A stretch of 33,594 nucleotides of DNA from a virus. The stretch's first letter is position 1, and every line of letters begins with the position of its first letter. The notes below the pieces were generated by a model. It had not been told where the DNA came from, did not search any database, and worked only from the letters and a program-made list of their open reading frames with translations. A program made the position numbers and the translations under genes. Positions 1-33,594 of the stretch are shown piece after piece. The stretch is from the IMG/VR virus record IMGVR_UViG_3300047173_000025, positions 1 through 33,594 of that record; one strand, 5' to 3'.

Positions 1-346
1 TCGGAATCACGAAGGCGGATTCGGGCGATGCGGTCGAAATGGCCGTGATCGGCGTCGCCACGTAATACAGTTCCGCTTGGCAGTAGTAATCGACGCCTTC
101 GGCGAACGTGATCGGCGGCGTCGCTGCCGCGCAAGCGGCGACAAAGGCCGAAAACGCCAGCACGGCGGAATTGGTCGAAGTGTTCACGGTGAATGACGTC
201 AGCGGGATCTGCACGAAGCCCACGCTATACGGGCCGCCGCTGGTGGTCGCGATCTGAATTTGCAAGCCCTCCGGCAGGGCACCCGCCACGATGCTGCTAT
301 CGACGACGGTGATCTGCGACGGGGCGGAATAGACGGTGGTGGTCAT
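1..346 (-). CDS. Partial unknown protein, N-terminal part (runs off the left edge)
   Basis: The reading frame opens with ATG at 346 and stays open to the window edge, giving about 115 residues starting MTTTVYSAPSQITVV. The start overlaps the Rz stop in an ATGA, the coupling used throughout the operon, which makes this start convincing. The sequence is rich in Thr, Ser, Ala and Val with no signal peptide or membrane segment, typical of a beta-rich virion protein. I do not recognise a family. Lying after the lysis genes, it could be another structural or receptor-interaction protein, but that is inference. Confidence 0.7.
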   Translation of the reverse strand, partial: MTTTVYSAPSQITVVDSSIVAGALPEGLQIQIATTSGGPYSVGFVQIPLTSFTVNTSTNSAVLAFSAFVAACAAATPPITFAEGVDYYCQAELYYVATPITAISTASPESAFVIP

Positions 347-819
347 GGACTCTCCTGTGCCGCAAGCTGCGGCGTGATTTCGGCAATCAAGGCGCTGAGC
401 TGCGCTTCGTTGTCGTCGCACTCGACGAGACGGGCTGCAAGAGCTCGAGTAAGGCTTTCTCCGCCGTCCGGCGCGGCGGTTGCAGCAGGTTCGGATCGAC
501 CTGGAGCTGCGGGCAGGGGACTGCTACGGGCTGCGGTGTTTTGGTAGTCACGCAGGCTGGCAGTGAGAGCATCGATGCGGCGAGAAGCATCCGCCACGGC
601 CGCGAGATACTGATCTTCAATCGTTGCGTTATCGGCAAGGGCCTTCTCCTTTTCGGCGGTGACAGCGGCGAGCGCGGCGGCGGATTGCTGCGCGATCAAG
701 GCGCGATCCGCGTCCCACTTGACCTGTATTTCGGCCGCGCCCGCTTTGTGGCCGGCAAGATATGCGACAAACGCACCAACCAGGCCGAACGCGATCAAAG
801 CAATGACGACGTACTTCAT
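343..819 (-). CDS. Rz: Rz-like inner-membrane spanin (i-spanin)
   Basis: A 158-residue protein starting MKYVVIALIAFG at 819, where ATG overlaps the holin stop in ATGA. A longer reading from 867 lies inside the holin gene and is not preferred. Residues 4-24 form one N-terminal membrane anchor. Residues about 30-95 are Ala/Glu/Lys/Gln-rich and look like a periplasmic coiled coil; the C-terminal part is Pro/Ala-rich. This is the i-spanin layout: it joins the outer-membrane partner to fuse inner and outer membranes in the last step of Gram-negative lysis. The Rz1 partner is nested in another frame, which strongly supports the call. Confidence 0.85.
   Translation of the reverse strand: MKYVVIALIAFGLVGAFVAYLAGHKAGAAEIQVKWDADRALIAQQSAAALAAVTAEKEKALADNATIEDQYLAAVADASRRIDALTASLRDYQNTAARSSPLPAAPGRSEPAATAAPDGGESLTRALAARLVECDDNEAQLSALIAEITPQLAAQESP
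387..638 (-). CDS. Rz1: Rz1-like outer-membrane lipoprotein spanin, nested within Rz
   Basis: This frame lies wholly inside Rz in a different phase. A basic n-region is followed by the hydrophobic stretch LLAASMLSLPAC, a lipobox (LPAC) for lipidation of Cys. The mature part is short and has several prolines (TPQPVAVPCP, LLQPPRR), as o-spanins usually do. The 638 start gives 83 residues with a charged n-region; an ATG at 590 would give 67 residues but start right at the hydrophobic core. Nested Rz1 inside Rz is the known lambda and P2-type layout. The protein would sit in the outer membrane and bind the C-terminus of Rz. Confidence 0.82.
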   Translation of the reverse strand: MPITQRLKISISRPWRMLLAASMLSLPACVTTKTPQPVAVPCPQLQVDPNLLQPPRRTAEKALLELLQPVSSSATTTKRSSAP

Positions 820-1121
820 GACGAGGGCGCCTTCGTGGGCGGATCGCCGACCGGGTTTGCGGTCCAATCCCGACCATTATCGCTGTAGATTTTGAATACC
901 CAAGGAGCCAAGCCGGTGACGATGGCGAAAATCGCCGCGACCGTCCCCGATTCCTCGACACCGCGCCCGGCCGCCGGCTGAGTGGTGTACCAGACCATGA
1001 TGTAGGTCGTCGTATACCAGACGAAATAGCTGTAGCCGAGCAGCACCAAACGCGGAAACACGCGCCACGAGTCGAACAGCTCGGCAAAGTGCATCCAGGC
1101 AATTTTGCGCTCTGGCGTCAT
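816..1121 (-). CDS. Holin-like membrane protein
   Basis: A 101-residue protein starting MTPERKIAWMHFAELF, with ATG at 1121 overlapping the upstream stop in ATGA; a longer reading from 1199 overlaps the neighbour and is not preferred. It shows two hydrophobic segments, about residues 23-48 (VFPRLVLLGYSYFVWYTTTY) and 61-78 (VAAIFAIVTGLAPWVFKIY), with a charged N-terminus and hydrophilic C-terminus. Size, topology and position between a muralytic enzyme and the spanins fit a holin. The opening resembles a holin family I recall from podoviruses. Function is inferred from context. Confidence 0.7.
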   Translation of the reverse strand: MTPERKIAWMHFAELFDSWRVFPRLVLLGYSYFVWYTTTYIMVWYTTQPAAGRGVEESGTVAAIFAIVTGLAPWVFKIYSDNGRDWTANPVGDPPTKAPSS

Positions 1122-1303
1122 AACTTCCCGAACGCCTTTAACGCCATCACCACGCCGCCCGCCCAGGTGATGAGATGCGGCCACAGCGTCTTGAACCACG
1201 TATTGACTTTGGCGCCTTCCGCTTTCACCTTCGCTTCGAGCGCGGCGATGCGTGCCTCGACGTCCTCGGTCCAGCTCGTCTTGCCGATGGGGGGAACCGC
1301 CAT
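1118..1303 (-). CDS. Small single-pass membrane protein in the lysis cassette
   Basis: A 61-residue protein. Residues about 8-35 are charged and helical (EDVEARIAALEAKVKAEG), likely a short coiled coil, and residues about 40-58 (LWPHLITWAGGVVMALKAF) form one moderately hydrophobic segment. A GGAG Shine-Dalgarno lies just upstream of the ATG at 1303. It sits between the muralytic enzyme and the holin-like gene. It could be a second holin, an antiholin or a lysis accessory protein; the sequence does not decide. Confidence 0.65.
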   Translation of the reverse strand: MAVPPIGKTSWTEDVEARIAALEAKVKAEGAKVNTWFKTLWPHLITWAGGVVMALKAFGKL

Positions 1304-1304
1304 G

Positions 1305-1676
1305 TTACGTCTCCTTCGTCAGTTTAGGATCGTTCGGGATCTGCAAGGCATCGCTCACCAGCGCCGTCGGCGGCAATGATAACCCTTGACAGATGAAATT
1401 TAGATAGTTTTGTGTGTTGTTTTCCGATGGCGGGGCATAAGTCGCGATGAGATCGGTCAGCGTCATGCCCCGCTCGGCATCAAGTTGCAGTTGCCGCTCA
1501 AGATCGGCCCAGCCGTCCGCGACGTCATCAATGATGCCGATGTCGTTCGGGCCTTCGCCGTCGTGGCTGCTATTGGGCGAGTGGCGCAAGTCCCCTGGAT
1601 TGTTGCGCACCGTGGGGACGGCGCCGGGGATGCCGAACCCTTCCATGCGGGCAATGAGTTGGGCGAGTTTACTCAT
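1305..1676 (-). CDS. P5-like muralytic enzyme (probable endolysin)
   Basis: A 123-residue protein. The N-terminal part contains ARMEGFGIPGA followed by RNNPGDLRHSP, and the C-terminal part contains YAPPSENNTQNYLNF. This set of motifs is typical of small phage proteins often labelled structural protein P5 and thought to have a lysozyme or lytic-transglycosylase-like fold; Glu12 in the MEGF context is the candidate catalytic acid. No signal peptide is seen, so release would depend on a holin. Position next to holin-like and spanin genes makes it the likely endolysin, though a virion-associated lysin remains possible. Confidence 0.75.
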   Translation of the reverse strand: MSKLAQLIARMEGFGIPGAVPTVRNNPGDLRHSPNSSHDGEGPNDIGIIDDVADGWADLERQLQLDAERGMTLTDLIATYAPPSENNTQNYLNFICQGLSLPPTALVSDALQIPNDPKLTKET

Positions 1677-1684
1677 GCCCGCAG

Positions 1685-3721
1685 TTACGCCTGGATGCCG
1701 ATGGTGATTACTGAGGCTTGCACCGCGTAAGTACCGCTCGCCATGGTCAACGTAAGTTGATTGGTTGACACCGAATACGTGCGCGCAGCCGCGACGCCGC
1801 TGCTTTGGCTGTTGATGACTTGGGGCGGCGAGATGCCATACATCATATTCACCTCGTCAAAAAATGCGGGTCCAGAGCCTGATTTGCCGGTGACAAACAC
1901 CTTCGCGGCGATCGTGGGGATCGTTGCAATGACGCTGCCCGACGTAGTGACGCCCGCCGTCGTCTGTACCAGTTCCAGCCAATCGGAATTGATCGACACC
2001 CGCGCGCCCGCGCGTTTGGTGGTGAGCAAGTTCATGGCGCTTGCTGTGACCGTGCCCTGAAAATAAGGGCTGGTCATAAACGTGGAGTAATCATCGCCCA
2101 TGCCGGTAACGCCGACGCCCGCATAGCCGCCGATGGTGCGGGTGTTCGTGACCGTTGCTAAAAGACCTGCTGGCACATTGGCGCGAACGAAAATGCCGTT
2201 CTCTGCACCAAAGCAGACGACGACTGCGCCAATGTTGAACCCACCTACGGAGTCGTTCGGCCCCCAATCGAAATAGCAGTTTGTGGGCACGCACGCCGCG
2301 GCAAAGGCAAACGGCGCCGCCGTGATTTGCGTGCCGGATTCGCAATGACCGATGAAGCGCAGCCCTTGGGGCAAGGTCGCCTCCAACGAACATACCTGGA
2401 GTGCCCCACTGGTGCCCCTGTTTTCCATGATAAGTTTGTCGCCGCCGCAGTTCAAAATCCCGGCAGAGTAAGCGCCGTTAGAATCGTCCACCATGAACGC
2501 GAACCCGGTTCCCGCATTGACGTTGCTCTGAAAATACCCATTGATCCAAATGTCCGCGAGTGCTCCCGCGGCGGTAAAGTGAAACAAAACCGCGCGCGTA
2601 CCAAAGCAAGTGATTCCGCCAGCCGCCCCCTCCCACACCACATCAGTCATCGACACGACGGTCGTCTGCACGGTGGAGAATGCCGAGGTCACGCCGGCCG
2701 ACGAGCCCGCAGCCACGAAAACGAACGCGGCAGAACTGGGATACGTGGCGCCCGGACGCAGTTGTTGCATTAAGCAGTCCTGGAAATGAATCTGCTCAGC
2801 GCCGGCATTCCAGATTCCAAAATCGCCATAGTGCGCGATCTGCACATTCTTGAAAGTGATGTCGATGCTGTAAATGCGCGGTCCAGATGGCGTTGCCGCA
2901 GGGGCGCCCGAGGCAAGCAGCAGCGCGATCTGCGGGCAGTTCGTGTATGTTTCGGCTGCAAATGATCCGGCTACGAACGTGAAGTTCTCAAAGTAGCCAT
3001 ACGACAGGGCTGTGCAATCCCAAGCGTTCCCGATGTTGTTCTGGCCTGCCGCATAAGTGATCGACGTATTCCCGACGCCTTGGCCGATGACGGTAAGTCC
3101 GCCGTTGGTCCCGGTCAGAGCGGCATTAACTGCCGAGCAATTCCAAGCGCTGGCTATTTCTATTTTTCCAGCGGGCAGGATCAATGGGTTTTTGCCATAC
3201 GCTGCCACGACCGTTGCGTTGTTGAGCGCAGCGGAGTTCACGCCGCCAGTGTCCGCTTGTCCACTCGTCCACGAGGCAATGTAGCGCAGGAAATACCCCT
3301 CCGGGTATTGGAGATTGAGCGGCGTCACGCCAGCGGCAGTTTCGTTCGCCGTTTGCGGGTAGAGTATGTCGCCGAGGTAACTCGCCGTCAGCAGCGTGCT
3401 AAGGTAGCCGGGAAGGTACGAGGTCAAATACGCCACCGTAATGAACCCCGGCACGTTGTCGGCATAGCCGCACTGATTGCCGCCGCTGTCGGTTTCGATG
3501 AACTTGTACGCAAGCCCAGGAGTCAGCCAGATCGGCGCCTGGCCGATGGCATTCAACGGCACCGGATTCTGGTTTGGCGTGGTCAGCGTTGCGTCGGTGT
3601 AGGTCGCGATCGGCGTCGTCGTGCCCGCTTGATAAGTGGCCACGAAGCCGAACGCATTGAGCGCGCCGTTGCCGGTAAAGCCCTGAAAAATGAACGGCGG
3701 TGAGGGGACGCCTGTGGTCAT
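1685..3721 (-). CDS. Tailspike protein with probable right-handed beta-helix
   Basis: A 678-residue protein starting at 3721 in a TAATG overlap with the upstream fibre gene. Residues about 15-83 (LNAFGFVATYQAGTTTPIAT, then a TPN.NP...GYK-like ending) match the start of the neighbouring fibre protein and probably attach the spike to the virion. The long central part is Gly/Asn/Thr/Val-rich with repeating short strands, as in pectate-lyase-like helices of tailspikes that cleave surface polysaccharide. The last 80 or so residues resemble a beta-rich trimerisation tip. Catalytic residues cannot be named from sequence alone. It should determine host receptor specificity together with the upstream fibre. 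Confidence 0.8.
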   Translation of the reverse strand: MTTGVPSPPFIFQGFTGNGALNAFGFVATYQAGTTTPIATYTDATLTTPNQNPVPLNAIGQAPIWLTPGLAYKFIETDSGGNQCGYADNVPGFITVAYLTSYLPGYLSTLLTASYLGDILYPQTANETAAGVTPLNLQYPEGYFLRYIASWTSGQADTGGVNSAALNNATVVAAYGKNPLILPAGKIEIASAWNCSAVNAALTGTNGGLTVIGQGVGNTSITYAAGQNNIGNAWDCTALSYGYFENFTFVAGSFAAETYTNCPQIALLLASGAPAATPSGPRIYSIDITFKNVQIAHYGDFGIWNAGAEQIHFQDCLMQQLRPGATYPSSAAFVFVAAGSSAGVTSAFSTVQTTVVSMTDVVWEGAAGGITCFGTRAVLFHFTAAGALADIWINGYFQSNVNAGTGFAFMVDDSNGAYSAGILNCGGDKLIMENRGTSGALQVCSLEATLPQGLRFIGHCESGTQITAAPFAFAAACVPTNCYFDWGPNDSVGGFNIGAVVVCFGAENGIFVRANVPAGLLATVTNTRTIGGYAGVGVTGMGDDYSTFMTSPYFQGTVTASAMNLLTTKRAGARVSINSDWLELVQTTAGVTTSGSVIATIPTIAAKVFVTGKSGSGPAFFDEVNMMYGISPPQVINSQSSGVAAARTYSVSTNQLTLTMASGTYAVQASVITIGIQA

Positions 3722-4668
3722 TATGACATGTCGTAGTTGATCGTCATCGAAGTCGGCAAGCCTTTGGTCCCTGATGCCGTAAACACCCCGCCCGCGGCGC
3801 CTAACGACAGCACGATGCTCGCGCTTCCCGCGGACACATCGGCAGTCCCGAGTTGAATGGTCCCCGAGTCAATCACCTGCACGAAGTAGTTGGCGAACAC
3901 GGTCGCGGGCTGAATGCCAGCCGGCAGTCCCGTGATGCTCATGGCGTTGGTCGTCGAGGTGCCTGTCACTGCGTTTTGATTGATGAGCGTCACCTTGTTG
4001 CCGCTGCGATACCACTTGAAGGTGATGGCGGGCGGTGAGGCAAAGCCGGTGAGCGTCCCCGTAAAGCTGCCGGAAGTCGGCACCTGCGCGGGCGAGGAAA
4101 ACAGCACCCAGTTGCCGTTGTTGTACACCACTCCGCAAATCTCGTTGGCGACAATCACGTTGGCAGAGAGCGGCGAACCCGTCTGAGTGACAATCGGCGC
4201 GGGCGTGGTATAACTCGACCCGTTGTTGAACGAGACGCTCAACGTGGACGCGCCCGTATTGGAATTGGCCGCGGTGAAAAAAACAATGATGCCGTTGGCG
4301 AGCGCGGTCACGTTGGCGGTGTAAGACACGATATAAGCGTTCACCACGCCGCTATCCACGCCACCGTAGAGGGTGAGCAGTTGGCTGTTGAACACCTGAT
4401 CGGTCGACTTGATCTGATTGCCATTGGAATCCGCCTCGACGATTTTGTAGCCGGTGTTGGGGAGCAAGTACAGGTTCATCTCGCCGCGCGCATTGAGCGT
4501 CGCGGGATTGCTGTTTGGCGTGGTGGCCGTCCAGTCGGTCCACGTCGCAATCGGCGTCGTCGTGCCCGCCTGATAGGTCGTCACGGTGCCAAAGGCATTC
4601 GGGATGCCGGTGGACAGCCACGACTTGAAGGTCATGGTGGGCGCTAAATAAGCGTTCACCGTCGTCAT
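3721..4668 (-). CDS. Tail fibre or tailspike-like protein with shared N-terminal anchor
   Basis: A 315-residue protein. Residues about 15-86 (GIPNAFGTVTTYQAGTTTPI ... TGYKIVEADSNGNQ) match the anchor of the following tailspike, suggesting both attach to the same virion site or one serves as adaptor. The remainder is a beta-rich, low-charge fibre body. It contains a motif common in fibre shafts (GIIVFFTAANSNTGASTLSV) and ends in a compact beta domain from about residue 210. No catalytic motif is visible. The start at 4668 lacks a clear Shine-Dalgarno site, so translation may rely on coupling to a tiny upstream reading frame. Confidence 0.78.
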   Translation of the reverse strand: MTTVNAYLAPTMTFKSWLSTGIPNAFGTVTTYQAGTTTPIATWTDWTATTPNSNPATLNARGEMNLYLLPNTGYKIVEADSNGNQIKSTDQVFNSQLLTLYGGVDSGVVNAYIVSYTANVTALANGIIVFFTAANSNTGASTLSVSFNNGSSYTTPAPIVTQTGSPLSANVIVANEICGVVYNNGNWVLFSSPAQVPTSGSFTGTLTGFASPPAITFKWYRSGNKVTLINQNAVTGTSTTNAMSITGLPAGIQPATVFANYFVQVIDSGTIQLGTADVSAGSASIVLSLGAAGGVFTASGTKGLPTSMTINYDMS

Positions 4669-4802
4669 GTTATAATCGCGCGCATGTTCTGGTTCGCCGT
4701 CATCGCGTTCCCTTTAGGCGTCCTGTTTGGCATGGGATACCGGCGCCTCGTGACCGAGATCGTCGTACTGATCGGCATATCGGTGCTGCTCGTCAAACTC
4801 AT
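4665..4802 (-). CDS. Possible 45-residue bridging reading frame
   Basis: This frame starts with an ATG that overlaps the stop of the upstream ejection protein (ATGA) and ends with a TGA that overlaps the ATG of the downstream fibre gene (ATGA). It fills the gap exactly. The fibre gene has no obvious ribosome site, so translational coupling through this frame is plausible. Against it, the peptide is polar and low-complexity (many Thr, Ser, Asn, Met), its codons seldom begin with G, and the opposite strand carries a competing membrane-protein-like frame. It is a candidate only. Confidence 0.35.
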   Translation of the reverse strand: MSLTSSTDMPISTTISVTRRRYPMPNRTPKGNAMTANQNMRAIIT

Positions 4803-4809
4803 GGCTTAG
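4684..4809 (+). CDS. Possible 41-residue membrane protein on the opposite strand
   Basis: This would be the only plus-strand gene. It encodes two hydrophobic stretches (MFWFAVIAFPLGVLFGMGY and EIVVLIGISVLLVKLMA) around a short basic turn YRRLV, so a two-pass small membrane protein. About a third of its codons start with G, as in real genes. A TATAAT hexamer lies at 4671-4676, but no good -35 box and no Shine-Dalgarno precede the ATG at 4684. It lies in the gap between two minus-strand genes and overlaps the end of one. It could be a small lysis or exclusion protein, or an antisense coincidence. Confidence 0.35.
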   Translation: MFWFAVIAFPLGVLFGMGYRRLVTEIVVLIGISVLLVKLMA

Positions 4810-6718
4810 TCCGCAAGTCCTCAAGGCCCGCGCCGGGCTTGAGCGCATCTTTGGCGAATTTGTCGCCAGCGAAAATCTTTTTGCCTAGCCCGTAGGCGCC
4901 AAACGTCTTGGTGTTGAGCGCATGTTCCGCCGCGCCCTTGGCCGCATTGATGATGACGCCCGACTTGGGATAGTTGACGTAATTGCCAGCCGGGGCGACC
5001 TTCGCGCGCGTGATGGTGCGCCCTAACGATTCCAGCGCATCGCGCGTCTCGGGCGTCACCAGCGAGTCAATCTTGGGCTCAAGGTTGCGGAGTGCCCCGT
5101 TGTAGCCGTTCGGGAGCACTTGGCCGTTGGCATTCACGGCCGCTTTCCTGATGGCGTTCAAAGCGTGTGAGGCAATCGCGCCTTTGGATTCGTCGCCGAG
5201 CTTTTGCAGCATCACGTCGAGATTGGCCTTCGGAGCGTTCAGTGCGTACTTATCCAAGAATTTATCCGCGAGCGGCGACGGTTCGCCTTGCTTCACGTCA
5301 TCCTCGACCGCCGCGCGATAAGCGGGATCGCGCTCAAGCGCCTGGAAACGGGAGCGGGCCGCGGCGCGGGCGGAGTCGGCCAGTTCCTTGAGCGGTTCGG
5401 CCGCGGCGGAGAGCGGGAGCTGTTCAAGCTGGTCCCTGACGATGCCAGCCGCTGCCGCCTCGCTGCCGCCTTGACGCTGCGCTTCGGCCAGGCGGCTGCG
5501 GGCGGCCTCGAAGCGCTCGAAGTCCAAGGGCTCGCCCGCGCGCAAGGAGGACAACAGCTGTTGGGCGGGCGGCGGCAGACTCGCGGTCAACAAGTTTTTA
5601 TGAAGCAACTTGTCGACGTTATCCACCAGCGCGCCGGTATCCATCGGCACAGTGCCGCCGTTGGCATCAATGAGCGCCTTGTACTTCGCCGCAATATCGG
5701 CCTTGATCGGCTCATCGTAGGCTTTCAGCGCATCGACGACCTGCTGGCCGTTCTGGATGGCATCGTTGCCGACCGTCGTCGGGGACGCCTCGCGGCGGAT
5801 ATTGTCGATGGCGTCGATCATGTCGGTGTTTTGCTTCTCGAAATGCTTGACCAGGTTCTTGTCGGTGGAGTTTTGCTCCTCGGAGAACTGGATGGGATCG
5901 CGCGTCGCCTGCCCGCGCGTGAGCTGTACGCCGTGGCTGTCGGCCTCGACATGGGCAACGAGCGCATCGCGGTTCACCGCGCCGCCGGTTTTCTGCGCCG
6001 CTTGCACGATGGCGTCCTTGAGTGCGGGCGTGGTCGAGGTGAGATTGGCCGCAGCGCCCGCCGCCCCCATCGACTGCCCGGCCCCCGCCGCATCCGCAAT
6101 CCCCTGCGCGTCTGCGGGATTGATCGGCGCTTTCGGAGTGAGCGATCGGGCCCCTATGAACCCCGGCGCCTGGCGCACGGCTTCCTCCACGCCCGAGCGC
6201 AGCGGGTCCGTCACCGAGGCCGGCACGCCCATGGCCGACAGCCCCGATTCGTACATCCGCCCGGTCGCCCGCGCGGCCGCGCCGACGGTCTTGTCTGCGG
6301 CAGCCCCTAGAAGCCCCATCGTCGCCTTACCATAGTCCGTGCGCGGCGCATAGGTGAGGGCATCCTCGACTTCGCGCTTAAAGCCCGCAGGATCGCCGTC
6401 TTTGTTGCCCGTCGCGACGTCATATCCTGTCGCGGCGAGCCCGGCTACGTCGCTAATCGGCTTGGCAAGCGCCCCCGTGAGGGTCGATAGGATGGGCTCG
6501 ACCGCCCCGCCGTATAGGTTCTTGGCCCGCCCGGCGAGGGAGGAATCCTCCGCCTCCTTGGCCTTTTTGCGCTCCCGTTCGGTGCCCATTTGGCGTAAAG
6601 CGGCGTCCACGTCCGGGTCGCCCGTCGCTATAGGCCCGGAAACCGCCTCAGGTGGCGCAGGAGCGCCCGAAAACGCCGCATCGACGTCTGGGTCACCGCT
6701 ACTGGGCAAAGCCGCCAT
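4799..6718 (-). CDS. Large ejection (internal virion) protein, in the P22 gp16 position
   Basis: A 639-residue, highly helical, Ala/Asp/Lys-rich protein. The N-terminus repeats SGDPDVDAAFSG and TGDPDVDAALRQMG, two copies of a short acidic motif seen at the start of phage internal proteins. Residues about 66-130 contain Gly/Ala/Leu-rich segments that could insert in membranes, and much of the rest looks like long helices. It overlaps the upstream ejection-type gene by 20 bases and is the last and largest of three consecutive such genes, as P22 gp16 is. Such proteins leave the head on infection and help form a DNA channel across the envelope. Sequence similarity to gp16 itself is not visible. 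Confidence 0.6.
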   Translation of the reverse strand: MAALPSSGDPDVDAAFSGAPAPPEAVSGPIATGDPDVDAALRQMGTERERKKAKEAEDSSLAGRAKNLYGGAVEPILSTLTGALAKPISDVAGLAATGYDVATGNKDGDPAGFKREVEDALTYAPRTDYGKATMGLLGAAADKTVGAAARATGRMYESGLSAMGVPASVTDPLRSGVEEAVRQAPGFIGARSLTPKAPINPADAQGIADAAGAGQSMGAAGAAANLTSTTPALKDAIVQAAQKTGGAVNRDALVAHVEADSHGVQLTRGQATRDPIQFSEEQNSTDKNLVKHFEKQNTDMIDAIDNIRREASPTTVGNDAIQNGQQVVDALKAYDEPIKADIAAKYKALIDANGGTVPMDTGALVDNVDKLLHKNLLTASLPPPAQQLLSSLRAGEPLDFERFEAARSRLAEAQRQGGSEAAAAGIVRDQLEQLPLSAAAEPLKELADSARAAARSRFQALERDPAYRAAVEDDVKQGEPSPLADKFLDKYALNAPKANLDVMLQKLGDESKGAIASHALNAIRKAAVNANGQVLPNGYNGALRNLEPKIDSLVTPETRDALESLGRTITRAKVAPAGNYVNYPKSGVIINAAKGAAEHALNTKTFGAYGLGKKIFAGDKFAKDALKPGAGLEDLRTKP

Positions 6719-8033
6719 AGTGCTCTACGGCGTTTTTACGACGTACGAAGTCCGCCGCGTCCGCCGCGCTCGTAAAGTGCCGCCGAATGAACTCCTGCCG
6801 CTCGGCACCGGGTTTGAGGTTCTGGTAGGTGTACATGAGCGGATCGGCGTTCTGAGTGAGGGTGTCATCCGCCGCGCGCAGCCCCTGCGTGCCGCCGGCC
6901 GCCGCCGTGAACTTGCGCGCATTGGCGGCGCGCGAAAGGTTCATCAGCATGCCGCCTTTGACGTACTCGGCCGATTTTTTGATCGCATCCGGGACCATGG
7001 TGTCGGGGTCCGGGAAACCGCCAGCGATGATGGCCCTGGCCGAGTCGGACGGCGCATTGGCCGTCGCCAGCGTCGTTAACTGCGCGGCGGTCTTGCCGAG
7101 CAGTTGCCTCGCTGCCGCCTCCTGGTCCTTCTGGTCCACCGTGCCCGCGATATTGGCGATTTCTTTCGAGAACCGCCCCGTCCTGATCTGATCGGCGAGA
7201 TTGGACACCTGATCGGCGAGCGTGATCGCCTGTCGCGAAGGGGCGACACTGCGGCTGATCTCGTTGTTGCGCGCGTTATCGTCCGCCGCCGAGCCGCTCG
7301 CGGTCTGCGTTGCCGCCGCTACTTTCACCGATGTGGGGTTCAATCCCGCTCCCGCGGCGGGACTTAACGCGCCGGTCATCGGGTTGCGGTTGATGATCTG
7401 CCCCGCCGCGTTGGTGGTGCCTTCGATCGGCGCCTTTTGCGTGAGACTGCCCGCAATGGTGGACAGCGCCTGCTGCAAGTCCGACGGCCGTCCGCTCGAG
7501 GGCATGTGCGTGGCGGCCGATAAGATCAAGCGGCGAAACTGCGGGTCAGGATTTTGCTCGAGCAGCGCATCCATGGCATCGATGACCTTCGTATTGTTCA
7601 CTTGAGGGTCCGCCGCCAAGCTCGAAATGGTGCCCCCGATCACCTTGCGCTGCTCGGTGGTGAGGCTTTGCAGCGCCGTCCGGTTCGCCACCGCCTCATT
7701 CGCCCCCGACAGAAGCTGGTTCGAGATGGTCTGCCCATAAGTCGGGGCGACCGTTTGAATATCATCGGCCGCCTTGATGCGATCGAAACCGCCGTCTTGC
7801 GTCGTATAGCGCCCGGCCGTGACGCCGTTCTTGATGAGCGCCTGGGCGGCCTGCAATTCGGCGCTCTGCTGCTGCGCTTGGGTCGCCTCCGCTTGCGCCG
7901 ACTGCTGCTGATATTGCCCCGTTTGCAGCGCCTGTCGCTGCTGCTGGATGCCTAAAATGGACGACATCAGCCCCAAGCCCTGTTGCGGATTGGGCGGCTG
8001 AATCTGCGCAGCGACGGGCACCATATCCGCCAT
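6699..8033 (-). CDS. Ejection (internal virion) protein
   Basis: A 444-residue, Gln/Ala-rich protein. Residues about 28-66 are an unusually Gln-rich helix (QQQRQAL, QYQQQSAQ, QAQQQSAELQ), followed by helical sequence throughout, with no signal peptide or catalytic motif. It starts at 8033, where ATG overlaps the upstream stop, and runs 20 bases into the next gene. Composition and position between two other ejection-type genes resemble P22 gp20 in its operon. The likely role is a protein injected with the DNA. Assignment is by position and composition. Confidence 0.6.
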   Translation of the reverse strand: MADMVPVAAQIQPPNPQQGLGLMSSILGIQQQRQALQTGQYQQQSAQAEATQAQQQSAELQAAQALIKNGVTAGRYTTQDGGFDRIKAADDIQTVAPTYGQTISNQLLSGANEAVANRTALQSLTTEQRKVIGGTISSLAADPQVNNTKVIDAMDALLEQNPDPQFRRLILSAATHMPSSGRPSDLQQALSTIAGSLTQKAPIEGTTNAAGQIINRNPMTGALSPAAGAGLNPTSVKVAAATQTASGSAADDNARNNEISRSVAPSRQAITLADQVSNLADQIRTGRFSKEIANIAGTVDQKDQEAAARQLLGKTAAQLTTLATANAPSDSARAIIAGGFPDPDTMVPDAIKKSAEYVKGGMLMNLSRAANARKFTAAAGGTQGLRAADDTLTQNADPLMYTYQNLKPGAERQEFIRRHFTSAADAADFVRRKNAVEHYGGFAQ

Positions 8034-8794
8034 TAGAAGCTGTCCGCCGCGTTACCGAAGGGATTGCCGCCCGAGAGCGCCCCGGCGCCAGCACCAGCAC
8101 CTTGGCCGCCATACAGCGCGCCTAAGAGCCCCAAGTTACTCAAGCCGCTCGATAGCGAGTTGGCCGCGCCCACGGTCCCGGCGCCCAGGGCGGTCCCCAC
8201 ATTCGTCGCGCTCTGGCCGATGCTCGAGCCGAAATTCGAGGCGCCCGTCGCCTGATTGGACGCGGCGGCCTGCCCCTGCTGCGCAATGCCGGCCAAACGC
8301 GCGTAAATGTTGCCCTGCTGTGTCTGGTACTGGTTGAACGCATTGTTGAAACTTGTATTCGCGAGTCCCTGGTTGAAGCTGGTGAGATCCTTGAGCGCAG
8401 CGCCCGAGAGCGCGCCCTGGCCCGATGAATCGGCATTGAGCACGCCCTGCTGGCCCTGCTGGAGCTGAAACTGGTAGGCCGGCGAGAGCGATTGAAAGTT
8501 GGCCGCGGTGAACGGCGTGAGCAGCGAGCCATACCCGCCGCCGCTGCTCGACTTCGCCGTGCCGCTGCTGCCGGGCTTGCCGTCGCCGAGCAGGTAGTTC
8601 AGTTGGCTTTGCGCTTCTTGGCCTGCCTGACGGTATGGCGCTTCGTAGCCCGCCGTCTGGTTGTACATTTGCTGCTGAATGGCCTGCGAATTTTCGGCCG
8701 CGCTCGCCTGCGTGTTGGCGCCAATGATTGAACCGGCGCCCGAGATCAGGCTTCCGCCGATGAATGCGCCGGCGATTCCAGCTACGAAACACAT
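8033..8794 (-). CDS. DNA transfer protein, P22 gp7-like type
   Basis: A 253-residue protein. The N-terminus is a Gly/Ala/Ile-rich hydrophobic segment (GIAGAFIGGSLISGAGSIIGA), followed by a helix with YNQTAGYEAPYRQAGQEA, then a Ser/Gly linker, SPAYQFQLQQGQQGVL, and a long Gln/Asn/Ala-rich tail. This order is typical of small phage internal proteins labelled DNA transfer protein p7. It overlaps the end of the acetyltransferase gene by 13 bases. The protein is probably packaged in the head and ejected first or second with the DNA. Confidence 0.7.
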   Translation of the reverse strand: MCFVAGIAGAFIGGSLISGAGSIIGANTQASAAENSQAIQQQMYNQTAGYEAPYRQAGQEAQSQLNYLLGDGKPGSSGTAKSSSGGGYGSLLTPFTAANFQSLSPAYQFQLQQGQQGVLNADSSGQGALSGAALKDLTSFNQGLANTSFNNAFNQYQTQQGNIYARLAGIAQQGQAAASNQATGASNFGSSIGQSATNVGTALGAGTVGAANSLSSGLSNLGLLGALYGGQGAGAGAGALSGGNPFGNAADSF

Positions 8795-9273
8795 GGCAGT
8801 CTTTTCTCCATCACGATGTCATCTCCCACATACCCGCGCGCCTTGAGCAGCGCATACATCGGCCCATCGACGTGCGTCGGCCAGCCGATGATCTGCACGT
8901 TGCGCTCGCGCATCGCGGCCTCAAACTTTTCTGCGACGATGGCGCCATAGCTGCGGTACTCCGGCTCAATGTAGGCCGTATCACAGATGGCGCATAAAAT
9001 GTCCTTATGATGCAGGCTGTAGTACGCGAGGCCCAAGACATAGCCGCGCAAGCGGCCGTTCTCGCGCAGCGTAATGAGCGTCACGACGCCATTGGCGGCG
9101 AGCGCCAGATACTTCTCGACGTTCGGCTCGATGGCGAAGTCGCGCTCGCCGTAAAAGGCGCACGTGTCCTTCTTGGTGAGCGTCGATTCCTCCCAGCATT
9201 TCTGGCCGAGCGGCAGCAGTTCGTGCGCGATTTGCGGGGTGAAGGGCTCCGCCTCGATCGCGATGACGTTCAT
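8782..9273 (-). CDS. GNAT-family N-acetyltransferase
   Basis: A 163-residue protein with the GNAT layout: an N-terminal helix, a strand and arm (LRGYVLGLAYYSLHH), then the central strand ending in DTAYIEPEYRSYGAIVAEKF, where RSYGAI fits the acetyl-CoA pyrophosphate loop (R/Q-x-x-G-x). The end is MYALLKARGYVGDDIVMEKRL, the usual GNAT C-terminal strand. Its substrate is unknown. GNAT genes occur near tail and ejection genes in several podoviruses, where they may modify virion or host proteins. It follows the Mom/DUF4338-like gene, and one arm of the inverted repeat ends two bases before its ATG. Confidence 0.75.
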   Translation of the reverse strand: MNVIAIEAEPFTPQIAHELLPLGQKCWEESTLTKKDTCAFYGERDFAIEPNVEKYLALAANGVVTLITLRENGRLRGYVLGLAYYSLHHKDILCAICDTAYIEPEYRSYGAIVAEKFEAAMRERNVQIIGWPTHVDGPMYALLKARGYVGDDIVMEKRLPCVS

Positions 9274-9275
9274 TC

Positions 9276-9298
9276 CATGCTTATCCGGTTAGCACCCA
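9276..9298. repeat. Inverted-repeat arm 1 (23 bp)
   Basis: The arm begins CATGCTTATCCGG and ends TTAGCACCCA. Its exact reverse complement lies at 9921-9943, with no mismatch over 23 bases. It sits between the GNAT start and the end of the Mom/DUF4338-like gene. Confidence 0.9.
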
Positions 9299-9343
9299 TG
9301 ACCGCTAGCCGTAGGGTGCTGCAATGTCGGGGTGGGGGGGCAT

Positions 9344-9895
9344 CTAGTTAACCTCGCGAACAAAGACGCGCTTAGGGCGCAGATTTTTGGTGTCCCACAC
9401 GCGCTTGCCGGTCCAGGAATCGGTGCCTTTGCCCGCCACCCGCTTGCAAGTCTGGCCCTTCGTCATGCCGACTTCGGTCCAGCCGTCACAGGCGTAAAGC
9501 GTGCCAGTGCGCGGCAGTTCAACGAGCGTTTCCCATCCCATCACGGCGTCACCGTAGTAGGTCAGCCAGTCGGCCAGCACCGTCTTGCGCCATGCCGCCA
9601 CTACCCGCGCCGCGAAGTTGCCGAAGGGATAGCGCCGGCCCTGCTTTTCGATATGGAAGAACGTGTTGTTAACCAGATTGTTGAGCGGGATCGTGCGCCC
9701 AAAGAACGCCTCGCGACCGGGCAGGAAGCGTGTGGCCGACCCTGCCGCCGTCGCGCCGTAGATTACACCGTCAACCGACACCCGATAAATCAACTGGCGT
9801 CCAACAAAGCCCTTTGGGGCCGAGTAGTGCGCCGCCATCCAGCCCTGCAACTGAGGGTCAGACTTCGGGATGCGAATGAGGTCGAGCGATTTCAT
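9344..9895 (-). CDS. Mom/DUF4338-like acyltransferase-fold protein
   Basis: A 183-residue protein. Residues 22-50 contain AHYSAPKGFVGRQLIYRV then YGATAAGSAT; the middle has FFGRTIPLNNLVNNTFFHIE; the C-terminal half has DWLTYYGDAVMGWETLVE, YACDGWTEVGMTKGQTCKR and GTDSWTGKRVWDTKNLRP. The order (H-Y-x...G-R-Q-L, V-N-N-x-F-x-I, D-W...Y-G-x-x-V...E-T-x-V, Y...W..V-G-x-T-x-G) matches what I recall of the DUF4338 domain and related Mom-like phage proteins with a GNAT-type fold. Mu Mom modifies adenine in DNA, so a DNA-modification role is possible but unproven. The gene is exactly bracketed by a 23-bp inverted repeat. Confidence 0.6.
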   Translation of the reverse strand: MKSLDLIRIPKSDPQLQGWMAAHYSAPKGFVGRQLIYRVSVDGVIYGATAAGSATRFLPGREAFFGRTIPLNNLVNNTFFHIEKQGRRYPFGNFAARVVAAWRKTVLADWLTYYGDAVMGWETLVELPRTGTLYACDGWTEVGMTKGQTCKRVAGKGTDSWTGKRVWDTKNLRPKRVFVREVN

Positions 9896-9993
9896 ACAGC
9901 AAATCTAGCATTAGTTGCTGTGGGTGCTAACCGGATAAGCATGAGATATTGCTGTACCCAGCGAATCTTGAGGTTTTGCGCTTTCGTATTCAT
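9892..9993 (-). CDS. Possible 33-residue bridging reading frame
   Basis: ATG at 9993 overlaps the stop of the 109-residue gene (ATGA), and the TGA at 9892-9894 overlaps the ATG of the Mom/DUF4338-like gene (ATGA). The peptide begins MNTKAQNLKIRWVQQYL, and its second half is encoded by inverted-repeat arm 2. It may serve only to carry ribosomes to the next gene, which lacks a clear Shine-Dalgarno site, or be the remnant of a gene cut by the cassette. No family is recognised. Confidence 0.35.
   Translation of the reverse strand: MNTKAQNLKIRWVQQYLMLIRLAPTATNARFAV
9921..9943. repeat. Inverted-repeat arm 2 (23 bp)
   Basis: Exact reverse complement of 9276-9298, beginning TGGGTGCTAACC and ending GGATAAGCATG. 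It lies 25 bases upstream of the start of the Mom/DUF4338-like gene. The two arms enclose 622 bases that contain that gene and nothing else. Flanking bases outside the arms differ, so no target-site duplication is visible. Confidence 0.9.
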
Positions 9994-10319
9994 GTCGGCA
10001 CCCAGGTGAGTGATGGCAGTCCTGTATAGGATACCGTCAGCGTATCGCCCTGGTTCAAGGGAAAGATGCCGGCCGTCTGCCCCGTCACCGTGGTCACTGA
10101 GCGGGTAAAGGTGATGGAACTCACCGTGCCGCCTTTGACGATGACGAAACCCTTAACCGGCGCGGTATACGAAAACGGCGACGCGCCCACCGCTAAAGTC
10201 GATTCCGCCGCGGGCGGCGTGCCCTGATATAGCCCCTGCCAAAAGCGATACCAAACCTTATTGGTCGCGCCCTTGGACAGCACGCTCTGATCGTAGGTGG
10301 GACAGCCTTGATAGCTCAC
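9990..10319 (-). CDS. Small structural protein following the gp10-like gene
   Basis: A 109-residue protein whose ATG at 10319 overlaps the stop of the gp10-like gene (ATGA). The N-terminal part is aromatic (NKVWYRFWQGLYQG) and the rest is beta-rich (VKGFVIVKGGTVSSITFTRS, FPLNQGDTLTVSYTGLP). It ends with a TWVPT tail that resembles small phage proteins I recall beside gp10-like genes. No signal peptide or catalytic motif is seen. It is probably a tail or neck accessory component; the exact role is unknown. Confidence 0.6.
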   Translation of the reverse strand: MSYQGCPTYDQSVLSKGATNKVWYRFWQGLYQGTPPAAESTLAVGASPFSYTAPVKGFVIVKGGTVSSITFTRSVTTVTGQTAGIFPLNQGDTLTVSYTGLPSLTWVPT

Positions 10320-12073
10320 AGCGCATCCTCGGATTCGGCAAACAGCGTGGCGCCAATGATATCTCTTGGCACGGGATCTGACATATTTACCTCATAAATA
10401 CGGTCGCGCGCGCGCCCCAAACGGTTCCATTTGGCACGATTTCGCGTGGCTCCAGCCGCGCCGATCGAGCGCCAATACTCGTTGCTCCAAGTAAAGCCGC
10501 CGTCATTCGACCAGCGCAGCATCGCCTGCGGGCTTGAGCCCTGGCCGCTTTGCAGCCCCACTCCGGGCGTGAACTCGATCTGCAAGCTAGACTGGCTAAC
10601 GCGGGTGCGGTCGTTGTCCTTCCAGATGTGCTTGCAGCGCCGCTGCGCCCGCAACGGATAGCCCGCATCGGTGTAATACGCGCGGCTCATCTGGTGAATC
10701 TGGCCGCTCTGATAATCGCCCACTAAGCGCAAGTCCTGCATGTTCATAAAGCAGTTGGAGCGGTCGCGGTGATACTGCCCGGCCATCGGATCAAACGACA
10801 AGCGCTGATGCCAGCACGGCTTTTGCAGATGAGCGGTGGCCGTATCGTCATAGACCCATGTCTGGTCCGCGGTCGGGAAGATCAGCACGTAGAAGCTATG
10901 ACCGCCTTCCTCATACGAAAAGCCGATGGCATCGGAGACCAAAGGATAGCTCGCAATGGCAGTCTCGATAGCGTGATTGCTGATGCGCACCCAATCGTAC
11001 TGGGACGATTTGATGACGACGTTTTCGCCTTGCTCGTTCTTGGCGAGCCAAACCAACGACGTATTCATTCGCGTGATCGAATGCTTGGCCGAACAGCCGA
11101 TCTGTGGACCCACACCCGGCACGCGCGAGAAGGGGAAATTATTGTTCTGGCCTTCGTTGTTATACCAGACCTCGCTCGTGCGCTCGCCAATCATCCACGC
11201 CTCGCGGTTCATTTCGTACAGCGTGATGAGGTTGTCTGTACTCGAATCCTTTAGCGCGAAAAATGACCCAGGGAAGGTCTGCGTATAGGGAGTCGGCCCC
11301 GAACAGATAAAGGTCCGGGTGCCGGTTTGGTTCGCGAGAATCCAGCCCTCGATGAACAGCAGCCGGTCTGCCGGTACGACGCCGGGATCGGTGATCTGCC
11401 CAAAGGGCGCCACGGTGAGCGTGAGGGTCTCTGACGCATTGGTGCCCGTGGCGGTTGCGTTCATCGTGATGGATGGCGTGTTGTAGTTGATGCTTGAAAT
11501 GTACGTGCCCGAAACGATATCGCCGCTCGAGCCGGACAGCGTTGCGGTGGGCGCGATGATGAGCCCAGCCGGCAGCACGCCCGGCAGCGTCAGCGTCGCA
11601 GTCCCGTTCGTACTCGCGATGAAGGTCACGGCATTCGTGACGCCGACGATGGCATAGTAATACCAAAAACTGCCATCGACGATGAACACGTAGCCGCCCT
11701 TCGCATTGCTCACCACGCCGTTATCGCGCATCACGACCGGCCCAGAGTTGGTCAGCAGCGTGCCCACCGCGGTCACGGCGAACTGCGCAATGGAGGTCTG
11801 CGTGGCCGGAACCGTTGCCGTGATGAGGTAGAGCGTATTGCCGGTGACGGCCAGCGCAAGCAATCCCCCCGGCAGCACCCACAGGCCCCTTACCGGGCCG
11901 GTTTGCGTGGTGATGATCGGGTTTTTGCCGGGCGCACCCAAAAGGGCAATCGGCTCCTTCGCGCCGTCCACTTCCGCCACTTCGATGTACCAGTTGATCG
12001 CGTTTTCCGCGTCCTGCAACGTCATCGGCGCCTGATAGCTCACGCCGACGATACCGGGATCGACGGCCTTCAC
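10316..12073 (-). CDS. P22 gp10-like packaged-DNA stabilisation / tail hub protein
   Basis: A 585-residue protein. GTG at 12073 overlaps the upstream stop in GTGA, and the protein begins VKAVDPGIVGVSYQAPMTL; a start at 12112 would run deeper into the previous gene. The N-terminal segment DAENAINWYIEVAEVDGAKE, with GAPGKNP and VRGLWVL, and later VSDAIGFSYEEGGHSFYVL and LQKPCWHQRLSFDP, are typical of the gp10 family, which closes the portal channel between gp4 and the tail needle. At 585 residues it exceeds P22 gp10 (472). Residues about 147-222 (Thr/Ser/Ala-rich, with SGTYISSINYNTPSIT) look like an inserted beta-sandwich that accounts for most of the excess. Confidence 0.8.
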   Translation of the reverse strand: MKAVDPGIVGVSYQAPMTLQDAENAINWYIEVAEVDGAKEPIALLGAPGKNPIITTQTGPVRGLWVLPGGLLALAVTGNTLYLITATVPATQTSIAQFAVTAVGTLLTNSGPVVMRDNGVVSNAKGGYVFIVDGSFWYYYAIVGVTNAVTFIASTNGTATLTLPGVLPAGLIIAPTATLSGSSGDIVSGTYISSINYNTPSITMNATATGTNASETLTLTVAPFGQITDPGVVPADRLLFIEGWILANQTGTRTFICSGPTPYTQTFPGSFFALKDSSTDNLITLYEMNREAWMIGERTSEVWYNNEGQNNNFPFSRVPGVGPQIGCSAKHSITRMNTSLVWLAKNEQGENVVIKSSQYDWVRISNHAIETAIASYPLVSDAIGFSYEEGGHSFYVLIFPTADQTWVYDDTATAHLQKPCWHQRLSFDPMAGQYHRDRSNCFMNMQDLRLVGDYQSGQIHQMSRAYYTDAGYPLRAQRRCKHIWKDNDRTRVSQSSLQIEFTPGVGLQSGQGSSPQAMLRWSNDGGFTWSNEYWRSIGAAGATRNRAKWNRLGRARDRIYEVNMSDPVPRDIIGATLFAESEDAL

Positions 12074-13287
12074 GGCGTCATCCCGCTCTGCACGGCGACG
12101 CCGTTGACCCAATACGTCATCGGCGGGCTCGTCACCGGGTAGGGCGTGTTCGTGCCCAAGGTCGCGCCATAGATCGGCACGAACAGGGGAGAGGAAATGG
12201 TGACCGCGGGCGCTTTGTTCGGCTGCGCCGGGATGTCGCTCGCGCCGCCGTTATTGAAGCACGCGCCGTCGAATGTGTATTGCACGGTATCGAATGTGAT
12301 CGCCACGCTGTCAAAGGTGGGATACGCCAGCGTAGTGAGCGTCGCAGCCGATGGCACAATGCCCTCGGTGTACAGCGTGACGCCAGATTCGGTGGTAAGG
12401 TCGACGCCGCCCTCGCTCTCGATCGGTTGCCCGTACAGGCTCACCACGCCAGCCTGCTGATTGACCGTGACGCCGATGTTGGTGACGTTGGCGGATGCGA
12501 CGGTGCCCACCGAATTCGTCAAAATGACGTAGAAGCCGTTCGGCACGGTGAGCGCCGTCACCGCATAGGCCGTGCCGGTGGGCTCGGCGGTCGGGAATAC
12601 GAACACGCCATTGGTGTTGACCGTGATCGTATCGATGCCGTCGGTGAGCTGCATACTGAGGCCGGCCGGCAGCCCGGTCATGGTGCCGCCAATCGCGTAT
12701 GTTTGCAGCGTGAACGCGGCGCCGACGTTCGTCACATTGCCGGTGACGGTGCCTGAGCCGTTGCTGATGATTGAGGTCGTATAGGCTGGTTCCGTGACGA
12801 CGCTGACCGCGTAGACCGTGCCGCGCGGCAGTCCCGTGGGAAAAGTGAACGCGCCCGCGCCGCTGAGTGTGATGGTATCGAAACCGTCGGTGAGCTGCGC
12901 GCCCGTGGCGTTGCCAGTGGCCGTTCCTGAAATCGAATACAGAGGCCCGGTCGTCACGGCGACGCCGACATTGGTCACATTGGCATAGCCGACCGTGCCC
13001 GCGGCGTTCGCAATGACCGTCGTATCGCCGCCCGGCTCGCTCACCACGGAGACCGTATAAGCGGTTCCCGGCGGCTGCGCCGTGGGGAAGGTGAAGCCGC
13101 CGTTCATGGTGATCGAGACGTTTTCGATGCCATCCGTCAGCACCAGGGTGCCGCTGGAGAGCCCCGATACCGTGCCGCCAATGGTGTAGGTCGGCGGCGT
13201 ATAGGATGCCGTCTTGACGATCGCATCCGCAAAGCGGCCGATCTGCGAAGGGCCGCCGGCGCCGACGCCTTTGAAGGAGCGGTTCAC
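12070..13287 (-). CDS. Virion protein with three tandem Ig-like repeats
   Basis: A 405-residue protein with three beta-sandwich repeats at residues about 34-112, 117-193 and 197-275. Each follows the same pattern: Y-x-I-G/S-G-T at the start, L-T-D-G-x-x-x-I/V in the middle, F-P-T then G-T-x-Y-x-V, then G-T-V and N-V-T-N-V/I-G at the end. Repeats of this type occur in secreted bacterial surface proteins. The C-terminal 130 residues are unique and contain FDSVAITFDTVQYTFDG. No signal peptide is seen. It is overlapped by the GH5 stop (ATGA) and by the gp10-like start (GTGA). A fibre or glycan-binding surface role is likely but unproven. Confidence 0.65.
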   Translation of the reverse strand: MNRSFKGVGAGGPSQIGRFADAIVKTASYTPPTYTIGGTVSGLSSGTLVLTDGIENVSITMNGGFTFPTAQPPGTAYTVSVVSEPGGDTTVIANAAGTVGYANVTNVGVAVTTGPLYSISGTATGNATGAQLTDGFDTITLSGAGAFTFPTGLPRGTVYAVSVVTEPAYTTSIISNGSGTVTGNVTNVGAAFTLQTYAIGGTMTGLPAGLSMQLTDGIDTITVNTNGVFVFPTAEPTGTAYAVTALTVPNGFYVILTNSVGTVASANVTNIGVTVNQQAGVVSLYGQPIESEGGVDLTTESGVTLYTEGIVPSAATLTTLAYPTFDSVAITFDTVQYTFDGACFNNGGASDIPAQPNKAPAVTISSPLFVPIYGATLGTNTPYPVTSPPMTYWVNGVAVQSGMTP

Positions 13288-14651
13288 TTGGCGCTCATCC
13301 AGCTATATACGGCCTGGGCGTAATAGGCATCGGACGTGCCGTTGCCCAATTTCGCGTTCTGCGGCGAGCCGTTTCCCGACGTCGTTTGACCCAAGAGCAC
13401 CGGCTGCCCTGCCGAATTGAAGCTCCACGCCAATCCGCCGCGATTGTTGGTATCGAGCCAGTTGGTCACGGCATTGGTCCAGGTGGCATTGCCGGTGCTG
13501 TAATCGCCCCACTCGAGCAACATCCCCGGGAGCGGCAGTTGCAGAAATTGCGTCCACGCATCGCCGCCGGACGGCCCCGAGGGAGTTGCGGAATTGTTGG
13601 CATAGGGATGCCACGACACGGCGAGCTGCGCGGGATAGCCTTGCTGCACGAGAGGGTCGGTCGGGATGAAAAGCGGATTGTTGGTCAAAAACGACCAGCC
13701 GCCGAAATTGCCATAGGATGGATTGGTGTAATTCGGTCCCGAAATGAAGCACACGTTCCTGGCGCCGGTAGCGCGCACGGCATTCAATACCTGCTGGTGC
13801 CCGGCGATCGTCCAGTAAAACGTCCCGCCCGAATTATAGTTCGCCGGATAGGGGCCGCCGCCGGATAGCGTGATATTGGCGAAACCGTTCGGGCGTGCAT
13901 TCGCATAGCCGTTGGTTCCCATGATCGAGCCCCATACCGCGTTGTTGCCCGAAATGCCGCCGCCATTGACGCCGGGATTGCCGATGGTGGGCTCGTTGAA
14001 GAAATCAAACGCGATGCCGCCCAACGATAGCGACGTGGCCGTGCCGTTCGGGCACCCATAGCGGGTGGCTAGCACCGTCCACGCGGTGATATCCGTGTCG
14101 GTGTTGAGCATCGCGATCTGCCCGCCGCCGCCATTTCCCGGCAGCATATACTTGCCGCCCACGTTCGGGCACGAATTACGAATGCCGACGATGACTCGCG
14201 CGCCGATTCCTTGACAGTAGGAAATGGCCTGGTCCAACTGTGCGAGGTAGGCGGAGGCCGTCATCCCCGCGATGTATTCGTTTGATAGGCCGGTATCGTA
14301 CGTATTAACGCCCAAAATCGAGGACGAGCAGAGCATAATCCTGACGACTTTCGGGCCCCACTCCGCCATGATCGAAGGCAGGAAATAGCCCCCGCTCCAC
14401 GAGTAGAAACTGTTTTGGCTTGCACCCGTGCCGGGAGAGCCAGCGGTGCCTTGCACGGTGTCCTCGTAGCCGTCGATGTTCACGCCATAGGGCTGCAAGA
14501 CGTTGCTGTTCTCATCGTAGAACTGCGTGCCCGACACGAACATTTGCACGCCGTTGACGCCGCCACCGAAGGGCGGCCCACCGCCGCCGCTGGGAGAGTA
14601 CTTCCCGAAGCTGAACGCGCTCGGGGTCTGCGGCACCTGCGCGATAGGCAT
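13284..14651 (-). CDS. GH5-type (cellulase-superfamily) glycoside hydrolase
   Basis: A 455-residue protein. After a Gly/Pro-rich linker (about residues 1-33), a TIM-barrel glycosidase follows: FYDENSNVLQPYGVNIDGYE (residues 44-63), Arg104 in VVRIM, the acid/base motif FDFFNEP (Asn219-Glu220), SWHPYANN (His348), and LLEWGDYS with the candidate nucleophile Glu380, then GGLAWSFN near the end. These are the conserved positions of clan GH-A family 5 enzymes, and all appear intact. No signal peptide is seen, so the enzyme is probably a virion part that cuts a beta-linked surface or biofilm polysaccharide. Substrate cannot be read from sequence. ATG at 14651 overlaps the upstream stop. Confidence 0.82.
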   Translation of the reverse strand: MPIAQVPQTPSAFSFGKYSPSGGGGPPFGGGVNGVQMFVSGTQFYDENSNVLQPYGVNIDGYEDTVQGTAGSPGTGASQNSFYSWSGGYFLPSIMAEWGPKVVRIMLCSSSILGVNTYDTGLSNEYIAGMTASAYLAQLDQAISYCQGIGARVIVGIRNSCPNVGGKYMLPGNGGGGQIAMLNTDTDITAWTVLATRYGCPNGTATSLSLGGIAFDFFNEPTIGNPGVNGGGISGNNAVWGSIMGTNGYANARPNGFANITLSGGGPYPANYNSGGTFYWTIAGHQQVLNAVRATGARNVCFISGPNYTNPSYGNFGGWSFLTNNPLFIPTDPLVQQGYPAQLAVSWHPYANNSATPSGPSGGDAWTQFLQLPLPGMLLEWGDYSTGNATWTNAVTNWLDTNNRGGLAWSFNSAGQPVLLGQTTSGNGSPQNAKLGNGTSDAYYAQAVYSWMSAK

Positions 14652-15199
14652 TAGTTCAAGCTAATCAGGTCGCAGTCAAAAATCTGAATGCTGCTTGAGC
14701 CGGTCGCCGTGCTCCAGGCGCCACGCAGATCAATGGTATAGGCGTTCGAGTTGTCAAACACCGTGCACCCCGTGGTCACGCCGGTCGTCGTAGGCGGGAA
14801 TACCCAAGCGCCCTGCGAAAGAGCCGTCGTGGAAATGCGCATGTTGGTGCGGATGCTGGATGATCCATAGCCAGTGGCAAGACAGGTCATTTCCGCATCG
14901 ATCCAGATGCCATTTGACGAGTACGATGCGATCGTGCCGAGAGCGCCATTGGTATTCGTGCAGACTTGCGTCGAGCCGAACCAAATGGAATAGGTCAGCG
15001 ACACCGAATTATTCGTCCCGCTGCAAACTCCCTTGGCGCTCAATTTGACGCGCTTGCCGGCGAACTTGAAGATGGCCGGGAAGTTGAAATTTTGCGTGTT
15101 GAAGCCCGAGGACAGCAGCGTCGTGGCGGAGGTCGCGGTGACAGCGCTCCCCGACTGCTGCATCGAGTAGATCAGTTCTTGCGCTGAATAGTCCGACAT
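14651..15199 (-). CDS. Beta-rich virion protein of unknown function
   Basis: A 182-residue protein with a short helical start (DYSAQELIYSMQQSG) and then Ser/Thr/Gly-rich beta sequence with four or five cysteines (for example LSAKGVCSGTNN, AEMTCLATGYGSSS, TTGCTVFDN, IFDCDLIS). It lacks a signal peptide. It lies between the small phage structural gene at 15205 and the GH5 gene and is coupled to both, so it is probably a tail-associated protein, perhaps binding the GH5 protein. No family is recognised. Confidence 0.65.
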   Translation of the reverse strand: MSDYSAQELIYSMQQSGSAVTATSATTLLSSGFNTQNFNFPAIFKFAGKRVKLSAKGVCSGTNNSVSLTYSIWFGSTQVCTNTNGALGTIASYSSNGIWIDAEMTCLATGYGSSSIRTNMRISTTALSQGAWVFPPTTTGVTTGCTVFDNSNAYTIDLRGAWSTATGSSSIQIFDCDLISLN

Positions 15200-15204
15200 G
15201 GCGT

Positions 15205-15471
15205 TTATGCTCCGGTGACGAGATTGGTCCAGCCGCTGCTGGTGCCGTTGGTGTTGATGTAGGCGCGCGTCGTCGTCGATGAGCCGTCGCTGCGCAAATA
15301 GAGCGAGCCTTGCGGGGCGGCGATTGCCGGGGCGCCAATGCCGTAGTAGATATTGAGCGCACCAGTGAGCAGCGCAAAGTTCGCGTTGATGATCTCACCG
15401 GCCGCCTGCAAGGGCGTGCCCGTGCCATCGTTGGGATAGGTGCCGGTGCCAATGACGCCGAAAGTGTTCAT
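15205..15471 (-). CDS. Small phage structural protein
   Basis: An 88-residue protein starting with ATG at 15471, overlapping the gp4-like stop (ATGA). The N-terminal half (YPNDGTGTPLQAAGEIINAN) and the C-terminal half (PQGSLYLRSDGSSTTTRAYI, ending in a GW.N motif) are both familiar from short proteins in phage tail regions. The second half resembles a small beta knob found at the tips of fibres. Probably a virion protein attached to the neck or tail. Confidence 0.65.
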   Translation of the reverse strand: MNTFGVIGTGTYPNDGTGTPLQAAGEIINANFALLTGALNIYYGIGAPAIAAPQGSLYLRSDGSSTTTRAYINTNGTSSGWTNLVTGA

Positions 15472-16460
15472 AAGTTACTGCCGAAGCCGCCGTGCATGAT
15501 GAAACTCGCATCCTTTCCAGACCCAGACATCAGGGCCGAATCGTAGCGTAATTTCTTTACCGGAACCTCATTTAGGCTCTTGATGAACGTGCGCGCCTCC
15601 CACGCCTGGCGCAGCAGCTCTTGATTCGGATTCTTGCCGTACTCCGGCGCGAGTTCGATGGCGAGCAGTTTTTTGAGCGCCCGCGCGTACCCTTGCGGCA
15701 GAGAGATGGTCTGCGTCGTCGTCAAAAACTCGCTCAAAATCACATCGGTGAAAAAGTACACCTGTCCCGCCGTCTGCGGATTGGGATACACCCACAGCGT
15801 GGCGTAGGGGTACGTCGGTTGCAGCGAGACCAGATACGGCCACGGGCCGGGCACGCCCTTATAGCCGATCTCGTTGTAGTCCTCGAAGGCCACAATATCG
15901 AACCAGTAATCGAGGCCGGTGTTGCCGGAGGCGGTGATGCGGGTATAACCGGGGCGAATCCTTAAAGGGCGCGCAATGGCGAAGTTGCCGGGGGCGGTGT
16001 AGGTGATCGAATCGCCCGTATAACTGCCCAACGCCGGGGCGCTCATCGTCACCGTCGTGCCACTTTGCGACACAATGGTCGCGCCGGCCGGGATCAAGCC
16101 CTGCACGTCGGTGAGTGTGCCGCCGACGGTCTGTCCGATGCCGTTGATGCCGGTCGTCAGGGTGAGCGTCGTAGTCACGTTGGTGATCGACGTGCTGCCC
16201 GCGGTCAGGTTGGCGACGAACGTCCCTTGACTCGGGTTGCCGATGGTGTACTGATACTGCCCCGGCGTCCATTGCAGGATATTCTGGTTCGATGTGAACA
16301 CGAACAGTTTGTCGGTCGAGAGCGAGTCGAGCAGATCGTTGAGCGTCTGCAGCGCGTCCGCCGCGTCATTGGCGTTCACCGGCTCCCCTGCTTCGGTGAC
16401 GTTGATGTTCCGCAGCGCGCCCGTGATGATGTCCAACGCGGTCGAGGTGACTGCGCCCAT
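15468..16460 (-). CDS. P22 gp4-like tail accessory (head completion) factor
   Basis: A 330-residue protein; ATG at 16460 overlaps the upstream stop in TAATG. Residues 1-70 (TSTALDIITGALRNINVTEA, NDAADALQTLNDLLDSL) form the helical start shared by gp4-type proteins that plug onto the portal. The C-terminal part LPQGYARALKKLLAIELAPE then RTFIKSLNEVPVKKLRYD closes the fold. P22 gp4 is about 166 residues. Residues about 75-157 here are a Thr/Ser/Gly-rich beta insert (GQTVGGTLTDVQGLIPAGAT ... SGTTVTMSAPAL), followed by the family core at IARPLRIRPGYTRI. It should attach to the portal and receive the gp10-like protein. An apparent longer N-terminus reading from 16850 is not coding. Confidence 0.8.
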   Translation of the reverse strand: MGAVTSTALDIITGALRNINVTEAGEPVNANDAADALQTLNDLLDSLSTDKLFVFTSNQNILQWTPGQYQYTIGNPSQGTFVANLTAGSTSITNVTTTLTLTTGINGIGQTVGGTLTDVQGLIPAGATIVSQSGTTVTMSAPALGSYTGDSITYTAPGNFAIARPLRIRPGYTRITASGNTGLDYWFDIVAFEDYNEIGYKGVPGPWPYLVSLQPTYPYATLWVYPNPQTAGQVYFFTDVILSEFLTTTQTISLPQGYARALKKLLAIELAPEYGKNPNQELLRQAWEARTFIKSLNEVPVKKLRYDSALMSGSGKDASFIMHGGFGSNL

Positions 16461-17935
16461 TATTGCTGTACTCCGGTGACGTAGGCTTTGCGCACCACTT
16501 GGCCGCACTTCGCGGACGCCTGTCCGTTGCCGGTGGGATTGGTCCCCGGCGTGGCGTACCGCGCTATCATGCCGTAATACGTCCAGATTGCGCTGCCGAC
16601 GGACGCATAAGCGGTGTTGAATTGGGACTGCGAGGTGCACAGCGTCCCCGCGCAGAGCGGCATGATGAACGGATAGAACCCGGCGGCGCCTGGGCTCGAT
16701 ACGCTCCAGTCGTTCGTATTGAGTACGTTGTCCGTCTCCCACCAGTGTCCGAGCGAGTAGCGCCAATAACTCGTGATGGGCGAGTAGTAGGTGGTATTGC
16801 AAGAGCCGCTGAGCGGCGTGCCGGTCACGAACGGCGAGAGCCACGCGCATTGATAGTACGCGGCGTTATTGCCACCGGCCAAAATCGACTTAAGCGCGTT
16901 GCTGCCGAGTACGGTGCGCAGGAACAGGGCGTAATGTGCCGGGGTCTGATAGATGCCGCCCGCGATCATCGGCTGCGTGAACGTGCCATAGGCGGTATAC
17001 GGAGCGGGATAGGCCGTCGGGTTGATCGTGGCAAATTCCTGCGCATACGCCGCATACAGCGCGGAGCCCGCGAGCGTGGCGACGCCCGCCGGGTTTTGAT
17101 TGATCGCGTGGACTTGCTCGTGAGCACCGTCGTAGTCGAAATAGCCCACGGTCGCTGGCACCTGGTACGTGTTCGGCTGACTCGGCACATTCACGCCGCA
17201 CTGCGCGCCGCAGAAGGTCGGCGTATTGGTGGTGCCGCCAGGGCTCGCGGCGCAGGAGAAATTGGGGACTGCGGTCGCGCTCACGCTCCCCGACGCGGTG
17301 GCCGTGATGGCCGCAAAGCCCGACCCCGCGGGCGTCGCGGATAGCTCAAACTGCGCGCCGGTCAGGTTCGTGCTCATGACGTAATACGTCGTGCCGGCCA
17401 CGAACGGCGTGGGCACGGTGCCCCCGAGGGTCACGGCTTCGTTGGAATAGTAGGTATTGGTCGCGGCCCACAGTGCCGAGCCGTTGCTAATCGTCGCCGT
17501 GATTGCGGACAGGCCGCTCGGGCCGATGCACTGCGTCCCGACGGTGACGCTGCCCATGTTCGTGTACCCGTCGCTAAAGGTGAGCGCAGACACATCGGTT
17601 GCGGTCAGGTTCGCAAGTCCCCCGCGCACCGCGGTGACCAGCTCGGCATACTGCCACTTCGATGCGCTGTCGACGTTCATGCCGGTGGTCGCGTTCCACG
17701 TCGTGCCGCTCGAGATCGACCAGAGCGCGCCCGAGGCGTTGCCGATCTCCGCATAGAACGGGGAGATGGCCGTGCACAGTGCGTTATTGAGCGCGGTTTT
17801 GCCCGCGGCGATGCCGCCGTTGTTGATGGGCTGGCTGTAACCGCCGCCGCCGCCACGCAGCAGCAGCCACTGCGCCTGCGCACTGCCGGCCAAGAGTGCC
17901 GCGGCGAGCGCCGCTGTGCGCAGAAAATCCCTCAT
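16460..17935 (-). CDS. Exported beta-lactamase-fold serine hydrolase with phage-type insert
   Basis: A 491-residue protein starting MRDFLRTAALAAALLAG with a Sec signal peptide cut after AQA (about residue 21). The remaining chain reads as a PF00144-type (S12, class C beta-lactamase) hydrolase: SASK at residues 90-93 followed by WQYAELVTAVRGGLANL, the second-motif region GYFDYDGAHEQVHAI with Tyr268, IAGGIYQTPAHYALFLRTVL at 324-343, then YWRYSLGHWWE and SSPGAAGFYPF at 413-423. Between motifs one and two, residues about 150-222 (NEAVTLGGTVPTPFVAGTTY, FELSATPAGSG) look like a beta insert common in phage virion proteins. Eleven or so cysteines suggest disulfides. Activity, substrate and whether it joins the virion are unknown. 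The start at 17935 overlaps the upstream stop (ATGA). Confidence 0.6.
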   Translation of the reverse strand: MRDFLRTAALAAALLAGSAQAQWLLLRGGGGGYSQPINNGGIAAGKTALNNALCTAISPFYAEIGNASGALWSISSGTTWNATTGMNVDSASKWQYAELVTAVRGGLANLTATDVSALTFSDGYTNMGSVTVGTQCIGPSGLSAITATISNGSALWAATNTYYSNEAVTLGGTVPTPFVAGTTYYVMSTNLTGAQFELSATPAGSGFAAITATASGSVSATAVPNFSCAASPGGTTNTPTFCGAQCGVNVPSQPNTYQVPATVGYFDYDGAHEQVHAINQNPAGVATLAGSALYAAYAQEFATINPTAYPAPYTAYGTFTQPMIAGGIYQTPAHYALFLRTVLGSNALKSILAGGNNAAYYQCAWLSPFVTGTPLSGSCNTTYYSPITSYWRYSLGHWWETDNVLNTNDWSVSSPGAAGFYPFIMPLCAGTLCTSQSQFNTAYASVGSAIWTYYGMIARYATPGTNPTGNGQASAKCGQVVRKAYVTGVQQ

Positions 17936-19212
17936 TGGATGCAGTGATAGGTGAATTTGTCGCCCGTCGCGCTCGCGTTGACGATCGTCAAGGCAGTCGT
18001 CGAGGTCGTGTAACTTGTCGGTGTCACACCGCTCGGACTCGACACCACGCAATCCGGCGCCGTGTTGTAGGCCGTCTGGAACGTCAGCGTGCAGCCGGTC
18101 GCGGTGGTGCCCTCGGTGATCGTGCCTTTCGTATCGGTCGCGGTCGCGTTGATCGACGGCGACGTGCCGCAAGACGATAGCGCCGATGAGGTCAGATTGG
18201 TCGTGACGATCGAGGCGATATTGTTCCCCACCAGCCCCAGCGTATGGGCTTGCGGCAGACTGATACCTGCGGTCAGGGACACTGCGTTTGAGGAAGGAAT
18301 CAGATTCGTGCCGGTAACGATGCCCGACGCATACAGATAGCCGGTGACTGAGAAGTCGCCCGATGCGTCGAGCGATGCAGCGCCCGCGCCGTTCGTGCAA
18401 AACGCGAGTCCTCCGCCCGTATAGGACGCCACCCGTCCGGTTCCTGTGAGGCCGCAGGCCGGTGAGTTGGGGATGAACCCTGGCGCGATCAGTCCATTCG
18501 ACCACACCGGGGCGCCGGCTGAGTTGTATTCAAAGCCGCCGCCGGGGATTGCCACGTAATTGCCGGGTGCCGCGGTGTTGTCCGCCCAAACGAGCATCCA
18601 GCCATACTGCGGGATGTACACGTCCGCGTTCGCGCCGTTGAGCGTGGCCCCTGCGCCCATGGTTGCCACATCGACCGACACTAGCCCTGCGCCCTCATTC
18701 CAGATGATGATCTGGAACCCGCCGGGATAGACATAGTTCGCGCCGATGGGCGGCAAGTACGCCGTTCCCGCCCCGCTCGCATTAAAAACGACTGACTGCG
18801 GGCTGGTCGCAGAGCCCGCGATATTGAGGTTGCCCGAGGCGACATACGTGGTCGCGGTGCCGGGCAAATAGGCGACGGGCAAAAAGTCCGAGTTCGATGA
18901 CTGAGAAAGCGATGCCAAGTCGACGGTGAACCCGGTGGGCAGCGACGCGCACGCGGAGGGCACTTGCGACACGCTGTTTGATGGATTGCACTGAATCGTG
19001 GATGGCGCGGCCGTAAACGCATTGGCGGCGACGAAGGCGGCGACCTGGCCGTAGGTCGCTTTTTGCGTGAGCACGCCGGGTATGACGTCTAACGTCACAT
19101 CGGTCGCTTGAATGCCCGTCGATGCCGGCAATTTGCTCACGACGATGCCTGTTTCTTGCGCGTGCGCGAGAGAGGCGAGCAGTGTGAGGATGAGAAAGGG
19201 TTTAAGGCGCAT
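17932..19212 (-). CDS. Exported Cys-rich fibre-like protein with tail-fibre C-terminal domain
   Basis: A 426-residue protein with a Sec signal peptide (MRLKPFLILTLLASLAHA, cleavage before QETG). The middle is beta-rich with phage-fibre features (GFQIIIWNEGAGLVSVDV, GWMLVWADN). The C-terminal 85 residues carry SSCGTSPSINAT, TEGTTATGCTLTFQTAYN, DCVVSS and a final FTYHC. This Cys pattern is one I recall at the ends of phage tail fibres and it also ends the 311-residue protein upstream in the operon. About eight cysteines suggest folding outside the cytoplasm. An exported or surface-displayed fibre is likely; virion incorporation is uncertain because of the signal peptide. Confidence 0.65.
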   Translation of the reverse strand: MRLKPFLILTLLASLAHAQETGIVVSKLPASTGIQATDVTLDVIPGVLTQKATYGQVAAFVAANAFTAAPSTIQCNPSNSVSQVPSACASLPTGFTVDLASLSQSSNSDFLPVAYLPGTATTYVASGNLNIAGSATSPQSVVFNASGAGTAYLPPIGANYVYPGGFQIIIWNEGAGLVSVDVATMGAGATLNGANADVYIPQYGWMLVWADNTAAPGNYVAIPGGGFEYNSAGAPVWSNGLIAPGFIPNSPACGLTGTGRVASYTGGGLAFCTNGAGAASLDASGDFSVTGYLYASGIVTGTNLIPSSNAVSLTAGISLPQAHTLGLVGNNIASIVTTNLTSSALSSCGTSPSINATATDTKGTITEGTTATGCTLTFQTAYNTAPDCVVSSPSGVTPTSYTTSTTALTIVNASATGDKFTYHCIQ

Positions 19213-19221
19213 ACATCACCA

Positions 19222-20370
19222 TCACTGATAACACTGCAAACCGACCGTGAAGGTCTCTGCGATGCGGGAGAATGATTCCACGCGCGAGCCATTGCCGCTG
19301 CCATCGAGCGTCAACACCGTGAAGGTGACCGAACCGCTGACGGCCGGCGCGTAGACAAAGGTCTGAATGCCCGTAGCGCCGCCGTCGTCATAGACTTTCG
19401 TGCCGCCCGCTGCCGTGATCTGCGCTGCGGTCATTTCATTGAGCGTCGAGGGCGCGGGCCAGGTGCCCCCTAAGTAGATGACCTCTTTGGCCCGGCGCGT
19501 CGTCACAAAGGGGTAGAGCGTCACGAGCGCGGAGGGCCCGTAATTGGTGATCGCCATCCCAGGGGCTTGCAAATAGATCGCGCTCGTACCGGAGAGCGCA
19601 TTGGCCGCGGCATAGTTCACATTCCCGTAGCCGTACCCGGTCGGCGTCGTTTGAAACGATAGGTAGCCGTTGGCCCAGCCGTCGGCCGTCTGCCGTAGCG
19701 CGGCCTTGATGTCGGCCATTGTCCAGGACGCATGGTTTTTCTTAAGGACGCCATACACCGCCGCAAGCGCGGCCGATGTGCCCGAGGGGGTCGTCGTCTC
19801 AAACCCCTCATAACCCGACGTCATGGAGAATTCGATGTTCACGTCGGCAGAGCACTGCTGGCCGGGGTACAGCGACAAAATCGTGCTGGTCACGATGCCG
19901 GGATAGCTCTGCGGGCCGCCGCAAAACGGCCAAACCGAGATTTGGTTGTTGCTTGCCAGCGTCGAGTAGTACGTCTGGTCAATCCCCGAGATGGAATACC
20001 CGGTTGCGGACGTGTTCAGCACCGAATACGGGGCATGATTGCTCGACGTCGCGGTGGCTCCCGCAAACAAGCTGGCTCCCGCATTCGTGGAATCCGCGAC
20101 TAGGGTGCCAGCCGTCGCGAACACCGTGCTGTAACTGCTGGTCTGCGCGCTCCAACTATCGCATCCATTCGCATTGACAGGCTCACCGCCGCCTGAATTG
20201 ATCGAGTAGCCGGTCATGCAGGTCTGATCGACGTAGGGCGGGTTGACCGAGCCATTTAAGATCGTGACAGCCGAATTGAGCTGATTCACCGCGTGGTCCG
20301 AATTATTCAGCACGTTTTGCGCCTGGGCTGAGCTGATAGCGAGTGCCCCGATAATCAATAATTTTCGCAT
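19222..20370 (-). CDS. Exported protein with subtilase (S8) C-terminal signature
   Basis: A 382-residue protein with a Sec signal peptide (MRKLLIIGALAISSAQA, before QNVL). Residues 196-259 read SGTSAALAAVYGVLKK, then WTMADIKAALRQTADGW, then GYGYGNVNYAAANAL. This is the order at the end of subtilase domains: the catalytic GTS loop (Ser199 here), the helix, the D-I-K-x-A-L-x-x-T-A segment, and G-x-V-N-A. The usual Pro after GTSxA is replaced by Ala. I cannot find convincing Asp (DTG) or His (HGT) motifs upstream, so it may be an inactive derivative. Residues 265-382 look like one or two beta-sandwich domains ending LQCYQ. No family is known to me with this whole layout. Confidence 0.5.
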   Translation of the reverse strand: MRKLLIIGALAISSAQAQNVLNNSDHAVNQLNSAVTILNGSVNPPYVDQTCMTGYSINSGGGEPVNANGCDSWSAQTSSYSTVFATAGTLVADSTNAGASLFAGATATSSNHAPYSVLNTSATGYSISGIDQTYYSTLASNNQISVWPFCGGPQSYPGIVTSTILSLYPGQQCSADVNIEFSMTSGYEGFETTTPSGTSAALAAVYGVLKKNHASWTMADIKAALRQTADGWANGYLSFQTTPTGYGYGNVNYAAANALSGTSAIYLQAPGMAITNYGPSALVTLYPFVTTRRAKEVIYLGGTWPAPSTLNEMTAAQITAAGGTKVYDDGGATGIQTFVYAPAVSGSVTFTVLTLDGSGNGSRVESFSRIAETFTVGLQCYQ

Positions 20371-20376
20371 CGCGGA

Positions 20377-21312
20377 TCACAAGCACACGTAGGAGAAGGT
20401 TCCAGCGGCGGCGGTTTTTACATAAACGGCCGACGTGGTGGGCGCCGTGGAAATATACGGCAGTACGGTTGCGCTATAGCCTGCGACGACGCAGAACGGC
20501 GTACGCTTGCTGAATGTGGAACCGAACGCAATCTCGCAGGTATCTACCCCGGTGGCGACCACGGCGCCGCCGTTATCGGAGCCTCCCGTCGCGAGACTGC
20601 ATCCGGTCCCGGTCACGGTCGGCGCGGTGCCGTTGCCGGTGAGCCACGGATGGCCGTTCGCGTCGGATATGACGCACGGGCCTAAGTTGAACGCTACCGG
20701 CGTGCCGTAATCGCTGATAGTGCCGACCGTATCGTTAAACCAGGCGCAGTCGCCAGCGTTCGGGGTGCTGAATGTATTGTCAACCAACACGCCGTACGTG
20801 TTGCCGCCTTGAGATTCCGTCGTGCGCGCCAAAACACCCAGGCCGCCGGCCGCGCTAGACGAGTAAGACGCCTGCACGTATGGCTGATTTAACGCCCACG
20901 TTTGCGCCGTGGCATCAACCGTGATCGCGGAGTTATAATCACTAAGGGCCCATATTTGGCCGCCGCCGTTCGCGCCATTCTGACTGGCGACGACGACGAC
21001 GAATGGACAATCTTGACTGATCGTATAGCCGCTCGGTACTTGCGCCGGTCGGTTCCACGCGCCCGTCTGAATTTGCCACAACCCGTTTTGCGTCGTCGTC
21101 GTCTGCCCGGTCAGCAATATGATTTTTCCCGCCTGCAACCCGGACGGAACGCCGGAAAGTGTCGTTTGCGTCGTTGCCACGGCGGATGCGGCGAACGTGC
21201 CGCCGAGCAAGACCAGGCCGCCGTCTGTCGTGACGGCGTTGCCAGGATACGGCACCGCTTGCGCGAACAGCAGCGTCGGCATCAAGGCAAAGAGTGCGAG
21301 GAATTTTGCCAT
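20377..21312 (-). CDS. Exported fibre-like protein with paired C-terminal domain
   Basis: A 311-residue protein with a Sec signal peptide (MAKFLALFALMPTLLFAQA, cleavage before VPYPG). Residues about 55-125 (AGKIILLTGQTTTTQNGLWQ, IQTGAWNRPAQ) are a common phage tail-fibre motif. The C-terminal 80 residues (TGTGCSLATGG, TCEIAFGSTFSKRTPFCVV, ending FSYVCL) match the end of the 426-residue exported protein. Seven cysteines are present. Having a fibre motif behind a secretion signal is unusual, because virion fibres normally assemble in the cytoplasm. It may be an exported surface fibre or a virion part with a cleavable or unused signal. Confidence 0.65.
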   Translation of the reverse strand: MAKFLALFALMPTLLFAQAVPYPGNAVTTDGGLVLLGGTFAASAVATTQTTLSGVPSGLQAGKIILLTGQTTTTQNGLWQIQTGAWNRPAQVPSGYTISQDCPFVVVVASQNGANGGGQIWALSDYNSAITVDATAQTWALNQPYVQASYSSSAAGGLGVLARTTESQGGNTYGVLVDNTFSTPNAGDCAWFNDTVGTISDYGTPVAFNLGPCVISDANGHPWLTGNGTAPTVTGTGCSLATGGSDNGGAVVATGVDTCEIAFGSTFSKRTPFCVVAGYSATVLPYISTAPTTSAVYVKTAAAGTFSYVCL

Positions 21313-21774
21313 TTAATTGAAGTACCAAAGATTGACGATGTAAGTCGCTCGAGCTGCGCCCTGCGGCGGGATCTGCACTTGGCCGCCATTGGCGTTGCTG
21401 AACCGATTGGCGGCGAGTGAGCCGCCATTCAAGTGGTTGAAAATCAGCGGATCAGTCGTGCTCGGATTCACAAACAGCAGCGTGAAGCCGTCTGCAACAC
21501 CCGAAGCATCTACGCCGTTGATCTGCGTGCCGTTGCCGCTGTTGGTCGCGGCTGTGAGGATCAGCCGATTGGTGCCACCGCTCTCCCAATTCGGCCCAAG
21601 CACCGTGCACCCTACGTCGTTGAGCGGACCCACGCCCAGCGTCGCGCTCACCGAGACGTTGAAGCCTAAAAACACCCGCGATTGATTGCCGCCCTGCGAC
21701 GCGGGGCCGGGATTGGTGTCGACGCTATAGTTTGTCACGGTCCATCCCGCCATTGCGGATGAATAGACCGTCAT
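21313..21774 (-). CDS. Beta-rich structural protein of unknown function
   Basis: A 153-residue, beta-rich protein (SRVFLGFNVSVSATLGVGPL, GFTLLFVNPSTTDPLIF) without a signal peptide. It has a conserved-looking end, PPQGAARATYIVNLWYFN. Its 21774 start overlaps the previous gene by 50 bases; a downstream ATG at 21753 still overlaps. The upstream and downstream genes are closely packed. It may be a head-decoration or small virion protein. No family is recognised. Confidence 0.6.
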   Translation of the reverse strand: MTVYSSAMAGWTVTNYSVDTNPGPASQGGNQSRVFLGFNVSVSATLGVGPLNDVGCTVLGPNWESGGTNRLILTAATNSGNGTQINGVDASGVADGFTLLFVNPSTTDPLIFNHLNGGSLAANRFSNANGGQVQIPPQGAARATYIVNLWYFN

Positions 21775-21907
21775 CGGCCGGTGGCGCGTTCGTCGTGGTG
21801 TCGGTCGTGTTAGACGCCGGAGGCCGCACGCGCAGCTCCGGTGCGTTCTCCAAGACCGGGATGACTAGCGTTTCATTCGCCGTCGTCTTTTTGAGCGGCC
21901 CAGGCAT
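21725..21907 (-). CDS. Small Pro/Thr-rich protein of unknown function
   Basis: A 60-residue protein beginning MPGPLKKTTANETLVIPVLE with a Thr/Asn/Pro-rich, probably disordered middle. ATG at 21907 overlaps the preceding stop in TGATG, and it overlaps the start of the next gene by 50 bases. No motif is recognised. The tight coupling on the upstream side favours a real gene, the long downstream overlap makes it less certain. Confidence 0.5.
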   Translation of the reverse strand: MPGPLKKTTANETLVIPVLENAPELRVRPPASNTTDTTTNAPPADDGLFIRNGGMDRDKL

Positions 21908-22290
21908 CAGTCATAGATCATCGTGACGAGATCCCCTCCCGTAGTCAGGGCCGTCTGCGCGCCATCGCCCGGCGTCGCGGAAATCCAATACCAGATGCGG
22001 GCGCCGTTGTTGATCGGGACGGGACTCGTCGCAAGGGCCAAGCCCGCCGCCGGGATCGGGATCGTGAGTGAGGCCGCCGTGGTGCCCGCAGAGGGTAGCG
22101 TTGTCGCGACCTGCTGATTGGCAGACGTCGGCGTTTGCACGCCAGTGCCCTCCCAATACAGTTTGACATACCACACGGCAGCTTCCGCGCTCACCGCGCA
22201 TAGGCCGTAGAAAACCGACGCCGAACCCCCGGCCAGGAGCGTCGCCGTCACGGTCCCGGTGGTCGTCGTGATTTTCGAGCAGCGCGCCAT
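21907..22290 (-). CDS. Beta-rich structural protein, possible head decoration
   Basis: A 127-residue protein, immediately after the stop of the preceding gene (TAA then ATG). It has beta strands with aromatic residues (AVWYVKLYWEGTG, ARIWYWISATPGDG) and ends TGGDLVTMIYD, the layout of a compact beta-sandwich. There is no signal peptide. Its position soon after the coat gene suggests a capsid decoration or neck protein; I see no specific family. Confidence 0.6.
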   Translation of the reverse strand: MARCSKITTTTGTVTATLLAGGSASVFYGLCAVSAEAAVWYVKLYWEGTGVQTPTSANQQVATTLPSAGTTAASLTIPIPAAGLALATSPVPINNGARIWYWISATPGDGAQTALTTGGDLVTMIYD

Positions 22291-22632
22291 TTACTGGATG
22301 ACGGCGGGAGTATTCGCGAGATCGGGGCGGTTGACTTCGAGGTAGTACGACCCGGACGGGTAGGTGAGGGAGCCGGCGGTGCTGTTGCAAATGGCGATTG
22401 CCAACGTGTTGGTCGCGCTCACCCGCGCATTGACGATGGACAGCAGCGTATTCGGGAACGCTCCGCCAATGTAAGACACGTCGGAAATCTGGTCTCCGAG
22501 TTGCAGCCCCGGCACCGTGAACGTTTGTTCCGCGACCGTCGCCAACGCAGTCGCCGCGGGAGTGAGCGTCACTTTCAGAATGAACGTGCTGTACACGTTC
22601 CCATAATTGACCAGCATTTCGCCTATCGGCAT
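22291..22632 (-). CDS. Small structural protein of unknown function
   Basis: A 113-residue protein starting MPIGEMLVNYGNVYSTFILK with an AGGTG-like ribosome site just upstream. It is beta-rich (FTVPGLQLGDQISDVSYIGG, ARVSATNTLAIAICN) and ends in a GSYYLEVNRPD segment. The middle motif, where a quantity is defined with a step such as GLQLGDQ and then strands, is common in phage coat-associated proteins. It probably decorates or completes the head. No definite family. Confidence 0.6.
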   Translation of the reverse strand: MPIGEMLVNYGNVYSTFILKVTLTPAATALATVAEQTFTVPGLQLGDQISDVSYIGGAFPNTLLSIVNARVSATNTLAIAICNSTAGSLTYPSGSYYLEVNRPDLANTPAVIQ

Positions 22633-22642
22633 CGCAGCACCT

Positions 22643-23209
22643 TTAAGTCAAGTCGAGACCGTAGACGTAGCAGTCGAGCTGCGTCGCCGTCGAGGCAGAC
22701 GCCGTGGTCACGTTGAAGTAGATGTTGTAGGAGGCTGCCCCGCCCTGGCCGTTGGTGGAGCCCACGCCCCAGCCGGAAGCGAGATAAAAGCCCGTCGCGG
22801 TCGTTGTCACCGGCTGAACGGACAGCGCCGCCGTGGCGCCGGTCATGGTCGAAGTCGTCGAAGCGCAAAGCGCCGTGCCGGTGCCCGCGGGGCCCGACCA
22901 CATGCGAAACTGCAGCGCGACGGACGTCCCCGGCGTGAATACGCCGTTCACATACGCGCCGGGATTGGCGAGCACGATACAGCCCGCGCCGGCACCTGCG
23001 GCCGAAAACGAGAACTGCTGCGTGTTGATGAGCGGCATGACCGCCGCATCGCCGGTGGTTCCGATGGGCACCGCTTTTTGAAAGGCGAGCAAGCGCAGGG
23101 CATTGCTGCCCTGGTACAGATTGCCGTAATTGGGCGTGGAGACCGGCGCGTAGACCGCGGTCGCGCTTTGGGTTCCGGTGGTCGCAGGCCCTGGATTGAT
23201 GGTCGGCAT
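22643..23209 (-). CDS. Structural protein downstream of the coat gene
   Basis: A 188-residue, Ala/Thr/Gly/Ser-rich beta protein with a GGAG ribosome site 4-8 bases before ATG at 23209. It contains an N-terminal linker (TINPGPATTGTQSATAVYAP), then NLYQGSNALRLLAFQKAV and LDCYVYGLDL at the end. There is no signal peptide. Placed nine bases after the major coat gene, it is probably a head decoration or fibre-like capsid protein. No family is recognised. Confidence 0.62.
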   Translation of the reverse strand: MPTINPGPATTGTQSATAVYAPVSTPNYGNLYQGSNALRLLAFQKAVPIGTTGDAAVMPLINTQQFSFSAAGAGAGCIVLANPGAYVNGVFTPGTSVALQFRMWSGPAGTGTALCASTTSTMTGATAALSVQPVTTTATGFYLASGWGVGSTNGQGGAASYNIYFNVTTASASTATQLDCYVYGLDLT

Positions 23210-23218
23210 GATATCTCC

Positions 23219-24574
23219 TTAGCCTGCGATCCGGGCGCCGAGCGTCCGGTAGAGGGATGCGGGACCGTAGAGCACATCCGCGCGCGTCGGCTCCGAGTCG
23301 TTGTTGATGGTGTACTGCGACACCACGCGAATGCTCATGCCGACGTCCTCATCGTCATAGGCGCGCGCCGCAAATTCCACACCGCGCGGCAGCGGCAAGT
23401 CTGCGAACGCCAAGGCGTAGGCGTACTTGTGGAAGATGAGCGACTGCGGGCTCACCGTGGACGCATAAGCCGTGCCGCCGTTGACCGTAATGGCCGCGCC
23501 CGAGGAGGGCACCGCGGTGACGTTCTGGAATTGGCCGCCGTAGATGCAGCAATCCCCGATGGTGAGCGTCAGCGTCCCGGTGCCGCTCGAGGTGTACGCA
23601 CCCGTGATCGGGTTGAACGTGCCCGCGGCGAGCGCGGCAGCGCCGAAGGTGAGGCCCGGCGAGGCCGCGCCGTTCGGAGGCGCCACGAACCCGCCCGGCG
23701 GCAGCACCACGAACTGGCGCAGCGTTTTTCCGTACTGATTGCGGTTCTGCGGGTTGACCGGATAGACGCCGCCAAACTGGATGACATCGCCAACTTGCAC
23801 GACGGCAGTCGAAGCAGTCCAGCCTTGCGTCGGGACCGTGCCGGACTGAGCCCAGCCCGAGGACAAAAAGGCGGTCCCAGCGACCGGCGTGGTCAGAATG
23901 GGCGTGCCGCCCTGCGCGCCGGTCGTCATCACGGGAATGTTCTGATCTTCCCACCAGTCGAGGCCGGCAAATTCCTTCGCGATCATGCCGGTTTCGATGT
24001 ACTCGCCGATCTTGGCCTGCGGGTTGAACAGGCCCTGCACGGTCGCCACCATGGACGACATTGAGGTGGGATCCAGCACCGCGTTTTTCTCGCCCTCGCG
24101 CGGACAGGATTCGTTCGCGAGATACGCGCGCGCATCGGTGAATAGTTTGAGCGAGTTCGGGCTGATGCCGAATGTGCCGAAAGTCGCCGCGGTGTTGAGG
24201 TAGGCGTACTGCGCCGTGTCGGAGTCGATGCGGTTCGCGACCGTGGCGATCTGCGGCTTGAGCACGCGCTTTTTGAACATGTCCATCGACAGGCCCAAGT
24301 CCTGCGTCGTGAACTGGATGTCGACGTGGAACTGATAGTTGAGCGCGACCGGGATATAGGTCTCGTTCGTGTCCTCGACGTTGAGCGGCGGCCCGTAGGT
24401 GCCCTTGTACCGAGGCGGACGGCGCACGTTGCAGGTGTTGCCGATCTTGGCTCCAGTCTGCGCAAATTCGGCGGAATACTGGCGCTCGACGCGATTGGCG
24501 ATGACCAGCTCGTTCTCGAGGACGACGAGAGCTTCATTCGTGATGTAGCTCATCGTCAGCAGATTGTTTGGCAC
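23219..24574 (-). CDS. Major coat protein, P22 gp5-like (HK97 fold)
   Basis: A 451-residue protein. It starts with GTG at 24574 behind an AGGAGG site, giving VPNNLLTMSYITNEAL, which fits the N-terminus of P22-type coat relatives; ATG at codon 8 is the alternative. Residues 16-120 (VLENELVIANRVERQYSAEF, GNTCNVRRPPRYKGTYGPPL, QFTTQDLGLSMD, LKPQIATVANRIDSD) are the conserved coat-family head. The middle has an Ig-like insertion region (about 220-320), and the end has EFAARAYDDEDVGMSIRVVS followed by the ADVLYG loop. It builds the icosahedral capsid with the scaffold encoded just upstream. The Shine-Dalgarno lies in a hairpin. Confidence 0.88.
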   Translation of the reverse strand: MPNNLLTMSYITNEALVVLENELVIANRVERQYSAEFAQTGAKIGNTCNVRRPPRYKGTYGPPLNVEDTNETYIPVALNYQFHVDIQFTTQDLGLSMDMFKKRVLKPQIATVANRIDSDTAQYAYLNTAATFGTFGISPNSLKLFTDARAYLANESCPREGEKNAVLDPTSMSSMVATVQGLFNPQAKIGEYIETGMIAKEFAGLDWWEDQNIPVMTTGAQGGTPILTTPVAGTAFLSSGWAQSGTVPTQGWTASTAVVQVGDVIQFGGVYPVNPQNRNQYGKTLRQFVVLPPGGFVAPPNGAASPGLTFGAAALAAGTFNPITGAYTSSGTGTLTLTIGDCCIYGGQFQNVTAVPSSGAAITVNGGTAYASTVSPQSLIFHKYAYALAFADLPLPRGVEFAARAYDDEDVGMSIRVVSQYTINNDSEPTRADVLYGPASLYRTLGARIAG

Positions 24575-24580
24575 AAAACC

Positions 24581-24604
24581 CTCCTAAGCGGTGAAACTTA
24601 GGAG
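24581..24604 (-). promoter_or_regulatory. Hairpin overlapping the coat-gene ribosome site
   Basis: On the minus strand, CTCCTAAG (24604-24597) pairs perfectly with CTTAGGAG (24588-24581) around an 8-base loop. The AGGAG of the second arm is most of the Shine-Dalgarno (AGGAGG at 24585-24580) of the GTG-started coat gene. In the folded mRNA the ribosome site would be paired. It could control coat translation, or protect the 5' end of a processed coat message. No U-run follows, so it is not a terminator. Confidence 0.6.
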
Positions 24605-24618
24605 CGCCGAACCCGAAC

Positions 24619-25698
24619 TTACCGTCGTTTGGCTTTCGCTCGCTCGCGCTCGTATTGGCGCAGCTGCTGGAAAGTCATCTTGGCGGGGTCTAACTGCACA
24701 GGAGCTGCCCCACTGGAAACGATCGGTGTAATCGGAGCCGGAGCCCCTGCTCGTTCGACCGATTCGGAAGGTGCGGGCGGGGCGGATTTCTCCGCGGGCG
24801 TCTGCGGTGGCTTCTCAAAACCAGCTTCGATGTCGCGGACCTTGGCGACGGCCCTCGTGGGATGCACCGCCTTGATCTTCTCTGCTTCTTCGGGATGTTT
24901 CGCCAAGAAGTAAGCAATGTCGGCACCATAATCGGAATGCTTGATGAATTCAAGTGCTTCGTTTGGGAGCCATAGGGCGCTCCCCGTCACGACTTGCTTC
25001 CAGTCCGGGTATTTTTTCTCCGCCGCGGCAATCCGCTGCTGTAGCGCTGCTGCTTCGGCCTCCGCTTGCGCGCGGGCTTGCGCTTCGGCCTGAGCCTTGC
25101 GGTCATCCGCGATAGCCTTTTTCGCTTGATACGCGGCGTTGTCGTCGGAAAACTGGCGCCATAGGAATTCGCCCGTGGCGCCCTTGTACTTCGGGTCGTT
25201 CTCATCGGGGGCCTTGAGTTCTGGCTCTTTCGGCGCGTCTTTCGGGATGCGCGCCTCGAGTTCGGCCATGCGGCGGCGGTATTCCTCGCGTTCGTCAAAC
25301 AGCTGCTTGGCAAAGCGCTCGTTCTCGGCCGCTTCCTCGCGTAAGGCCTCTGCGCGCTTGAGTTCCGTCTGCCAGCGCTGCGCGTATTTGCCGATTTTAC
25401 GCCGCGCCTTGTCCTGCACTTCCTTGATGGTGATATCGGATAGGTCGCGGTCCTCTGGGTCGACGTGTTCGTCGGGCTCGGCGGATGCGGCAGGAGCGAG
25501 TTTCTCGCTTTGGGCTGCCTCTGGGCGCTCGCCAGGGCCATCAACAACGGGCGGCGCTGCGCCATCCCCTGCGCGCATTTCGAGCGGCGGCGCAGCCTGG
25601 CGCACCGGCGGCTTCTTACTCTCGAATACTTCCGTGGTGGATTGCCCGGTACTCGCGAGCGCGGCGCCTTCTCGGCCGCCTAGAACGACTTTGCCCAT
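24619..25698 (-). CDS. Scaffolding protein
   Basis: A 359-residue, highly charged, helical protein. The N-terminal 85 residues are Ala/Pro/Glu-rich and probably disordered. Residues about 85-165 form a long charged coiled coil (ARRKIGKYAQRWQTELKRAE, ALREEAAENERFAKQLFDER), and residues about 195-240 continue with Ala/Gln/Lys helices (KAIADDRKAQAEAQARAQAE). The C-terminus is basic (YERERAKAKRR), where P22 scaffold binds coat protein. It lies exactly between portal and coat, the P22 gene order, and begins right after the portal stop. No protease gene is seen next to it, so it is probably released rather than digested, as in P22. Confidence 0.8.
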   Translation of the reverse strand: MGKVVLGGREGAALASTGQSTTEVFESKKPPVRQAAPPLEMRAGDGAAPPVVDGPGERPEAAQSEKLAPAASAEPDEHVDPEDRDLSDITIKEVQDKARRKIGKYAQRWQTELKRAEALREEAAENERFAKQLFDEREEYRRRMAELEARIPKDAPKEPELKAPDENDPKYKGATGEFLWRQFSDDNAAYQAKKAIADDRKAQAEAQARAQAEAEAAALQQRIAAAEKKYPDWKQVVTGSALWLPNEALEFIKHSDYGADIAYFLAKHPEEAEKIKAVHPTRAVAKVRDIEAGFEKPPQTPAEKSAPPAPSESVERAGAPAPITPIVSSGAAPVQLDPAKMTFQQLRQYERERAKAKRR

Positions 25699-27822
25699 TT
25701 ACCCTGCTCCATTCGATTTTTCCGCCTTCTCGCCCTTTTCGATCATCAGTTTCGCCTGCTCCAGGTCGTGGCCGCCCTTCGCGTGCGTGTCCAAAATCTT
25801 GCCAGCGACCTTGATTTCGGTGTCGACCAGCCCCGACTGCGCGTCGATGTGCGCCTTTTCGATCGTGGTCTGCGCGCGTACTTCGGTGTCGTGAGCCTTC
25901 GTGACGGCGGCCAGGTGAGCCTTGCCCATGCCGTACTTGATCTCCAGCTGCGCCTGCTGCAATTCCTGCGTGAGAGTCTGGTTCTGGATCATCAGCGCCT
26001 GCACGATGCCCTTGGCTTCATGCGGCAGATTCTCGAGCGCCTTGTTCATCCCCTGGGCGTTCATCGGCATGAGGCGATCGGCAAGGTCATCCGCGCCGGC
26101 AAAGTCCATGTTGCGCACGATGAGGTCGGCTCCCGTCTTGGCGATGGGCTCTGCCAAGGGCGTTTTGAGTAGATCAAGCATATTCTCCGCGCCCTCCTGC
26201 CGCTTGGTCTCATACCCAGGGCCCGTATCCATCACCACGTCGTAGCGGCCCACGGTCATGTTGTGCGCGATCTCGGTCACGCCCGTCGAGGGATTCGTTT
26301 TCGGCTGATTGATGCCCACCATCTGCGGCGTGCCATCATCGCCGATGATTCGCTGCATGCGCGCCTCGCCGTAGTAGTACGGGAATAGGTCTAGCAGGAT
26401 TTCGCCGCAGTGAGCGATCGCCATCGTCTGGTTGTCGTAGTATTGGAAATGGCTGATGTCACTGATCGCTTGGCGCCGCCGCAGCGCCACGCCTGACACC
26501 ACGGTCCCCGGCGCGTCTTGCCCAGGCTCGTGCGGCATGCCGGCCACGGCGAATAGGTTTTTCTGCGAGGATTGCGCAGCTTCCGCAAAACCCGCCTCGA
26601 CTTCGACCGCCGGCTGTCGCATCGGCGGCGGGACACCGGGGATGGGTAGCCCGTCCATCCCGGTGAGCAACTTGTACTTGAGCGCCGAATAGGGCTTTTG
26701 GTTCGCATCGTCCCACTCGGGATGCCCGTCGGCCTGGCCCTCGGCCATGACCCACGGCGCTTTGGAGGACAGTGCGAGTTTTTCCGCCTTGGCCGTCTCC
26801 CAATAATTCGCGTTCCGCGCAGGGTCTTTCAAATCGCGGATCATTCCCTTACGGCGCACATCGCCATTGATGTCGAGCACATTCCCCTCGACGCGAATCA
26901 CCGGGATCCAGCGCCCCGGCAGGTCGCGCTTGTCGACCACTTGCGTGCCGCTGATGCGAAACCATTGCACCTGGCGCCGTTCAGTCGGGCGCGAAATAAT
27001 CTGCCCGCGGTCGTCGAGGGCGAGAGAAACCTTTGCCAAGTCGTAAGCGACCTTTTTGCGACGGTACTCAGACGCGAACACGGTATTGCCGTTCGAGAGC
27101 TTGTAGAGCGTGTCCTTGGTGCGCTTGATGCGGTAATACTCGGCCAAGCGGATTTCGCTTTTGGTCTCCCACTGGTGTGCGTCATCCCCAGGGGCGCCGT
27201 GGGTCCAGTCGTTGAGTTGCACATCGGGATACAGCCGCTTGAACGCCGTTTTTTTCATCTTCTCGCTGAAGATGAACCAGTCCATGTCCGAGCCGTCGGG
27301 GAGCTGCGCGGCGGGGTCGATGTAGCCGGTGAGCGAATTGCGCACCGCTTTGATCTTCAGTTCCTGCTCGAACGACTTTTCATCGACGTACTCGCCCACA
27401 ATGCGAAAGTAGCCCCAGCCGATGCGCACGGCGCTCTCGCCGGCGGTGTCGTAGGCCACGGAGGCTTTCGAGAGCGTCTCGACGTGACGGATTAGGCCAT
27501 TGGCAACGCGCGCGTCATCCAGCGTCGCATCCGAGACGGGGTGCGTTTTGATGCGCGGGCGCTGCTCCTTCATGTTGTTGACGACGCGGCGCACGAGCGT
27601 TGCGGTGAGATTGATCGTGAGCGTGGGGCGACGCTGCACCTTGCGCAGGTTGTAAATGTCGTCGGGCCATTGCTGGCCGTCGGCGAATTCCAAGTCCTCG
27701 ATGGCGAGCAAGCGATTGGGCGCTTCGACTTCCTCAGCGAGTTTGAAGCGCTCGTTACACTCGGCCCAGACTTCGGCGTCTGTTTCTGCCTCGACGGTGA
27801 AGTCTTGGGGGAGCGAAGGCAT
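25699..27822 (-). CDS. Portal protein, P22 gp1-like
   Basis: A 707-residue protein, the usual length of P22-type portals (about 725). ATG at 27822 overlaps the upstream stop in TAATG. The N-terminus has AECNERFKLAEEVEAPNRLL and FADGQQWPDDIYNLRKVQRR, then RRVVNNMKEQRPRIKTHPVS, which are the portal-family core. The C-terminal 110 residues are long helices (QALMIQNQTLTQELQQAQLE), matching the P22 barrel. It forms the dodecameric ring through which the terminase packs DNA and on which the gp4-like and gp10-like proteins assemble. Confidence 0.88.
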   Translation of the reverse strand: MPSLPQDFTVEAETDAEVWAECNERFKLAEEVEAPNRLLAIEDLEFADGQQWPDDIYNLRKVQRRPTLTINLTATLVRRVVNNMKEQRPRIKTHPVSDATLDDARVANGLIRHVETLSKASVAYDTAGESAVRIGWGYFRIVGEYVDEKSFEQELKIKAVRNSLTGYIDPAAQLPDGSDMDWFIFSEKMKKTAFKRLYPDVQLNDWTHGAPGDDAHQWETKSEIRLAEYYRIKRTKDTLYKLSNGNTVFASEYRRKKVAYDLAKVSLALDDRGQIISRPTERRQVQWFRISGTQVVDKRDLPGRWIPVIRVEGNVLDINGDVRRKGMIRDLKDPARNANYWETAKAEKLALSSKAPWVMAEGQADGHPEWDDANQKPYSALKYKLLTGMDGLPIPGVPPPMRQPAVEVEAGFAEAAQSSQKNLFAVAGMPHEPGQDAPGTVVSGVALRRRQAISDISHFQYYDNQTMAIAHCGEILLDLFPYYYGEARMQRIIGDDGTPQMVGINQPKTNPSTGVTEIAHNMTVGRYDVVMDTGPGYETKRQEGAENMLDLLKTPLAEPIAKTGADLIVRNMDFAGADDLADRLMPMNAQGMNKALENLPHEAKGIVQALMIQNQTLTQELQQAQLEIKYGMGKAHLAAVTKAHDTEVRAQTTIEKAHIDAQSGLVDTEIKVAGKILDTHAKGGHDLEQAKLMIEKGEKAEKSNGAG

Positions 27823-28040
27823 TACCAGCCGCCCAACTTGGTCTGCATATCGTATAACTCTCGCTCGACAGCCTTTTCGGCCATCTTTCTGGCGAGTTTG
27901 GGTGAAATGCCAGCGTCCAAAAACACCTTTTCCGCTGTATCGATAGCTTTGTGGATGTTCTTAACTATTGCTCGATTGACGGCTCGAGCCTGCTTAATCA
28001 TTTTTTCCATCTCTGTGATGTCAGGCGTTTGATCCATCAT
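27822..28040 (-). CDS. Small helical protein between terminase and portal
   Basis: A 72-residue, strongly helical protein (ITEMEKMIKQARAVNRAIVK, DTAEKVFLDAGISPKLARKM). ATG at 28040 overlaps the large-terminase stop and its own TAA overlaps the portal start, so it is translationally coupled on both sides. No signal peptide or known motif. It could be a packaging or head-assembly helper; the function is unknown. Confidence 0.7.
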   Translation of the reverse strand: MMDQTPDITEMEKMIKQARAVNRAIVKNIHKAIDTAEKVFLDAGISPKLARKMAEKAVERELYDMQTKLGGW

Positions 28041-29473
28041 CAGGCACCGAGCCAGCTATTCTCATTGCCCGCACCAGAGAACGAGCGATTAGGCTGCGTT
28101 CCCACCTTGAACTGCACTTCGGCAAAGCGGCGCATCATCATCGCGTAGCGCGTCGCGGACATGAGGTCGTCGCGCATTTTGACGATCAGCCCATCCTTGC
28201 GGTGATACATACGAAATTCCTCCCACCAGTCGCTCAACGTCGAAAACACCTTGAGCCGCCCCGTCTGCATACGGTCGAGCATCTCAGCGATGCCGGCCTC
28301 TAGGCCATTGGTCCCGTCCGGGAATGTCGCGCGTTGCCCAAGCATTCTCAGTCCTTGCGCCCGGTACTGCGCGGCGAGCTGTTCGCCCGAGCCTTTGTCG
28401 TGTTGGAGTCCGTCATGAGGCCACGCCCAGGGGAGCCATTCGGCCCAGGGCCGGATCGAGGCTGCGAACATGGCGGGCGTTTGCTCGCGCTGGCGGTGGC
28501 AGGCGATGACGTAGAGGCAATCGCTGTCGCGGTCCCAGGCCATCCGAACTGCGGCGGATGGATGGTCCCAACCAAAGTCCAAACCGCCCAACTGCGGCCA
28601 GTAGCGAGGAATCTGAAAGGGCTCGCAGACAAGCTCGCTCTCGGCGATGGGGAATACTCGGCCACTACCCAACTGAGGGATACCGCGGGTTCTCGCATCA
28701 CGCTCATACTCAGGATAGCTCGCTATGATCGCCGCTCGTTGCTCGGCAGTGTAATGCGTCACATCGTCGATCGTCATCTGCGTAACGTGCGTGCCGGGAA
28801 CTTTATCGAGCATGAAGCGCTTGACCACGTCCGACATGCCTAAGAGCGGCGTAAACGTGACGAATACCGGGCCCAACGTGGTGTTAGTGCGCGTCAAGCC
28901 CTCCATGTAAATATCGAGCGGCGGTTCCTCATCGAACCAGCACAGGTCCAGCGTCTCGCCCTGCCACTTCTCGCGGCCTTTTTCGTAGGATTTGAGCGCA
29001 ATGTGACTCACATCCCCGTTTAGGTGTTGAACTTTAATGGAATCCTGCAAGTCCGGTTGGCCGCGAGCGGCAGTGATATCGACGATTGTATCTTTCGGAA
29101 TAGTCCCCGTACCGAACTGGCCTGGACGTCCAAGTAAAATCCTTTGCACGTTATCTCGAGTTGACTCTCCGGTGATGCCGGCGGCCCAGCCCACGATAGG
29201 TCGATCGTAACGTTTCCCGGCCCAGTCTCGGGGATATCGACCAGTAGCGTGCATCGCATATTCCATCCCCGCGGCGAGCGTTTTGCCGAGCTGGTTGCCG
29301 GCCATCAGCAGCCGCTCGCGGTGATCGCGGCCGGCGGCGTGAAACGCTACCTGCTTCGGATACGGCTGATAGTCAGTCAGCCGGTCCTGGCTCGCTTTCA
29401 GCGCCTCGAGCGCCAGGCATTGCTCCAGCAGCGAGTAAGGATTGAAGGGTAGTGATGGCGGATCGGAGGTCAT
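28040..29473 (-). CDS. terL: Terminase large subunit (packaging ATPase and nuclease)
   Basis: A 477-residue protein. After YQPYPKQVAFHAAGRDHRER, Walker A is AGNQLGKT (residues 58-65), Walker B is LDLCWFDEE with Asp181-Glu182, and a coupling motif follows at FVTFTPL. The nuclease domain begins LGGLDFGWDHPSAAVR, where Asp299 in DFGWD is a metal-binding acid; a third acidic site is likely in KMRDDLMSATRYAMMMRR. Family-specific order supports an Sf6/P22-type headful terminase. Its 29473 start overlaps the DUF5681 gene by 101 bases. It translocates DNA through the portal and cuts it. Confidence 0.88.
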   Translation of the reverse strand: MTSDPPSLPFNPYSLLEQCLALEALKASQDRLTDYQPYPKQVAFHAAGRDHRERLLMAGNQLGKTLAAGMEYAMHATGRYPRDWAGKRYDRPIVGWAAGITGESTRDNVQRILLGRPGQFGTGTIPKDTIVDITAARGQPDLQDSIKVQHLNGDVSHIALKSYEKGREKWQGETLDLCWFDEEPPLDIYMEGLTRTNTTLGPVFVTFTPLLGMSDVVKRFMLDKVPGTHVTQMTIDDVTHYTAEQRAAIIASYPEYERDARTRGIPQLGSGRVFPIAESELVCEPFQIPRYWPQLGGLDFGWDHPSAAVRMAWDRDSDCLYVIACHRQREQTPAMFAASIRPWAEWLPWAWPHDGLQHDKGSGEQLAAQYRAQGLRMLGQRATFPDGTNGLEAGIAEMLDRMQTGRLKVFSTLSDWWEEFRMYHRKDGLIVKMRDDLMSATRYAMMMRRFAEVQFKVGTQPNRSFSGAGNENSWLGA

Positions 29474-29729
29474 CGCGGCTCAAGTCACTCACCAGGCTCT
29501 CAGGGTCGATGCGCCCGCGCAAGATCGAGCCCACCGTCTTGACGTAGCCCACCGGGTCGATGCGACACGCTTCGGAGATTGCCATCTTGCCGTGCTCGCG
29601 CCAGTGCTCGAGCATGTCGACCAGAAACAACTCTTCGAGCTTGCTGCGCGCACCTTTCGGCCGGCCGGCGGGATTGCCCGACTGGCCCGGCTGCCACGGC
29701 GCTTTGAGACATGCAACGCTCGCTCCCAT
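29373..29729 (-). CDS. DUF5681 protein, probable terminase small subunit
   Basis: A 118-residue protein. Residues 12-28 (WQPGQSGNPAGRPKGAR) are the DUF5681 signature, followed by helices (KLEELFLVDMLEHWREHGKM, DPVGYVKTVGSIL). Its place just before the large terminase with a 101-base overlap fits a small terminase that recognises phage DNA, though that role is inferred. The 29729 start has no clear ribosome site. No other small-terminase candidate is seen nearby. Confidence 0.7.
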   Translation of the reverse strand: MGASVACLKAPWQPGQSGNPAGRPKGARSKLEELFLVDMLEHWREHGKMAISEACRIDPVGYVKTVGSILRGRIDPESLVSDLSRDDLRSAITTLQSLLAAGAMPGARGAESEPGPAD

Positions 29730-29733
29730 CGCA

Positions 29734-29802
29734 TCAGCGCAGCAAGGAGCTGCCGCCCTCGACGAAATGCAGCAGATACAGCCATTTCGTTTCGGCGTTC
29801 AC
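29734..29802 (-). CDS. Possible 22-residue bridging reading frame
   Basis: GTG at 29802 overlaps the GroES-like stop in GTGA, and the frame ends at 29734, five bases before the start of the DUF5681 gene. The peptide begins VNAETKWLYLLHFVEGG. It may only couple translation across the 69-base gap, or be a real micro-protein. Evidence is limited to the tight overlaps. Confidence 0.3.
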   Translation of the reverse strand: MNAETKWLYLLHFVEGGSSLLR

Positions 29803-30203
29803 GCCGCATCCTCAATCACGATCGCCACATCCGCCTCACGACACAGAATCATTTCCTTGCCGCCCCACCGGAACGTCTGGAACAGATACCCGCGTAGCTC
29901 AAGGCCACCCAATTCAACCACCTCGCCCACCTGGAGGTCCGTCGGAGTGAAATGCCGGGAGTCCCAGCTTTTGGTGCGTTTGCCCTTTGGGCCATCGTAC
30001 CGTTTGCCGTAACAGCCAGGGCCAACGGCGCGCACGACACCGCGTAGAGGTTTGCCGGTGTACACGACATGGAGGGCGGTACTTGGACGCCAGGCCAGGG
30101 GCTCGATGACGATGCAATCGCGCAGGGGCTTGATGGTGGATTCGGCGGCGATGGAGGTGATGGTCTCATTGCCGATGCGCGTGCCGGGTGCGTCCTCCAA
30201 CAT
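29799..30203 (-). CDS. GroES-like co-chaperonin
   Basis: A 134-residue protein starting MLEDAPGTRIGNET at 30203, where ATG shares one base with the upstream stop. A longer frame to 30488 contains the neighbours and is rejected. Residues 22-36 (IKPLRDCIVIEPLAWRPS) match the first strand of GroES (PLxDRVVVK), and RGVVRAVGPGCYG then LQVGEVVELGG match the GroES core. There is an insertion of about 18 basic residues (YDGPKGKRTKSWDSRHF) in place of the usual short loop, and it ends KEMILCREADVAIVIEDAA, like the GroES end (Y-x-x-x-x-E-x-D-I-x-A-V). It probably replaces or modifies host GroES for folding of phage proteins, as T4 gp31 does for coat. Lack of a clear mobile loop makes GroEL binding uncertain. 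Confidence 0.7.
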   Translation of the reverse strand: MLEDAPGTRIGNETITSIAAESTIKPLRDCIVIEPLAWRPSTALHVVYTGKPLRGVVRAVGPGCYGKRYDGPKGKRTKSWDSRHFTPTDLQVGEVVELGGLELRGYLFQTFRWGGKEMILCREADVAIVIEDAA

Positions 30204-30349
30204 CACTTTTTGAGCTTCGCGCGCTCGCCTTCGGAGTAGGCGACGGCCTCGCGCTGCGTCTTTTTCGGGAACTTGCGCTTGGCCTCTTTGCTCGTCACGT
30301 ACTTGCTGACGAAGGCGCCCAAGGTCTCGCCGTGACGTGGCTCTGGCAT
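30203..30349 (-). CDS. Small conserved phage protein (48 residues)
   Basis: It begins MPEPRHGETLGAFVSKYV and continues with EAKRKFPKKTQREAVAYS. This layout (M-P-x-P-x-x-G-E-T/S...F-V...K-x-F-P...Q-R-x-A-x-x-Y-S) matches a widespread family of short phage proteins I have seen beside head and portal genes. The usual Cys residues of that family are absent here. It overlaps the stop of the 92-residue gene by one base and is coupled to the GroES-like gene. Function is unknown. Confidence 0.65.
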   Translation of the reverse strand: MPEPRHGETLGAFVSKYVTSKEAKRKFPKKTQREAVAYSEGERAKLKK

Positions 30350-30627
30350 CAGACTTTGCTCGGGTCCGGTGCCGCGCCGATCGACACATCGCGCAGGTCC
30401 GACACATCGAACCGAACGCCGCCGCGGCCTGGGTCAAAGCGGTCCTGGCCGTGCGGGCCGGAAGGGCGATCATCGCGCCCCAACACACGCGCCACGGTCT
30501 GCGCGCCGCTTTCGAGGATCATGCCAGGCAGTGGCCTGCCCGAGCTGCCGACGACAGCCCTGCGGTCATTGAGCGGCGCTCCGCTCGAGCGCACGATGGG
30601 ACGCTTGTCGCCCTGGCGGTTGCTCAC
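30349..30627 (-). CDS. 92-residue protein of unknown function
   Basis: GTG at 30627 overlaps the stop of the preceding 63-residue gene in GTGA, and the TGA at 30349 overlaps the ATG of the 48-residue gene, so it fits the operon exactly. The peptide starts VSNRQGDKRPIVRSSGAPLN and has many Arg, Asp, Gly and Pro (GRDDRPSGPHGQDRFDPGRG), so probably partly disordered. It ends in a compact segment FDVSDLRDVSIGAAPDPS. A longer frame to 30852 overlaps two genes. No motif recognised. Confidence 0.55.
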   Translation of the reverse strand: MSNRQGDKRPIVRSSGAPLNDRRAVVGSSGRPLPGMILESGAQTVARVLGRDDRPSGPHGQDRFDPGRGGVRFDVSDLRDVSIGAAPDPSKV

Positions 30628-30815
30628 TTCGGCCCCCGGCACTCCGGGCTGGTCAGATCGGACTTGTCGGGCATGTCGGGCACCTTGAAGCGGATGCCGG
30701 CGCCGGTCGAGGAGCCCACGCCCATATCGGCTGCGACGGTTTCCTTCTCGTGGCGCCCATGGCCCTTGAATTCGCCCCTCATCGACGCCTTGTTGCCCTG
30801 GCTTTTCTGGCTCAT
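30624..30815 (-). CDS. 63-residue basic protein of unknown function
   Basis: ATG at 30815 has a GGAGTG ribosome site a few bases upstream, and the stop overlaps the next gene in GTGA. It begins MSQKSQGNKASMRGEFKGHG, is Gly/Lys-rich, and may bind nucleic acid, but no family is recognised. It lies 30 bases after the methyltransferase. Confidence 0.6.
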   Translation of the reverse strand: MSQKSQGNKASMRGEFKGHGRHEKETVAADMGVGSSTGAGIRFKVPDMPDKSDLTSPECRGPK

Positions 30816-30845
30816 GGATCACTCCGGTTAACTGGTAGCGCGTTT

Positions 30846-31670
30846 CTAGCACGGCGGCGGCGACGGTGCAAGTTCACCGACAAGCCGAAAGGTGCGGGCA
30901 ATATGGCGGGCGACGGGTTCGGGGATTTTGGCGATCATGGCGCTGGCGGCTTTGCGCGAATCCGACTTGCTGCTCGTCATGCGCGAAATGGACGGCTGTT
31001 CCGCATTGAACCAGTCGCCGCCGCATTTAATGCCGTTCTCGGCTGGATTCGTCCAATGTCCGGTAGGTCGGTGGGGCACCCCTTTACTGCCCTCTCTGAA
31101 GCGCTGTGCGGCGGTCACATTGAACCCCTGAGCCTTGTAGCCGGGTGTTCCGTGCTTGGACCAGCCCAGTCCGCCGACTTTGGGGATTCCGAGTGTCATT
31201 GGCATCAACGCCGGCACATCTCCCCAAAAGTGAAATGAGCCGTAATTCCACCGACTGCGACCGACCCAGGGCTGCGCGCCGCGCACATTTTCGACCACCA
31301 TTGGCACATGCCGGCCGGCCGCCTCTGACGCCTCGCGCTGAATCCGAAAGCAGGCGTTGAACAGGGCTAATTCTTTTGCCAATTTTACGGGATCGCTGCG
31401 CACTTCGGCCGCTAGGGACTTGGCTCGAGCCCAAGGCATCGCGCAATAACTGAAAAATTGACAAGGCGGCGACGCGACGACCAGCGTGGCATCCTTGAAC
31501 TGCGAGCCGTGCAGCGTCAACACGTCCTGAATCACGAGCTGCGCGGGATAGCGATGCTCGCCGTAGACGTGATGTTCGATGTCGAAGCCGACGACATCAT
31601 AGCCCTCGGACAGCAGCCCCTCCGCCCAGCCACCAAGGCCGCAGAAAAGATCAATCGCAAATGGCTTCAT
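30846..31670 (-). CDS. DNA cytosine-5 methyltransferase
   Basis: A 274-residue protein. Motif I (FAIDLFCGLGGWAEG, residues 4-18), motif IV (ASPPCQFFSY, catalytic Cys70), motif VI (VVENVRG, residues 125-131) and a motif-X-like end (EPVARHIARTF) are present, with a target-recognition region about 155-230. It transfers methyl to cytosine C5. Such lone phage enzymes usually protect phage DNA from host restriction. It follows the nuclease gene with an ATGA overlap. The recognition site cannot be read from sequence. Confidence 0.85.
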   Translation of the reverse strand: MKPFAIDLFCGLGGWAEGLLSEGYDVVGFDIEHHVYGEHRYPAQLVIQDVLTLHGSQFKDATLVVASPPCQFFSYCAMPWARAKSLAAEVRSDPVKLAKELALFNACFRIQREASEAAGRHVPMVVENVRGAQPWVGRSRWNYGSFHFWGDVPALMPMTLGIPKVGGLGWSKHGTPGYKAQGFNVTAAQRFREGSKGVPHRPTGHWTNPAENGIKCGGDWFNAEQPSISRMTSSKSDSRKAASAMIAKIPEPVARHIARTFRLVGELAPSPPPC

Positions 31671-31978
31671 TTGCCAACACCCTGCACCGCCTCAACGTGC
31701 GCGATCACGTCCTCGCGATTGCGCACGCAGACGACGACGCTGCCCCACTCGCGCGCAAAGCGCTCCTGGTTCGGCCGCAGCTCGCCGTCGGCGGTTTTGA
31801 TCTCCACGATGTGCACGACCGGGCCGCGCTTGGTGGGGATCCTGCAAACGATGTCGCCAAACCCGCCTCCCACCGCGTGCGTGTCGATGACGCGGCACAA
31901 CAGCGCTTCGTAGGTGTCGACGATCTCGCGATGATTCGCATCGGTGCGGCCCAGGGCAGCGCGGGCGCGGGCGCTCAT
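31667..31978 (-). CDS. VRR-NUC-type PD-(D/E)XK nuclease
   Basis: A 103-residue protein. Residues 36-46 (VGGGFGDIVCR) and 56-61 (HIVEIK) form the D...ExK active site, with Asp42, Glu59 and Lys61. Q71 in PNQERFAREWG is the usual helix residue, and the C-terminus has the V.VVR..EDV pattern. Proteins of this size with this pattern are the VRR-NUC family, linked to Holliday-junction or flap cleavage. It is coupled to the methyltransferase by ATGA. Role: recombination or DNA resolution in replication. Confidence 0.75.
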   Translation of the reverse strand: MSARARAALGRTDANHREIVDTYEALLCRVIDTHAVGGGFGDIVCRIPTKRGPVVHIVEIKTADGELRPNQERFAREWGSVVVCVRNREDVIAHVEAVQGVGK

Positions 31979-32169
31979 GCAGCCTCCGGCGGCAGGTCAT
32001 CGCCCAGGTCGTCGCGCCTTGCCGCTGCCTCGGCGCGCTTGCGAATCTGGCCGACGCGCGCGGTGGTGAGGTTATACGCGCGTGCGATCGCGGCTTGGCT
32101 CTCGCCGGCCCGCAATCGCTCGACGATCTGCCGGTCGCGCTCGGTTTTATCGGTGGGCTGGTGATACAC
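31975..32169 (-). CDS. Small helix-turn-helix DNA-binding protein
   Basis: A 64-residue protein. GTG at 32169 has an AGGA ribosome site 6 bases upstream. Residues 13-45 (RQIVERLRAGESQAAIARAY, NLTTARVGQIRKRAEAA) form a sigma-region-4-like HTH. It ends in an acidic tail and its stop overlaps the nuclease start in ATGA. It may regulate transcription or act with the replication proteins. It lies 36 bases after the loader gene. Confidence 0.65.
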   Translation of the reverse strand: MYHQPTDKTERDRQIVERLRAGESQAAIARAYNLTTARVGQIRKRAEAAARRDDLGDDLPPEAA

Positions 32170-32205
32170 GCTTCGTCCTCCGTGTTGGTTGCTGACTGGT
32201 CTCGC

Positions 32206-32757
32206 TCATGCAGGCTCCGGTTGGCGTGCCTTCGGGCCCGGTTTGAACGAATCGAGCGCCTTGCGATAGCCGTCCGCGTCCCCCTGCATCATCATCACCG
32301 ACCAGCCAATCCGATCGCCGTTCGGCATGTCGATGACGACGCCGCTGCATTCCGCACACCGCTCCGAGCTCTTCGGCCGCGTGGCATCCCACCACTCTCG
32401 GTACACGTAGGTCCACGGCGCCGAAAACGCCTTATCGCTCATCGTGCCGGCTACCACTCGATCGTGCAGTTTCAGCGTCGCATACGCGCATAGTTGCTCC
32501 TGGATAGTCGGGCCCTTGTCGGTGCGTACGATCGGCATGTTGGCGATCGCCTGCACGAACTGCCCGAGCGTCGGCGGATGGATCGGCGACTCGCGCATCG
32601 TGATGCGCAGCCCGTAGGCGATTTGCTCATCCGTGAGGTCGTCGAGCGCCTCGATCCATGGGTCCGTCGGCGTGGCGCCGAACGCCTCGGTGAAGCGCGC
32701 TCCGTACGCCTGCGTGAGCCGCTTCCACAATTTCGTCGCACGTACATCAGGTTTCAT
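32206..32757 (-). CDS. P-like helicase loader
   Basis: A 183-residue protein. Residues 7-69 (KLWKRLTQAYGARFTEAFGA, DPWIEALDDLTDEQIAYGLR, SPIHPPTLGQFVQAI) match the start of lambda P-type loaders, where a similar W-x-x-x-L...D-x-Q-I-x-x-G-L...P-P-x-L-x-x-F pattern occurs. A CAECSG segment near residue 135 could bind a metal but has only one Cys pair. The gene begins 11 bases inside the end of the initiator gene. It should load the host DnaB helicase at the initiator-bound origin. Confidence 0.65.
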   Translation of the reverse strand: MKPDVRATKLWKRLTQAYGARFTEAFGATPTDPWIEALDDLTDEQIAYGLRITMRESPIHPPTLGQFVQAIANMPIVRTDKGPTIQEQLCAYATLKLHDRVVAGTMSDKAFSAPWTYVYREWWDATRPKSSERCAECSGVVIDMPNGDRIGWSVMMMQGDADGYRKALDSFKPGPKARQPEPA

Positions 32758-33493
32758 TCAGGCCCTCCATCGCGATTTCGAAGCGGGTTTTGCGGCGGGG
32801 TGGATCGTGGCCGTTCGGCGTGGGCTTGCGGTCCGCCTCGCTGCGGCACCAGTTGCGCCAGGTCGCGTCCCAGTCGAGCTTGCGGGCCTTCGCGCCGGCT
32901 GCGGCCAGCCAGTAATCGCGAAACTTCGCGAACGTGCGTTCCGGGTCGATCGACTCGGCCTGGGCGATGGCTCTGCGCTCGGGAGTCAACGCGAAATCAT
33001 CGCTTAGTCGAGTCGAGGTTGAGCGCTTTGCGCGAGACGGTGTGCCCTCCTCTCTGAGTATGGTCTGGTCTGGTCTGGTCTTGGTCTGGTCTGGTAACGC
33101 TGATCCGTTACAGGTTGTTACGCTGGTGCGTTTCACGTTGTTACGGTGTCGCGTCACACGCTTTTGCGTGAGCGCTTTTTTTTTGGCCTCGGTGCCGTTA
33201 TGTGTTTGAAATCCTGGCAGTTCTACCGATCCATCGGGGAGAACTAATAGCCACTCCTCGGGTAGCAGATCGCAAAAACCAGGGATGCCGAGCCAGTCAT
33301 CGATCTCAGTGGGCGACATGTCGAGAGAATCATCACTTCGCGCATGCGAATCAGCGTGCATCCACAGGCGTGTCAATGCGCCAATCACCAGCGTTACACC
33401 ATGCAACGCATGTGCGTTACCGAGACCCTTGGCGATGCGCCGGACGCGCGGATCGGTCTCCAGGTCTTTCTCGATTTTGATCCAACCGCTCAT
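32747..33493 (-). CDS. O-like replication initiator with candidate origin inside
   Basis: A 248-residue protein starting MSGWIKIEKDLETDPRVRRI at 33493, behind an AGGAAAGG ribosome site; a reading from 33553 runs into the upstream gene. Residues 1-95 resemble a winged-helix DNA-binding domain of replication proteins (RIAKGLGNAHALHGVTLVIG, LDMSPTEIDDWLGIPGFCDL). The C-terminal part has LSDDFALTPERRAIAQ, then KFRDYWLAAAG and ARKLDWDATWRNWCR, the phage loader/initiator tail. Residues 103-143 are a low-complexity linker (Lys/Thr/Gln/Asp), and the DNA there holds the tandem repeats. As in lambda O, the origin may lie in the gene. The downstream gene is P-like. Confidence 0.75.
   Translation of the reverse strand: MSGWIKIEKDLETDPRVRRIAKGLGNAHALHGVTLVIGALTRLWMHADSHARSDDSLDMSPTEIDDWLGIPGFCDLLPEEWLLVLPDGSVELPGFQTHNGTEAKKKALTQKRVTRHRNNVKRTSVTTCNGSALPDQTKTRPDQTILREEGTPSRAKRSTSTRLSDDFALTPERRAIAQAESIDPERTFAKFRDYWLAAAGAKARKLDWDATWRNWCRSEADRKPTPNGHDPPRRKTRFEIAMEGLNET
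33061..33096. repeat. Pentanucleotide repeat inside the initiator gene
   Basis: TGGTC occurs four times in a row (33061-33080), then after one extra T twice more, and ends with TGGTA. It encodes the DQT/RPDQT linker. Loss or gain of a unit would shift the reading frame, unless other changes compensate. Confidence 0.85.
33100..33168. repeat. Iteron-like 23-bp tandem repeats (candidate origin)
   Basis: Two adjacent units, 33100-33122 (CTGATCCGTT...GTTGTTACG) and 33123-33145 (CTGGTGCGTT...GTTGTTACG), match at 19 of 23 positions. A third unit at 33146-33168 matches the second at about 15 of 23. A 9-T run (33176-33184) follows. The array lies in the linker-coding part of the O-like gene, the lambda ori arrangement, although coding constraint could also shape it. 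Confidence 0.55.
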
Positions 33494-33594
33494 GCGAACA
33501 GCCTTTCCTGCGTGAGCGTTGCCGGGAGACAGGCTGGCGAATACCAGACGCACTCTCTATCCGTGGTGTGGCCGCCTGAATACGTGAGACGACC
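33490..33594 (-). CDS. Partial unknown protein, C-terminal end (runs off the right edge)
   Basis: The frame is open from the window edge to a TGA that overlaps the O-like ATG in ATGA, giving 34 residues ending with LPATLTQERLFA. The ATGA coupling seen for most genes here makes it likely to be the end of a real upstream gene. The piece contains two Cys (REC and PAC) but is too short to identify. Confidence 0.5.
   Translation of the reverse strand, partial: GRLTYSGGHTTDRECVWYSPACLPATLTQERLFA

Follow-up and report, generated by a model that had tools for sequence, protein, structure and literature searches.

The fibres of tailed phages are assumed to be built onto virions inside the cytoplasm, and the locus considered here raises the question of what four consecutive genes that each begin with a Sec signal peptide are doing in the late operon of a P22-like virus. 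The window, i.e., the whole stretch of DNA that was analysed, comprises 33,594 nucleotides (IMG/VR record IMGVR_UViG_3300047173_000025). An earlier note, made from the letters of this DNA, had described a run of four signal-peptide genes at 16460-21312, and all four open reading frames (ORFs) are indeed found there on the minus strand. The late operon on this strand comprises the terminase, portal, scaffold, and P22-type coat genes, small genes, and the four-gene run, and is continued 3′ of the run by a gp4/adaptor-like gene, tail genes, ejection-protein-like genes, and fibres. The cassette is located between capsid and adaptor genes, and its starts are coupled. The genes, their predicted signal peptides (scorer and controls, below), and the borders of the slot are as follows.

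23219..24574, minus strand: P22-type major head protein, bordering the cargo slot on its upstream side
20377..21312, minus strand: gene 1, pre-protein of 311 aa with a capsid-decoration-type domain
21256..21312, minus strand: gene 1 signal peptide, residues 1-19, cut between FAQA and VPY
19222..20370, minus strand: gene 2, pre-protein of 382 aa
20320..20370, minus strand: gene 2 signal peptide, residues 1-17, cut between AQA and QNV
17932..19212, minus strand: gene 3, pre-protein of 426 aa
19159..19212, minus strand: gene 3 signal peptide, residues 1-18, cut between AHA and QET
16460..17935, minus strand: gene 4, pre-protein of 491 aa, start at 17935
17873..17935, minus strand: gene 4 signal peptide, residues 1-21, cut between AQA and QWL
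15468..16460, minus strand: gp4/head-tail-adaptor-like gene, downstream border of the slot

With the predicted cut marked by a slash, the N-termini read MAKFLALFALMPTLLFAQA/VPY for gene 1, MRKLLIIGALAISSAQA/QNV for gene 2, MRLKPFLILTLLASLAHA/QET for gene 3, and MRDFLRTAALAAALLAGSAQA/QWL for gene 4. The ORF of gene 4 is open back to 18505, which corresponds to 681 aa if the longest start is taken; the start of the 491-aa form is preferred because of its ATGA overlap with the stop codon of the preceding gene. Signal peptides were assessed with a home-made, rule-based scorer that looks for three features, namely a basic n-region, a hydrophobic core free of charges, and a site of the A-x-A kind, the Sec/signal peptidase I criteria being small residues at -3/-1 near residues 15-30. 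All four proteins of the run were matched and none of the 30 other called proteins of the window, such that signal peptides are concentrated in the run and no other late-operon protein scores. A spanin-like ORF of 158 aa (343-819), outside the late structural run, also scores, as expected from its N-terminal membrane anchor. The controls do not reproduce the run: among N-termini shuffled at the same composition, 42, 14, 2, and 25 per 5000 (0.04-0.8%) reached the observed scores of genes 1-4, respectively; none of 7144 internal windows of late proteins scored at least 5.0, and 2 of 737 antisense ORFs reached 5.0 with any start allowed. On these grounds, the Sec peptides proposed in the earlier note are retained for all four genes. 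Its description of the proteins as unusually Cys-rich holds for the group, with 1.95% Cys in the four mature parts versus 0.69% in other late proteins (2.8-fold; Fisher p 2e-5), but two other window proteins match the four in Cys content. No second transmembrane segment was found in the mature parts (maximum Kyte-Doolittle 19-residue mean 1.20-1.36), and the GC3 of the cassette genes is the same as that of the remainder of the phage. Furthermore, in a set of 24 pre-proteins, Gln occupies position +1 of the predicted cleavage site in 17, versus a background of 7% when the scorer is run on random sequence; because the set was assembled by hand and includes near relatives, the p value is nominal. 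Substrates of the Bacteroidetes signal peptidase follow a rule of Gln at +1 (PMC5837995). This rule does not serve to assign a host to the window virus, whose GC is high; homologues of the coat protein in genomes were found on three MAG contigs with mixed labels.

The same genomic slot was compared across 52 loci with both coat and gp4-like genes. The stretch from coat to gp4 ranges from approximately 0.4 to 9 kb, and large cargo genes (at least 300 aa) are present in many of the 52 slots. Signal-peptide cargo occurs in two of them only, i.e., in the window and in the related locus L008, and all large cargo is signal-bearing in both. L008 carries two signal-peptide genes in this position, an S74 fibre and a protein whose SGNH motifs were read by eye and for which Pfam gave no match. 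The cargo of another slot (L020) is a GDSL-esterase-like protein, slightly below the curated cut-off. Its N-terminus, MPSINPGPAS, resembles that of the first post-coat gene of most slot phages; a shared virion-binding start is considered a lead and not a result, because the likeness spans only 12-21 residues. Further signal-peptide-bearing cases were found in L010, a related phage, and in L022 and L075.

The trait is also conserved in phages unrelated to the window virus. A search with the S74 part of the L008 fibre led to L125, a BPP-1-like phage whose coat is of the GP7 type. Its signal-peptide run sits between the coat and a Bbp16-like gene on one side and the tail genes on the other. This run comprises a small protein of 111 aa, a fibre-like protein of 434 aa, an S74 fibre, a SASA fragment (a short piece that resembles sialate esterases and has a start of the twin-arginine kind), a beta-helix-like protein of 1028 aa that matches a CBM, and a protein of 823 aa. 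A wider S74 search yielded 63 viral ORFs with intact starts, nine of which are signal-bearing by the scorer; since queries with signal peptides were used to draw the sample, this frequency is not a population estimate. L133 is a tenth positive, with a longer signal that escaped the scorer. In a tree of the last 125 residues alone, i.e., the C-terminal Peptidase_S74 domain, L008, L075, L125, L130, L131, L132, and L133 form a clade (support 99/97) in which all seven members bear signal peptides, and the signal-peptide label requires 3 changes on the tree versus 11.1 when shuffled. The members of this clade adjoin differing kinds of virion genes: three signal-peptide genes follow a head gene in a row in L130, the S74 gene of L131 lies between baseplate genes of a myovirus module, and that of L132 adjoins siphovirus tail genes. 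In L150, L202, and their kin, the S74 gene adjoins a second signal-peptide-bearing gene, followed by lysis genes in L150. Overall, signal-peptide-bearing fibres, spikes, and esterases adjoin capsid or tail genes in relatives and in unrelated phages alike: podoviruses with at least two kinds of capsid have such genes in runs, whereas single ones are found next to baseplate genes of a myovirus, next to tail genes of a siphovirus, and in phages that are likely to infect Bacteroidota. Among bacterial S74 proteins, 299 genomes of one phylum gave five matches, one of which is signal-bearing (L215, chromosomal) and falls outside the phage clade.

Isolated phages provide a pair in which the signal peptide can be set against a virion anchor. 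Gp35 of the Xanthomonas phage PBR31, annotated as a putative structural protein and encoded after the tailspike, and gp19 of the Burkholderia phage BcepC6B, annotated as a tail fiber protein, are homologous to each other, and their signal peptide is conserved. In their alignment, the hydrophobic core is identical at 1 of 10 positions and the mature start at 27 of 31. The last approximately 140 residues of both proteins also form the end of the tail fibres of Peat1 and KpV74, which begin with the T7-type virion-anchor domain PF03906; therefore, one and the same tip carries either an anchor or an export signal, depending on the phage. BcepC6B and PBR31 each possess a separate pectate-lyase-like spike.

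The mature parts of the window proteins include virion-type modules, and three segments with matches were located.

20893..21192, minus strand: decoration/fibre-type domain of gene 1, residues 41-140 (PDB 9nx3_A and PHROG matches)
19624..19866, minus strand: weak match of gene 2 to the C-terminal (serine) part of Peptidase_S8 (profile positions 208-288 of 288, 11.2 bits)
17315..17488, minus strand: fibre module of gene 4, residues 150-207 (likeness to the L125 S74 fibre)

The gene 1 domain matches the PDB entry 9nx3_A, "Capsid decoration protein" (E 4.9e-6), and two head/virion families, phrog_2824 (4e-11) and phrog_2647, "head decoration" (8.4e-6); it also occurs in a signal-peptide-bearing protein of L010 with 33% identity. 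The 58-residue module of gene 4 is 43% identical to a module of the signal-peptide-bearing S74 fibre of L125 (E 8e-7), and the C-terminal Peptidase_S74 domain itself is absent from all four window proteins. The hydrolase-like folds that had been claimed for two of the four proteins fared less well. In gene 2, this reading is weak because the Peptidase_S8 match is partial, covering only the last 80 profile positions, and falls below the cut-off of 21.8 bits; a full Peptidase S8 catalytic domain with Asp, His, and Ser blocks above the cut-off was not found, nor was any Pfam match. In gene 4, it is unsupported: a resemblance to serine beta-lactamase-like enzymes noted by eye was rejected when a search with the PF00144 model gave no match at E ≤ 10. 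AlphaFold2 models made without an alignment were of too low confidence to show a fold, with pLDDT values of 35 and 30 for genes 2 and 4, respectively. The mature part of gene 3 has no database match, and the likeness between the C-termini of genes 1 and 3 is not significant (E 0.34). Relatives of the four whole proteins were found neither in phage records nor in IMG/VR by tblastn and pattern scans; genes 1 and 4 are tied to other phages through shared domains only, and genes 2 and 3 are without clear homologues.

Export of the four proteins is well supported on sequence grounds, because the scorer controls, Gln at +1, the Cys enrichment, and the retention of the trait on the S74 tree and in the isolated-phage pair all point to it. 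The interpretation considered rather probable is that a P22-like soil podovirus carries a cassette of Sec-exported fibre, decoration, and enzyme modules, which are held in the periplasm and released at lysis. We infer the following course of events. The four proteins would be translated alongside the capsid genes as Sec pre-proteins, exported, and cut after A-x-A, usually before Gln; the mature proteins would fold with disulfides in the periplasm and be stored there until lysis frees them along with the progeny. Outside the cell, their targets may be receptors or surface glycans, on which they would act as free adhesins or hydrolases or when docked on virions. The replacement of the virion anchor by the signal peptide slightly favours a free role, and the decoration-type domain of gene 1 leaves room for docking. 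Action outside the cell would most likely begin with lysis, because large trimeric fibres are not expected to cross the outer membrane alone. The site of action proposed in the earlier note, an exported set at the periplasm or cell surface, follows only loosely from its better-founded part, the export.

The strongest competing explanation, which is nevertheless considered unlikely, is that the exported mature proteins bind capsid or tail when lysis mixes the periplasm with virions and are, hence, true virion proteins. The domain that gene 1 shares with a solved capsid decoration protein and its PHROG head-decoration matches are consistent with this, as is the position of the cassettes next to capsid genes in the window, L008, L125, and L130; however, a decoration-type domain of this kind may belong to fibres in general, and the signal peptide of BcepC6B and PBR31 occupies the very position of the virion anchor in Peat1 and KpV74. 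More doubtful still is the idea of moron-like effectors of the lambda Lom/Bor type that act before lysis by receptor masking, superinfection exclusion, or envelope remodelling. Precedents exist, since Lom is an exported protein with a signal peptide encoded among the lambda tail genes (PMC12309495), and gp40 of PBR31 has already been noted as a signal-peptide-bearing SGNH esterase, grouped with lysis by the authors (PMC10975493). The domains recognised here are, however, of fibre/spike types and not outer-membrane barrels or lipoproteins, and the genes are packed into the structural operon; no lipobox was flagged in the four proteins, Pfam and NCBIfam gave no match for them, and none of the PADLOC models of known anti-phage/exclusion systems matched. 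Exclusion, one of the roles suggested in the earlier note, is less likely as a pre-lysis function and fits more poorly than a course in which lysis frees the proteins and they then bind receptors or glycans or dock on virions, because the recognisable domains are of decoration and fibre types and the relatives carry glycan- or ester-acting enzymes. That the N-termini do not serve export, being either left over from secreted proteins captured from hosts or hydrophobic peptides for docking on virions, is very improbable: a bacterial signal-bearing S74 protein exists in chromosomal context (L215) and fast-folding fibres could escape Sec, but the trait is kept throughout a diverged S74 clade, a variable core next to a conserved mature start is unlike a docking peptide, A-x-A and Gln at +1 are kept, and GC3 matches the phage.

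Release of periplasm-held proteins at lysis may extend beyond this virus. As a tentative generalisation, the receptor-binding, decoration, and glycan-processing proteins of tailed phages may include a widespread class that has swapped the virion anchor for a Sec signal; made late and folded in the host periplasm, its members would leave the cell at lysis as an extracellular kit of decoys, free depolymerases, or parts that dock on virions afterwards. The occurrence of tagged fibres in unrelated phages suggests that some phages export receptor-binding proteins before lysis rather than solely incorporating them into particles. Should export apply to a conserved class, both receptor-binding proteins and glycan enzymes would enter the periplasm and, at lysis, the surroundings. 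This would matter for plaque halos, for the adsorption of phages to debris, for superinfection, and for access to biofilms, as well as for annotation pipelines that name such genes virion fibres. BcepC6B gp19 and PBR31 gp35 bring the question within reach of isolated phages, and the signal-peptide S74 clade provides a sequence handle for a broader survey. No description of signal-peptide-bearing fibre cassettes or of this clade was found in the open-licence papers searched.

Several known systems share part of this arrangement. Coat proteins of filamentous phages are virion proteins made as Sec pre-proteins, but these phages are extruded through the membrane, unlike tailed phages, for which we know of no established Sec pre-protein route for virion proteins. 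The capsid decoration protein 9nx3 has its domain in common with residues 41-140 of gene 1, which differs in its signal peptide and in a Cys-containing C-terminal part beyond the matched region. Several related signal-bearing proteins (L008, L075, and L125) end in the S74 chaperone domain as Peptidase_S74 phage fibres do, whereas most viral S74 fibres sampled have no signal peptide (54 of 63 with intact starts by the scorer, L133 being a later positive). BcepC6B gp19 and PBR31 gp35 resemble the window genes as fibre-type proteins with a conserved signal peptide and adjoin a tailspike gene; each is, however, a single gene that follows the spike gene and lies outside the coat/adaptor slot. Finally, Lom and Bor of lambda are likewise exported proteins encoded among or after the tail genes of a tailed phage, but they are an outer-membrane barrel and a lipoprotein for lysogenic conversion, whereas the window encodes fibre, decoration, and putative hydrolase modules.

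A probable tail enzyme is also encoded in the operon that holds the four-gene run:
Window 13284-14651, minus strand: 455-aa product containing a domain of glycosyl hydrolase family 5 (match E 1.3e-13)
This protein carries no signal peptide and is probably an ordinary anchored tail enzyme. Elsewhere in the window, the stretch at 1305-1676 appeared endolysin-like on inspection by eye. Several genes between coat and gp4 share the recurrent N-terminal motif MPxxNPGPA, which is found in the cargo genes of three compared loci (L020, L027, and L039) and in the first post-coat gene in most of L002-L081, and is possibly a common capsid-binding start.

Further genes encoding signal peptides were found in other phages and in one bacterial chromosome:
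L085 26930-27577, minus strand: gp40 of Xanthomonas phage PBR31, SGNH esterase
L104 3269-3856, plus strand: 195-aa protein (PAWG|QETL) of the related phage G001
L150 1609-2688: S74 fibre, Gln at +1
L202 7137-8273: S74 fibre, Gln at +1
L215 6344-9118, minus strand: S74 protein, bacterial chromosome
L132 1335-2900: S74 fibre
The signal peptide of PBR31 gp40 terminates in a lipobox-like LLLGAC, and the G001 gene lies on the strand opposite to the late operon. In L150, L202, and their kin, a second signal-peptide-bearing gene is located immediately downstream of the S74 fibre gene, followed in L150 by a holin-like gene and an endolysin also downstream; these are probably Bacteroidota phages following the Q-rule (Gln at +1 in signal peptidase substrates). 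The bacterial S74 gene is flanked by housekeeping genes, and its product falls outside the phage signal-peptide clade.

On the L133 contig, which also encodes a signal-peptide-bearing S74 fibre, a NeuB-like (sialic acid synthase) ORF was noted by eye at 4086-5108.

The L132 fibre bears a hydrophobic segment at its extreme C-terminus. Because this segment comes after the S74 domain, the sequence suggests that the fibre could be exported and anchored, and subsequently set free by S74 self-cleavage. This arrangement is MYRF-like.
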